64,000 nucleotides of DNA from Hexactinellida sp. DTS-2022 (taxonomy: Eukaryota > Porifera > Hexactinellida): contig JAPNXP010000013.1 in NCBI GenBank assembly GCA_028753945.1, positions 2,480,001 to 2,544,000 on the forward strand. The letters run 5' to 3'. A program made the position numbers and the translations under genes. Of the stretch, positions 1 to 64,000 are shown piece by piece (positions within the stretch are counted from its first letter, which is position 1; every line of letters starts with the position of its first letter). The notes under the pieces were generated by a model. That model was given only the letters and a program-made list of their open reading frames with translations, was not told the origin of the DNA and did not search any database.

Positions 1-2
1 AG

Positions 3-1778
3 TTAAAGGCCTTGCAGCAAATGCTACATGAGGTTAACCCCTATGTCTCTCACTTCAAGCACGCAGTTGATCTAATGCGAGCACAAGGAGGAGTGGACAT
101 CAGGTTGATCATCAGAGCTGATGGTTGCCCAGACCCACGCCGATACAATGCTCCTTCTGCTCCTGAAATTGCAGTGCTGCTCCCAGGTGGAGGTTACTCT
201 GAGGGAGTTACAAACAGGGATATTGTACTGCATGCCCACAGTGGTGGTCTCAAAAGGATCACAGAAACACACTGTGCGTATGACTCGCTACATTATGTCT
301 TACTGTTTCCCCTAGGAAATGATGGCTGGCACCTTGGTATCCCTCATAGCAGAGGTAGACGCGATGTTACTGCACTGGAGTTCTATAGCTATCGCCTGAT
401 GCTCAGGGGCGGGCTTAACCACCTGCACCTCTCGGGAAGGCTATTCCACCAGTATATCGTTGACATGTACGCTAAGATTGAGCAGCAGCGGCTCAACTAC
501 ATTAAGCTCAATCAGCAGAAGATCCGAGTGGATCTGTATAGTGGATTGGCTGATGCTGTTGCCAAAGGAGACACTAATGCGACTGATTTGGGACGGAATA
601 TTATTCTACCCTCGAGCTATACCAACTCTCCGAGGCAAATGTTCCAACTTTACCAGGACGCAATGACAATAGTGCGGAAATTTGGTAAGCCAGATTTATT
701 CATTACATTTACATGTAATCCGCTTTGGGACGAAATAACGAGTAGTCTTTTGCCTAACCAGAAGGCTACTGATCGTCCCGATTTAATTGTTCGTGTTTTT
801 AAACAAAAGCTAAGGGAATTACTAGATGACATTCTTAAGAAACATGTTCTTGGTAAAACCGTTGCACACGTCTACACAATTGAATTTCAGAAGCGTGGTC
901 TTCCGCATGCTCATATATTGGTGATCTTAGCTGATGATTGCAAACCACGTGACCCTTCTGATTACGATAAGATTGTATGTGCTGAACTTCCTGATCCTGA
1001 TCTCAATCCGAGATTGCATCAAATTGTGAAGCGCTGTATGTTACATGGCCCATGTGGTACTGCAAAGAAGGCTGCTGTTTGTATGCGCAATGGTTCATGT
1101 GCTAAACAATACCCAAAGAAATTCTCTGACGTTACTACCACCACTAAGGATGGTTACCCATTGTATCGGCGCAGAGATAACTCCCGTACTGTAGAGGTAG
1201 CAGGCATGAAACTTGACAATCGCTGGGTTGTACCATATAACCCATACCTTTTGTTAAAGTATAATGCTCACATTAACGTTGAAATTTGCAGCACAGTTAG
1301 AGCAGTTAAGTACCTCTATAAGTATGTCTATAAAGGCCATGACCGAGCCATTATCGAGTTCCAGTCGGGTGATCACACTGATAAACCCCGGCAGGTAGAT
1401 GAAGTATCTAATTATGTGGAAGCTCGGTATATATCTGCATGTGAGGCTTGCTATAGAATATTTTCTTACGATCTCCATGCTAATCTGCCACATGTGATGA
1501 GGTTAGCTCTTCATCTTGAAAATCAGCAATCTGTCGTTTTTCGAGATGACGCTGATATTGAGGATGTGTTAAGTGTAGAAAAACATTCCACTCTAACAGG
1601 ATGGTTTCTAGCTAACCAAAAATTTCCATCTGCTCGGGCAATTTCTTACTTAGATTTTCTGAATATTTTGTATGGGATAAAACTAAGCGAGAATGGAAGC
1701 CGCGAGTTAAGGGGCACGGTAAGATGGTTGGCCGAGTGTTTTCTGCTCATCCAACTGAGGGAGAGCAGTTCTTCTTGA
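3..1778 (+). pseudogene. Helitron Rep (HUH endonuclease) part, 5' end outside window
   Basis: This reading frame is already open at the window edge, so the protein starts upstream; the first in-window ATG is at 21. It encodes the rolling-circle replication initiator half of a Helitron RepHel protein, which nicks and rejoins single-stranded DNA during transposition. The metal-binding His-x-His is in GLPHAHILVIL (codons at 906 and 912). The catalytic tyrosine motif is KYLYKYVYKG (tyrosine codons 1311-1331). Family members continue directly into a helicase; here the frame shifts near 1716-1724, so this frame ends at 1778 in an unrelated tail while the next frame carries the helicase. The break makes the element non-functional as read, unless it is a sequencing error. 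Confidence 0.93.
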
Positions 1779-3340
1779 GAATTCTGTTGAATCACGTCAC
1801 TGCCTGTACAAGCTTTGAGGCTATTCGTACTCTTCCTGACGGAACTGTTTGTGGTACCTTCAAGGAGGCCGCATGCCACCGCGGATTGCTGGAAGATGAT
1901 AGCGAATATGATATGTGTTTGGATATGGCTGCTTCGTGGCATATGCCTCCACAGTTACGTCATCTATTCGTTACCATTCTACTCTATAACGAACCATGTA
2001 ATCCTGCGGCTCTTTGGGAAAAGTATAAATTTGCTTTTTCTGATGACTTTCTGCATCGTGCTAGAAAATCTGTGCCCGATATCGAGGTCGATGAGCACAT
2101 ACTTAATGCTGTATTAGTGGATATTGATAAGCGTTTGCAAAACCAGGGTAAATCTCTAGCAGATTTCCCAGGGATGCCAATACCCATTCATACCAGAAGT
2201 CCATACGAGGAGGCTCTTCTAATTCAGAGAGAATTAGATTATAACGTTGATGAGCAGCTAGCAATAGTTGTTCATGATGTTCCTTCTCTTAATTCTGATC
2301 AGCTTAGTGTATTTACCTCTATAATAGCAGCGGTAAATGATCCTGAGCAGTATCCCAAAATATTCTTTGTAGATGGTCCCGGGGGCACAGGGAAGACATT
2401 CCTTTATAATATACTTTTGGCTCAAGTTCGCTCGAAGAGTCAAATTGCCCTTGGGTTAGCTAGCAGTGGCATAGCCGCTCTCCTCCTCGCAGGAGGGCGG
2501 ACTGTCCACTCTAGGTTGAAAGTTCCCATTGATATCAATGAGTTATCTGTATGTAACATTTCGAAACAGAGTGCTTTGGCACAGCTAATTAAGCGTACAA
2601 AACTTTTGGTATGGGATGAAGCGTGCATGTCAAATAAGCATGTAGCTGAGTGTGTTGATCGCAGTTTGAGGGATATTTGTTCCTGTGATCTCCCCTTTGG
2701 TGGCAAAGTAATGGTTTTTGGAGGCGACTTCCGCCAGATACCCCCAGTGGTTAAGCATGGGTCGAGAGCCGAAGTGGTCTCTTCCTGTCTGAACAGGTCA
2801 TATCTCTGGCGTTATGTTAAAGTAATGAAGCTAACTATAAATATGCGCCTCCAAACATTATTGTCACAAGATGCCCTCGAGGTCAGTAAATTTTCCAACT
2901 TTTTATTAAGAGTAGGAGAAGGCACTGAACCTGAGGATGAAAATCAAATGATTCACATAGATAACAAATTTGTAGTACCAGGTGATTCCATTACAGACTT
3001 GGTTACTTCAGTCTATGGTGATATAAATGTAAATTATGCTGATCGTGATTATGTAAGTCAAAAAATTATTCTGTGTCCTAAAAATGATACAGCTGATTTA
3101 ATAAACGATTACGTAATTCATCAGCTTCCTGGTGATGGTATAACTCTGTTGAGCGCAGATTCTGTAGAAGGTTCTGCTGCAGTAAATTTTCCAAATGAGT
3201 TTTTAAATTCCATCACTCCTAACGGTATGCCCCCTCATCGGCTATTCTTGAAATTGTTTGCGACTGTAATTCTATTGCGTAACCTTGATCCCGATGAGGG
3301 TCTTTGTAATGGTACTCGGTTGATTATTAGAGCATTCTAA
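1724..3340 (+). pseudogene. Helitron Pif1-like helicase, N-terminal and central part
   Basis: This is the SF1 (Pif1/RecD-like) helicase half of the Helitron RepHel protein, in a frame one step from the Rep frame. The first residues, around GRVFSAHPTEGEQFFLRILLN, are the linker typical of Helitrons just before the helicase. Walker A is GPGGTGKT at residues 218-225 (codons from 2375). Walker B is LLVWDEA near residue 297, followed by GGDFRQIPPV. An in-frame TAA at 3338-3340 interrupts the helicase and the same frame continues after it, so there are two lesions (frameshift plus stop) in an otherwise long open protein. This suggests fairly recent inactivation. Confidence 0.93.
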
Positions 3341-4636
3341 AACCGAGTAATTGACGCGGAGATCGCAACTGGTACAAACAAGCATAAGCGAGTGTTTATA
3401 CCACGAATTATATTGACTTCTTCTGAGTCTGAACTTCCATTTATTCTAAGAAGGAGGCAGTTTCCAATCCGCTTGGCCTATTGTATCACAATTAACAAAG
3501 GGCAAGGTCAGAGTTTGGATACCGTTGGTCTATATCTGCCATCCCCTGAAGCCATTTTTAGTCATGGCCAACTCTATGTTGCATTGAGTAGAGTTAAAAA
3601 TCCATTGGGACTAAAAATAATGGTATGTGGAACTGACAAATCAAAATCTGGGGAAGTTTGGATTAGAAATGTAGTCTATAGGGAAGTTTTTAAATCCTCT
3701 TCTAAAATTGAGCCCATAGAAGACATACATGAAATATGTTCTCTATTGAATGAAACATTCCCAAGTTCCCAATTGACAATGACTCCTTTGCCTGAGGCTA
3801 TTGCTCCTGCAAAGAGAGAGTCTGTCCCAAATATATCTGATGGCAAAGGTAAAATCATGAAACTTTTTGAGTTTAATGACAGTACTATTAGCCCATTGGA
3901 AGTTATAGACAAAATGGATATAGCTGAAAACACTGTATCACCATTATCAGATCGTGAATGTATATTTGATGCAATCATTCGAGATCCATTCGATTTGTCA
4001 GAGTATTTTCTCAATGGTACGGTGAATAATCTTACTATCCCAATGCGGCAGAAGTTTGCGCATTGTATTGGATTACACGCGATACTAATTTTACCTATCC
4101 GTGAGACTCGAAGTGCAGTAAGCAATTATTACACCTCACTTAAAGCACAACTGACAACATATTTTGGTCAGAATGTTTCAGTGTATAATGTTCAACCAGA
4201 TGGTAACTGTTTGTACCGTACCCTATCTCATATAATATTTGGCACTGAAAATTATTTCGAGATATTAAAGTACAATCTGATTAATACATTCATTACCAGT
4301 ACCCAGCATCATTACAATGTTATGCGCACATCTGGCATACACAGTGAGCAGGAATTGCATGAACATATTAACGCTATTTCTGCACCCAATGCTTGGGGTA
4401 CAAATGTTGAACTTAATATGTTAGCCGCCTTGGCTGGAATTGACATATTATCAGTTGACTGTACTCATGTCAACTCAATGAATTGGAACATTCTCCCTAA
4501 CTATTTACACAATAAGTTAGACACTCCTATTGAATGTGATCCGATTTTTAATGCACAGAAAGTCTGTATTTTACATCATAGACTTAGTAGCCGTCTAGAA
4601 GGAAATGAACATTTTGATTCCTTCTTTTTTGCTTAG
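3341..4636 (+). pseudogene. Helitron helicase C-terminus fused to an OTU cysteine protease domain
   Basis: This continues the helicase frame past the TAA at 3338. The first Met is at 3392. It holds the last helicase motifs ([19 protein letters not shown] and [11 protein letters not shown]). After a spacer of about 130 residues comes an OTU-type deubiquitinase-like domain: [13 protein letters not shown], with the catalytic-type Asp-Gly-Asn-Cys (Cys codon 4208-4210), and a C-terminal NEHFDS that is the likely His site (codon 4610). OTU domains cleave ubiquitin-type isopeptide bonds and are known passengers of some animal Helitrons. The last 281 bases recur at 6611-6891 as a truncated copy. The TAG at 4634-4636 ends the protein. 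Confidence 0.9.
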
Positions 4637-5579
4637 TAATGTTTCATCGCATTGATGAATATTACGTCGGCTGCTTACAGTTCAGGCTCTCTAAGGTCAG
4701 AACTAGCGCCCTTCTTGATGAGTTCATAAGTTCATAACTTAGAAAATTATTTCAATCAAAGTTTTTGATACTCATCATTTTTTATTGGCCAGGAGTTTAA
4801 TTACTCTTTATGATCACTTATCTGATTATTTTATGGCTCCGGCTGCTGTGGGCTCTGTTATACTTGATTATATTTGGTATCTACACGAGACCCACTTAGC
4901 GCCATTAAATCTGTGCAATTTTTGTATTATTACATTTCACATATAATTTCATAACACTCGATACCTACACTCGATACCTTCCAGTCATCAAATTCACGAA
5001 ACAAAAAGATAAATCATGATAGTGTACCCCAGTAGAACTATAAGCATGTCTATCAACATTCAGAATCATTTCACAATAAGGTTAGTAATTATTATTGTGT
5101 ATTCATTGATACATTTGTTACCCAGTTTTACAAAATAGAATGAGCTGTACAAAGGTAAATACTAAGCAATAATCACTCTGTCTCAATAACTACTATACAC
5201 TGGGTATTGAGTTAAAAAAAGGACTTTCAGCAACATTCCTATTTTTCAATCCGACTTTTCAATCCTTTCAATATTTTGAACAACTTTTCGATCCGAAAAT
5301 ACTGAAATCAACAGACTACTTTTCAATCTGAAGACCATTTCACAATAAGGTGAGTAATTTACTTGAAATTAATTGTGTAATTCCTAGATATAAGATATAC
5401 GTATTCCTGCTTAATTACAACTGCTGGAGCTAGATAGGCAATTAAATTTAACTTAGTCGCTAATTCTCATTCAAACTAATCTATGTGTAAGGATCTAAAA
5501 CATATAAATATATTCATCTGAAACAATGTAATATAATTCGAAAAATACTATTTAATAATATGGAAACGGAAAGTGAAAA
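4356..5579. repeat. 1,224-bp direct duplication, copy 1
   Basis: Bases 4356-5579 recur at 6611-7834 with a constant offset of 2,255, so there is no net insertion or deletion. I saw no mismatch in the stretches I compared. The copy covers the last 92 codons of the OTU domain, its 3' untranslated DNA and the first bases of the small gene at 7815. The 5' limit is exact (t versus a at the base before); the 3' limit falls at 5579/7834. Confidence 0.95.
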
Positions 5580-6250
5580 AAACAACAACAAAGACTCATA
5601 TTAGAATAATATAAATGCAAAATTCGTATTCAGCACACTTGTTCACTTATAATACCTATTGAAAGTTAACTTCTAGGTTGATTTTGAATTTTCATTAAAT
5701 TGTTTAGCTATTTTGAGTAAACAACAACAACAAATATTCATATTCTAAAATTTAAACGCGAAATTCGTGTTCAACATACTTGTTTACCTATAATACCCGT
5801 TGAAAGCTAACTTCTAGGTTGATTTTGAATTTTCATTAATTTGTTTACCTATTTTGTGTAAACAACAACAACAAATATTCATATTCTAAAATTTAAACGC
5901 GAAATTCGTGTTCAACATACTTGTTTACCTATAATACCCGTTGAAAGCTAACTTCTAGGTTGATTTTGAATTTTCATTAATTTGTTTACCTATTTTGTGT
6001 AAACAACAACAACAAATATTCATATTAGAAAAATATAACCGCGAAAATCGTCTTCAGCATACTTGTTTACCTATAATACCCGTGAAAGCTAACTTCTAGG
6101 TTGATTTTGAATTTTCATTAATTTGTTTACCTATTTGTGTAAACAACAACAACAAATATTCATATTAGAAAAATATAACCGCGAAAATCGTCTTCAGCAT
6201 ACTTGTTTACCTATTATAACAATTGTTTACCTATTATAACATTTGAAAGT
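5577..6250. repeat. 141-bp tandem repeat, five units
   Basis: Units start at about 5577, 5719, 5860, 6001 and 6141 (spacing 142, 141, 141, 140). Each opens with an (AAC)n tract and holds AAATTCGTGTTCAACATACT and TTGTTTACCTATAATACCCG or variants. The last unit is shortened and runs into the family B terminus. Confidence 0.92.
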
Positions 6251-6363
6251 TAGTTTATATCCCAATATTAATTGCGGTTTTTATTCCCCCATCACTTTAA
6301 TATAATCCGGACAAACACACACACACACACAAACAAACAACAATCGAGATTTAATAATATAGA
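5577..6363 (-). mobile_element. Non-autonomous Helitron-like family B, minus orientation, with internal tandem units
   Basis: Read on the minus strand from 6363 it begins TCTATATTATTAAATCTCG after an A, the Helitron-type A|TC start. It continues with GT-rich DNA (the reverse of the (CA)n at 6312-6330) and the block seen again at 33243-33420, 34140-34364 and 58020-58283. Its far end dissolves into five 141-bp units. The family's hairpin end is missing, so this copy is 3'-truncated. Confidence 0.7.
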
Positions 6364-6610
6364 TTAATGCAATGTATCATTAGTAAGTTTAATGTTAATA
6401 AACTACTGAGTAACATTATTAATACTAATTTATTGACCACACTTTAATCACTAGTGTGGTTTGCTCTGGAAATTTCCCGCTTAACGATATCACAATTTTT
6501 GATAAAGCTGATTAAAAATATTAATTTTTAATTTTTAATTCCCCGTCCCAAAAGGGGTGCTTGTTTAATATTAATTTGTATACGAGTATACTTATACGAG
6601 TATACTTATA
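6364..6610. other. Short unique AT-rich spacer
   Basis: About 250 bases with no coding signal, between the family B terminus and the second copy of the duplication. It ends in a short repeat of TACGAGTATACTTA at the junction. Confidence 0.5.
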
Positions 6611-6891
6611 TGCATGAACATATTAACGCTATTTCTGCACCCAATGCTTGGGGTACAAATGTTGAACTTAATATGTTAGCCGCCTTGGCTGGAATTGACA
6701 TATTATCAGTTGACTGTACTCATGTCAACTCAATGAATTGGAACATTCTCCCTAACTATTTACACAATAAGTTAGACACTCCTATTGAATGTGATCCGAT
6801 TTTTAATGCACAGAAAGTCTGTATTTTACATCATAGACTTAGTAGCCGTCTAGAAGGAAATGAACATTTTGATTCCTTCTTTTTTGCTTAG
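6610..6891 (+). pseudogene. Truncated second copy of the Helitron OTU C-terminus
   Basis: A 93-codon open frame beginning at a chance ATG formed at the duplication junction. It repeats the last 92 residues of the OTU protein, including [16 protein letters not shown] and the NEHFDS His site, but lacks the Asp-Gly-Asn-Cys nucleophile, so it cannot be a working protease. It is a by-product of the 1,224-bp duplication. Confidence 0.85.
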
Positions 6892-7834
6892 TAATGTTTC
6901 ATCGCATTGATGAATATTACGTCGGCTGCTTACAGTTCAGGCTCTCTAAGGTCAGAACTAGCGCCCTTCTTGATGAGTTCATAAGTTCATAACTTAGAAA
7001 ATTATTTCAATCAAAGTTTTTGATACTCATCATTTTTTATTGGCCAGGAGTTTAATTACTCTTTATGATCACTTATCTGATTATTTTATGGCTCCGGCTG
7101 CTGTGGGCTCTGTTATACTTGATTATATTTGGTATCTACACGAGACCCACTTAGCGCCATTAAATCTGTGCAATTTTTGTATTATTACATTTCACATATA
7201 ATTTCATAACACTCGATACCTACACTCGATACCTTCCAGTCATCAAATTCACGAAACAAAAAGATAAATCATGATAGTGTACCCCAGTAGAACTATAAGC
7301 ATGTCTATCAACATTCAGAATCATTTCACAATAAGGTTAGTAATTATTATTGTGTATTCATTGATACATTTGTTACCCAGTTTTACAAAATAGAATGAGC
7401 TGTACAAAGGTAAATACTAAGCAATAATCACTCTGTCTCAATAACTACTATACACTGGGTATTGAGTTAAAAAAAGGACTTTCAGCAACATTCCTATTTT
7501 TCAATCCGACTTTTCAATCCTTTCAATATTTTGAACAACTTTTCGATCCGAAAATACTGAAATCAACAGACTACTTTTCAATCTGAAGACCATTTCACAA
7601 TAAGGTGAGTAATTTACTTGAAATTAATTGTGTAATTCCTAGATATAAGATATACGTATTCCTGCTTAATTACAACTGCTGGAGCTAGATAGGCAATTAA
7701 ATTTAACTTAGTCGCTAATTCTCATTCAAACTAATCTATGTGTAAGGATCTAAAACATATAAATATATTCATCTGAAACAATGTAATATAATTCGAAAAA
7801 TACTATTTAATAATATGGAAACGGAAAGTGAAAA
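6611..7834. repeat. 1,224-bp direct duplication, copy 2
   Basis: Second copy of 4356-5579. Here the ATGGAAACGGAAAGTG start continues into the full small gene at 7815-8117, whereas copy 1 runs into A-rich Helitron-like DNA. Copy 2 therefore looks like the original 3' flank. Near-identity means the event is recent or an assembly duplication. Confidence 0.95.
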
Positions 7835-8117
7835 TTACGACACTGTGCCCCCTGCCAACGACACTGTGCCCCCTGCCAACGACACTGTGCCCCCTGCCAT
7901 CAACTCAAATCCTAAAAAATGGAAAAACAGGAATAGAGGCAGGAGAGGAGGCGCCACTGTAAACCAGCAGTTGGCATTTAGAATGCTGGATGTTTTGGAC
8001 AAGGTGCTCAAGGTAATTTACATTATGTCATTGTAACTATTATGGTACTTCATATTTCTTTTTCCCTATTTTTAGCCAAAACAGCAGTTCAAGAAAAAGA
8101 AGAAAAGATTAGTGTAA
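7815..8117 (+). CDS. Small spliced gene for a basic, lysine-tailed protein (unrecognised)
   Basis: I do not recognise this protein. Exon 1 (7815-8012) starts at an ATG and holds three copies of a 21-bp repeat giving DTVPPAN. It then has a basic Arg/Asn stretch (NRNRGRRGG) and a short helix-like segment (QQLAFRMLDVLDKVLK). A 63-bp intron at 8013-8075 begins GTAATT and ends in a T-rich tract plus TTTTTAG. Exon 2 (8076-8117) adds PKQQFKKKKKRLV and a TAA. The spliced product is 79 residues; splicing keeps the frame and gives a nuclear-localisation-like tail. Unspliced, it ends at 8036. It lies inside or beside the Helitron, so it may be a captured gene fragment or a Helitron accessory gene. Confidence 0.5.
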
Positions 8118-8330
8118 ATAATATTAATTAACATTTAGATAATTATAAGATTAGCATAATAATAATATATAATAATGAAATCAGTATAGTGTAATTTGCA
8201 TAATCTTAAGTTTTAGATTAGAGGGAATACTAATAGAGCATGATAAGGCTTCAACAGGTACATAATTTGTTTACATAAATTACTAACCAACTTCTATCTG
8301 TATTCAGCCAAAATCTCCTAAAGAACTAAC
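8118..8330. other. AT-rich spacer after the small gene
   Basis: No coding or repeat structure seen, apart from another T-rich tract ending in AG near 8309 that could be a further splice acceptor (GTATTCAG|CC). Confidence 0.4.
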
Positions 8331-9180
8331 ACAATCAACAGCACTCTCTACTAAGTTACTATCTACGGGGTACCGAGTCAACGAATAAACAATCAATAGC
8401 ACTCTCTACTAAGTTCCTATCTACGGGGTATCGAGTCAACCAATACACAATCAACAGCACTCTCTACTAAGTTCCTATCTACGGGGTATCGAGTCAACGA
8501 ATAAACAATCAACAGCACTCTCTACTAAGTTCCTATCTACGGGGTATCGAGTCAACCAATACACAATCAACAGCACTCTCTACTAAGTTCCTATCTACGG
8601 GGTACCGAGTCAACGAATAAACAATCAACAGCACTCTCTACTAAGTTCCTATCTACGGGGTATCGAGTCAACCAATACACAATCAACAGCACTCTCTACT
8701 AAGTTCCTATCTACGGGGTATCGAGTCAACGAATAAACAATCAACAGCACTCTCTACTAAGTTCCTATCTACGGGGTATCGAGTCAACCAATACACAATC
8801 AACAGCACTCTCTACTAAGTTCCTATCTACGGGATATCGAGTCAACGAATACACAATCAACAGCACTCTCTACTAAGTTACTATCTACGGGGTATCGAGT
8901 CAACGAATACACAATCAACAGCACTCTCTACTAAGTTACTATCTACGGGGTACCGAGTCAACGAATACACAATCAACAGCACTCTCTACTAAGTTCCTAT
9001 CTACGGGGTATCGAGTCAACAAATACAGAATCAACAGCACTCTCTACTAAGTTCCTATCTACGGGGTATCGAGTCAACGAATACACAATCAACAGCACTC
9101 TCTAAGGAGTTCCTATCTACGGGGTATCGAGTCAACGAATACACAATCAACAGCACTCTCTAAGGAGTTCCTATCTACTA
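8331..9180. repeat. 58-bp satellite array, 15 units, with 116-bp higher-order pattern
   Basis: The landmark GCACTCTCTA recurs at 8341, 8399, 8457 and every 58 bp to 9153. The last unit is cut off. Units 1-8 alternate strictly between ends CGAATAAAC and CCAATACAC, so the first half is really a 116-bp repeat. Units 9-14 are simple 58-bp copies with CGAATACAC or CAAATACAG. Units 14 and 15 read CTAAGGAG instead of CTACTAAG. The unit length is not a multiple of three, so it is not coding. Confidence 0.97.
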
Positions 9181-9543
9181 ACAAAAGCTCAATGAGCAAC
9201 AACTTCCATATCCATAGGTGTCACTCGAAGGGAGAAGGGGCCTGGTAACACGAGTGGCTCGCAGTAGACTCTTAGTAGTTTTGCTGTGTAAACCCTCCAG
9301 GGGATTGGAAGTACAATTGTGTAAACAATTATAGTTTTAATTCAAGTGGTATGCATGTTCTATTATATAATGTTTCAAATTATATCATATACCATTAATA
9401 GCAATTAAATCTCCAGTGCCTTACAAACTATAAATCTCGGGATAAATATCGTTGTAAGCTAAGCAACATTTTGGTTGAGCAAACTAAATAATTCCCGAAG
9501 GTCATACAGGCAGAATTCAACCGATATATTTAGTAACTAATTA

Positions 9544-10050
9544 TCATAGATCGTTGAGTTAATGTATATTATAGTTGCTATTTGAGAAAAAGAAGTACCA
9601 TGACTGTCTCGATTCTAAATTCCAAAGCTAACAGATCAAAACTATCTTTAGAAATAATTTATTAATTAACTGATTATTAGTTCCAGATTTATCTATTCTA
9701 AAATCGTTACATACAAAGTTACCCGCAATTTAATCTTAAGAAATATTGTCAAATTTATATAAATATAACTCACTATTAATTCCAGAAATTCTCCATCCTA
9801 AAATCGTCACATACCAAAGTTAAGAGAACTAATTAATATTAAGAATCATAGATCGTTGAGTTAATGTATATTATAGTTGCTATTTGAGAAAAAGAGCTAC
9901 CATGACTGTCTCGATTCTAAATTTCAAAGCTAACAGATCAAACTATCTTTAGAAATATTTTATTAATTAACTGATTATTAGTTCCAGATTTATCTATTCT
10001 AAAATCGTTACATACAAAGTTACCCGCAATTTAATCTTAAGAAATATTGT
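9544..10050. repeat. About 301-bp tandem duplication (about 1.7 units)
   Basis: The segment starting TCATAGATCGTTGAGTTAAT at 9544 is repeated from 9846, and both copies run to AAGAAATATTGT (9749 and 10050). A few substitutions and single-base gaps separate them. The second copy abuts the hairpin-rich Helitron end. Confidence 0.93.
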
Positions 10051-10079
10051 AATATAATTATTACTTAATAAGTTTAGAG

Positions 10080-10165
10080 AGGAGTAAGGCCGCATAGCGG
10101 CTGTTAACTTGAGGTGCGTAGCACCGATCTGTCGCAACGCGACCGAGACTGAAGGGCTCGTCTAT
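10080..10165 (+). mobile_element. Helitron-like family B terminus with three mini-hairpins
   Basis: Three consecutive hairpins with 5-bp stems and 3-nt loops: GCCGC-ATA-GCGGC (10089-10101), GGTGC-GTA-GCACC (10113-10125) and GTCGC-AAC-GCGAC (10131-10143). They are followed by a GAAGGGCTCG end. The same end occurs degraded at 33520-33610 and, reversed, at 57930-57990. GC-rich hairpins just inside the end are typical of Helitron-type 3' termini. Confidence 0.7.
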
Positions 10166-10321
10166 TATATTTCGGTTGGTGCGTACTTAAAAACTGTCAG
10201 CTGGAATCAGTTAGTATTTTGATTTAGTGTACGTGACAACTATAATACTTTAATCTTATTGAAGATATGTTAGAGTCTTGTATTCCCTACTTCGTGTTCA
10301 TATCATCTAACAAGTCCGTAT

Positions 10322-10449
10322 TAGACTGATGGAATATGCAAAAGCGGACCCGGATATGGTAAAATCCGGTTCCGGCCGGATCTGTGATCCAGGATCCTGC
10401 GAGGTCCGGATCCGGCCGGAACCAAATAAAGTGGATCCGGTGCATCTCT
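10322..10449. mobile_element. GC-rich hAT-like MITE
   Basis: Dense in CCGGATCC and CCGGCCGG. The right end read inward is TTAGAGATGCACCGGATCC, the terminal sequence of a known hAT-type MITE group. A related end, TTAGGGATGCACCGGATCC, is at 53977. The left end is degenerate. Confidence 0.6.
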
Positions 10450-10797
10450 AATATAATACTGTATAAAATACAACCAGCATATACTTTGAAAGGAATATGT
10501 TTGATATACAAGCGTGGGCCGCAGGCCCGAGTGCAAGTTGTAAGAACGCGAGTAGTTTGGAAAACATGAATAATTTAGGATATATAATATTTTGTGTATT
10601 ATACTATATTTTTATACCCACTATGATTTTCAAATTTATGTAAACCCAATGAATTTCCTATCAACGTACTAGTTGATTTACTGGCTTGAACTTCTAATTT
10701 AGTCTATGACCTACATGTTCACAGTGATAACTCCATAATTTCGAATGATATATAATTCACAAAAATTTATAATTAGCAAATCAAAAATTCAATAATA

Positions 10798-11035
10798 CCG
10801 TATTTCCACGAATAAGCGCCGGGTCAATAAAAATGACATTGGTATGATAACATTTATACACATTAGTTGATCACTGTAATGTAATTCCATTGATTTTGGC
10901 AAATTCGGTAGGTATACTTTTGGAAAACCAATAGAACCGACCAAAATATTATATTCTGGATTTTTCACAAAAATTCAGATAATTTTGGCCCACGAAAACA
11001 ATAAGCGCTGGGGCGCTTATTCGGGGAAATACGGT
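10798..11035. mobile_element. MITE with CCGTATTTCC terminal inverted repeats
   Basis: The ends are CCGTATTTCCACGAATAAGC and, inverted, CCGTATTTCCCCGAATAAGC. GGCGCTTATTCGGGGAAATAC recurs in the related copy at 46945-47203. There is no coding capacity. TA lies next to the left end, as in pogo/mariner elements. Confidence 0.8.
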
Positions 11036-11084
11036 GCCTTAATTGTTCCACTTATATCCTTTGTCCAATGGGGTGAAGACCCCT

Positions 11085-11580
11085 GCTAAAAATTATTCTT
11101 CATATGAGATTTCTATGTTAGTAAACTTAGTTCATGAGAATAAGTCCAAACTGTTTGGCTCTTTAAGTTCATCATTATCATATATGATGATAAGAATCAT
11201 GTTTGGGAAAATATCGAAAAATAAATTTCAGAAGCCCATGGAACCTTCAGGACTAGGGAGATTACTCTAAGAAGTGTACCACACACAAACCAATAATATG
11301 TGACAAAATATCTTCAGCTCGCAGAACTGTGGTGTGTCTCCTACAGCTGAACTCACAGAACTCGAGGCCAATCTGAAATCTATTAAGGCATTTGATGTAT
11401 TTTATGGAGTACATGGAGGAATTTATATTTCTATCCCATTGCCAATATCCCCATTGAGTGACTGTGATATATCTAATGCGGAATAGATAAGGCCACCAAG
11501 AAAGCCAAGCTTGCCTGATGATGGTAACTTAATAAATGCATCATTAAGGAAAGCTCTGTTAGAAGGTGAACAGGATTAAC
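11085..11580 (+). pseudogene. Harbinger Myb/SANT-like protein relic
   Basis: Translation near 11091-11160 gives SYEISMLVNLVHENKSKLFG, closely parallel to the better-kept copy at 55326 (LVYLIHDQKSKLFG). Further on, AELTELEANLKSIKAFDVF at about 11340-11400 parallels DLNEIEAKISSIKGKELLE of that copy. Several frameshifts and stops break it. In PIF/Harbinger elements this DNA-binding protein partners the transposase. No transposase part is visible nearby. Confidence 0.7.
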
Positions 11581-12828
11581 CGTACACTGCCCAGATTCTC
11601 AAAACGTGACATTTGGAAAAGTGGTCAATAAAATCATTCAAATTTCGTGTAAATACGGATTTAGAGATGATTTTGTATACTCTATCGATTTCAATCAAAA
11701 AAATGAAATTTTCAAAATTTGTGATGATGACGTAGCAGAAAAGTGCAATGCTCCACTTGCCTGCCACTAGCTTCTGTATATAGGATTATTTAAAATTTCA
11801 CTGTGGAAATAGCCATAAGAAGATATTATACTAAATAATAACTTTTTTAGGATATTTGGTTAGCCTATAATAGAGTTGTGATAGATATAACTCAAATAAA
11901 TTCTATTTCTGGTAATCCATGGTTCATCTAAAGCAGATTTGTCGATTTTTTGAATATCAACGTAACTTTTTTATCCTGAGACAGAATTGTTCAAACTTTG
12001 AAGATTTGATAAGTAACACTATAGTTGTATTTGTTCATGTTGAGAAACAAAGGTATATTCATATGGTAGGTCTATTATATTGATTTTAGGAAAAAGTATG
12101 TGTCATCACTTTTTGTCAAATCCTTGTTGAAATTTGTTTCCAAAATTTGTAGCATGTTTAGAAATTATTGTACTCTTTTTGGATCTCGAATCACTAATAT
12201 CTAAATATTAAATACAATGAACTACAGTATATCCTATTTTGCAGAAAAATCCTTGGGCAGTCTTCAGTTAAATTAGGAGATGGATCAAAGATGGATAATA
12301 TGTTGGACCATAGCCTGCTATACTCAGGCCGGACTGTAAAACACCATGGATTAAAAAGAAGTCATATTTAAAATAACATTTTAACTGAGTGCCAGGTAAC
12401 TAGTTCTAGATTTAACATTATTCTCTGATGTCAATCAGTATTCTACAATTAATATAGGAATTAAACATAGTAAACCAATAATCAACAGATATTTTCGCCA
12501 CACAGAGCCAATACACAACGAATATACTACTTAACACGAATCATTAATTTACATATTGAACTTTTAACTTCTTTAATTTACGGCTATCTTCTCGTGAAGC
12601 TACTTGTGAGTTAAAATTCTCAACAAAGTTAGAGATAAGGCAGTTTGAAGCCACTAAAACTAATTTCCGTAACACTTCCCAACCATCAGAATTGCAAAGC
12701 AAGAATCTGTTACGTCATGTTTCGCTCGACAATATTTTTGATGGTGCCATTCGGTTTGCAGCTACCGATAACCTATATGTCAATAATACTTCATTAGAGT
12801 CTATCTAGCATAGTTTTCCTATTTCCAC
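11581..12828. other. AT-rich region without recognisable content
   Basis: I see no gene, terminal repeat or array here. The open frame at 11576-11767 on the minus strand has no family features. Confidence 0.5.
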
Positions 12829-14780
12829 TTACACCCCTGAAAATACCCACTGTGTATCGACATCCTGTTTCAAAGTTATTAGAATCCGCCAAAGAGTGAC
12901 GATATAATCTAAGACTGGATCTGATGGCCACTTCAAAGAACACCGGTCCAAGATTTCAATAAGCTTGTGATTAATAGATTCCTCTGGATCGAATAACAGA
13001 TCTCTGTCAGTGGTTTGGAAATTTAAACAAAGTCGGCAATTCTGAAACTTGTGACTCTTGGAAAATTGATGGACACAGTAACCTGCAATAAAAGCCAAAG
13101 ATTGGATGGTTGGTTTCATTGTCAAGAATTACAGTAAATATATATTGTAACTTTGAAAGAAATGGATTTAGGTCGGTATGAGAATGATTGGCGGCTTCAT
13201 TGGAGGTGAATGATTTGAAATATTTTAATTTATATTCTTTACAAGGCTGTGTGAAAATAGCTTCAGGATGCTTGAGACTTTGAGTCGGCGTTCAGTTTCG
13301 AGAATCTGACTAAAGGAAACATGATAATTTGAGCGAGACATCATTCTATACAATCCGAAGTGGTGTTCTAGCGGATCTGTTTGTAAGACAGAAGTAAGTA
13401 CGTAGGAAAATCCACGTTTTGAAGTTAAATGGTTGACTAGAATCGGTAGCGCTTCACAAGTATGTTTGAAGGAAGAGAAAGTCTGTGGACTCAATTTGCC
13501 ATGTTTCCCGGGTAATGATCTCCAGGCAGTGAGCCAGTTCACAATGCAATTAATGAGCTCATATCTAGAATCATTAAAAACTAATTGTTTGGAATATTTC
13601 GTCATTCAAACGTTTGTCTTTGTTAGGCCGATTAACGTTAAACAATTTTCAGACCACAACGACGATATCGATGAATTCAGCGGTATGGTTTTTGAAACGT
13701 TCGAGGCGAGGTTCGTTGCAAATCTTGAGGGCTGCGCTGGGAGAGTCGTCGAAAATTCGGAGAGCTAATTTAACATTTTGGCGCTCTAACTTCGATGGCC
13801 AACATGCTTTGGCTGTGACGTCGGTGCAAGTTTCGCAATGCTGTTTGCTCTAACCTATAAATCTGATGAATATCAGTGAAGGAGGCAGTCTGTAGGTTTA
13901 GAGGATATCGAGTGTAGGTTGGCAAAAAATCTTCGAGCTTTGGGTAGATAAAAGTCCGATTATATTATCATTTTTCAAATTTAGCCAATTGTTACGAATT
14001 GTCTTTACTATATGTACAAAGTAAAACGTAAGAATAAGTGATTTGTTTGCACAAAGAGGATGAGGGACCAATGGTTGTTATGTTTTCTGATCCGAAGAGA
14101 ATACTTTAAAAAGATTTACATTTAGTGGATAGTTGTCTGTGAAAAAGACCTGAACTGAAAGTCCACAACGTTCAATGTCAACAATTACCTGCACAATGAT
14201 GGGATAAGAAAACCTAGCACTAGTTGTAGAGAGTGGGTGGAGCTAGCGTGGAAGTATCATTGGAATTTATGTCAAAAGATCCTGAGATACCCTCTTCAAG
14301 CTTAATAATAACTTTGTTAATGTATTTGCAAGCTTTCGTAGTGTGCAACTGGACAGAGTTGGAGAAAGAGAGAAATTTAGATTAATTCGAAATTTCACAG
14401 GTAGAAGTTCAATTTGTTATATGCCATTTATCGCAGTTAAGGATAGTTACAGGTTCTTCATCATGGTATGCTGTTACATTTAGAGTTGAATCGATAGTCA
14501 AAGAAGAACTAACTGAAATTTGGCGATGTGTTTTAGGAAGTGATATGAAATGTGCCATAAGGATTCGGTACTTTATATACACGTTCTACGTATTCTAACC
14601 GGAAGTGATTAAAACAAACGAATATATGTTTAAGGTCAGTTACGTTCTCTCGGTGAAGAGCTTTTATCCACTCTTGGCGTAATTCAGGGGCTTGGAAGGA
14701 AGTATAAACACTGGAACATAAGGATCTCTACTAGGGTAATAATTACTCGTACAATTCGGTGCAGAACACTTGTTCGGCAT
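12829..14780 (-). pseudogene. P-element / THAP9-like transposase, degenerate
   Basis: On the minus strand a THAP zinc finger starts at an ATG at 14780 with MPNKCSAPNC (C-x4-C). It is followed, after a frameshift, by APELRQEWIKALHRENV and FVCFNHF, the expected C2CH spacing. Towards the C-terminus, 13605-13225 is open for 126 codons and includes LTSKRGFSYVLTS, QTDPLEHHFGLYR and SQILETERRLKVSSILKLFS, the conserved C-terminal block of P-element and THAP9 transposases. 13125-12829 is a further open stretch with two Cys-x2-Cys-type cysteines (NCRLCLNFQ). P transposases are GTP-dependent RNase H-type enzymes. The middle, including most catalytic residues, is too decayed to read. Confidence 0.8.
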
Positions 14781-15726
14781 AGTCAAGCAACTAGCAATAA
14801 AATAATGGGATAAATTGGCTAATTACAGAATGTAGTTACTATTAGTTTATAGTTATTGAATAAGGGACATAAATTAACATTAGAAAAACAGATTCAAGTC
14901 TAATTGGCATAGAATTAACGAAATAGGACAATATTTGACCACATTATTGACAAAAATATAAAGATTATGGGTGCACTAAAATATTTAGAGTCATTCATTC
15001 TCAACCATAATGATAAAAGATGGAGAGCAAAATAAATTAAAACTCTGAAATTAAAAATGAGTAAATCTGTTCAATGACTTCTTTTCCATCCTTGGACTCA
15101 ATATTTTGAGTATAATAGGCTGTGGTTGGACCTTTAAGGGAAAATAGTAAGCCTGAATAAATTGTTGTCCAACACAGCACAGCACCAAATATACCCACAC
15201 TTACAGCATATTTATTAATTTATTGCTCGACTCCAAAAGCAGTGTTCCCTCCTGTTGCTTCACAATCATTTCCACCAACTTTTATGCAGCAACATTATCC
15301 TAGCGATGACTAGATATTAGTGCTAGGATTTAAACCAAATACCTTATAGATTCACAATATCATTAATAATAAATCTACTGTGATTCCTCAGTTAATTAAA
15401 TACTTAGTATAAACTACAAGTAGCTCCCAGAAGATCACTACTATAAAATAGTATTTAATAAAGTAACTATAAACACAGATTGTCGCGACAAGTTGTGGTT
15501 ACATGAGTAAGAGTGATCGTGTCATACTCTTAGGCTGTAAAATCCATTGGCTCACATTGTAATCTGTGATCGATACAAATATTATCTAATACCATTGATC
15601 AAGGGTGTCTTGCTCAAATAATAAGTATGGGAGCGCATTTCAAATTTCGCTTAAACTCCTTCTAATATGCATGATAGAAAATCAAATCAATAGAATAAAT
15701 ATGAGTTGTTTGGATAATATCATGGA
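14781..15726. other. No recognisable content
   Basis: AT-rich DNA upstream of the THAP start and downstream of the hAT relic. I see no coding signal, array or terminal repeat. Confidence 0.5.
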
Positions 15727-16570
15727 TTAGCAATAAATCTGAACATAGAGTTCAACAATTAATTGATTACACAAAATTTGTAACTTATAATACTGCCAGA
15801 TTTCTTCCTCTTTATGTGGTTGAGAAATTTTCGATTTCACTCCACGGAGATCTGCTGCTGAATTATGATGTAACAGCCAAGATTTAGCATATTCCAATGG
15901 TCTCCAAATACTTAATGGAGGACCATTAAGCTGGATAAACAGCAAAGAAGAAACATGTTCTATCGTAAGCCGGTTCCGTTTTTCATCCAAAATTAAAATC
16001 ATTTGACTACACCCTCTTTCACATTCAGATGAACTGCAAGGAATTACTTCTACGCAGTTTATTAATGGCCTTAAAGCAGAAGGAGTTCGAATACCGATGT
16101 TGTCATAATAATCACAGAATGCATCAACTAAGATTATCTCTGGTAAAACAAATCTTTTACATAACCTTTTTATCTCATTTTCTCCAAATCCAGGAGTATA
16201 TTCTAATGGCCAACTTTCTTTGTTTAAAATTTGGAGATCCTTCATCAGGGCTGAATCATTTGGATTAGTAATTCAAAATAACCGATCTTCCATAGATGTG
16301 ATTAAGGAGCATACAAATGTATCTTTATTGATATCTACAATTGCTTTATTGTGTTTAAATATAGTCTTATTAAACTGTAGTTCCTTTGCTGCGTATTCTG
16401 CCTAGAGCTATTTAGTGCCAGGATTGTTTTTCAAGCTTTCCAAACGTCTGACTGTCCTTTTAATCATTTGATCAGCATGCATTATTGAGGTAGCACGATG
16501 TTGTAATAACTCAGAAAGGGGTGAAAATTCATACAGAGTATCAAACATCAGGCCTAAATCAACTAGGAAT
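15727..16570 (-). pseudogene. hAT-type transposase C-terminus (dimerisation domain), degenerate
   Basis: The minus strand is open from 16245 to 15727 (172 codons). It reads IPCSSSECERGCSQMILI followed by RNRLTIEHVSSLLFIQLNGPP and a tail with SWLLHH, the hATC dimerisation pattern (S-E-C-E-R-G-F/C-S). It resembles the KIAA1586/ZNF862 type of hAT-derived proteins. Further upstream, around 16560-16420, LMFDTLYEFSPLSELLQHRA and IMHADQMIKRTVRRLESLK match the same protein group and show the relic is longer than the open frame. No terminal repeats were found. Confidence 0.7.
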
Positions 16571-16978
16571 TTGGTGATTTAATTCTCTTTTCCAATCCAT
16601 TAAACATTGCTCTATCAAATGAGATTTAACAAATTTGGATAATTTAGTACAAACAAATTCAAACTATTTAAAGTTTTTAATTTGTTGTGACACTGTGACT
16701 GGATATAGGTACACAAATTCATTAAATAGTGCAGTATTTGTAAACGAAGTATGGGAGCGGAGTTCCCACTAGTCGAAAGACTATGGGAGCGGCGCCCCCA
16801 CGCGCTCCTACAGCATGACACCACTGCCATTGATGCAACTGCCAGGCTGCATAGTCGTAGCGGATAATAGCAGTGTTACTCCTGTTTTGTCTACTGCTTG
16901 CCAGCTAGCACCTACTCTTCCACACACCAAAAGCGCACTCGATGTTCTTTCTAGCCTTCAAAAATGCTCGATTATATC

Positions 16979-16980
<2 letters not shown>

Positions 16981-17009
<29 letters not shown>
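16981..17009. repeat. (CT)n microsatellite
   Basis: About 14 CT units. It sits where the Harbinger transposase relic (minus strand) would read Pro-Arg-Glu-Arg, so it probably grew from the Arg-Glu codons of that gene. Confidence 0.95.
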
Positions 17010-17012
<3 letters not shown>

Positions 17013-17260
17013 GTTGCTGGAAAACAATATCGGCGTATGAAGGTTCTGTTTTAGTGGGTACCCACTATCATCAATGAACCAACCATTTACAATTGGTAAT
17101 TCTCGATTTTCAGTCTTGCGGTTGATTTCAGATTACCTCCATGTGAAAGCATTGTGAGTACTACTAGACCACCTGGCGTCAATGGCAATGAATTTCGGAT
17201 TGCTATCACATATTGCCCAAATGTTGATAGAATGAAATGTTTATCAATATTTGTTTCGTT
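17010..17260 (-). pseudogene. Harbinger transposase fragment
   Basis: On the minus strand this fragment parallels the better-kept transposase at 57130-57561 along its DNA. GGTACCCACTATCATCAATG corresponds to GGATAACCACTATCGCCGAT, and the following CAACCAT and TTGATTTCAGATTACCTCCA also line up. It gives VNGWFIDDSGYPLKQN-like text, the region of the second catalytic Asp. Stops and frameshifts are present. It is not linked to an intact first or last catalytic residue. Confidence 0.65.
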
Positions 17261-17371
17261 GGTTGTTCACATGCTTATCTTTCTAATTATACTAATACGT
17301 ATATACACGTATAATACATATTTTTATGTATTAGTATTTGGGTTCATAACTATTAGATACTAATTATTATG

Positions 17372-17745
17372 TTCAAAATGCCGAACAGTTGTTCAGCCCG
17401 GGCTGCCAGAGTAACTAATACGAGTCAGACGACATATTTTGCTTATTCAAAATGCCAACAAATCCACCTGAGCTGAAACAAGCTTGGATCCGGGCTCTAC
17501 GTGGTGAAAATATTGATGACATGAAGATAGTGCGAGTGTGTGTTAATTAACATTTCAGGGAAAAAGACATAGAACCGAAGAATAAAGACACAAAGGAGAT
17601 GGGACGTTCACATAAGTACTTCGTGCCCGGCCTAAGTTGAAAGAAGGCGTTGTTGCAAGTTTGTTGCCTGGATTTCCATCTTATTATTCAACAACATCGA
17701 AAACCAAGTGGACTCGCTTGTCATATGACTCAAAGGATGAGTAAT
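17372..17745 (+). pseudogene. THAP zinc-finger domain relic
   Basis: Translation near 17380-17740 gives MPNSCSARAAR, then KMPTNPPELKQAWIRALRGE, IVRVCVN-stop-HFREKDI, and KLKEGVVASLLPGFPSYYS. This is the THAP layout (N-terminal Met-Pro-x-x-Cys, W-x-x-A-L-R, C-x-x-H-F, then L-x-P-x-x-P). The second zinc cysteine is replaced (Ala/Arg) and one stop lies before His-Phe. No transposase body follows, so it is either an isolated end of a P element or a decayed THAP gene. Confidence 0.65.
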
Positions 17746-18040
17746 TTATGAATAAAACCATACATATGAGTTTAATCACTGAGACAGAGGAAACATATAC
17801 GTAAGTACAAGATCAATACTCTACAGGATTTAAAAGATAAGTTGACTCTCATTTCTATAACTAATAATTGCTTAGTAATACTGTGATAATCTTGCTACAT
17901 TTAATCTCCCCAGTCTGATAGAAAGGAATATATCAGAGACCTCTATCTTTAAATTAATTATTTTATATCCGCAAATGCTTTAGTGAATGGACAAAATATT
18001 TCGAATTACTGCCAACTCAATAACTGATACCTGAGAAATT

Positions 18041-18359
18041 AACGAGTGTTATCTTAGCGGCGGATTCGCAGACCTCACGTTATTATTTTACATCAGCGGA
18101 TAGATGAAAGTTGTGACAACCCATATATAATCCCAAAATGTCAAAATTCCTTAAGATGACTCAGCAATTTTCGCTCAAATTTACACCTCGGTTTTTCCAT
18201 AATAACTCATTAATTATTCATCAAATCAAATTTTCCTTTTAATCACATGTCTATCTCACCTATGACAACCTGTCATGCAAATTTCAAAACAAAATTTTCA
18301 TTTTTGAAAAAAATATTATTTACGCAAATTTCACTAAAATCGGCTTACAATGATGATTC
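18041..18359 (+). repeat. Dispersed repeat D, about 320 bp
   Basis: Recurs inverted at 32167-32521. Shared blocks include GAGTGTTATCTTAGCGGCGG, ACAACCCATATATAATCCCA and ATGACAACCTGTCATGCAAA. No coding capacity. The ends (AACGAGTGTT / AATGATGATT) are not inverted repeats of each other. Confidence 0.88.
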
Positions 18360-19099
18360 CAATATCCATAATGTTGGATATGTTGTCATCTAATAATACT
18401 ATTGATAAGAATGTATTTGATTTGCGTCACAGTGTTCACAGGAATTAAAGTTTTTGGTACCTCTGAAGAATAATTAATGACTGCATTCCTAACTATATCA
18501 GGATTAGTGATTACTTTCTGTAAACAAACTTACACAATACAAACAACTTCATATACAAATATATTTGGAATGCAATATTCATTAAGAGAATAGAATCAGA
18601 CATATAAACAATATTATGGTTACCACTACAATGTTAGGTATTTTAAGCATCTCCAGGTTTTTCCATTTCCATAATCTGCGTAACTTATATCTGAATGATC
18701 TTACTTGTGGCCATGTTCCTTCTCTCCAAATATACGTTTTGCCTTTAAAGAGGGTGAATCTCATATAAATGTAAAGCAACATATTATCTCAGAATATGAC
18801 TTACCAACGAGTGCATGTTATTAAAATGGTGACAAATATTAGTAATGCTTTATATAGAAATCGAGATAACCAAAGTTATTCTAAAAAAGTAAGAGAACTA
18901 CTTAGTACAACATGGAAATATAGAGAGAACTAGTTTATTGGTCTAGGATTTAACACATTAATGATAATATGCATGAATTCCTTTCACTGATACGATATTA
19001 AAAGGGCGCCATTTAATATAACAGGATAGTACATCTACAAATTGTGGTAAAACTATTGCAACTCTTCTAAAACTCTGCCTTGTTCAATTTAAAAAATAA
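18360..19099. other. No recognisable content
   Basis: AT-rich DNA without a gene, array or terminal repeat that I can support. Confidence 0.5.
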
Positions 19100-20102
19100 T
19101 TAACTATTATTTTCGAATTTAACAGAAATAATAGGTTCATAATGATTCCCAATATTTCGTATATATATCCCATTTGGGGTTGGCGCCTTCATTAACTCTT
19201 CAAAAGTTGATCCATTCCCTGAAAATCCATTCCAACGTGTTCCCAATGGACCCAAGAATACCCAGATATCTATTTTAAATAACAAAGCAGTTGCAAAGAG
19301 TTCAAGATCAGTAGCCCATTTCCCACTCTCCCTCATTCCTGTTTTGTTGACCCAGTCTTGTACATTACGATAATTACCCTGCGTATAAACATATTTTGTG
19401 CGTAAATATTTATTGCAACTCATACTTAGGTCACCTAGCATATTATCATTATTAGCTCCCTAAACTCTGCATGGAAATCTTGACTACCAGTGATGAGATA
19501 AGAAATTGTCGAGGAATAGCAATTTCCATCGCCAATTATATATTGAGTCAAGTTTGGCGAATAACTAAATAAACTTTCTTCATTATCTACAATATCATTA
19601 TAGGAGTACGGTAACTCCTCGCGAAAGTGAAACTTCCACTTTTTACACGTAGAAATCTGCCAGTCTGTATGTGGGGGACTAAAGCTTGGTAGTACATATC
19701 GTATTAGCCCCGTCTCAACTATTTCCTCATCTGTAATTATAGAGGCCACTCGCATTACCTTTGATGCAGTTTGCGTACGTAAACTAGATAACTTTTCGCA
19801 TTTTCGTGGGAAAAATTTACGCTTAATTTTATATATTTTATTTTTCTTCTCAACTTTTTAATTCTTAAATTTTTGAAATTCATATGATTTAGGTTGTAAA
19901 TAACCGCAATACACTCTCTTTTTTCGTGACCATTCTTCAACACTTTCCTCTTCCAAACTATTTCTTACTCTTTTATGACCTTTAAATACCTTATTCGCTC
20001 GCGGGTGAAAGGCAAATTGAAACGCTGATAACCTACCTACTATACCAGGATATAACAATTGTATCAAATCTCCAGGCCTCAAATTAGTTTTGGATTCCAA
20101 AA
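19100..20102 (-). pseudogene. OTU-tailed giant transposase-like gene: C-terminal segment
   Basis: Last segment of a large minus-strand gene. 20100-19858 reads NLRPGDLIQLLYPGIVGRLS and a basic stretch (KGHKRVRNS, RKKRVYC). After a decayed linker, an OTU protease domain is open at 19755-19435 and 19441-19100. It has GDGNCYSSTISYL (Asp-Gly-Asn-Cys nucleophile site) and, near the C-terminus, RNIGNHYEPIISV (Asn-His-Tyr, the catalytic His pattern). The two OTU pieces are joined by a single frameshift near 19435-19441. This OTU domain is not close in sequence to the Helitron OTU at 4.2 kb. Upstream coding continues on the far side of the LINE at 22136. Confidence 0.75.
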
Positions 20103-20224
20103 TATTGACTTAACAATACGCATCCAATTCTCCACAATAGCGTTGCTAAATATGTTAGTCTTGTTCTTATCCGCTACACTAATAGGTCCTAAGATTATTC
20201 CACTCCACAAAGGTAATATAGGTA
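20103..20224. repeat. 122-bp target duplication of the LINE, copy 1
   Basis: Matches 22136-22257 with an offset of 2,033 and two substitutions I could see (GTTAGTC/GCTAGTC, AGGTCC/AGATCC). It directly borders the LINE 3' tail. Confidence 0.93.
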
Positions 20225-22135
20225 ATAATAATAATAATAATGAATTTTAAAGCGCAGATTCAATACAAATATGTTCAAGTGCTCTGTACAATAGGTAATA
20301 CATGCGTATGTAGATTAGACAGTGAGTATGTCTGTGAAACTATTGTGTTTGTATGTATGCAATGTTAAAGAGGTAGTGTTTTAAGAAGGTTTTTGAATAC
20401 ATCGAGGGATTGAGATTGCCTAATCTTGGAGGGCAGGATATTCCATTCAGTGGGGGCGGCGAAGGAAAATGAACGGCTGCCGTGTGTCTTGGATAATCTG
20501 ATGGGAAGATGTTCAAGTAGGATAGCGTTGTTTGATCTTAGTGTTCGATGCGTTTGCTTGACCTTAATTAGCTCAGTGATGTAGTCAGGAGCCATATGGT
20601 GAATGGCTTTAAAAGTAATGATGAGGATTTTGAAGATGTTGCGGTACTTTACAGGCAGCCAGTGGAGTTCGAAGAGGAGGGGATAGGATGGTGTGAATCT
20701 GGATGTGTTGTGAATTAGTCTGGCTGCGCTATTTTGGACACGTTGGAGACGGGAAATGAGTGTAGAAGGGTGGCCATAGAGTAAGGAGTTGCAGTAGTCC
20801 AGACGTGATGTGACGAGTGCATTGACAAGCGTCTCACAGGAGTTGTGTGAAAGGTATTTTCGGATGCGTCGATGTTGTAGATATAGTAGAAGCAAGACGA
20901 GGCAATCTTGGTGACATGAGTAGACATTGATAACGTGTTGTCAAACCAAGAGCCGAGATTTTTCACTTCTTTGGACGGCGAGATTGAAGAGTTGCCTACG
21001 GAGATTGTGTTGATAGATGTTTTAGACAGTTGTTGGAGTGTTCCGATGATCTGGAACTCCGTTTTGGTGTCATTTATAAGAAGTTTGTTGTTGAGGAGCC
21101 AGAGGCGGACGTCTGAGATACAAGATTCTATGGCTTGGAGTGCCGAAAGCTCAGATGTTAGAGAGTTGGGTGTGAAGGATAGATAAAGCTGGGTGTCGTC
21201 AGCGTAGCAATGCATCTCAGGTAAATGCGATTTGATAAGATCAAATAGAGGACTTGTGTAGAGTGTGAATAGGAGTGGTCCAAGGCAGGATCCCTGAGGG
21301 ATTCCGTGTAGGACGGGTAGTGCAGGTGAGCTTTTCCCTTCTATATAGACAGATTGCGTTCTGTTGGAAAGGTAAGATTCGAACCAAGAGAGAGAAGAAC
21401 CACAGATGCCGAAATGCGATTGGAGACGAGTTAACAGGGTGGTGTGGTCGACTGTATCAAACGCAGAGCTTAGGTCTAGAAGGACAAGGAGTGTAAGATG
21501 TTGCTGGTTCATATTTAGTAGAATATCATTCTTTACTTTCAGGAGCGCAGTCTCGGTGCTATGATGTCTTCGGTATGCGGATTGAGTCTTGGGGAAGAGG
21601 TGGTGAGCTGTGATATGGTCAGCAACCTGTGTAGCAGCAGCTTTTTCAGTCAGCTTGCAGAGAAACGTAAGATTGCTGATAGGACGGTAGTTCGGGAGGA
21701 CAAGTTCGAGATTTGCTTTTTTCAGCTTAGGGTAGATGATGGCATGTTCCCAAGGTGATAGAACCGTTCCAGTGGAAAGGGATGTGTTGATGATTGTGTT
21801 CAGTATAGGACCGATAATGTCCACCGAAGATTTGATCAGATGGGTTGGGACGGGATCGCTGTTGCAGGTCTTATTTGGGGCAGTTACTATCATAAGTTTG
21901 GTATCGGCAACAGAGAGAGGTTGAAACTCAGAGAATAGATGGCGGGAGGTTGGCTCAGGATCAGAAGTTGAATTTTTAGAATGTGATATGATCGGGTTAG
22001 TAGTGGAGTCGATGGTATCCCTGATGTTGTTGATCTTCATTGCGAAGAATTTGGAGAATTCTTTTGAGAGAATAGTAGCATCTGAGTGAGGTGGTAGATC
22101 AAGCTTCTGCCGAATTCCAAGCAGGGCATTTGCCC
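20225..22135 (-). mobile_element. 5'-truncated CR1/L2-type LINE
   Basis: A 1.9-kb insertion on the minus strand. Its 3' end carries an (ATT)n tail (AATAATAATAATAATAAT on plus at about 20223-20241), typical of CR1/L2 elements. The 5' end is cut inside the ORF2 region, just before the reverse transcriptase. It is flanked by 122-bp direct repeats made from the host gene. That is far longer than the usual LINE duplication. Confidence 0.9.
20365..22120 (-). pseudogene. LINE reverse transcriptase (CR1/L2 type), one frameshift
   Basis: Encodes the enzyme that copies the element RNA at a nicked target. The long frame 22040-20715 has the fingers (PNYRPISNLTFLCKLTEK), the ALLD-type block LLVLLDLSSAFDTVDHTTLL, GIPQGSCLGPLLF and the catalytic HCYADDTQLYLSF (YADD, codons about 21192-21212). 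A shift near 20885 moves to the frame 20895-20365, with RLDYCNSLLYG, RLQRVQNSAARLI and LHWLPVKYRNIFKILI, the L2/CR1 C-terminal block. The N-terminal endonuclease is missing. The visible start lies in the linker before the polymerase (PPHSDATILSKEFSKFF). Confidence 0.92.
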
Positions 22136-22257
22136 TATTGACTTAACAATACGCATCCAATTCTCCACAATAGCGTTGCTAAATATGCTAGTCTTGTTCT
22201 TATCCGCTACACTAATAGATCCTAAGATTATTCCACTCCACAAAGGTAATATAGGTA
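22136..22257. repeat. 122-bp target duplication of the LINE, copy 2
   Basis: Partner of 20103-20224. On the minus strand it encodes FSNAIVENWMRIVK and upstream residues of the interrupted host gene, so the duplication lies within coding DNA. Confidence 0.93.
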
Positions 22258-22566
22258 GGTAGAATGTTAACAAGTATTCTATAAGCTCAGGATTATAACA
22301 AGGGTTTGGATCTGCATTTTTTCCTGGTATATTGTTGATCCAAGATTTGCAATTTTTTGCAATATTTACAAAATGTTTGCCGAAAGGGGATTTTTCTCTG
22401 TATGTTTACTATACTTGTTATCACTAGCAATATTATTATCATCCATATGTTCTTCCACCAAATATTCATTAGTCTCTAAGGAGTTTACGGGTTCATTACT
22501 AATGTATGTTTCTAGCAAATGAGTATGTATCTTTACTATTACACTTAAAGAACTACTCATAAATAC
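22136..22566 (-). pseudogene. OTU-tailed giant transposase-like gene: middle segment
   Basis: Lies between the MULE (right) and the LINE (left). Minus-strand text: SSSLSVIVKIHTHLLETYI, an acidic/polar spacer, GKNADPNPCYNPELIEYLL, LPLWSGIILG, SNAIVENWMRIVKS. The pattern P-x-W-S-G-I-I/L-L-G ... N-A-x-V-E-N-W followed by L-R-P-G is one I associate with a class of large transposase-like proteins in aquatic invertebrates and fish, but I cannot name it. Reading continues across the MULE footprint into 27318-27588. Confidence 0.65.
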
Positions 22567-22574
22567 CGGATACC

Positions 22575-22690
22575 GACAATTCGTTACACGACAATTCGTT
22601 ACCGACAATTCGTTACAGACAATTCGTTACAGACAATTCGTTACAACGACAATTCGTTACAGCGACAATTGGTTACACGACAATTCGCTA
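22575..22690. repeat. MULE left terminal inverted repeat, tandem 15-17-bp units
   Basis: About seven units of GACAATTCGTTACA with short spacers. One unit has TTGGTTAC and one TTCGCTAC; both variants appear in mirror order in the right arm (27200-27309). They are therefore true inverted repeats and not two independent arrays. Confidence 0.93.
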
Positions 22691-22716
22691 CTGATTTGAT
22701 TGGTTGAATTCCACTT

Positions 22717-23390
22717 TGTATCCACTTATATAAATACATTTTAATAGTTTGTGTATTCAATATTAATCTCTGTTTTAACAATGTAGTTTTAATGATTACC
22801 GTATTGTATTATTACTCAATGTAAAATACGTCAGTCGTTGTTAAGACTTGTTGAATTTCACGGAATGCAACTCAACATTGTTACTTCGTGGGAGATCAAA
22901 TGATCAAAAACACCTTTGGGTAATACTTTTAAAGAATGTTGTAAGAAACAAAACAAGTCATCTGTTTTAGAAAGTGATATTAGTTTATTATATAAAAAAC
23001 TAACATAAGGCCATATAAAATAAATAACTTGTTTATCATCCCCGTCGTCCCAATTTTTATCCCCCGTCCGGATATATTTTATTCTTATGAACATAATCGT
23101 ACAGATATTAGCTATAAACTTGTGTAAAGTACACTAATGCATAATTAGTCATGTGTTTAGGGAATTTCTTTAATTATTTGGGGATTATCATGTGATTTTC
23201 TAATTTAATTTAATAATAATATTTATTGTTTGGCATTGGGTAATGTTATTTGCATAATAATGGAATAAAAAATAAAAATAAAATCCCGTCCGCCGTCCCT
23301 ATTTTCTGAAAAAATCCGGATGATAAACAAGTAATTTATTTTACATGGCCTAAGTTTAAATAACTAATTTTATTTAACTACTTTAACTAT
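22717..23390. other. MULE interior, noncoding
   Basis: AT-rich. CCCCGTCGTCCCAATTTTTA at about 23040 and the CCCGTCCGCCGTCCC stretch at 23285 look like two halves of a small inverted element, but I could not fix its ends. Confidence 0.4.
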
Positions 23391-23432
23391 TTCTTGATAT
23401 CGTTTCATCGAAAAACAAAACAAAACAAGACC

Positions 23433-23651
23433 ATGGCGGAACCTCCCGACCAGCCGTTCAGGCTGATCAGGTCGGAGAGAGGAGGAAATAAGCTGGCTGA
23501 AGGAGGTTATTTTTACGGGATGCAGAGGAGAGTAGGAGAGGTGATTCATTGGCAGTGCGAGCAAAGAGGGGTCTGTAAAGCACGAATGCACACGAAAGGG
23601 ATGGAGATTGTTAAGCGCACTAATGATCATCTCCACGTACCTGACGAGTAG
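23433..23651 (+). pseudogene. FLYWCH zinc-finger domain (MULE transposase N-terminus), inverted copy
   Basis: An ATG in a good context (ACCATGGCG) opens MAEPPDQPFRLIRSERGGNK, then GGYFYGMQRR, IHWQCEQRGVCKARMHT, IVKRTNDHLHVPDE and a TAG. This is a FLYWCH-type finger (C-x5-C ... H-x-H), the DNA-binding head of many animal MULE transposases. Past the TAG the frame goes on for about 55 codons to another TAG. The same DNA from 23524 onward recurs inverted at 24657-24198, which is the copy that leads into the catalytic domain. Confidence 0.85.
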
Positions 23652-24657
23652 GCGGTGATTTGCCAGGAGACCAAGATAGGCATCAAGAGGAAAGCACGGG
23701 CCAGTCAGGATAGCTCGTACCACATTGTGGTAGAGAGTATGGCGACGGTATATGAGGGCACGGCTGCTAAGCTACCCAAGCTGGACAGCCTGAAGCGGAC
23801 AATACAGCGCCAGCGCGTGCAGTAGCTGGCAGCCCCAGTGCAGCCTGCCGGTCTGGAGGAGCTGGTGCTACCGGAAGAGTACCAGCTGACAGCCAAGGGG
23901 GAGCAGTTCCTCCTCTACGACTCGGGACCGGAGATGCAGAGGATCCTCATCTTCGGGACACAGCGCAACCTGGAGATGCTGCAACCTGGAGATGAGGGAC
24001 AGAGTAGGCGAATCTGCTCCCACATCCTCCTGTAGGTAGCCTCCGTCTTGTTGGGCAGCAGCACGAACAGACTCGGCAGCAGGTGACCATCCCGCATGAC
24101 TTGAGGTCCTCCACGGAATGCATGCACCACCTACACCTGGGCGAAGAGGGAGGGAGCCGTCTTAATGGTGCCGTCAGCCATCCAGTAGTCCGACAGTCGC
24201 AGCATCTCCAGGTTGCGCTGTGTCCCGAAGATGAGGATCCTCTGCGTCTCCGGTCCCGAGTCGTAGAGGAGGAACTGCTCCCCCTTGGCTGTCAGCTGGT
24301 ACTCTTCCGGTAGCACCAGCTCCTCCAGACCGGCAGGCTGCACTGGGGCTGCCAGCTACTGCACGCGCTGGCGCTGTATTGTCCGCTTCAGGCTGTCCAG
24401 CTTGGGTAGCTTAGCAGCCGTGCCCTCATATACCGTCGCCATACTCTCTACCACAAAGTGGTACGAGCTATCCTGACTGGCCCGTGCTTTCCTCTTGATG
24501 CCTATCTTGGTCTCCTGGCAAATCACCGCCTACTCGTCAGGTACGTGGAGATGATCATTAGTGCGCTTAACAATCTCCATCCCTTTCGTGTGCATTCGTG
24601 CTTTACAGACCCCTCTTTGCTCGCACTGCCAATGAATCACCTCTCCTACTCTCCTCT
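23524..24657. repeat. Large inverted repeat, 460-bp arms, 214-bp loop
   Basis: 23524-23983 pairs with 24198-24657 (coordinates sum to 48,181) at near identity; the differences I saw include GATGCAGAGG versus its partner GACGCAGAGG. The loop 23984-24197 holds the MULE core start. A transcript would fold into a long hairpin. Confidence 0.93.
23984..24657 (-). pseudogene. MULE transposase: FLYWCH end, linker and start of the MULE catalytic domain
   Basis: On the minus strand the right arm gives the second half of the FLYWCH domain, a linker (KGEQFLLYDSGPETQRILIF) and then the MULE core: YWMADGTIKTAPSLFAQV (first catalytic Asp in A-D-G-T), a TAG, and LLPSLFVLLPNKTEATYRRM. The second Asp and the Glu are absent, so it is catalytically dead. 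Three in-frame TAG codons occur, at about 24534 and 24356 and between the two core blocks. The DNA here is visibly GC-rich and uses GC-ending codons, unlike the AT-rich surroundings. Confidence 0.85.
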
Positions 24658-24720
24658 CCTTCTTCTTGGGCTGCAGCTACCAGCGATGTAAGGACAGTTG
24701 TCAGATGTGGTAGCTGCACG

Positions 24721-25030
24721 CAACATAGTCCTAGTCTAGTTCTCTAAATTCTTAGTTCTCTTAGTTCATATTGGTAATACGTATTTAGTACTTGTAGTTT
24801 TTTTAGTTTTTAATTACTATTAAATGCAGAATACTATTGGTTCCTTTTATAAATACAGAGTTTAGAATTTGCAGGGAAACATGAATGCCATTGGATGGGG
24901 AATCGGACGGGACAGTTTTTTGGTGACTGCTATATACATATAGGTGGCCGCAAGTGTGGAGTTGATTAACTGTTCAGTGGATGTCATACATTTCTCGCTA
25001 CACAATAAATATAATCGTATATAACATTTC
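24721..25030. other. MULE interior, noncoding
   Basis: AT-rich; no feature seen. Confidence 0.4.
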
Positions 25031-25037
25031 GATTATA

Positions 25038-25172
25038 CAGGCAACTCTCGTTATAATGAAGTGCTGGGGAGCTGTAATTTCATTCGTTATAAGCGAATAA
25101 TCATTGATGCATTTAGTGCTCTGGGGAAAAAAGCAATTTAGTTATATCCAACTTGGTTATAACGTGAGTTTA
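25038..25172. mobile_element. pogo/mariner-type MITE
   Basis: TA then CAGGCAACTCTCGTTATAA at the left; the right end reads GTTATAACGTGAGTTTAA. Same family as 42903-43169. The interior keeps GAAGTGCTGGGGAGC. Confidence 0.65.
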
Positions 25173-25174
25173 AC

Positions 25175-26405
25175 TTACTACATGGATAAGACTAGTAGCG
25201 TAGATAAGGTTTCGGGGCCCCAGGTTCAAAATTATGTGCCGGAGACACTGGCCCCACAAGTTCAAATTGAAGTAGTAAATTTTAAGGAGTGCACGCATCT
25301 GGCTAAATTTGAGTTCGGAAATGACATTTCCCGGATATAGACATTACTGTTAGACATAATGTATATGGTTACTAAAATTTTAATTCTTTCAATTCGTTTT
25401 GCATAACGAGAAACATCAACTCTCTTCATGTTTCACTCAATTAGTTTGAAAAGAAATAAAGCTATGAAGCAAGAATACAATTTGAATAAATTGATAACTG
25501 ACAAACAAATAGTCATATATGTACGTATATTAGAATACAAATAATTATAAAATAAAATAACTGTTATAATGAGTATGATTGAAGTATAGCAGCATATGGG
25601 GAATTCGGAACCCTTGGGGGGGGCTGGACATCGGGGCAAAGCACTTAACTGATGTACAACGTAATACGCAAGCCATAAGTAGATTAAGTGATTCATTTTG
25701 TACTTTACGTAAGATAACAATGTTGTGCAAATTGATTTCTTAATGTATTATTCTGGCTATATTCTTTTAATTATTCTCTTATACAAGAATTAATAGCACC
25801 TCGGGTTTTGTTTAAAAAATAGTTGCTAATGGAGGTGTTTCTGATAAGGGCATTTGTAAAAAATATTAAAACAAGATTTACTTAGTTATATTAAAAGAGC
25901 ATACAGTTTTCCTGGAAGATGGTGAAAGGGGGGCAATGGACCGGGAAAGGTATATAACAGAGACTCCACATTTGATAGTAAACATTTGAAAATAAAATAT
26001 AAATAATAGTATAAAATACTTTAAAGTATTGAATATATGAATTCATAGATTTATTGAGGAAGTCCAACTAGGAAACATTATCAAATGATCACCCTAAATA
26101 TGTCTACACATACTTATGTGTACGTTCATATTTTATAGCAACCTACGTATAACTTGTTTTCGAGTAATATAATTGTTGTTTGTCTATTAAAAGTTTGAGT
26201 TGCTTTATTTAAAATGAACTTTCTTAGTCTATTAGCAACTTGAATTTGCTTATAGGGGAACCAGGAAATAGGTTGCTAATAAACGAAGCGAGTTAAGCGA
26301 GTTGCTAATAGGGGAACTGACTTTATAGAATTCCCCATACTCTTGATCGGGACCTGTATATTGGTTGCTAATAGAGCAATGTTGCTAATAGAAGCAACTC
26401 CACTG
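25175..26405. other. Noncoding DNA ending in a mariner-type terminus
   Basis: Mostly AT-rich without coding. From about 26190 to 26405 TTGCTAATA recurs several times, and the end CAACTCCACTG|TA at 26405 is a pogo/mariner-type terminal repeat. I could not place its left partner with confidence. Confidence 0.5.
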
Positions 26406-26589
26406 TATTAATTTAATTAATCCGTAACCCATACGAATATTTAATTAGTCAATAAAGTAAAGCACGTGTTATTTGGACTGCAATACAACAGCAGTTATAG
26501 TCTTCCACACTACTTCAAGGTTACATTGTGGTTTGGTCCGGTTTTAGTTTAAGCGGAGTTTGTCCACTGTCTGTCCAAAACTGGATTTG

Positions 26590-26625
26590 GATTAATTAAT
26601 TAATTAATTAACTAATTAATTAATC
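26590..26625. repeat. (ATTA)n microsatellite
   Basis: About nine ATTA/TTAA units with one interruption (AACTAATT). Confidence 0.9.
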
Positions 26626-27186
26626 TCATACTCCAGCCCAACTTCGTATTCTCTAATAGTTGACATTTCTCCGACTCTCCCTGATGTTTGCATTAACCAG
26701 AGTCTGCAGGACTAGTAAATAAACTCGATTCAGAGAAACCTATGATTAGTGAACACCCTATAATTAATAAACGCTCTGGTAGCCCCGAGGGGGTTCACTT
26801 CCGACTTGTTGTTTATACTTCTGAACAAGATAATATTTCTCTGGTTAGATTGAATAACCAGTAATTGCGGATTGACATTTTAATAAATTTATGTTGTTGT
26901 CTAAATACGAGTAAGGTGAATGCACTATAAATATATTCTGTAGAGTCATACTTACATTACTTACTTGATTGAAGTATAATGTGTGAATAGTTCTAGTTCA
27001 TGCAGTCTAATCAGATAAATAGATTGAATATACTAGGATATTATATTCACGTTGGTTTCATAAAATGCCTACATTTAGCAGATAACACAGTTCTCTTTAG
27101 TATTTTTATTGGGATTTATTCTAAACTTCATTCAATAAAATTATAAATCCAGTTTAAATTAATTATAATTTATAATAATTTAAATA
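26626..27186. other. MULE interior, noncoding
   Basis: No gene or array seen between the ATTA tract and the right terminal repeat. Confidence 0.4.
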
Positions 27187-27189
27187 ATT

Positions 27190-27309
27190 CAACCAATCAA
27201 ATCAGTAGCGAAATGTCGTGTAACCAATTGTCGCTGTAACGAATTGTCGTGTAGCGAATTGTCGCTGTAACGAATTGTCGTGTAACGAATTGTCGTGTAA
27301 CGAATTGTC
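27190..27309. repeat. MULE right terminal inverted repeat, tandem 15-17-bp units
   Basis: Inverted partner of 22575-22690: TGTAACGAATTGTCG units including GTAACCAATTGTCG and GTAGCGAATTGTCG variants, beginning next to CAACCAATCAAATCAGTAGC, which mirrors the left interior. Confidence 0.93.
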
Positions 27310-27317
27310 GGACTTCC

Positions 27318-27588
27318 CATAAATACAATGCATAAAGATTGGAATAAATTATTGATACTTGTCATTTCAACAGTGCGTACAATAAATCCGATACAATGTA
27401 AAAACAGTTTTCTCACATCTTTTTGTAGTTTAAATTTTTTATTTATATGAAATCCTATGCTGTGTATTTTTAGAGCCGAACATAAGTGAAGAATTACTTT
27501 AAAGTCCGTCTGATTGACTGCAGAATTTATATCTACCATATTCCAACACCTATGGAGATAAGTATCTATATCACACTTGAGAAAAATA
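27318..27588 (-). pseudogene. OTU-tailed giant transposase-like gene: segment between two insertions
   Basis: Minus-strand text from 27588: FLKCDIDTYLHRCWNMVDIN, FKVILHLCSALKIHSIGFHI, KKFKLQKDVRKLFLHCIGF, ending LFQSLCIVFM at the MULE footprint. Open for about 90 codons. It continues the transposase-like core whose first part lies at 28866-29599. The first 90 bases are a duplicate of 28866-28955. Confidence 0.65.
27499..27588. repeat. 90-bp direct duplication flanking a 1.28-kb insertion, copy 1
   Basis: Matches 28866-28955 with an offset of 1,367 and two substitutions seen (GCAG/GCTG, CACC/CACT). Both copies are coding for the same residues on the minus strand. Confidence 0.92.
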
Positions 27589-27859
27589 GGCTCGACCCAC
27601 ACCTTCACTAATAACGTCCCCTTCAAATCCAAACATATATCAGTTTTAGCCTTAACTATAATGATAATAAATCCGCAATCAAAATTGAATTCGAATCATA
27701 TTCGCTCGAGTGATTGAATTTAGTTCCATATTACGTAATATTAAATTCATATACCTGATGAAAATAATCGCGCCGATGTAAGTGAAAAACCACAAAAGTT
27801 TTAGTGTTGATTATGCCTTGTTTATTCAATACATATACTTAGCTAAAATGTAATGGAAG

Positions 27860-28032
27860 CAGTGTTTTTTTAAGGCAAATTAGAGGCCCAAAATGGACCT
27901 CTAATTTTTCTCAATGGGCCTCTAATTTTTAACTCAATATCATGAAATGTAGGGTGAGGACCTCTAATTGTTGGGGTGAGGGCCTCTAATTGTTGGCAGG
28001 GCCCTCTAAGCAAATCCTTAAAAAAAACACTG
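27860..28032. mobile_element. hAT MITE, 173 bp, perfect 8-bp target duplication
   Basis: AATGGAAG at 27852-27859 and 28033-28040. Ends CAGTGTTTTTTTAAGG and, inverted, the same with one extra T. The interior repeats CCTCTAATT five times. Confidence 0.93.
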
Positions 28033-28040
28033 AATGGAAG

Positions 28041-28403
28041 CTTTTTTCATTTTATTAGCTTACTAAGATTTTATAGAGCTTCAAAGTCAAAGTCAAAACA
28101 AGTTATTTTGGCGATGATTATTGCATTTTTCCGATTCAAAGAATTACAACAATTTGTAAATGTAACAAAAACGTTAAATTTCCCATTAAGTTAAGTAGCA
28201 CTATTTCTAAAATAGTAATCTGCAAAGAAATCTTTAAAATCATAGAATAATTTTTCCCTCCATCCGCGCGAGTTTGACTGGGTTGGTACTTTGTTGAAGA
28301 ATATCTGTTTATTTATATTGTAATACTGTTTTCCTATATATATATACACATCATTCAGTAGGAATCTTATATAGTGGTTATATAATAATGTTAACTATTA
28401 AAG
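28041..28403. other. No recognisable content
   Basis: AT-rich interior of the 1.28-kb insertion, with a short TA tract near 28340. Confidence 0.4.
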
Positions 28404-28405
28404 TA

Positions 28406-28600
28406 CGGTCAGGTTCTTTTATTATGAACATTAAAGGGATCAAAAATTGTGTTCATAATAGAGAGACTTCATAATAAGCGAACTCAACTTAATACAAGCC
28501 CTATGTAAGTTGTTAAATTGGGACCGTAGGGTTTGTTCATAATAAAAAATCTTCATATTAAGCAGACGAAATCTTGTTCATAATAAGCAAACCTGACTGT
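28406..28600. mobile_element. pogo/mariner-type MITE, 195 bp, TA target
   Basis: TA at 28404 and 28601. Ends CGGTCAGGTTCTTTTATTATG and, inverted, CAGTCAGGTTTGCTTATTAT. GTTCATAATA repeats inside. A fragment of the same family is at 50236-50281. Confidence 0.9.
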
Positions 28601-28865
28601 ATTATGCAATGATTTAATCTTAAGTTATGAAGTATTAAACAATACAAATTAGATAATTCCGCTATAAATTGTGACGAAATCCCCACCAAATTTTGTACTG
28701 CTTCAGTGGCGCAAAGTGGCGCAAGGTGGTATATTTCCTAAAGTATTTGGAATTTCTGGATGAAAATTCCTGTGAATATACCCAATCTATAGAGCATGCG
28801 GAAAATGCAATAATATACATTTAATCAATGTTCTGGGCCTCCGTCCTGAAGGTGTGGCTCGAGCA

Positions 28866-28955
28866 TTAAAGTCCGTCTGATTGACTGCTGAATTTATATC
28901 TACCATATTCCAACACTTATGGAGATAAGTATCTATATCACACTTGAGAAAAATA
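28866..28955. repeat. 90-bp direct duplication, copy 2
   Basis: Partner of 27499-27588. Confidence 0.92.
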
Positions 28956-29910
28956 CTACAAGAACTGTGAATCAAAACACAGCTGAAATCTATTTCAACT
29001 TGTGAAATGTTTAGATCGCCCAGTATTTTCTTTGCATCAAGGGACCATTTGTGCAAAAAATAACTTATTTCAGCACTGGTGTGTCCTGAACTAATCATTT
29101 CTGCTAGTGGAATTGGACTAGTGGAATAAGTAGGATGTCTTACAGTAAGAGCGTAATAGAATACTTTCTTTAGTGAGGGTTCTATTTTCCTAACAATTGA
29201 TCCTGTGGCATCTAAGTGAAGAAAAATTCTTGTATCTTTAAACAATTTCAATATTTTGATTTGATCTTCATTGTACATATGTACAATAAAAGGATTATGA
29301 CTTAGTGACTGTATGTAACCTCTAACATGAAGACCAATAACACTATTTCTATAATACTGTTGTAAGCTAATTAACTCAGTCCAGTTATCATAAGAATACC
29401 TCAGTAAACTAGACAAATCAAATTTAGCTTTTCGCAGAACTGCAGAATTTCTAACCTTATTTAGGTTACCATAATTAAGTGCTAAGTTTGTGTTCTCTAC
29501 AGAATCAAATAGATCATAGAAATAAGCATTTACAGATGTATCTGCTACCCCTCTAGCTACTTCTAACTTATGCGAATGTGATAAATTTCGTGAGTGCACA
29601 GTTGTATTATCGAAATGCTGTTCAGATAAGGTTCCATAAGCTCATAAGCTACATACTCCACAATAATATTATCACCAATTTTACACTCCAACGGCTCTTT
29701 CTTTATTATAAATGTAAATTCAAACCAATCTTTAAACTTACACGCTGTTTAGCTCTAAAAAAAACAGCTACCGGTATTTTGTTTTCTACTACTAAGTTTA
29801 ACAACCTTTTTGTATTGAAAAGAAAGAACACATACAAAATTTCCCTCGATTTTGGAACTAAATTAATTGGTCCAATCTTTAGAAAATACTACAGAGTCTC
29901 CATGAATTAG
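28866..29910 (-). pseudogene. OTU-tailed giant transposase-like gene: transposase-like core, part 1
   Basis: The minus strand is open from 29599 to beyond 28866, and related text extends to about 29910 with stops (KDWFEFTFIIKKEPLECKIG, YELMEPYLNSISIIQLCTHE). The core has RIFLHLDATGSIVRKI and, about 95 residues on, VEIDFSCVLIHSS. Paired Asp sites in L-D-A-T-G and (T/I)-D-F-S are the pattern of a DDE-type transposase fold. SGHTSAEISYFLHKW lies between them. I cannot point to the Glu. The family name is unknown to me. The gene continues at 27588 after the 1.28-kb insertion. Confidence 0.65.
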
Positions 29911-30955
29911 TGTAATACTTTTCACTAAACATGGATTGTTCAACTATGACTTCATTACCCAGAGTACTGTCATCTACTGATGGCACTAGCAATTTGGACT
30001 CAGGGATATTAGAGGTAATAACAATTTCAGGTTGCGGGTCATCGGTAGATGACAATATCGGGACTTGTTGATTTGAAGAAGAAGAGGTATGATGAAATTT
30101 TAGGCACAGAGATTCATGAAATGAGCTTAAAGTTCTGAACTTTCTCGACAGGCTAGAATAAAGCTAATGAATAAATCTAGTTGTTGGACTGTGATAGCTA
30201 TATATGAATTTCCGAATAGCTCTAATATCCTACAACTAATGTTTTCAACTAAAATCCACGCTTCCACTAAGTTACAATTTCGCCTGATTAGTCGAATCCA
30301 TTGCATTGACTCCATTAGACAGCAACTAAACTTTTTCGACTGGTCGTGGAGTTTGTCATCCACTAGCATGAACTCACCACTAACAAGCGGACACTCTAAG
30401 CTGAAAAATTTAATTGCATCCAACCATAGACTATTATTACAGTTTATGAATGACCAAAAATGGCTATCAGTCCTCCCTGTTTGGGGAGGAGAAGAAGCTA
30501 TCTTACATCAGACCGTAAAGCTGGCAGTCATCACAACCAGATGCCAATAAACCTAGCAAACTGGTATTCGTTACGTCTCGCTGTAGACTAGGAAAACAGA
30601 AATCAATTTCATCCAAACTCCTCTTAATGAGTTCTACAGTGTCAGGATATGAGCTAGCAGATACTAACTGAGTACTGATATGCTCTACTGCCAATTGGGA
30701 TACATCAATGGGAATGATAGACTTACGCGTACTGATCATTTGCTTTACAGATGCTGAAAGTTTCCTCTATTCAATCTCCATTTGGAGCTGAGAGAATCGC
30801 GCTTAGTAGCCTTGTTTTTTCCTAAAAGAATAATTGATAATTTTCCCCAGACAGATTTTGGCTTATGTTTGTCTCCTTTGTTCAAAGCATCTCTTACGCT
30901 ATCGAAGCTTTTCATAGCCGAGTTTCTGGAGAGCTTCGACGAATTGATCTATTGC
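29911..30955 (-). pseudogene. Probable N-terminal part of the giant transposase-like gene (unrecognised)
   Basis: Successive minus-strand open stretches at 30739-30503 and 30423-30127, plus shorter ones up to 30955 and down to 29930, read as protein in one direction: IDQFVEALQKLGYEKLR, MISTRKSIIPIDVSQLAVEH, ELIKRSLDEIDFCFPSLQRD, LVEAWILVENISCRILELFG, then a Ser/Pro-rich linker with SSSSNQQVPILSSTDD. I recognise no domain. Strand, order and spacing fit an N-terminal extension of the gene whose core is at 29599-28866, but a separate decayed gene is possible. Confidence 0.4.
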
Positions 30956-31023
30956 AGTCATTACTAGATGAAATAATAATTATTATTTTAATTAATCAAT
31001 ACATACATATATATATACTACTA

Positions 31024-31170
31024 CAGTAGAACCTCGTTAGTACGAACACGGTTAATTAATACGAATTTCCGGATAAGAAGAACAGTTCCACAAAATCAGG
31101 TCCCAACAATGGCGATTGAATGGGTATTACTCCAGTTAATACGAACTTCGGGTAAAGCGAATTTTTTTTT
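31024..31170. mobile_element. pogo/Tigger-type terminus
   Basis: TA then CAGTAGAACCTCGTTAGTAC, and inside AATACGAACTTCGGG repeated in related form (AATACGAATTTCCGG). The right end is not clear. Confidence 0.6.
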
Positions 31171-31209
31171 ATCGTCCGTTGGTATCGACTGCATATAGTA
31201 ATTATATTA

Positions 31210-31324
31210 CAGGGGCGGCGGAAGCAGTCAGGCCGGTCAGTCCAATAGCCTGACCACTCTTATGATGTAGTTAGGCTGGTCAAGCCATGGCCTGACCACT
31301 TTATAACTGCTTCCGCCGGCCCTG
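31210..31324. mobile_element. Short GC-rich hAT-like MITE, 115 bp
   Basis: Ends CAGGGGCGGCGGAAGCAGT and, inverted, CAGGGCCGGCGGAAGCAGT. Two internal GGCCTGACCA-type motifs. Flanks share only TATTA, so the target duplication is eroded. Related GC-rich DNA continues to about 31470. Confidence 0.75.
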
Positions 31325-31695
31325 TATTAGTATTCGAGGCCGGCGGTATTTCCTTCCGCCGGCCTTGGGCATCCAAACCTTGAAGGCCACGTTATTGTAA
31401 ATTAAATTTAGATCTGATCATTCAAAATGTAGTGGTAAAATATCGGTCCGGCCATGGCCTGCCCTGGTATTATTAAAATAAATAAAAAAGTAGCTAAAAG
31501 GCAATAAATAAATAAAACTCACTTGAATTGGAAGAATCGACTTGGAGGAATAAAGAAGAGAGCAGAAAAAGAAAAGAGAAGAAAATGGAGATGAGAAATA
31601 TGCTGTAAAGTCAAAAAGATCTTTGAAAAAAAAGAGAAAAGTGTGTTTGAAAAAAATGAAAATAATTCGAAGAAAATCAAGTAGAAGAAAGGCAG

Positions 31696-32049
31696 TAGTG
31701 ATCGACCGAAATAAGTTTCGGCCGAATATACGGCAAACCGAATATACGGCAAATGACGCCGAATAATGGTTTCGGCATTATATAGTATTTTAATGATTTT
31801 CATTCCGTAAGATCAAAACTAACAAAAATGTTATGTTATGCATTCAATGCCTGCATTGAATAACCTTTTATTACATGGTTTACATTTGACACGATACATA
31901 AGCTTTCTACTAAATATTGTGTCTTGAAGTAAAAGGTAAATTAAATGATTATATTCCTCACATCTATTATAATAATAGGTATCAGTATTTTGCCGAAACC
32001 GATATTCGGCGCCGAATATTCGGCGAAAAACAGTTTCGGTCGATCACTA
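31696..32049. mobile_element. hAT MITE, 354 bp, perfect 8-bp target duplication
   Basis: AAAGGCAG at 31688-31695 and 32050-32057. Ends TAGTGATCGACCGAAATAAG and, inverted, TAGTGATCGACCGAAACTG. The interior repeats CCGAATATACGGCAAA. Confidence 0.94.
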
Positions 32050-32166
32050 AAAGGCAGTGTACCATTTATAGTGAGGAATCATTGAATTATAAACAAGGAT
32101 ATAATAAATTCTGATCAATAGTTATTAGACAACATATTCTACATTGTGGATATTGGATAGGTATGC

Positions 32167-32521
32167 AAATCATCATTGTAAGCCGATTTTAGTGAAATTT
32201 ATGTTAATAATATTTTTTCAAAAATGAATATTTTGTTTTGAAATATGCATGACAGGTTGTCATAGGTGAGATAGACATGTGATTAAAAGGAAAATTTGAT
32301 TTGATGAATAATTAATGAGTTATTATGGAAAAACCGAGGTCTAAATTTGAGCGAAGATTTTTGAGTTATCTTAAAGAATTTTGACATTTTGGGATTATAT
32401 ATGGGTTGTCACAACTTTAATCTTTCCGCTGATGTAAAAAAATTTCACGTACAGCGTAACTTTTTGAGTTATTAGCATAAACGTGAGGTCTCCGAATCCG
32501 CCGCTAAGATAACACTCGTGA
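32167..32521 (-). repeat. Dispersed repeat D, inverted copy
   Basis: Inverted, slightly longer copy of 18041-18359. It contains TTTTTGAGTTATCTTAAAGA and an extra AACTTTTTGAGTTATTAGC segment absent from the other copy. Confidence 0.88.
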
Positions 32522-32825
32522 GAAATTACATCAATTTATTGCGAAATATCCTCTAAATACTACACCTCTAGGTATATTAACAATAGTCATGAATATTATA
32601 TACATCGAGCCAAATAACACATTATTGAGACAATTTCTGATATAAAACAAAATGACGGGGTTTAGATACATTCTTCCCACTGATAAAAGCTTCAATTTAT
32701 CATTTGTCAGTTAGAAAATACATTTATCCCAAATCATACGAAGGTATAATGTAATTACACAAATAATGGCTATTAAGACTCATCTGATATCTCCTGCTAG
32801 CTATAGATATATTTAACGTTTAGAC

Positions 32826-33767
32826 CAGTGTTTCCCAAATTGGGCCGCTGAAAGGTTGTTGGGGGGCGGCCATGCAGCAAGGGGGCGCAGGGGACGCCAT
32901 GGGGTTTTAGAAAGCGAAACAGAAATATAACCTCAAGTCAAAACAGCGATAACATATTTCTAAATAATAATTAGCATATAAGTTTAACAAAAACTTCAAG
33001 GATCAACCATTAACAGTGGAAATTACTATTGTATTGGTGATTATTAACAAAAGCCAGTCCTTTCCTTTAAAAATGAATGACCAAAACAATTTTTACACAG
33101 TCACTGGCTTTCCTAATCGAATAAAGCAGAATCTTGTTCTTTCAAACAGATACTAACTTTACAACAGTCAGTGATCTCTTTAATTTCAATATAAAACAAA
33201 TCTAAACCGAAAAGAATTGATAAACTCCATCGAATAAATGAATCTATATTATTAAATCTCGATTGTTGTGTGTGTGTTTGTTTGTATGTTAGTCCGGATT
33301 GTATTAAAGTGATGGGGAATAGAAATCGAATTTATATATGAGATATGAACTAACTTTCAAATGTTATAATTGGTAAACAAATGTTGTAATAGGTAAACAA
33401 ATATGCTGATTTCGCAATTTCGCATTTACAAATTTATAAAATAATAACAAGTTAAAACTATGGAAATCTTATAAAAGGATGTATATAACGTCCCTTTCTC
33501 CAATTTTCCATGGCAGAAAGGGTGAGGAGTAAGGCCGCACAGCTACCGTTAACTTGAGGTGAGTAGCACAGATCTGTCGCAAAGCGACCGAGACCGAAGG
33601 GCTCGATAGTAAAATAAATGGAGACTGTATAGTGCTGATCCATTAAATCAAATACGGATTTGTTAAACAAATACAAAATATAATATTGAGATTTTGTGGA
33701 GGGGGGCGGTATCGATGCTAAATAGTTGGCAAGGGGCGCTGCCCGACAAAAAGTTTGAGATACACTG
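32826..33767. mobile_element. hAT element, non-autonomous, 942 bp, in the P transposase
   Basis: Ends CAGTGTTTCCCAAATTGGG and, inverted, CAGTGTATCTCAAACTTTT. Target duplication GTTTAGAC (32818-32825) versus ATTTAGAC (33768-33775). GC-rich arms (GGGGGGCGGCC, GGGGCGCTGCCC). It carries a Helitron-like element at 33243-33610. Confidence 0.9.
33243..33610 (+). mobile_element. Helitron-like family B element nested in the hAT
   Basis: Begins A|TCTATATTATTAAATCTCG, then GTGTGTGTGTTTGTTTG. It ends with the GGAGTAAGGCCGCA ... CTGTCGCAAAGCGACCGAG hairpin block also seen at 10080-10165. It is the only copy in the window that keeps both the TC start and the hairpin end in about 370 bp. Confidence 0.8.
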
Positions 33768-34109
33768 ATTTAGACGGTCTATCTCAGGGGTTATTAACCT
33801 GGGGTAAATTTACCACCAAGGGGTAAATTATCTCACAAATTTAGGATGCCTAGCCTACAAGTGCTTTTAAAAATTACAACTCATTTAAAATAATACCAGA
33901 ATTTGAGTCCAAATTCAACTATTCTTTTTAGAAAGAATTGTCTCCATATTATGAAAACATTACTAATTAATGTGCTATCGATTATTCTTATTGTATTATA
34001 ATCGCCTCTTTGTGACCATTTTCTTGCTGTGTTTGGATATTAATATATCCTAAATTCCTAATAGAATTATTGTTCTAGCAACATAATTTTTATATCCCAA
34101 GTGAATCAC

Positions 34110-34364
34110 AAATGCCAAATTTGTCTCGAACACCTAAATACCCTATGGAGTTTCCAGGCTCATTTTGAATTTTCACCAATTGTGTGTAAACTACAACAAA
34201 AAATATTCATAATAAAAATTTCTAAATGCGAAATTCGAAACAGTATACTTATTTTCCTATATTTACATTTAGAAGTTACTCTATCTCAAAGTATAAGTGG
34301 GGTTTCTATTCCCTTATAACTTTCATACAATCCGGACAAACAAAACAACAATCGAATAATATTA
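34110..34364 (-). mobile_element. Helitron-like family B fragment
   Basis: Minus-strand relative of 58020-58283: TTGTGTGTAAACTACAACAA, GCGAAATTCG and CAATCCGGACAAACA are shared. Its outer end meets the start of the next Helitron head to head at AATATTATCTGTATTATT. Confidence 0.7.
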
Positions 34365-35101
34365 TCTGTATTATTAATACACAAACCTGGGTGTATATAT
34401 ATATATATATACGTATATAAATTTGTTTGTACGTTCCGAATTAAATTGAAGAAAGTGGACGGTTTCCAAATATGATTTTCGGCATATAGGGGCAACATTT
34501 GGCCCCGCCAACAAGTTGAGGTTTCCACTCAAAATTTCTCACACCTCGCCAAGTTATGACGTCATTGTCACATTTTGAGAACCCTGAAGATTTACTCAAT
34601 CGCACATAATTCGTGCCCTCTAAGAGATAAAAATCTGAAAATTTAATAGAATATGTACATTAATGATGCGGACACAGTGCTCGACAATTAGGTGGTTTCG
34701 TGGCGCTAGCCACCCAAAATCTTATCTAAGCCACCAAATTTTGCCTTTGGTGGCTTAACTAATCTACCATATATTGTGGATTATTTGACTTTAAGTAGAT
34801 TATGTTTTCTTTGCAACATTTGTTATCAACATTAGTGTTGTTTTATGCACATCAGAACTTTGAAAAGTCATCAGTGGTTTGTTAACTCGGCCTATGTTTA
34901 TTCTTTAGCCACCAGAAAAGTGAGGTAGTGGCTTAATTAGCCACCATCAAAATTTCATTTTGTCGAGCACTGGCGGACAAGTTAGTCACATCAGATCACC
35001 AATGTGCTTACTCATTGTCGAATGACCACACATCAACCGCAAAGCGGTTGGTGTGTGGTTGTGTTCTGACGCGAAGCGACTTAGCAAGCGAAGCGCGCTA
35101 G
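34365..35101 (+). mobile_element. Non-autonomous Helitron family A with TC start and CTAG end
   Basis: Starts A|TCTGTATTATTAATACACAA and ends GCAAGCGAAGCGCGCTAG|T, with the hairpin CCGC-AAA-GCGG about 60 bp before the end. Helitrons insert between A and T, and both are present. Without the nested MITE it is about 440 bp. Relatives: 43207-43700, 62898-63049, 63228-63738 and the end at 51090-51153. Confidence 0.88.
34675..34972. mobile_element. hAT-like MITE, 298 bp, nested in Helitron A
   Basis: GCGGACA at 34668-34674 and 34973-34979 (7 bp exact, 8 with one mismatch). Ends CAGTGCTCGACAA both ways. The interior has repeated GGTGGCT/AGCCACC. The empty site is seen in the relative at 63520. Confidence 0.9.
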
Positions 35102-35139
35102 TTATAATAATGTTTCAGTTTGCAGACTATAGTCGAGTT

Positions 35140-36890
35140 ATGTCGAAGAAAATAAATTATGACGATTCTTATGTTCAGTTCGGCTTCGATTTCATAGTTT
35201 TGGATGGTTTTGAAAAACCTAAATGCATTTTTTGATCAAAAGTGTTAGGAAATGGGTCATTGAAACCGTCCATTTTGAGGCAGCACTTACAGTCAAGTCA
35301 TCCAAGTGATTCCAACTACAGTAATGAAGAATTCAGGGTCAAAAGAGCTCGGGTCCGTGCTGTAGGTACACTTGCGAAACACGGATTTCTCCCAGAACAT
35401 AAAGTAGCTCTGTAAGCGTCCTGCACGGTAGCTTTTAAAATTTCGAAAGCAAAAAAGGATCACACAATTGGTGAGACTCTAGTCAAACCGTGTGCATTCG
35501 AAATGGTGAGGTTGATGATTGGTGAGGAGGCTCGACACAAAATTCAACAGATTTCTTTGATTGTACAATGATATTTTTCGAAAACGAATAGGAGACATGT
35601 CCCTTCATATTAGGGAGCAAGTTGTTGCGAAAATTCGATCGAGTTCTTCAAGAATCAGTCTTCAACTGGATGAAATCCACTGATATTTCAAACTTTTCGC
35701 AGCTGTTAGTCTTCTCTCGTTATATTCATGAAGGAGATTTGAAGGAGGAATTTCTGATGTTTGAGTCCCTGGAGTCGACAACGAAAGCTATCGAAGTGTT
35801 TGAAAAGTTGGAGGGATTTTTTAACAAAACCAAATCACTTGGGATAATTTTGGATCATTGTGTAGAGATGGTGCCCAGCAATGATGGGAGTTAAAAGTGG
35901 ATTAACCACTTTAGTAAAGAAAAGAGCTCCTCATGTGATCTCTAACCAATGCGTACTTCATCGGCATGCATTGGCTTTTAAAACCCTTACAAAATACTTA
36001 AAGTATGTGTAGTCCAAAGTAGTTGAATGTGTCAACTATATCCGAAGTCGTGCTCTGAATCATCGTCTTTTCAAAAATTGTGTGACGAGATTGGTTCGCA
36101 TTATTCAGTGTTGTTGTACCACACTGAAGAGCGATGGCTTTCGCGAGGACTTATGCTTTCACGAATCTTTGATCTTCGAGTTGAGATGGGTATATTTTTT
36201 CGTGACAAAGGGTCATCTTTGTCAGAACATTTCGATAATTCTAAATTCATCACTGCAATGGCCTATTTGTCTGATATATTTGCATTGCTTAATCAGGTCA
36301 ACTTGGCAATGCAGGGCAACACCGTCACAATTCTAGAAGCTTCAGAAAAGTTGCAGGCATTCAAACCAAACTTGATCTATGGGCATCCCGGATTGAAAAG
36401 AAGAATTTTGCTACTTTTTCTGATCTGGATCGTATCTGTAGTCCAGATTGTTTTGTCTCGGCTGACCTCATTGAAGAAATAGCTGGCCATTTCCGTGCTC
36501 TCAAGAGTAGTTTTGATAATTATTTCTCGATCGGGATGATCTCCACGGGAGACAAAATTGAGTGAAGTAGACGATAATGATCCTGGGAAAGATGAACTGT
36601 TTGAAATGCAATCTTCAGCAGCTCTTCGGCACAGTTTTGAAGTGGAGACACCAGGAAAATTTTGGTGAAGCTTGATTGAAGCTCATCACTACTATCTCAG
36701 CGTGCATTAAATGTAATCTTACTCTTTGTAACCACGTATCTATGCGAATCAGGCTTTTCAGCTCTCGTCACTATGAAGACGAAAGCACGTTCTCGTTTGT
36801 TCCCCGAAGATGACATGCGAGTGTATCTATCCACAACATTACCAAGAATTCTGCTTTTGGTGAAGAGCAAACAATTTCAGGGCTCACACT
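35140..36890 (+). pseudogene. hAT transposase, ZBED5/SCAND3-like, multiply frameshifted
   Basis: The ATG at 35140 opens MSKKINYDDSYVQFGFDFI and DGFEKPKCIF, the start of a BED-type zinc finger. The other zinc ligands follow out of frame (LKPSILRQHLQSSHPS). Later pieces: the open frame at 35622-35894, with a DGAQ-like catalytic Asp region out of frame just after it, CVLHRHALA, and the open frame at 36027-36482 with ALNHRLFQKLCDE-like text, HTEERWLSRGLMLSRIFDLR and LASRIEKKNFATFSDLD (second frame). Then LCESGFSALVTMKTKARSR near 36740, the hATC dimerisation block. At least six frame changes, so it is dead. Confidence 0.88.
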
Positions 36891-38439
36891 AAAAGTTGTG
36901 ATTGGTTTATAGAAAAATAGTAATTTTATAGTTCTATAATTCACATATCATAGTCCTTTATGTGATAATTTGTTACATACTATATATGGCGCGCAATAAA
37001 CATTCGTAATTGAACATTTTGTCAGGAGAAAAACTTCGGGGGTAAATGGGCACTACTCACCTAGGACAAGGGGTAAATGGCTAAAAAAGGTTAAGAACCA
37101 CTGGTCTATCTCTACCTCACGGTCATACATTGGAGAAGCTATATTCTTATTTTGGTCTCGAGAATGATTTTTGTGCATATCTTATACAGGCTACTTCGTC
37201 CTTAACTCCTCAGGAACGGAATGTAATTATTCAAATGGATGAGATACATGTCAAATCGGAAAAATCTTACAAAGGTGGAAAGGTATATGGCCGGAACTTA
37301 AAACCTGAAGATCCAACGAGAAGTCTTCACAGTTATGTATCCAGTCTTCATAAAAAGTGGTCTTGTATTTCTCGTTTGCTGCCATGTGCATCTATCTCTC
37401 CGAAAAATATTTCCTATCATAAAATCTTGCATTATAGATATTGAGCATTGTGGTTAGAGCGTTCAAGTCATAGCAACTGATAACTACCCGTTGAACGTTA
37501 ATCTCTTTAAATTGTTTTCTCTCAATAATAAGCTGAGTAGCTGAAATTAAAGCATATATTGAAGAGTATTCGCGACAATTAGGTAATTCAGAAAGATTTT
37601 GAGAAAACATTTCACTATGCAAATCTCGCAAATTTTGCAGTTGATTATTGCCAATATCCTCTTAAAGTCATTCAGCTTGCTTCCAAGATATATGTCTTCT
37701 TAGTAACTCGAAAAGTCAAAGTTTAGTTAAACTAGCCCCCCCATCTTACCATGAATGGTTGTTTGCCTTCTCCTATAGAACGACAAAATGTCAAATTGGT
37801 TCTGAAGGTCGTTAACCAATTAACACTAGCTAATCTATGAATTCTAGACAAGTCTCGGTTACCTGAATATCCTAAGAATACTTCTGACTTCATATGTATC
37901 CTTCTTTCATCATGGAAAATATTCAACATCAATACCCCATTTAAAGGTATCCAGTAAACGATAGCCTCTCGAGCCCTTGACCGTTAATGATGAAATACTT
38001 TTCTACTTTTTTGGTATAGCATTTTGTTGTTAGATGCTTGGAAAGCGTTACCTGGGAAAATTGAATAAACAAACATTTACTAGTGTTAAGCAGCATGGAA
38101 TGCACCACCAGAAATCACTAACCATTTAATACAAATGGTTATAACTTCCTTTTTGCAAACAGACCCGCTTGAATATTATTTTGGACAATATGTTACAATA
38201 TCGTATTATGTCGGGGTCGAATTACATATATCTCATCTATAAATTCAAAAAGCCGAACATCATATCAAACTATCCACTGTTTTGAATATTTTTTCTCACC
38301 AATCGGCTTTTTTCTGTTGTAATTATTCTGTGGAAAATATTAGTTCTAATTGAAAGTGATGACAACCACCTGACTAAACTTGTAGAAGGTTCATCTAGAT
38401 TCTAGAGAGATTATTGTACAACTCACATTAATCTTCATA

Positions 38440-40527
38440 GGAGAAATTGGTGACGATGATGCTTGGAGATGCAATTGTGTTAGTTGCGATACTTGTAGGT
38501 GGAAGATCGTGCGCCAACTTATATTTCTCAGACAAGAAAGTCTCTGTTGAGTGTTTCTTTGCAGCAACAAAGATCCAGACCATCTTTCATTTTGGAGCAA
38601 TTAAGGGAGGTTGCTGTAATTGAAGATTCTAGTCCTGTAGTAATTGCAGCTTTATCATTGCAACTTTTAGCCAATGAAGTAGACAACCGTCAGGTATCCA
38701 ATGTTGCTAAAGAAATAGTAGCTAATGATGGATTCAGCAACCTAAAAGATGCATTGTTCCACTAGATAAAGCTTTATTCGTGCTCGATTAAGTTGGAGTG
38801 GGTAGAAGAATATACACACAACTTCGCTAAACATTGATCCCAGAAAATAAAATATCTCCTTCATATAACATAATAGCAGATGTAAGAATTATTTTGATCT
38901 CGCGGCCTTCTATACACTTGTATCCAGACCCAATCCATCCAATTGGTAAATACACTTCGTATTTCATTCAAGTTCAACCAACCTTGGCGAGAATATTATC
39001 TACTGTGAATCTTCCAGCAGCGAAGAATTCCCGTTAATATTAAGAATTGCTGATGGCCTAGATGGCTCTGATTGCCATAATATCTATAACCAGCAACACA
39101 CCAACACAAGCACAGATAATTTCATTCTATTTTGCTTTAAGCCAATATCCATCCATACAAAATCGAACACGGTTGTTTGGAGAAATATCTATCTCCATTC
39201 TCACTGAGATCCATTTTTCTTTGTGCTGCGAAGGAATGTAAAGATAATATCCAGAAATTTATGGAAGATATGCTCAATCCTGAAACAGCAAAGCTCGGAA
39301 CTGGTGCATCTCTCGATAGAAGTCTAGTTGTTGTCGATATCATTCGATCCATGTTCGACGGAAAGATGGCGGCAATCCTTTCTGATTCAAGAGGTACTAG
39401 TTTCCAAATGTGCACTGCAACACATAAATATTTGAAAGATAAAGTCTTGGTAGCTGATGGATTCCCCATCAACAGAACCATTACTGACGCTAGACAGTTG
39501 TTCTCAGATATTGAAGATATAGATTCCTTATTTGTACATCCAAGTACTGAGCGTTTCGGCTTGGCAGACACATCTATTTCTACCATTGACATAAATTCAG
39601 CATCTCCACCACACTCGTGAACTTGCGTCTTTCGGTTGTTTAATCTATTAATTTATCACCTCCATATCGAAAAGTTTTGCTGGTATCAACTTACCCCGCG
39701 ATCAACAGTCGATGAAATAAAAACAAACACTAATTCAAGAAAATACTGGTTTGAAAGTTGACAAACCAAACTCAAGTGATGGAACAAGGTCTATAAGAAA
39801 CGTTGGTCTGGTCGAAGAGCATTTTCTGACGAAACAAGTTTTTTAGAGTGTGTACTATCGGCTATTTCAAATCCCCATCGACCAGCATTATCAAAGATAC
39901 ATACTCAACTTGCTGCTATACTCAAAGTGTATAATCCCAGTAGAAAGTGGAGTTGTGCGGAACCTATCTATTGATTTTAGATTCATTTCCCAGGCCGAGT
40001 CTCACACCAACTCTACACAAATTATTAGCCCACTCTGAGGAATTGATTCGTGAATCTAACTCTGTATCAGAGGCGGCGCCAGGATTTTCAGGTAGGGGAG
40101 CTTTGGGGGGGCCAGGGAGGATTTTAGGGGGCCACACTGTACAACATTGTTATTCTAGGGGGGGGGGCAGCCTCAAAAAGGTGGGCCATGCCCCCCCCCC
40201 CCCCCCCCTGGTTCGGCCACTGCTCTGGATTTGGATTAAAGGAATTTTCCTAAGAAGAGACAGAGGCACGAACAAATTGGTGAGAATATATAGGGAATTT
40301 TGACTCGAAAAGATAGTTTCGAAACTAAAATTATGGACATATTTGTTAGATTAGCCTCCCAAAGTGATCCAGTTGCAGTAAGCTATCGGAGATGTTTAAT
40401 CTGTGAACGGTGTGGTCAGTCTGGACATTTATCAATATCAAAATGTAGTAGGGCCGATAATATTGCACAAACTTCGGAAATTGACACATATTTACACAAT
40501 GGCACGATAGGTGGAAATATCGAATAA
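38440..40527 (+). pseudogene. RAG1/Transib-like transposase relic with C-terminal zinc knuckle
   Basis: Reading plus-strand pieces in order. Open 38560-38763: AALSLQLLANEVDNRQVSNV. Then LDKALFVLD and GVGRRIYTQLR, IPENKISPSYNIIADVR. At 39028-39100 LRIADGLDGSD, the place of the first catalytic Asp of RAG1 (D600 in human, D-G-x-G-D), then DNFILFCFKPISIH. Open 39177-39620: AAKECKDNIQKFMEDM, TSFQMCTATHKYLKD (a Cys site like the RAG1 C-T-L-C), ISTIDINSASPPHS. Then RRAFSDETSFLECVLSAISN and LSKIHTQLAAILKVYN, and TLHKLLAHSEELIRES (RAG1 H-K-x-L-A-H). After a MITE comes FS-stop-EETEAR, the catalytic Glu block. The last frame 40300-40527 has IMDIFVRLASQSDP and C-x2-C-x3-GH-x5-C. The second catalytic Asp is not identifiable. 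Stops and frameshifts throughout; no RAG2-like gene or terminal repeats seen. Confidence 0.7.
40068..40222. mobile_element. hAT MITE, 155 bp, in the RAG1-like gene
   Basis: CTCTGTAT at 40060-40067 and CTCTGGAT at 40223-40230. Ends CAGAGGCGGCGCCAGG and, inverted, CAGTGGCCGAACCAGG. It includes long G and C runs. Removal joins RESN to SGFGLKEF in the host pseudogene. Confidence 0.88.
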
Positions 40528-42220
40528 TTGTGTACTTAAAATCTATCTGGAATTAGTTATAACGTATTCTCCAGAGTCGTAAACCTATAAGTAATGCGAA
40601 TTACAAAGCAACTCAAGTGATATCTCTATAACTTTGCTAATCATGGTAGACAACCACAAAATTCTAAAATATGATTTTTCAAGGTTTCATATTAGTAGTT
40701 TAGGAATTCAAGCATGCATTTCAACTCTATAGTAATTAGGCATGTTGTAAGTTATGAATAGGGAGTATTTTTAGAGCTCTTTCTAATGGTAAGATTATAA
40801 TTAACGTATCTTCTGAGTAATTTATGATATTCTCATTTCAAAACAAGATATAATTTCTCTATTTAGTATTGATAGCTTTACATGCTGAAACTGAAGCAAC
40901 TAATTTTGCCTGTTGTTGCCCGTTGTAAATTAAGAAGTATTTTAAAAAGTAATTGTATTTATAACATAATAAAACAATTCATAGGTTACCCGGAGTTAGC
41001 ACACAAAAACCTTAAATCTTTTTTTGTGAGGAGCTTAGAATTTTTAACCATTATTTTACCCAAATCTTATTAAATTTTATATTATGATTGATTATTAGAT
41101 TAGCTCTCAACGCTATTTCTACACGAAAGAACAACGAGGAAGCATATAACTTTTACATCTCTAATCTAGAGAAAAGTTGAAGTTTATATAGTGTTTACTT
41201 TTCGCACTACTGGAGTGACTATTCGGAATTTTCCTGAAATATTGAACATTCCAAAATACTGACTTGTCACTCGAGTATGTGTGAAATGTAAACATAGATC
41301 AAAAATCGAACTTCATCGCCCCTAACTAGATAGTTAGTTCTAACTTAATATGCATTAACATCGCATTGATAACTACCCAATTCTCTGGGAAAATCCTTTA
41401 TATAGTCAATTACGATCAATTTTCAATTAATATTGAATAATAATAGCACGTCATTTATTTCCAGATTCACATATTTGGCTGTAACTCCGTAAGTATATGA
41501 GTTAGAGAGTCAAACTTTGATTTGAATAATAGCTGATAGAATAGGCTGGTGGCGGGGATTCATGTAACAATATAAATTTTGGTTTTAAATTGCAGGTGAC
41601 CGGAGGCCTTAATCGTATCATCTGTCAGAGTGATCCAGGACGTTTACTGTAGAGAAAATAAGAAATTACCCCCTAACAAAGAAGAAATTAGTAAGCAAGA
41701 TATTATGGTTAATTCCCTTATCCTAGAAGAATAACTAAGATTTTACAAAATATTTCAGTTTTGTATCGAATATTAAATTTAGTCGAATTCCAATGACGTC
41801 ATAATTTGTCACCCTGAAGTCCTACATAATATCTGATCACACCAAAGTGTTTACCTGGGTCGATAACCTATATAGCAATAATACATTTCTTAGTCCTATC
41901 TCCCATATTAATTGGTATTTCCACCAAATTGCCATTTCGTGCCACTGTGATTTATTATTTAAACATTCTTTAGACAGTATTATTAGTTATATTTATTGTA
42001 TAGGCGTGTTTCTAGATAGCGTTAACAGGTTATTCTAAATAACAAATATTATCAAAACATAATATATTAAAAATATACAATTTTCGATAACGTAATATTA
42101 TGAAAATAGAAGCCGTACAGTATATTTGAAGGTTGGATTCGATTCGCAGGTATCGATAACCCATAGCTACTAATACATTATATAAATCTAAGATGCATAA
42201 ACCATATGCCAATTTAGACC
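40528..42220. other. No recognisable content
   Basis: AT-rich DNA after the RAG1-like relic. I looked for a kelch-type RAG2-like gene and for RSS-like ends and could not support either. Short open frames (40882-41073, 41847-42038) have no family features. Confidence 0.5.
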
Positions 42221-42224
42221 ACTG

Positions 42225-42405
42225 TGCCCGGAGGCTCTAAAACGGTGGCTAGACAGGGCCGGGGGAAAAAGGGTAGCTTCACAGGGCCGGGGGCTCTTAA
42301 ACGGTGGATACACGGGGGAGGGGTTCTAAACGGTAGCAATATAGGGGGCTGTAAATGGTAGCGTTACAGGGGGCAGGGAGATAAACGGTAGCTACAGGGG
42401 GTCGG
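42225..42405. repeat. Degenerate GC-rich minisatellite, about six units
   Basis: Units of roughly 28-38 bp of the form ACAGGGGGCCGGGGGCTCTAAACGGTAGCT with variation (AACGGTGGCT, AATGGTAGCG, AACGGTAGCT). Strongly G-rich on the plus strand against an AT-rich background. Confidence 0.85.
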
Positions 42406-42659
42406 GGACCCAAAGTTTACACCGGTTGTACTGTCACATTCATAGGATGTAATTCATATCTTGACTTAGCAAACTAGTGCTACCTCTCAACCTCCATCCT
42501 TGGATTATAACTTAAACTTAATTTGCTCAGATAATTAATAACTATGTCGTCGTCAAATAATGAGATAATGATAATGAGTTGCCGGCCGCACCGCTTCATG
42601 TGGAGCTGAACATTATTGCCATTAACACTGTCGTTAATATAGCAAAAAAGCTGATTTTG

Positions 42660-42790
42660 TTGTAGTTTGTATAATTCAGTTTAACGTTAACGGTTTATCG
42701 TTAACTTCCGTTACATTTTTAACGGATTAATGGTTAACAGAGTTAACTTTTTGTTTAACGGATTAACTATTAACGAAGTTACATTTTGAT
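42660..42790. repeat. TTAACG-rich palindromic repeat
   Basis: GTTAACG, ATTAACG and TTTAACG are repeated in both orientations across about 130 bp (for example GTTTAACGTTAACGGTTTAT). Comparable CCGTTACCGTTAC tracts sit in the MITE at 55724-56540. Confidence 0.8.
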
Positions 42791-42902
42791 TAACTGTGAC
42801 CAACTTTGGGCTTCAATTTATAATTGAATGAGTAATTAGAAGTATTCAATAATTCAAAATCATCGCCCGACATGCACATACCGATAAAAATTAATATATA
42901 TA

Positions 42903-43169
42903 GTCAACTCTCGTTATAACGAAGTGCTGGAAGCCTGGAACCGTAGTTTATTTTCGTTATAACCTGAGTTCTTTATAAGCAGAATTCTTATAACCGGAGT
43001 AAATCAATAACCTATAGGCTATATGACATCGTTTTAAGCGGAATTTCGTTATAGTTGTAAACGAAGTTTTAATCATGTAGTAAGATAGAAGGATTTCCGG
43101 ACCATTGAACGACTTCTTTATAAGAAGGTACTTCGTTATATCCGACTTGGGTATAACGGGAGTTGTCTG
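42903..43169. mobile_element. pogo/mariner-type MITE, 267 bp, TA target
   Basis: TA at 42901 and 43170. Ends GTCAACTCTCGTTATAACG and, inverted, CAGACAACTCCCGTTATAC. The interior repeats TTCGTTATA. Relative of 25038-25172. Confidence 0.88.
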
Positions 43170-43206
43170 TATGGTAGGCCCAGGCCCCCACTACCTACGC
43201 CCCTGA

Positions 43207-43700
43207 TCTATACTATTAAAACACAAACCTTCACGTGTGTATATATTAATTTGTATGTTCGGAGTGGATTGAAGAAACTGGACGGTTCTCTAATCTGATT
43301 TTGAGATTATAGGGGTTACTTTTGGCACACAACAAATTGATGTTTATAGTTAAATTTATCACTCCTCGCCAAGTTATAACGTCATAGTCACATTTTGAGA
43401 AGCGTGAAATGTCACTCAATCGCACATAATTCGCACCCTCTGTGAAATAAAATATTAAAAATTAATAGGATATGCACATTAATGATGGAGACATGGTGAT
43501 CACAAACAGGGGTGGCGCCAGGATTTCCCCGACAGGGGGTGTTAAGATCCACGACAGGGGGGGGGGCTAAATAGAGGGACGCGATCAGCTGCCCCGTATA
43601 AAACTTTCCCCAACGGGGGGTCTATTGCGCCAACCCTGGTCACAACAGATTGCCAATATACTTCCTCCCTACCGCATGATGACGTAATGCACATTATAAT
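43207..43700 (+). mobile_element. Helitron family A, 5' part, 3'-truncated
   Basis: A|TCTATACTATTAAAACACAA start, then the family block with GAAGAAACTGGACGG and CGCCAAGTTATAACGTCA. It lacks the CTAG end; similarity stops near 43700. Contains a MITE at 43507-43638. Confidence 0.85.
43507..43638. mobile_element. GC-rich hAT MITE, 132 bp
   Basis: Ends CAGGGGTGGCGCCA and, inverted, CAGGGTTGGCGCAA. Flanks ATCACAAA and GTCACAAC (6 of 8 match). Poly-G tract inside. Resembles 40068-40222. Confidence 0.78.
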
Positions 43701-43938
43701 TGATCCCAACCCTGACCGGAATTTGGTATTAATCGTGTTCGAATTAACGATATATTATTGTATAAAGCAATAATAAAATTGAGACGCATAAATCATAATA
43801 ATGTTGCGAAAATATTATTAATTAAAGAAAGACAATATATTGAACAAATAATGAAACAATTTTAAACAACGTACAGTCAATTCACATATTGTTATATATG
43901 TATCTGAAAAGTACAAGGCGATGTGGAGCACCTAATAC

Positions 43939-46443
43939 TTAAAGTAATGTATGAATATTGAAAACTTCATCTTTGGTAAAAGAACAAAATTGGTTTAGTT
44001 TGTAAAATGAAGAATATCGGGATGTTTGCGCGAGGTGGATTGATAAAAGATTAGCTTTCATGTATTGTTCTAAGCAATTGCAATCACTCATATCAAATAG
44101 CTGTTTTAATGTTGCTATTTGACAAATTTCAACCAAATATTTGTATATAAGAGTTTCAGCTGAGCTAATATGATTATGAAAAAAGTCAAAATTTGCTGCA
44201 GAAGATAAATATGTGAAATTGAATTTATCTAGTTCAAGTTTAGTTCTTATAAGTAATCCAACTAGAAGCTGTTTGTGCTGTTCAAGCGTTGAACGCTCGT
44301 AAACAGAGGAATCATTGTTAAAAAGAGAGATAGATTCATTAGATTCAAGAATATTGGAAATAACCATGACAATCTTTACTAAGAGAACAATTATATTCAG
44401 ATCACATCGTGAAATAGATTTATTGCAAATAATATAATTTGAGGAATTTCCAAAGTTTGAAAAAAATAATGGGTGTGTTATGAAATTAATGGTATCAAAT
44501 ATATAACGGCATAATAGAATAGTTCTAGAATATTCCTCGATTAACCCAAGTTCATAACCCACCTCGGAAAGAAAATGAGTACATGGAGATGCCGATTGCG
44601 AAGTTGAATCAATTGGCAGTAGATCTTTCAATATAACTTTTTCGCTTCCAACGAAATTATTAGAATCTGAATGGATTAAGTATTCAGGATTGTGAGGTAT
44701 ATGATAATTATGGTAACAAGACAAAGTAGAATAAACAGAGTAATTATCAAAAGGCAAAATTTCCAAATCAGGGATAGTGGAACACGATGGTTCGTATGGG
44801 CAATTCAAGGCTTTAAGTTCAAGTGGTATATGATCGAAGTCGAATAGTTGCTTAGTCATTTCGCTTCTTGTATTAAAAAACATAGTATGAAGAGGATATG
44901 AATGACATTGCAAATTATTGCTACCCAGATAAGTATTTTCCTGAGGAAATTTCCAATTCTTCGGATTATTAGAAAGATTAAGTTTTCTACCTTCAAGCTC
45001 AGAATGGTCATTGTTAATCGTTAAATCATCGGATTGTTCAATTATGCTTATTTCAAAAATATTACTTTCATTAGGTGGAAAAGAAATAGAGGTTTTACAT
45101 ACATTATCATTTAGAGGAATTAGTGTATCAGGAATAAAGGATTTTGGTTTTTCGTCATTCTGGTAACTATGAGGTGCTAGACTTGAAAATGGAACATAAT
45201 CAACGGCAGATAAACTGGACTGTAGATTTTTTTCAAATGAATTGAGATTACATGGTGGTGGACATCGAATTCTACCATCAGATAAACAGTTGGGTAGAAG
45301 TACAAATCCCGTTAAAGAGGATTTGGTTTCAGTCTTTTGAAATGATACAGACCTGTGTTTCTTTAACCAAACAGAAAATTGTGTAGAAGAGTCGATGTTT
45401 TCATGTGGCGTAGCGAACATCAAATTACATTCGGGTAAATTTGTGTCAGAACAAGCTCTGGAAGTTGAATACACACTATCCGAGGAATATAAAAAGTGTT
45501 TCCCTGCGTTTTCTATAGTAATATTATCATCTAAGTTGTTTGTATTATTTTTGGTAGTACTGTTCTCAAAATTTCCTAACAATTCAAGTGGTTGAAAGAA
45601 GGGATGATTTGAAAACTCATTATATCCCAAACGCAGATTTGAATCTCTTTTCAGAAGAGCAAGAATAAGACTATTCAGTTGGGGAGATGCTTGAATGGGT
45701 AAGTTAGGTTGAAGTTTTAGATCTATTTCGTATCTCTTTCTTAATAGCTGGGGAGTTTTGGCAATAAAAGGTGCAAATCCAGTAAAGCATTGATAAATTA
45801 TTGTTCCTAGACTCCACATATCTACTTTAGAGTCATAGCTCTGACCCAATAGCACCTCTGGTGCCATATAAAGTGGTGATCCGCAGAGAGTTGTTGCCAT
45901 TGCTGTATCAGACAGGACCCTGGCAAATCCAAAATCTCCAATCTTTGCGGTCAAGTTAATATACTTCAAAGTTGAAATTGTAAAAATTGAATTATCTGAC
46001 AATTCAACATGTGGATTTTTAGAGTGAAGTAGAATATTTTGTGGTTTGAGATCACGATGGATAATTTGAAGGGAATGAAGAAATGAAATAGCTGATCCTA
46101 CTTGCCGAAATATCAACCGTATATGATCCTCGGAAATTTTATTAAGCCTAAGGAGTAAATCATTCAGATCACCCAAATTACAAAATTCCAAAACTAAAAA
46201 AATATCAGAAACAGTCTCTTCAAAGTCAAGCATGCTAACAATGTTTTCATGCTTAAGACCATTCAAAATTGCAATCTCCTTCCTTTCTTTACTTTGTAGA
46301 GAAGAGAATGAACTCTTACGAATTTTCTTTATTGCAACAGGTTCATTTTTCAAATCACGATTATATCCTTTATAAACTAGTGCGAAAGCACCATGTCCTA
46401 ATATATCTGAGTAGGAGAATATATAGTTACCAACTGAATGCAT
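43939..46443 (-). CDS. ULK: ULK1/2-type autophagy-initiating Ser/Thr kinase (unc-51/ATG1)
   Basis: One uninterrupted 834-codon frame from the ATG at 46443; human ULK1 is about 1,050 residues. The kinase domain is residues 8-288: Gly-rich loop GHGAFALVYKG, VAIKKI with Lys39, HRDLKPQN with Asp131, DFGFAR with Asp170, TLCGSPLYMAPEV, and YQCFTGFAPF. About 11 extra residues lie between the catalytic loop and DFG compared with ULK1. The middle is low-complexity and Ser/Asn-rich; GFVLLPN near residue 379 sits where ULK1 has its LC3-interacting F-V-x-x motif. The last 190 residues are helix-like (EVGYELGLIEEYSRTILL, LVGLLIRTKLELDKFNF), as expected for the MIT-type ATG13-binding domain. ULK phosphorylates autophagy proteins at the phagophore initiation site. 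The complete frame and conserved active site suggest a working gene. No intron is present, which is unusual for an animal ULK gene. Confidence 0.95.
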   Translation of the reverse strand: MHSVGNYIFSYSDILGHGAFALVYKGYNRDLKNEPVAIKKIRKSSFSSLQSKERKEIAILNGLKHENIVSMLDFEETVSDIFLVLEFCNLGDLNDLLLRLNKISEDHIRLIFRQVGSAISFLHSLQIIHRDLKPQNILLHSKNPHVELSDNSIFTISTLKYINLTAKIGDFGFARVLSDTAMATTLCGSPLYMAPEVLLGQSYDSKVDMWSLGTIIYQCFTGFAPFIAKTPQLLRKRYEIDLKLQPNLPIQASPQLNSLILALLKRDSNLRLGYNEFSNHPFFQPLELLGNFENSTTKNNTNNLDDNITIENAGKHFLYSSDSVYSTSRACSDTNLPECNLMFATPHENIDSSTQFSVWLKKHRSVSFQKTETKSSLTGFVLLPNCLSDGRIRCPPPCNLNSFEKNLQSSLSAVDYVPFSSLAPHSYQNDEKPKSFIPDTLIPLNDNVCKTSISFPPNESNIFEISIIEQSDDLTINNDHSELEGRKLNLSNNPKNWKFPQENTYLGSNNLQCHSYPLHTMFFNTRSEMTKQLFDFDHIPLELKALNCPYEPSCSTIPDLEILPFDNYSVYSTLSCYHNYHIPHNPEYLIHSDSNNFVGSEKVILKDLLPIDSTSQSASPCTHFLSEVGYELGLIEEYSRTILLCRYIFDTINFITHPLFFSNFGNSSNYIICNKSISRCDLNIIVLLVKIVMVISNILESNESISLFNNDSSVYERSTLEQHKQLLVGLLIRTKLELDKFNFTYLSSAANFDFFHNHISSAETLIYKYLVEICQIATLKQLFDMSDCNCLEQYMKANLLSIHLAQTSRYSSFYKLNQFCSFTKDEVFNIHTLL

Positions 46444-46820
46444 CAAAAAGCTATTAATTAAAATATTCTATACAAGAAATTCTAAAAATTGTAATAAAAT
46501 TTACCATGGATTGATGTATGTATTTCGTTAACTTCATAACAGGTATTCGGGTAGAATGCTAATGCATATTTACTACTTCGTCTTTTAAGGCATTAAGGCA
46601 TTTTAAATAATGGAGTTTATTTCGTTTTATTAGTTATAATACTCGGAAGGAAAATATAGGAAAATTTGGCTTAATTCTGAGCACAATTGAACTCACTAGG
46701 GCTAAGTGAAATTGGGTAATGTCTGTTATATGGCTAAATTCAGAGCACTATAAATTACGGCCGCACTATGCTCGTCAGATAATTTGAGATTAGATTGTTT
46801 TTAGATAGAACCCTATAATG
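46444..46820. other. Upstream region of the ULK gene
   Basis: AT-rich, no coding. On the minus strand a T-rich stretch ending in TTAATTAATAG lies 7 bases before the ATG and could be a splice acceptor for a noncoding first exon. Confidence 0.3.
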
Positions 46821-46944
46821 CAGTGTTTCTCAACCTTTTTCAGTCGATCGCCCCCTTGGCGGATAGTGCCAGTGCTTATCGCCCCCCTCCAATTTTAACA
46901 TAAAAAAAGAACCAAGCAACTAAGACAGATATTCTATAAACCGT

Positions 46945-47203
46945 ATTTGCTCGAAAAAGCGACTGGGCTTAAAAAAGCGCCGGCTCTATAAAAATGGTAT
47001 CTGTATGTTAAAATTTATTCCCAATAAATGATAACTGCAATGGAATTGTTGTGATTTAGGCAATTATAGGATGTTTAATCTCGCTGGGTACCATTAGAAT
47101 GCACCTTAATATTATTTTCTGGAAATTTCATGAAAAAATGAGTGCAAATTTTGACCATGAAATCAATAAGCACCGAGGCGCTTATTCGGGGAAATACAGT
47201 AAT
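46945..47203. mobile_element. CCGTATTT MITE nested in the hAT element
   Basis: Left end CCGTATTTGCTCGAAAAAGC, right end (inverted) CTGTATTTCCCCGAATAAGC. Same family as 10798-11035; both keep GGCGCTTATTCGGGG. Confidence 0.82.
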
Positions 47204-47258
47204 ATCGGTATATTTACATTTGACAACCATGTTTAGTGTGAAAGTTGGGCATGGTGCC

Positions 47259-47587
47259 CAGGGGCGTAGATTTAAAAGCAGATTGGGTCGGGGGGCGAAG
47301 CACAGGTATTTTAGTTGTATAAAATTACTAATTATTAACTCTTAATCTAAGAACACCTGGATTTAGAAACGAGCGAGCGCAGCGAGCGAGAAAAACTTTT
47401 AGAAAGAAGAAGGAATCAAATAACATTGAGTATAACTAAATAATTTTAATTAAGACAACAATTTATCATTGATTTCAGGGGAAATAAATACATGAGGTGC
47501 ACAAAATATTGGGGGAGAGAAATGAGGCTCTCGCACGAATGTATTGATTTCGGGGGGGTCGAAGATCCCCCAGTATTGAGGCCCTTG
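47259..47587. mobile_element. hAT MITE, 329 bp, nested in the hAT element
   Basis: ATGGTGCC at 47251-47258 and ATTGTGCC at 47588-47595. Left end CAGGGGCGTAGATTTA, right end (inverted) CAAGGGCCTCAATACT. GGGTCGGGGGGCGAAG and, inverted, a similar G-rich block lie inside. Confidence 0.82.
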
Positions 47588-48091
47588 ATTGTGCCCAGTG
47601 CAAGATTTTTCAAATCGGGATTGAATTAGGTCAAGAATAGCCGAAATGATGAACACTCGTAAATTTCTAGATTCTAGCTAAAGTGAATCAAATCGCCCCC
47701 CTACCGCCCCCTTACAGTCTTGTCGCCCCCAATCGCCCCTAACCGTTTTATCGCACCCCTCGTCTCTCGTATTGCCCCCTAGGGGGCGATATCGACCACG
47801 TTGAGAAACACTGCTATAATGTATAGCTATATTGAAAATTTCAGGTGTATCCGAAATCTAGTTTTCCTGTAGTGACCATTCTAAGTTCCAGGAATGTGAA
47901 GGACATGATGAAAGGTGACTTTCAAATGTAATAAAAAGTTTGTAGACTCGCACTGCCATTATTTGCTTTCAATTTCGTTGTTATTCATACAAAAGTATAT
48001 TTGCATATCTACTTAGGTTGTAAAGCAAAATTTTCAATATTCCAAAAATTAACTTCGGAGTTAAAGATTTGGACTGTCAAGGTAACTAGTC

Positions 48092-48212
48092 TGACTTGAA
48101 AGGGCTGTAATTCTGAAAGTTTGCATTATAAAGTTTAGTTCAAGGACAATTCACAAATTATACATACATTCATTAGTTTACACTTGGTTTCAAACAATTT
48201 GGAAATAAACTG
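48092..48212. repeat. About 120-bp direct repeat, copy 1
   Basis: Resembles 48829-48952: ACTTGAAAGGGCTGTAATTC versus ACTTCAAAGGGCTATAACTC, and both end ACTTGGTTTCAAACAATTTGG. About 80% similar by eye. No coding. Confidence 0.75.
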
Positions 48213-48828
48213 TGAATCCTATACCATTTAAACTTTTCGGACCTTTCAACTCATTGTGTGATCCTAACACTTTTCTATTTTGATTCTCAGACACGCGTTG
48301 ACCAATTTATAAAATTTCGAGCGCAAAATGATCGCAATCCCCGACTTCCTATCAGTCGATAATACATTTTATGACGCTAACTCACGCCGTTTTCAAAATG
48401 ACCATATATGGGAATTGGAATGTGCCACTTTTTGATGATTTAGCAAATCTATAACTCATGAAATATTGACTCTAGAGTCTAGAGCTTAGCACTAAATTTC
48501 CAATCACATCCATGTACTATTGCAAACCCATTAGAAGAACAATTGAAACTATTTTCGAATAGATTGTTATCCTATAAATTCACCGGATTACGGTCATCAT
48601 AATAGTGTGAAAAGTAAATTAAAATAATTTTACATTTGGTTCAACCATTGCAAATTTAGTCGAAATTGGTTCAAACCAAGTCTAAACTAATGAGGACATA
48701 TGTATATCGGGGAGATTTTTCAAACTAACATATACCATGCAAACTTTCAGAATTCTATATCTTTGAAGTTCGACTTGGACCGCAAATTTACATAATTCGT
48801 CCAATAATGCAAAATTGGCATTCGAAAT

Positions 48829-48952
48829 GTTAACTTCAAAGGGCTATAACTCCCAAAGTTTGTATGCTAGAGGTTAGTTTGAAAAATCATCCCAAATTAC
48901 TATGTCCTCATTAGTTTAGACTTGGTTTCAAACAATTTGGACCAAATTTGAG
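48829..48952. repeat. About 120-bp direct repeat, copy 2
   Basis: Partner of 48092-48212. The stretch 47822-49385 otherwise holds no gene that I can support. Confidence 0.75.
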
Positions 48953-49385
48953 AAAAGCTGAATCAATGTTAATTTATTACTAATTGAAAATTGACCTTTT
49001 CATGATGATACACACATTCCTCAGCGATAAACTGGTAGTAACTCCAAAAGTAGGGCTCATATTCACTTGAAACTTTGAATGTATCTATACTTCACTGGGT
49101 ACTACACGAAAACAATCTAATCTCAATTACCATATTAACCAAAGAGGGGCCTTAAATTATATTAACGGATTCCAGGCATACCTTGTATATTAGTTATTAT
49201 TTTTTAGTGTGCTTCTTCTAGCAGAAATGTTATAGTAGGCCGGCCGTACGCGATGACCTGACTAGACCATTGGTGATAGAGATTTCAAATTTGGACAGGA
49301 AATATAGAATTTCCTGGAGATGATCACCCCGAAGCCCGATTTCTCAATTTCGCTTTTGTTCGTCAGTTATATCGAAATTTGTGTT

Positions 49386-49798
49386 CTGGTCCAGTGACTC
49401 TTTATTCACTAACAATTCTTAACTTTTTTCTAACTTAGTATTCTTGAAATTATGAGAGAGGTTATCGAAATTATATTTGAATTACCAGTCTAAAGGTTCG
49501 AATTACCTAAAACACCTTGGAGAATAAATTTTGTTCGATTCCTCTAAATATCTTCAGAGTTATGCCACCATTTAACTTAAGCTTGACGTCATATTCTTAG
49601 AATTTTTCTAAACTCATTTATATATAAAATTGCACCTTGTTTGTTAGATTATACAGAAAATTTGGTTGGATACGAATCTAACCCCTAATTGAAATGCCCA
49701 TCTAAGCAGGCTTCTTGAATTTCTAGTTATTTCTCCTAGAATTTGTATAAATATTAATTAAGAAAATAGTTAAGAATTGTTAGTAAATAAGGCCCCAG
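49386..49798. mobile_element. PIF/Harbinger-type MITE, about 410 bp
   Basis: Left arm has TTTATTCACTAACAATTCTT, right arm (inverted) CTGGGGCCTTATTTACTAAC then AATTCTTAACT. The CTGGGGCCTT end is shared with the elements ending at 59757 and about 61157. The left end has a 10-base insertion. A 3-bp GTT flanks both ends. Confidence 0.65.
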
Positions 49799-49949
49799 GT
49801 TATAGAATATTTAACTATAATATTGACATTCATTTTAAAGTTAAATTCGCCATAATTTGGCGGCAAGTATCCTTATCTAACAATTATATCGCCGACCCCA
49901 ATTTCAGTACTTTCCCCTTAAGTGTATTATATGTTACTTAGGATACACA

Positions 49950-50128
49950 ATGGCCTACTATATATACGGCTACACATGCTACCGAATCATAAAAAAAAAT
50001 TAAAAGTCCAGTTTTCTAATTTTATTCTAAGCTAAACTATGCTTCCTATTGGCATAATTTGCATTGTATATGGGGTAATCAACCTTTGCGAGTTGAATGG
50101 AACCAGTTTTGCGAATCTGAGATTTGTG
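49950..50128. repeat. Inverted repeat, left arm (about 180 bp)
   Basis: Pairs with 50638-50828: ATGGCCTACTATATATACGG with CCGTATATATAGCAGGCCAT, and ending GATTTGTGG with CCACAAATC. Both arms are open for about 40 codons in corresponding frames, with IGIICIVYxV and NGTSF shared. Confidence 0.85.
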
Positions 50129-50637
50129 GATATACTATTTAAACAATACGAATCTAAAAGAACTACGGACAATGAAGATATTTTGGTAATATATTTAAAT
50201 ACATTTTTCGAATATAGTATAATCTCTATTATAAACACAATTATTGGTCCCTTTAATGTTCATTATAGAAGAACCTGACTATAATAAAATTAATAATAAT
50301 AATTAGTGCAGGTTCACAAGAATGAAGTTCATGAAAATACAAGGACTGCCCAGTAGGTGGGCTTATGCACATCTAATCTAATTTTAATCCAATTTTAAGG
50401 TTTGTAACAGGAGCACGGGGGAATTTTTTTGGGCCTTCCCAATGAAGTTTTTAGAATTTTGCCATTTTGTGTTTTATTAGCCTTTGGAGTGTCTTAATTA
50501 AATTAAGTAAATAATTTCCTACTTTAGTATTCCTGATATAAATTATTAGAAAGTAGGGGAAAATGAAATTTATGATATTTGAATTTTATATTATTTTACC
50601 ATAAATTGTTACCGTCATCATGAAATGGCGCCTCAAC

Positions 50638-50828
50638 AGCTTAACCACAAATCTCAGAATCTCAAAACTGGTTCCATTGGACTCGCAATGCTTGGTTACC
50701 TCATATACAATGCAAATTATGCCAATGGTAAGCATAGTTAAGCTTAGAATAAAATTAAAAAACTGGACTCTTATTTTCTTATATTCGGCAGCATGTGTAC
50801 TGTGTAGCCGTATATATAGCAGGCCATG
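50638..50828. repeat. Inverted repeat, right arm (about 190 bp)
   Basis: Partner of 49950-50128, about 510 bp away, roughly 85% similar by eye. The spacer (50129-50637) holds a fragment of the pogo-type MITE family (50236-50281) and otherwise nothing recognisable. Confidence 0.85.
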
Positions 50829-51089
50829 GATAAAACAGGTCATTAATTTAAGGTTGCAATTTTTGTCCAATGCCTTCTGATATTTACTGGAATATGTGGT
50901 CATAATGCAACCATAGCGAATGGGACATCAAGGCTGCAAATCTTGACTTCGCACGTCAGTGGTTTCCATCAGCATATTTCAAAGCATTATTATGGACTCT
51001 AGATTTATTATTTCTATACTAAAAATTTGTATACTATGCACTAAATGCAATCTGATAATAAAATAAATTCTTGCTTGTCATTAATTTAA

Positions 51090-51153
51090 AGTTTTCAATT
51101 TGGGATGTGGGTGTGTTTTCCAGCGAAGCGCCCTAGGAAGCGAAGCCTCCTAG
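51090..51153 (+). mobile_element. Helitron family A 3' end
   Basis: GCGAAGCGCCCTAGGAAGCG followed by a CTCCTAG|T end, matching the ends at 35101 and 63738. The preceding body is not recognisable. Confidence 0.72.
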
Positions 51154-51444
51154 TAATTTATTACAAGTTGTGTACGATCCTGTAGATAAGACACTAATCC
51201 AAGTTATGAGGATATTTCCTAGAAAATTAATTTGTACATAATATATTTTTAAATCATATCAAGAAATATATTTAAAAACATATGGAGATTTTTAATTGCT
51301 TGATACGAAGAAATTTAAAGGATTTTAATTTTGCGAATCTCAAAATTTTACATGGCTCTGATTCAAAGTAGATCTAGGTTAATTATCTCAAATATGTGGA
51401 GAAACGATATTGAGTAAATTCAGCTAACATAGGAACAGGAATAT

Positions 51445-51450
51445 TTTATT
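51445..51450 (-). promoter_or_regulatory. Likely poly(A) signal of the RSBN1 gene
   Basis: AATAAA on the minus strand (TTTATT on plus), about 24 bases after the stop codon of the gene at 51474-53006. Confidence 0.6.
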
Positions 51451-51473
51451 AATAATAGTAATTAACAAGCATA

Positions 51474-53006
51474 TTAATCAGGAGATTTGTGCAAAAATGT
51501 GTCTGATAAACAGTCATATGACACTTGAACATTGTTGCTCTTAAATTTCTTATATGATTTATTTGAACAAGATGCAAGAGTTAATTGATCTTCAGTAAAA
51601 TTACTATCATGGTCTAAAACCTCACTATCAAAAGGTGTGGTTAATTCTTCAAGATAACTTGGTGTACTAGGTTTGAGTTGAGATGATTTCGAACGAAGGA
51701 AACTAATGCATTTTGAATTTTGACAAGTCAATGGCAAATCTTCATGCAAATGCGTATAAGCTTTATCAATATTATCCGGTGACAATAATTCACTGGCACG
51801 TTTGTCAAGTTTATCAGAAGAATTTGAGTCACGAATTGAATCCAAAGATCCAACAGGTGTAAATAATTTTTCAAAATTTACATTTGGCATATTAGGTTGA
51901 ATTAGGGTTTGTATTTCCTTTTCGCTAATTTTATCAACAGGTGCCATAAAATAGACTTCATCTAGACATTGCAAGCGAATGTGCCAGGCAATACTTGTAC
52001 AAGCAGAAATAGTTTGAAATTGGTGCACCACATCTTTAGGAATAAAATAAACATCATTGTCATATAAAGTGATTCTAGAATACTTTATTCCCAGTCTACG
52101 TAGATAATTTAGTTTAGCAATATCCATCCATTGAATACATTGTGAAGCTGGGGGTTCGTAAATGTCTAATTGTAGAAGATTGCGTAATAACTTCAAATCA
52201 CGTGGATGAAAACAAACTACATGTTTGACTTCGATGTTTGGAGAGCCACTAGTTGTATCGAAAGATACAGATTTGACTATTCCTGCTGCAGCAGTTGAGT
52301 CTTGACTTGAAGAAAACTTGTCAGTAAAGTCAAGATGACAGTATGTTCGATCAGGTATAAAAATCTCCCTGGGTTCTAATTTTCGATGCAAATGTACATG
52401 TTCATTTGACTCCCTTTTTGTTTTATTTCCAGGTGTAATTTCTCTTACTTGTATAATTTGTTCACCTGCTCTTGACCATAAAATGGGTCCATCATTTGAG
52501 TTGGTTGGATTGGCAAAAGCGTCATGAGAAATATCGCCCCATGGTAAACTTTTTTTAATAAAAATATTAGATGATATAAGATCCAAAATATCTTCAAGAT
52601 AACCTCCTGCTTCTTCATTAACACATCCAACCAAGCTCAACTGATTTAAATTACCATATCTGAATGTGCCGTTATCAAATGTATCCCTGATACTATGATA
52701 ATAGTCAGCGATAGACATGGTACGGACTTCACGTGTATTCAATAAACTAACGTTTACTTGCAGATTCGGGTAGTGCTGAGAAAGAAAATTCAAATATTCG
52801 GGATGACTGCTTACCGAATTGTGAATAACTCCCATTACATGAGCTTCTGGACCAAAAACTTGAGAGAAAAATAAAAAAGCTAATGTATTCAATTCCGAAT
52901 CAGATAGACCATTTAGCTCTGCCTGATCAAGGTGAAGAGTTGTAGCACCACCATTAGGATGTAGAATGACTTTAATATATTTGTTTAATTTATTGTCTTT
53001 GTCCAT
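51474..53006 (-). CDS. RSBN1: RSBN1/DPY-21 family (KDM9) JmjC-like protein, N-terminus possibly incomplete
   Basis: Open for 510 codons from the ATG at 53006 (MDKDNKLNKYIKVILHPNGG). The RSBN1 domain spans residues 8-347 with conserved blocks HPNGGATTLHL, EAHVMGVIHNS, GTFRYGNLNQLSLVG, EEAGGYLEDILDL, LPWGD, DGPILWSRAGEQ, EPREIF, EPPASQCIQWMD and CTSIAWHIRLQ. The metal-binding His-x-Asp is at residues 224-226 (YCHLDF) and the distal His at about 328 (VVHQFQT). C. elegans DPY-21 and mouse RSBN1 of this family demethylate histone H4 Lys20me2 in the nucleus. The tail of about 160 residues is Ser-rich and unrecognised. Animal RSBN1 proteins have a long basic N-terminus; here the domain starts right at the first ATG, and upstream in-frame codons (to 53075) look like intron, so a 5' exon may exist upstream. 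Confidence 0.93.
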   Translation of the reverse strand: MDKDNKLNKYIKVILHPNGGATTLHLDQAELNGLSDSELNTLAFLFFSQVFGPEAHVMGVIHNSVSSHPEYLNFLSQHYPNLQVNVSLLNTREVRTMSIADYYHSIRDTFDNGTFRYGNLNQLSLVGCVNEEAGGYLEDILDLISSNIFIKKSLPWGDISHDAFANPTNSNDGPILWSRAGEQIIQVREITPGNKTKRESNEHVHLHRKLEPREIFIPDRTYCHLDFTDKFSSSQDSTAAAGIVKSVSFDTTSGSPNIEVKHVVCFHPRDLKLLRNLLQLDIYEPPASQCIQWMDIAKLNYLRRLGIKYSRITLYDNDVYFIPKDVVHQFQTISACTSIAWHIRLQCLDEVYFMAPVDKISEKEIQTLIQPNMPNVNFEKLFTPVGSLDSIRDSNSSDKLDKRASELLSPDNIDKAYTHLHEDLPLTCQNSKCISFLRSKSSQLKPSTPSYLEELTTPFDSEVLDHDSNFTEDQLTLASCSNKSYKKFKSNNVQVSYDCLSDTFLHKSPD

Positions 53007-53176
53007 AACAAAATAGTCAAGTGAAATAATTCCTAATTCAAGAATGATTATTATAAATATTAGCCCAATGTACAAATTATGGTATGTTTATTCATAAAGA
53101 CAACAATTAATAAGTGATTTAGCAATCTGTTAACTGAACAGGCAACAACGTGGGGAAATAGTTATACGTATATATA

Positions 53177-53710
53177 CACTAACCAACAAAAGTATTTGAA
53201 CAATAGGGAATTTAATGCACACACAATACTCGTCTGGTAACTTATTAACTGCCATCTGAACAACTCTGAAATGACTATAAATATATTATTATAGATAGAT
53301 ATACATCACAAAATATTGTGATTTCAATTCAATTTAGCAAATATCCATGAAGTGGCATAAGTGGCACAAATGGAAATGTGGCTGTATCACAGTAGAAAAT
53401 ATACGGATTGATTTGAAATTATGCACTTAGAGTAATTTAACCATGTGGAATTCAAATCTGCTATCAGAATTAATATATAATCTTTGCATCTTAATGATCA
53501 CAAATTAATTATTTAATTAGCTAATTATATATTTAATGAGTTAAACGCCTCCATAAAAATGTAAATTCGAAAATTTCTGTTTTATTATACTTTACATATC
53601 GATTCATGTAAATAGCCATTTTGTATCATCTGCTAATGTTATTATGCTCGTATAACCTCAAATGTCTGAATCCAAATTATTCCTGTTCAAATACTTTTGG
53701 CCGGCTAGTG
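53177..53710. mobile_element. Tc1/mariner-type MITE, 534 bp, TA target
   Basis: TA at 53175 and 53711. Ends CACTAACCAACAAAAGTATT and, inverted, CACTAGCCGGCCAAAAGTAT. No coding. It lies about 170 bp upstream of the RSBN1 start. Confidence 0.9.
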
Positions 53711-53757
53711 TATATACAGTATACAAAAAATCTAGAAATGTTATATAACGAATACAT

Positions 53758-53860
53758 AGGCGTCCAACCGACCCGGCCACCAAGCATGGGCGGTACAGCC
53801 CGAAGGGGCTGCCCGGCTTTATGCCGTGAATGTAGCGGGTCCATTTCCGACGCCTATGAG
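53758..53860. mobile_element. Tiny GC-rich palindromic MITE, 103 bp, 9-bp target duplication
   Basis: CGAATACAT at 53749-53757 and 53861-53869. Ends AGGCGTC and GACGCCT. The interior pairs GGGCGGTACAGCCC and GACCCGGCC/GCGGGTCC. 9 bp suggests a MULE-type mover. Confidence 0.8.
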
Positions 53861-53976
53861 CGAATACATTTATCAAAATTAAATTAAAATTTGGAAAAAC
53901 ATGTTGATTTGGTTTTCAGGAGGATTAATAAGTTGAATACACATAGGTAGGATAAATTAGTACTATTTGTGATGTG

Positions 53977-54056
53977 ATTAGGGATGCACCGGATCCTGAA
54001 TCCGACGGGTTTTCGAGATTTTAGGTGGACCCGGGATTTTTCCGGATCCAGGATGA
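53977..54056. mobile_element. hAT-like MITE end
   Basis: TTAGGGATGCACCGGATCC, the same end as in 10322-10449, then a CCGGATCCAGG block. The other end was not found. Confidence 0.55.
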
Positions 54057-54059
54057 GAA

Positions 54060-54732
54060 TTGTAAGAATTAATAGTTAGTACGATTATAAATAATTGTAC
54101 GAATTAATAGTTATATTATACAAGTAATTAATTTTTAATAGGGATGGTAAAACTATTATTTTTATAAATATAATCAAAATCAATTGATCTAATGTTGATT
54201 TTCACTATTTGAACAGGAAGAAATCTATTTCAATCGTAGTTAGTTCGACGTAATAAAGTGATTCACTACGCAAATAGCAATTGAATAGCATTTATATAAT
54301 TTGAGTTATGCCATTCAAATCAACGATTTTTAAATTCCCAAAAAAATCAATTAAATCAGAAAGTCTTTAAACAATTTCATTAATCAAAAGCTCGACCTTA
54401 AGTGGACAAGGCTCGACTATCATTTTCCATGAATAAAAGTTTAACTTTACTTGCATATTGATCAAACCTCAACAGGTTTAGATACTTTAGAATATTCACT
54501 GAAAGTTTCATTCAAAAATTCTGAATACTTTAGGTAATATGGTACCGGAAGTATATAATTCTCCATATAAATGTACTAATTTTAGAAATCTTTATGAAAA
54601 GTAGACGTTCAACATGACGCCACTTTTCATAAAGTTCAAACAAGTATTATAAGATTTAAGTATTAAGAATCATTAAGTGCATCCTAGTAGATAACTTCAA
54701 GCTGTTTAAAACATTGCTAATACATCTAAAGA
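54060..54732. other. No recognisable content
   Basis: AT-rich spacer between the RSBN1 neighbourhood and the Harbinger element. Confidence 0.4.
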
Positions 54733-55723
54733 ATTGGTGCTTATTAACTAAATTTCCTAAGTCTAATTCTTAGAATTTTGCTTAACTTTAAGTAAAATTC
54801 TTAGAATTAGACTAATTCTTAGAATAATTCTAAGAATTCGAACAATTCTAGGAAAAGTATTAAGTGAGGTGAAGAGGACACTTAACTTAAAATTTAATCT
54901 ACTTTCCATGAGATTATATGAAATATGCATTTATTTACAAAGAAGATCATTAATTACTTAATTAAGAGAATATGTTTGATTATCATATCCACATGTTGTA
55001 ATAACCGCAGCATAGAACTAGTTGAACCTACATATCAACTATATTTAGATACTATTTCATGAGGTCACTCTAAATTGTTTATGACATCAATAAATGTATT
55101 TATGCAATTAGTATTTATCATATATTTTGAAAGGTAAGCGTTGTATCTCAACTAAGGCAATACAGACAATATCATTTGAGTGACGTCCTGCAAAAATATA
55201 CGTGATCTATGCAATGTTATCCATTTGCGTATATTATCATCTTTAGTTATAAGTATAAATATTAAGAATATGATAATTAATTATGATAATTGCATTATGA
55301 CCACTGAAATCTAAAACTCGTTCAAATGTCACTCGTGTATCTCATTCATGATCAAAAATCGAAATTGTTCGGCGCTCTAACATCAATTCTGACCATCGAT
55401 GATAAGAACAAAATATGGGCAGAAATTTCAGGGAGACTGTCTGAATTACATGGTAATATAAGAACAAGAGATGATATCATGAAAAAAATGGTACAATACT
55501 CTAACAAAACATAAGCCTCGTATTGCAGATAAGTTAGCATCAGCAAGAAAAACTGGAGGAGGTCCTGCAGATGCTGATTTAAATGAAATTGAAGCTAAAA
55601 TCAGTAGTATCAAAGGGAAGGAACTTTTAGAAGGCATTCAATCGGGTATCGATCTCTCTCTTGAACCTCAGTGTGCAGATGATGAAACTGAAAGGATGGC
55701 GATGAGCCCAATTCCCTCTGTAG

Positions 55724-56540
55724 CAGTGATGTGCTCCGTTACTAAATCTTCCGTTACTCCGTTACTCCGTTACCGTTACTTTATTTGTTCCGTTACCGTT
55801 ACTTTTTTTTCACCCGTTACTTTTACTCCGTTATCGTTACTTTATTTGTTCCGTTACCGTTACCCGTTACTTTTGTTAAGTTTGTCCGTTTACCTTTATT
55901 CAGTACAGTTTACCTTAATGCAGGGGCGCCGCCAGCACAGCCACATTGGGGGGGCGGACCAATGCACTGGAGGGGCAAACCCAATAGTTGTAAACATTCC
56001 AAAATTCACATTCAAACCAAAATCGATATTTTTATGACAAATTTGGTTAAATAATCTGTCCTATAATAGTATACGGTGGGGCATCTCAGCAAAACAGCTA
56101 ATTATGAACTCCCAGTCCAGGGCATTTAGCATTTCCGCATTTACATTAAGAACTCCTATAACAGACAATCGAGTTCCCGCCCCCCACAGGGGGGGCGGAT
56201 CAAAAGCACTGGGGAGGCGGCCGCCCCCCCGCGCTCCCCCCTCGCGCCGCCACTGCCTTAATGTAATGGTAACTGAAATAAAATAACGTCGTAATGGCAA
56301 TGGAATAAGTTTTTAATGTAGTAACGGTTACTGTGTTACGGTAAAGTAATGGTAAGAGTAACTGATTAAAGATAACGCTAACTAGTCAAAAGTAATGCAT
56401 GTCCGTTAACGTTACTTTTTTCAGGTTAACGTTACTCGGCGATGCCCGTTACCGTTACTTGTCGACACCCGTTACCGTTACATTTTCTGTTACCGTTACA
56501 GTTACCGTTACTCCGTTACTAGTAACGGAGCACATCACTA
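55724..56540. mobile_element. hAT MITE, 817 bp, in the Harbinger Myb-like gene
   Basis: CTCTGTAG at 55716-55723 and CTCTGAAG at 56541-56548. Left end CAGTGATGTGCTCCGTTACT, right end (inverted) TAGTGATGTGCTCCGTTACT. The arms are made of CCGTTACCGTTACTT minisatellite, inverted between left and right. A second hAT MITE is inserted in the middle. Confidence 0.93.
55921..56255. mobile_element. hAT MITE, 335 bp, nested in another hAT MITE
   Basis: CCTTAATG at 55913-55920 and 56256-56263, perfect 8 bp. Ends CAGGGGCGCCGCCAGCAC and, inverted, CAGTGGCGGCGCGAGGGGGG. GC-rich ends, AT-rich middle. Confidence 0.95.
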
Positions 56541-56889
56541 CTCTGAAGAGATTGAGGAAATAAAGTTTTTCCAACCAGCCCCAAGGAAACGTCATCGTTT
56601 GGAAAATGATGAACTGGAATCGACCAAACGTGCAATTTTAGAGAAAGAAGATAAGAAGTTGGAGATTTTGACTAATATCGATTTTAAGCTAGAACGACTT
56701 GAGGGTAAATTTGATCGACTTATCCAGATTATGCAACATACAGCTGCGGATCAATCAAAGATAATTTCTCTTCTGATGGCTCAGACTATGCCAGCTCTTC
56801 CCCATTTTCAGACATTGTTCCTTCATTTCCTACTTCTAATTTATCCTCATTGCCTCATTACTTTCCAAGTCAAGATTAGGAATCCTTAA

Positions 56890-57129
56890 GAGAATTATGT
56901 TACAAGTAAATTAGAACCTAATTCATTAATCTGTTCAGTTAATTAATTAAATTCTTATAACATGTGAAATAGTCTATAATTATATTTTCTCGAATTAAAA
57001 TCCCATTATCTGAATGTTTAGTGTAGTCTGTTTCGGTGTGGGGCATGTTTCTTTCCAAGTTTTCAATATCAATTTGAAGACCGCAATCGATACAAAAATA
57101 TGAAGTATCATGGAAGATAATATTAGTTT
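56890..57129. other. Short intergenic DNA between the converging Harbinger genes
   Basis: AT-rich. Minus-strand text DTSYFCIDCGLQIDIENLE at about 57055-57110 may be the decayed end of the transposase frame. Confidence 0.4.
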
Positions 57130-57849
57130 TCAAACCCTCTCGGGGCTATAACACAAACTGCCACCAGTCTTGTCCACTGATCTCCATCTGCTCTTCCATA
57201 TTCCAAAGGTACATTCAATTGTCATTCGAGTCTTCAGGAAAGCACGGTTATACATTCTTTCGCGAGGTGTAACAGGAGATAGCAATGGAGTCAATAAATT
57301 TTGGCGTAATGGATAACCACTATCGCCGATAAACCAACCATCAATAATTTGAATTTCTTTATTGGTGATCTTCTGATTGATTCCTGATTGCCTCCATATG
57401 AACTTGTCATGTGTGCTACCTGGCCACTTCACAACTACACCAATAAACTTGAAAACATCATCACATATCGCTTGGACGTTAATTGAATGATAACTTTGAT
57501 TGGTTAACATAAATTGCTTCGTTGGTGGTAGGTGCAACAATTGGGATGTGTGAGCCATCAATACAACCTAATACTTTAGGAAACCCGAACTTTTCCATAA
57601 ATCCATGCTGCATACTCATCTGTCTAGCAGGAGTTGGAAACTGTATATACTCTTTCGCAATTGAGCACAATGCATCTGTTACACATCTAACACAGTTTGA
57701 CACAGATGGCTGGGAAATTCCATGAGCTGATGCAACCACAGTTTGAAAACTACCCGTAGCTAGTAACTGAAGAGTGCCGCTAATTGAGTTGTCACTGAAA
57801 TTGAATGAGATCGGCTTGTAGATCATGGCCGAATCATGGGTCTCTGGGA

Positions 57850-58445
57850 TCATAGGCTGGGTAAAATTAGGGGCCCCCTCCCCCCTTCAATCAAAATATG
57901 GATCACAAAATAACTAGTATATTTAATTGTATGATCACGATCCCTTCGGTCTCAAGTTAACTGGCGCTACGCGGCCTTACTCCTGATCAAACAATAAATA
58001 CATAGTTTGTTAATAATTGTCTCTTTTGAATTTTAATTAATTTGTTCACCTATTTGTGTAAACAACAACAACACTAACAACAACAACAACAACAACAATT
58101 ATTGAAATTAGAAATTTGTAACTGCGAAATTTGAAATCAGCATACTTGTTTACCTATTATAAAATTTTGAAGTTAGTGTCTATCTCAATTATAAATGCGG
58201 TTTCGATTCCCCCATCACATTAATACACCCGGCAAACACAAACACACACAAACAAAGAAACAATCGTGCTTTTAATATATAGATTGTAATTTAATTACTT
58301 ATTAGTAGGCCAATAATTACGTTTTGATAGATCAACAATGTATTAATTAATGTAAAAACTTACGACGAGCAGATTATATCGGGCCCCCAGAATCGACGGG
58401 CCCCTAGGCTGCAGCCTACTTAGCCTATTGGGTGATCCGGCCCTG
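57850..58445. mobile_element. hAT-like GC-rich element in the Harbinger transposase, itself interrupted
   Basis: The right end, read inward, is CAGGGCCGGATCACCCAATA, which starts right after LST of the transposase. The left side has the related GGGATCATAGGCTGGGTAAA and AGGGGCCCC. The left terminus has lost its CAGGGCC. Helitron-like family B DNA sits inside at 57925-58283. Confidence 0.6.
57925..58283 (-). mobile_element. Helitron-like family B element, 359 bp
   Basis: Minus strand: starts TCTATATATTAAAAGCACGA and ends GGAGTAAGGCCGCGTAGCGC followed by CCGAAGGGATCG, the family hairpin end. (AAC)n at 58065-58098. Nested three deep: Harbinger, hAT-like, Helitron-like. Confidence 0.82.
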
Positions 58446-58704
58446 TTGTAGATAGAGACATGAAAGTCTCGATTTTATCATGCAATTCTAAGAACATTTC
58501 TCTTCTTATTCTATAATGATATAAACGAACAATAAACTCTACATCTGAGTACGCATCAAGAGGGTTTAACCTGTCACAAAATATTCTCTGGCGACGTGAA
58601 CTGCCTATTTCCATCTCCAAAAGAACAAAAAGCGAGGCCATGAGTTTATACAATAATACACAAATGAGAAATGCAATGAATATCTTTTGGATTGGATGAG
58701 GCAA

Positions 58705-59757
58705 TTATTTCATTATGATATATATCAACTATAAAGATTTAATTTTATATTATGTGCATATATTTCTCGAAAAGTAACTAGAGTCGAATGACTTGGAATA
58801 AATTTTTTATACAATCAATAGCAAGAATAAATCAAGTAGAATTATCCAATTCTAAGAATTATTCCTAAAATTGGCTAATTCTAAGAATTAATTATAGAAT
58901 CCGTTATTAAGTATAGCCAAGTTAAGAATTCTTAATGAAGACTACGAATATCACATGAATTCTTATAATTATTCTTAGAAATACACTTAGAATTAAGGTT
59001 AAATTACCCCACGGGAATGAAATCTCTTGTATTAATCTGTAATTGTTAGAAATAGATCAAGGTACGATACAAAGCAATAAACAAAAAAGAAAATGTCTCA
59101 ATATATTATACTTTTTATTTTTTGTCGGTTTCAATATTTGGCTAATACAAATCTCCCATAGGGCGATTTCAAAAAGTGGTGGTCGATATTATAGTGTAAT
59201 TTGGCAATGCGGCCATCAATGTTTGTTATCAGAATCAATATTGAAAGATTATAAGCGTACGGAGTTGGTAGTCGGTTTACATTTTTGAATTATGACTCTG
59301 AAATTATTTTTCAAACATTTTATCAAATATCTCATAAAAAACATGACCTTTTTAATGATTTCTTTAGTTCAAAAGGTCGCAACTTTTTTTATTTAGGTCA
59401 AATCAAAATTCTAAACCAGTCACCTACAGCATATAACGATGATCTATGTGATATATCGCACATAATATGTCTTTAACTAATAATGATCTTGAGATCGACA
59501 CACTTATCAGGTGGAGTCTGAAGAAATCCCCCTATGGGACTTTTGTATTACCATAAAACTGCACGCCCCATAAAATCGAATTTATTCAAAATAATTCGAT
59601 TTCGTTTTCAGTTTCGATATAGCTATAATGTCTTCTATTATATATGTGAAAATTAAACATCTTACTTCAAAACGAAATTTATGTGTTTTTTTACATGAAT
59701 CTGCCGTAATTTAACCTTAAGTTAAGAATAATTCTTAGAATTTAAGTTTACAAGGCC
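58705..59757. other. Right-hand part of the Harbinger element, noncoding
   Basis: Palindrome-rich DNA at 58848-59010 (AATTCTAAGAATT repeated) and the terminal repeat at the end. The open frames at 59043-59476 on plus have no family features. Confidence 0.5.
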
Positions 59758-60069
59758 CCAGTTCTAATATTTTGATCAGAAAAATGCAAAATTATTAGGA
59801 ATTATTGTCTAAGTTTCACTTTTCAGACGAATAATTCTATAGTATGCACATAGACTGACAAAGAAATAGCTTGAATTTATTAACTAGTATATCAATAGAA
59901 TAAATAAAGCTTGATCAGCGCATAAAATTATGTGGTTTGTTTTGTAAAATTGTCTCAATATATTTTAGTCAGTATAGGAAACCATGACTAGACGGGAAAA
60001 AATGAAATTTAGAATGAAAAAAAGAAAAGAAATAGTAAGGAAAAACAGAAATAAGTAAAAGTGACAGGA

Positions 60070-60205
60070 TAAACTAAGTAAGTCCAAATATCCCGCTCAG
60101 GTCCAAATATCTCGCTCAGGTCCAAATATCCCGTTCAGCTCGAAACATCCCGTTTAAGCGGTTGTCCAGATTAACCGGTGTCCCAATTGACAGGGTCACT
60201 GTACT
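60070..60205. repeat. Short tandem repeat at a pogo/mariner-type end
   Basis: GTCCAAATATCCCGCTCAG is repeated about four times from 60083. The end, read inward, CAGTGACCCTGTCAATTGGG, at about 60200 is of pogo/mariner type. Related TGTCCGAATATCC motifs recur at 60690-60740. Confidence 0.72.
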
Positions 60206-60285
60206 TGATACTATAAAACATAATTTCACACATTATCTTCAAACTGCTCCTACTCAGAATATTAGGGGTAGAGATTTTAGTCATA

Positions 60286-60612
60286 CTAAAGCTTAGTTTT
60301 GATGGATTGATAAGAGGCTTCAAAATAACTATTCAGTGCAAATCGCTTAGTACGTATTCGGCTTAAGCCGTGCTCTCGGATATTACGTAATGTTTGGGTA
60401 GTAGTTGGAATGGAATGTGATCTGTTAGTGGACCAATTGAGAAAACCTACAATTTTTTCGTGTAGTTGTATGAAAACATACCGAGTTAGCCTATAGTGAC
60501 TGATAAACTCGAAATCGTTGTAAACATCGAGTGGATTCAGTCGATCTCGAAAGATTCGTTGATGGGTTAGACTCTGAGTTGTTTCAGCCTCAATAAAAAT
60601 AGTGCCATTCAA
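60286..60612 (-). pseudogene. Second Harbinger transposase, N-terminal fragment
   Basis: The minus-strand text HQRIFRDRLNPLDVYNDFEF and YVFIQLHEKIVGFLNWSTNR matches the N-terminus of the transposase at 58704-58446 (QRIFCDRLNPLDAYSDVEF). It continues SHSIPTTTQTLRNIREHGLS, which shows what the inserted DNA displaced in the other copy. No catalytic residues remain. Confidence 0.8.
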
Positions 60613-61069
60613 ATATAATAGTCAAGTTGTAAATTGATCGAAATGAAAGTTTTTATAAATAGATATTGTATTTCAACACTATAGAAACTGTCCGAATATC
60701 CTAGTTTTTGTCCGATTATCCCAAGAAATGTCCGAAAAGCCCTAGTTTTGCCTAGGCAAAACCAAAGCGTGTCCTATTGATAATTTTCCGTAAAGACACT
60801 TTTGCTGGATATACTCCATAAAACACACTTAAAAACTTTTACTGGATAATCGGACACTTTTTAAATATATTAAAATCTTAAATATTGTCTAAGTTGATTC
60901 CGCATATTGAATTTTGAGGCTCGACAGGCGACTTCACTAAAATGTTTCTAATGTTGTCATTTGTATTATATAGGATTTAGCTCTATCTTATCTGATGACA
61001 AATCCAGCATCAGGATTGCTTTCGAATAATATTCGTTCGAGTGATTGATTAAAGTTCCATATTACGAAA

Positions 61070-61157
61070 TATTAAATTCCTATAGTAAGTAAATACTTAG
61101 TTTATACTTAGTTTTACTTAGTTTAAGTTTTAACTAAGTAGTTTAAAGAATAAGGCC
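61070..61157. mobile_element. PIF/Harbinger-type terminal repeat
   Basis: Inverted it reads CTGGGGCCTTATTCTTTAAA, then ACTTAGTTAAAACTTAAACT. Probably the right end of the element that held the transposase fragment at 60286-60612. The left end was not found. Confidence 0.62.
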
Positions 61158-62500
61158 CCAGGTCATGACCTAGGCAAGTTCCGACTTTAAAATTAGTGAA
61201 ATTCGAAATTTACAAATAGTTTCAATATTTTTACACACACTCGATAGGACTTTGGTTTTCATCGATTCGACAATTATTTCCAGAGTTATAAACGTTTTAG
61301 GGGAGCGGCCTTATATATTCATACTCGGTTTTAAAAATTCAAATGTCTTCACTACGGTAAATTAACTAGTTGTGATAACATTGTTTCAATATTCAGACAT
61401 ATGAATGTCTGCGGAAATTTTTGCAAAACTCAACAAAAAATCTATGCAATAAGTGAATATTGCAAAGGTTATAGCCCTTCGGCGATCATTAGGGTACGGA
61501 TTCTTGACAAATTTGTAACTCAGAGAGGAAAAGAGTTAAAACAAAATTTCACGAGTGAAGAATGATCAGCATACATGGTTTCCCATATGTAAATAATACA
61601 TTTTGTGAGCCTAGGACGCACCGTCTTCGAAATTGCCCTATATGGTGGTGTGAATGTGACCAATTTTGATGACACATGCAAATTTGAAACATCTAAACTA
61701 GAAACTCTAGAGCTTAGCTCTAAATTACTAATCACATTGATATATGATTTCTAAATCATTGCAAAGTAAAAATCAATCAAAACCAAATGGTTACCTTGCT
61801 AATAATCTCGAATGCCCATATATGGAGTGTCATGTGACCATTAAAATAGAGAAAATCCAAATTCAAAAGTGAACTGGAGCTTAGTTCTAACTTTCAGACA
61901 CTATCAGTGATTGAATTCCAGCAAGATGGCCGATTTTAATTCCTTCCTGAATAAATATTCTTCGCTGTAGACGTGTCGAAAATCCTCTCTGCCACCTGAA
62001 AACCACCTTATCTAATTATAGCATTCCACAATTTTTAAAGCTTAGTTCTGGGGAACTTTCTGAAGTTATATCGCTGAGATTTGGAATATAGCACTATGAT
62101 AAGTAAACTAACACCTGTCAGAGTTCCGATTGTCCGAATTCGTCCTTAATATACAAACTGGGGCCCTTTGGGAGCAAAAAAGTGGCTCAAATGTGGGAAA
62201 ACCGTCCGTTTTGTCTAAAATTGAGCAATTCCGATGAAAGATTTGACTTTTTGATATTAACACCTTCCTAGACTAACTCAAGGGGACATGGTAGAATGGA
62301 TTAGACCAAAAATTAAAACTGTGCCCTTTTTCAATTTTTCAAGACTATGCTTTTAGTACTATATTATTCTCTATAGGACCTTAAATACAGAATTTCAAAA
62401 AAATCAGTGGTTAGAAGCCTTATATTAGAGCAGTAGTAGTCTTAAAATAGCTTACATATATACTCCTTATAATATAGAAAATATCAGCTTACTAGGATAA
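61158..62500. other. No recognisable content
   Basis: AT-rich DNA with some resemblance in wording to 47.9-49.0 kb (GGTTATAGCCC, AGAGCTTAGCTCTAAATT), so it may be an old dispersed repeat. No gene supported. Confidence 0.45.
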
Positions 62501-62640
62501 GCGAGTAGTGTGTTGTATATACTCACTCCATGCACTTCGAAAGCAACAGCGTGAATGACCTGAGTTTTGACTTTTGAGTGACCTGAGGCAATTTTTGTTA
62601 AAGACCTGAAATGACCGAACTGGCCTGACGGGAAGAATTT

Positions 62641-62905
62641 TTTCAAAGACCTGACCTGACCTGAGTTAACAATTAGGGAACTTTTGACAAGCCTGGTCTT
62701 ATCGTCATTTGGATGAATTTCTATTACACGTTTTGGTAAGTAATTTATGAGAAATTACCTAAATTGTCCTGAAAAGGATCTGAAAAGAACTGAAATGACC
62801 TGATTCCAATATTATTTCTAACCTGACCTGACCGGAACAACTTTTTAAAGACCTGACCTGACCTAACCTGAGTTAGTGATTAGGGAACTTTTGACAAGCC
62901 TGGTG
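62641..62905. repeat. GACCTGACCTGA-rich DNA with a 58-bp direct repeat
   Basis: AAGACCTGACCTGACCTGAG and GGGAACTTTTGACAAGCCTG occur at 62641-62698 and again at 62848-62905. The stretch between is rich in CCTGA. GACCTGA occurs back to 62555. Confidence 0.85.
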
Positions 62906-63049
62906 GAAACCTCAACTTGTTGTCGGGGTTTTAAAGTTACCCTTATATGTCAAAAATCAGATTTCGAAACCGTCCAGTTTCTTCAATCAACTCTGAGCAA
63001 CAAAAACAAATATATACACACATACACCCTTGTGTTTTAATATTATAGA
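62898..63049 (-). mobile_element. Helitron family A, 5' fragment on minus strand
   Basis: Minus strand: TCTATAATATTAAAACACAA start at 63049, then GAAGAAACTGGACGG and CAACTTGTTGTCGG. Ends within the family block; 3'-truncated. Confidence 0.8.
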
Positions 63050-63079
63050 TATAAAGGATAGTCTTAATAGTATATCTAT

Positions 63080-63226
63080 CATTGCCGGCGCCACGTATTA
63101 TGAGGTGTTGCAGTAGTGGGTGTCCACTGTATAGTCTAGTGGGTGTCAGTGTACAAGCACCGCTTCATTTCCTTGAGGCAGTGGGTGTCCGGACACCCAG
63201 GACACCCCCGGTGGTGCCGGCCCTGA
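63080..63226. mobile_element. GC-rich hAT-like MITE
   Basis: Right end, read inward, CAGGGCCGGCACCACCGGGG; left CATTGCCGGCGCCACG. The interior has GTGGGTGTCC repeated and GGACACCC inverted. No clear target duplication. Confidence 0.65.
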
Positions 63227-63227
63227 G

Positions 63228-63738
63228 TCTATACTAATAAAACACAAACCTGTATGTATATAGCTGTGCTATATTTGTTTGTATGTTACGAGTTGATTGA
63301 AGAAAGTGGACGGTATCCAAATGTGATTTTTGGCATATAGGGGTATCTTTTGGCCCCTTCCAACAAGTTGAGGTTTCCGCTCGAAATTTCTCGCACCTCG
63401 ACAAGTTATGACATGATTGTCACATTTCGAGAACCCTGAAAATTCACTTAATCGCCCATAATTAGCGCCCTTTTGTAGATAAAAATCTGAAAATTTAATA
63501 GAACATGTACATTAATGATGCAGGCACGTTGGTCACACCAGATTGCCAATATGCTTACTCATTGTCGCATCATGACGTATTCACCAAAAATTTCACATTA
63601 TTAAATTTGACTATTTAGGTCTATTTACGCTTTATAATCAATGTTAGAAGTATATAAATCACACATACCACCCGCAAAGCGGTTGGTGTCTGTGGTTGTT
63701 TTTTGCCGCGAAGCGACCTAGCAAGCGAAGCGCGCTAG
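63228..63738 (+). mobile_element. Non-autonomous Helitron family A, apparently complete, 511 bp
   Basis: Begins TCTATACTAATAAAACACAA and ends GCAAGCGAAGCGCGCTAG followed by T. The hairpin CCGC-AAA-GCGG (63672-63682) lies near the end. It contains GAAGAAAGTGGACGG and TAATGATGCAGGCACGTTGG, which is the empty site for the MITE seen at 34675. Confidence 0.9.
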
Positions 63739-64000
63739 TGTGTATATATATATAAAAGATTGTGTTTTAATAGTATAGATAAATATTTGTATTTTTGATA
63801 AATTATACATATTCAAGAAGTAATATTGACCATAGCCTACTCTATATATGGCCTGACAGTAGATGTACCAGGGATGCACAAGAAGATGGGAAATTTTAAT
63901 TTTAGTGTTTTCTATATTGAACTACTAAGTTCTTTATGGGTCTCTAGGTCGTAAACATAACTCAGCAGTGCTAGCCCGTGATTAATATTAGCTGTAATGA
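63739..64000. other. Window end: a lone Helitron start, then nothing recognisable
   Basis: 63760-63780, on the minus strand, reads A|TCTATACTATTAAAACACAA, the start of family A facing the complete copy. The rest has no feature that I can support. Confidence 0.55.

Follow-up and report, generated by a model that had tools for sequence, protein, structure and literature searches.

A probable Transib transposon relic in a glass sponge genome and its recently mobile sister copies with RAG1-like features

The transposase relic described here, which lies in a window of 64,000 nucleotides (the whole stretch of DNA that was analyzed), is very probably (about 86%) a dead copy of a Transib-superfamily element, a DNA transposon of the cut-and-paste kind, of the branch in which RAG1-like features persist (Subgroup I; Tao et al. 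2022). The locus itself is ordinary. The interest is in its family, a multi-copy, recently mobile group of single-gene Transibs with RAG1L-type features, which could be recognized because intact sister copies were found; single relic pieces compared with Pfam and PDB gave no useful match.

Extent and decay of the relic

Piecewise alignment with P0001, an intact 712-aa transposase from the same genome, identified positions 38538-40494 as a 5′-truncated, frameshifted transposase gene. With P0001 as the tblastn query, seven collinear pieces of 54-85% identity were obtained over 38538-40524; five are linked (E = 4.3e-143), the tail piece has an E of 1.8e-19 and the short S-E-E piece 0.08. On the plus strand, P0001 residues 97-165, 170-254, 259-318, 318-573, and 581-614 align with 38538-38744, 38756-39010, 39022-39201, 39192-39962, and 39962-40063, respectively. 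DNA homology to the sister loci L028 and L029 starts at 38526 in both alignments, so the main part of the relic is placed at 38526-40067 (+), and 38440-38525, included in the first-pass annotation, is not shown to be part of it. The relic lacks the 5′ TIR and about 95 codons; L028 runs 0.9 kb further, to a TIR. The relic is preceded by a diverged repeat (37552-38296; 66-77% identical in pieces to L009 7534-8466) whose counterpart precedes L009, outside the TIRs of that element.

The order of blocks proposed in the first-pass annotation, that of the RAG1 core, was borne out by the reading frames and by P0001 tblastn, each block lying where it had been proposed. ADGLDGS (39049-39069, +), the region of the first catalytic Asp, pairs with KWGFDGAS of HzTransib and DGADGMGD of BbRAG1L in the PDB alignment. 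The second Asp block, MFDGKM, is found shortly 5′ of FQMCTAT (39402-39422, +) and in the same frame. In FQMCTAT one Cys of the C-x2-C zinc pair survives, the first having been lost (S-F-Q-M-C in the relic vs S-C-Q-M-C in P0001). HKLLAH (40016-40033, +) is separated from the S-E-E block by a 155-bp insert (40068-40222), visible in the letters and as a gap between tblastn pieces, which runs from CAGAGGCGG to CGGCCACTG, contains a G/C-run, is flanked by a near 8-bp duplication (ctctgtat/ctctggat, 7/8), and is presumably a hAT-like non-autonomous element. The remaining transposase sequence (40223-40494, +; tblastn and DNA homology to L028, L029, and L033) includes the S-x-E-E-x-E-A-R block at 40248-40271 (+), which is present as predicted, except that its first x is a stop codon (S-stop-E-E-T-E-A-R), and the C-x2-C-x3-G-H-x5-C tail at 40402-40446 (+).

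Downstream of the zinc tail the relic is broken by a nested, non-autonomous Transib-type element of 1455 bp (40495-41949), with ends CACAATGGCACG and CACAGTGGCACG and an exact ATTTA duplication at 40490-40494 and 41950-41954. Two further full-length copies of it, 96 and 94% identical, are present in the genome. Of the originally proposed bounds, 38440-40527, the last stretch (40495-40527) is therefore the start of the nested element and not the end of the tail; the relic resumes afterwards with its 3′ non-coding part (41955-42226, +), which is homologous to L029 up to the TIR of L029, and ends in a 3′ TIR at 42226 (CACAGTGGTCTAAATTGGCATATGG read inward). Of the two element ends, only the 3′ end is kept. 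The Kimura distance of the relic DNA from the three close copies tested is 0.090-0.105 over the aligned pieces.

Several other features were detected in the window. Helitron remains occupy 3-4633 (+): PF14214 is matched at 3-1775 with E = 4e-64, and 3341-4633 encodes an OTU protease domain (E = 2e-6). A reverse transcriptase frame lies at 20718-22142 (-; PF00078, E = 4e-30), a hAT C-terminal dimerization piece at 15730-16272 (-; PF05699, E = 2.6e-5), and a DDE_Tnp_4 transposase piece at 57133-57567 (-; PF13359, E = 5.5e-25). A 151-aa frame at 36027-36479 (+) resembles a hAT transposase by eye and has no Pfam match. An 842-aa protein kinase frame at 43942-46467 (-; PF00069, E = 1.5e-63) is likely a host gene, and a tandem repeat of a 58-bp unit (14.7 copies, 95% matches) is found at 8329-9178.

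Sister copies and their paired, asymmetric ends

The relic is not a lone one. The genome (112.4 Mb, 18 contigs) was searched with the longest relic piece, 39141-39620, and 150 of 320 candidates were scored as matches (E = 1.4e-103 to 4e-16), some of them two pieces of a single copy. The intact copies for which the first-pass annotation had recommended a search are among them: 14 of the 150 matches lie in open frames of at least 650 aa, with no stop within the match. Intact sisters are about 3.0-3.3 kb long; a single unspliced gene in each encodes a transposase of 708-743 aa (P0001; P0002, 723 aa). Near-identical copies (L015/L016, 99.84%; L016/L018, 99.25%; L012/L014, 98.97%) are found at separate places with different target duplications, and therefore the family has moved recently; it may be active at present. 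All 15 of the named proteins among 73 relatives are from the glass sponge Oopsacas minuta.

Two TIRs and an exact 5-bp target duplication were found in 14 of the 20 loci fetched, with CACAGTGG at both ends of each, except for one end of L023, which reads CACATTGG. When flanks were shuffled, a 10/14 match with an exact duplication arose in 7 of 200 tries, vs 14 of 20 for the real loci. L026 has both TIRs and no exact duplication; L020, L022, L027, and L028 have one end only. A fifteenth end pair, in L027 (9/14, CACTTTT ends, 7.7-kb span), was rejected, since shuffles reach at least 9 in 20 of 200. L013 was considered as a domesticated gene, being 82% identical to an Oopsacas minuta copy, but it has both TIRs and a 4/5 duplication; its ends are of the same kind as those of the nested 1455-bp element.

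The two ends differ in spacing. Reading inward from the 5′ end of the gene, a block near GGAAATAGG lies 10-11 bp past the heptamer in 10 of 14 elements, and at the 3′ end a GGAAATAGG-like block lies 20-21 bp past the heptamer in 11 of 14, counts in which some events are scored twice because L012/L014 and L015/L016/L018 are near-copies. Since ties in the per-element offsets were broken towards 9, we relied on a fixed-offset profile of 13 elements (near-copies removed, nested window element included), over a stretch chosen after the ends had been viewed. Agreement between the two ends is 0.63 at offset 9, 0.39 at offset 10, and 0.18-0.37 at the other 23 offsets. L009 and L024 depart from this asymmetry, and L019 and L023 are no better than their shuffles. 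The window holds another end of this kind at 12854 (12847-12854, -), with CACAGTG, 21 bp, and GGAAATAGG, resembling the L025 end at 222; no partner for it was found within the window.

Transposase affiliation and alternative origins

By sequence, the family is a member of the RAG1/Transib superfamily with HzTransib as its closest solved relative. In phmmer searches, P0001 and P0002 match HzTransib (4.9e-26 and 4.9e-22) ahead of amphioxus RAG1L (1.5e-10 and 5.4e-11) and the best vertebrate RAG1 (1e-5 and 1.2e-7). A 13-row profile, A1, scores HzTransib at 8.6e-83, amphioxus RAG1L at 8e-26, and vertebrate RAG1 at 2.5e-22, the HzTransib value being raised because one row (P0075) is itself of HzTransib type, the other 12 being family rows; the single-sequence searches keep the same order. 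The A1 match to RAG1 begins in the nonamer-binding region, and family proteins start about 100 aa ahead of the NBD-like domain. Pfam RAG1 (PF12940) matches P0001 below the cut-off (E = 2e-4), P0002 above it (E = 1.7e-9), and 10 of the 13 A1 rows, for which no other Pfam family was matched at E 0.001. The modeled fold agrees with the RAG1 core and NBD, with HzTransib as the best PDB match. Profile and PDB searches with the sister proteins did not place the family among transposases devoid of RAG1/Transib similarity, and it is scarcely credible that the family is another DDE superfamily (P element, hAT, or Chapaev) resembling RAG1 by motif only, a notion contradicted by the paired ends with 5-bp duplications, the profile matches, and the modeled fold. 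The precomputed Pfam label PF26100 is common to the family, some HzTransib-type Transibs, and RAG1L, and seems to mark a common core; RAG1L rows usually also carry PF26024, PF26025, PF26101, PF26104, or PF26105.

The family retains features that HzTransib-type Transibs lack: the zinc interval, in many members the CCHC tail, the NBD-like domain, and the asymmetric ends. The zinc-domain interval is 65-67 aa in 27 of 27 family rows (which include unnamed ENA and Logan rows assigned by similarity) vs 28-32 in HzTransib-type Transibs. A Cx2Cx3GH-type CCHC tail is present in 20 of 36 scorable family rows vs 0 of 100 HzTransib-type rows, a row being scorable (36, 100, and 40 "RAG1L" rows, the last including vertebrate RAG1) where the Glu block could be located and was followed by 45 aa or more. 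The motif is that of the RAG1L tail, Cx2Cx3GHx4C, mostly with x5 before the last Cys (x5 in 16 rows and in the relic, x4 in 4; split by match lengths of 16 and 15, including one extra residue class). The tail is absent from one branch (L013, L017, L019, L020, L021, and L026), yet in L017, L019, and L021 both CACAGTGG ends and exact duplications are present; apparently the tail was lost once without loss of mobility. An ordinary HzTransib-type (Subgroup II) Transib would account for the best PDB match by sequence, the single gene, and the 5-bp duplications, but is very improbable: identity to HzTransib is just 22-25%, the family forms a separate clade (100/99) in an unrooted tree, and the zinc interval and tail contradict it.

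The first-pass annotation was right in seeing, in a dead copy from outside the vertebrates, a RAG1-type catalytic core together with a CCHC tail like that of ProtoRAG, as the Pfam, PDB, and profile matches attest. Its assignment of the relic to RAG1L/ProtoRAG did not hold up: HzTransib is the nearest solved relative by sequence, and the family's own clade stands outside RAG1L plus RAG1, which form a 100/100 branch of 17 rows without any family row. In all 10 bounded elements counted (the longer L014, L015, L017, and L025 are left out) the transposase is the one ORF of at least 100 aa (shortened in L023 and L024), so no RAG2L lies inside. RAG2 profile PF03089 had 0 matches in the genome, though no positive control gave a signal, and the RAG2 PHD profile PF13341 had one sub-threshold match (E = 0.8). 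No RING was matched in P0001, P0002, or the 13 A1 rows in Pfam at the thresholds used. A genome-wide search with PF12940 gave 68 matches, the strongest at E = 1.5e-6, of which 67 involve the C-terminal part of that profile; these were not each inspected, and no stronger, canonical RAG1L is apparent among them.

Origin from a genuine RAG1L (ProtoRAG-type) lineage by loss of RAG2L, with single-gene Transib-like elements secondary in the host, is nevertheless the most substantial rival, if an unlikely one. RAG1L shares the zinc interval, CCHC tail, and asymmetric ends with the family, Transib has been proposed to arise through loss of RAG2L (Martin et al. 2020, PMC7204232), and the tree is unrooted; in scans for bacterial Transibs as a root, genome contigs gave 27 and 75 pattern matches and viral contigs 52, with 0 confirmed in each. 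Against it stand the closer sequence match to HzTransib than to RAG1L, the separate RAG1L plus RAG1 branch, and the failure to match a RING; the shared characters, moreover, also occur in Transibs of bacteria and of Subgroup I, where they are interpreted as ancestral (Tao et al. 2022, PMC9435367). A Transib of the RAG1-like branch, set by sequence outside RAG1L/ProtoRAG proper, agrees with the RAG1-core-like DDE transposase, the single gene without RAG2L, and the CAC-starting ends with 5-bp duplications.

Proposed mechanism and comparison with known systems

If it works as its homologs HzTransib and RAG do, the transposase would pair two ends and nick beside the CAC of the CACAGTG heptamer, leaving hairpins on the flanking DNA, and the excised element would be joined to a 5-bp staggered target. 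The NBD-like domain, the CCHC tail, or both may bind the GGAAATAGG-like block, and the one-turn spacer asymmetry might favor pairing of unlike ends, as in the 12/23 rule.

No sponge Transib or RAG1L is reported in the open-access literature searched (titles and abstract starts), and "Transib" and "RAG" have 0 occurrences in the main text of the papers on the genomes of Oopsacas minuta and Aphrocallistes vastus. We tentatively suggest, as a possibility short of an even chance, that glass sponges harbor an old, recently multiplying, RAG2-free Transib lineage near the Transib/RAG1L split, with an RSS heptamer, 10-11/20 asymmetry, an NBD-like domain, and a RAG1L zinc tail. If true, a signal logic like that of the RSS and the protein scaffold reading it would already have been combined at the base of animals, before the arrival of RAG2. 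The family matters for the order in which the RAG parts (heptamer, asymmetric ends, tail, NBD, and RAG2) were acquired: it supplies transposases and matched ends for testing 12/23-like pairing without RAG2, and the tail-less branch with paired ends is a natural comparison for tail function.

Subgroup I Transibs, of which ctenophore and Hydra members are named (Tao et al. 2022, PMC9435367), resemble the family in the single gene, CTT1-type CCHC tail, long zinc interval (alpha11-12 region, where the agreement is in length only), NBD equivalent, and asymmetric ends (family spacers 10-11/20), a match made to the published description rather than to Subgroup I sequences. They differ in that sponges are unnamed in the text of Tao et al. 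and that x5 is the prevailing spacing ahead of the last Cys in the family tail. HzTransib (6pqn, 6pqx; Subgroup II) shares the DDE core, single gene, and 5-bp duplications; its relatives have the short zinc interval and no CCHC tail, and ends are symmetric, as in most Transib families (PMC8289069). ProtoRAG/BbRAG1L (6b40) and other RAGL elements share the core fold, zinc interval, CCHC tail, asymmetric ends, and 5-bp duplications, whereas the family has no RAG2L between its ends and forms a separate clade; in ProtoRAG ends CACTATG is followed at 27 or 31 bp by a second block (PMC8289069), vs CACAGTG and 10-11/20 in the family. AanRAGL of Aureococcus has the same 9-bp difference between end spacers (4/13 bp after a 13-bp first element; PMC9435367), but a CACACCC heptamer and a RAG2L.

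Vertebrate RAG1 is a host gene acting with RAG2, whereas the family is a mobile element without it; the core and NBD fold, as modeled, are shared. The consensus of the RSS, the signal cut in the immune system, is CACAGTG plus ACAAAAACC, 12 or 23 bp apart (PMC8289069). The family heptamer is exactly the RSS one, for which we claim no uniqueness among Transibs; the second block is not ACAAAAACC, and the spacers are 10-11/20 rather than 12/23. The spacer difference of 9-10 bp is about one helical turn, which brings the asymmetry of the family closer to the 12/23 RSS and to AanRAGL than to the 27/31 of ProtoRAG.
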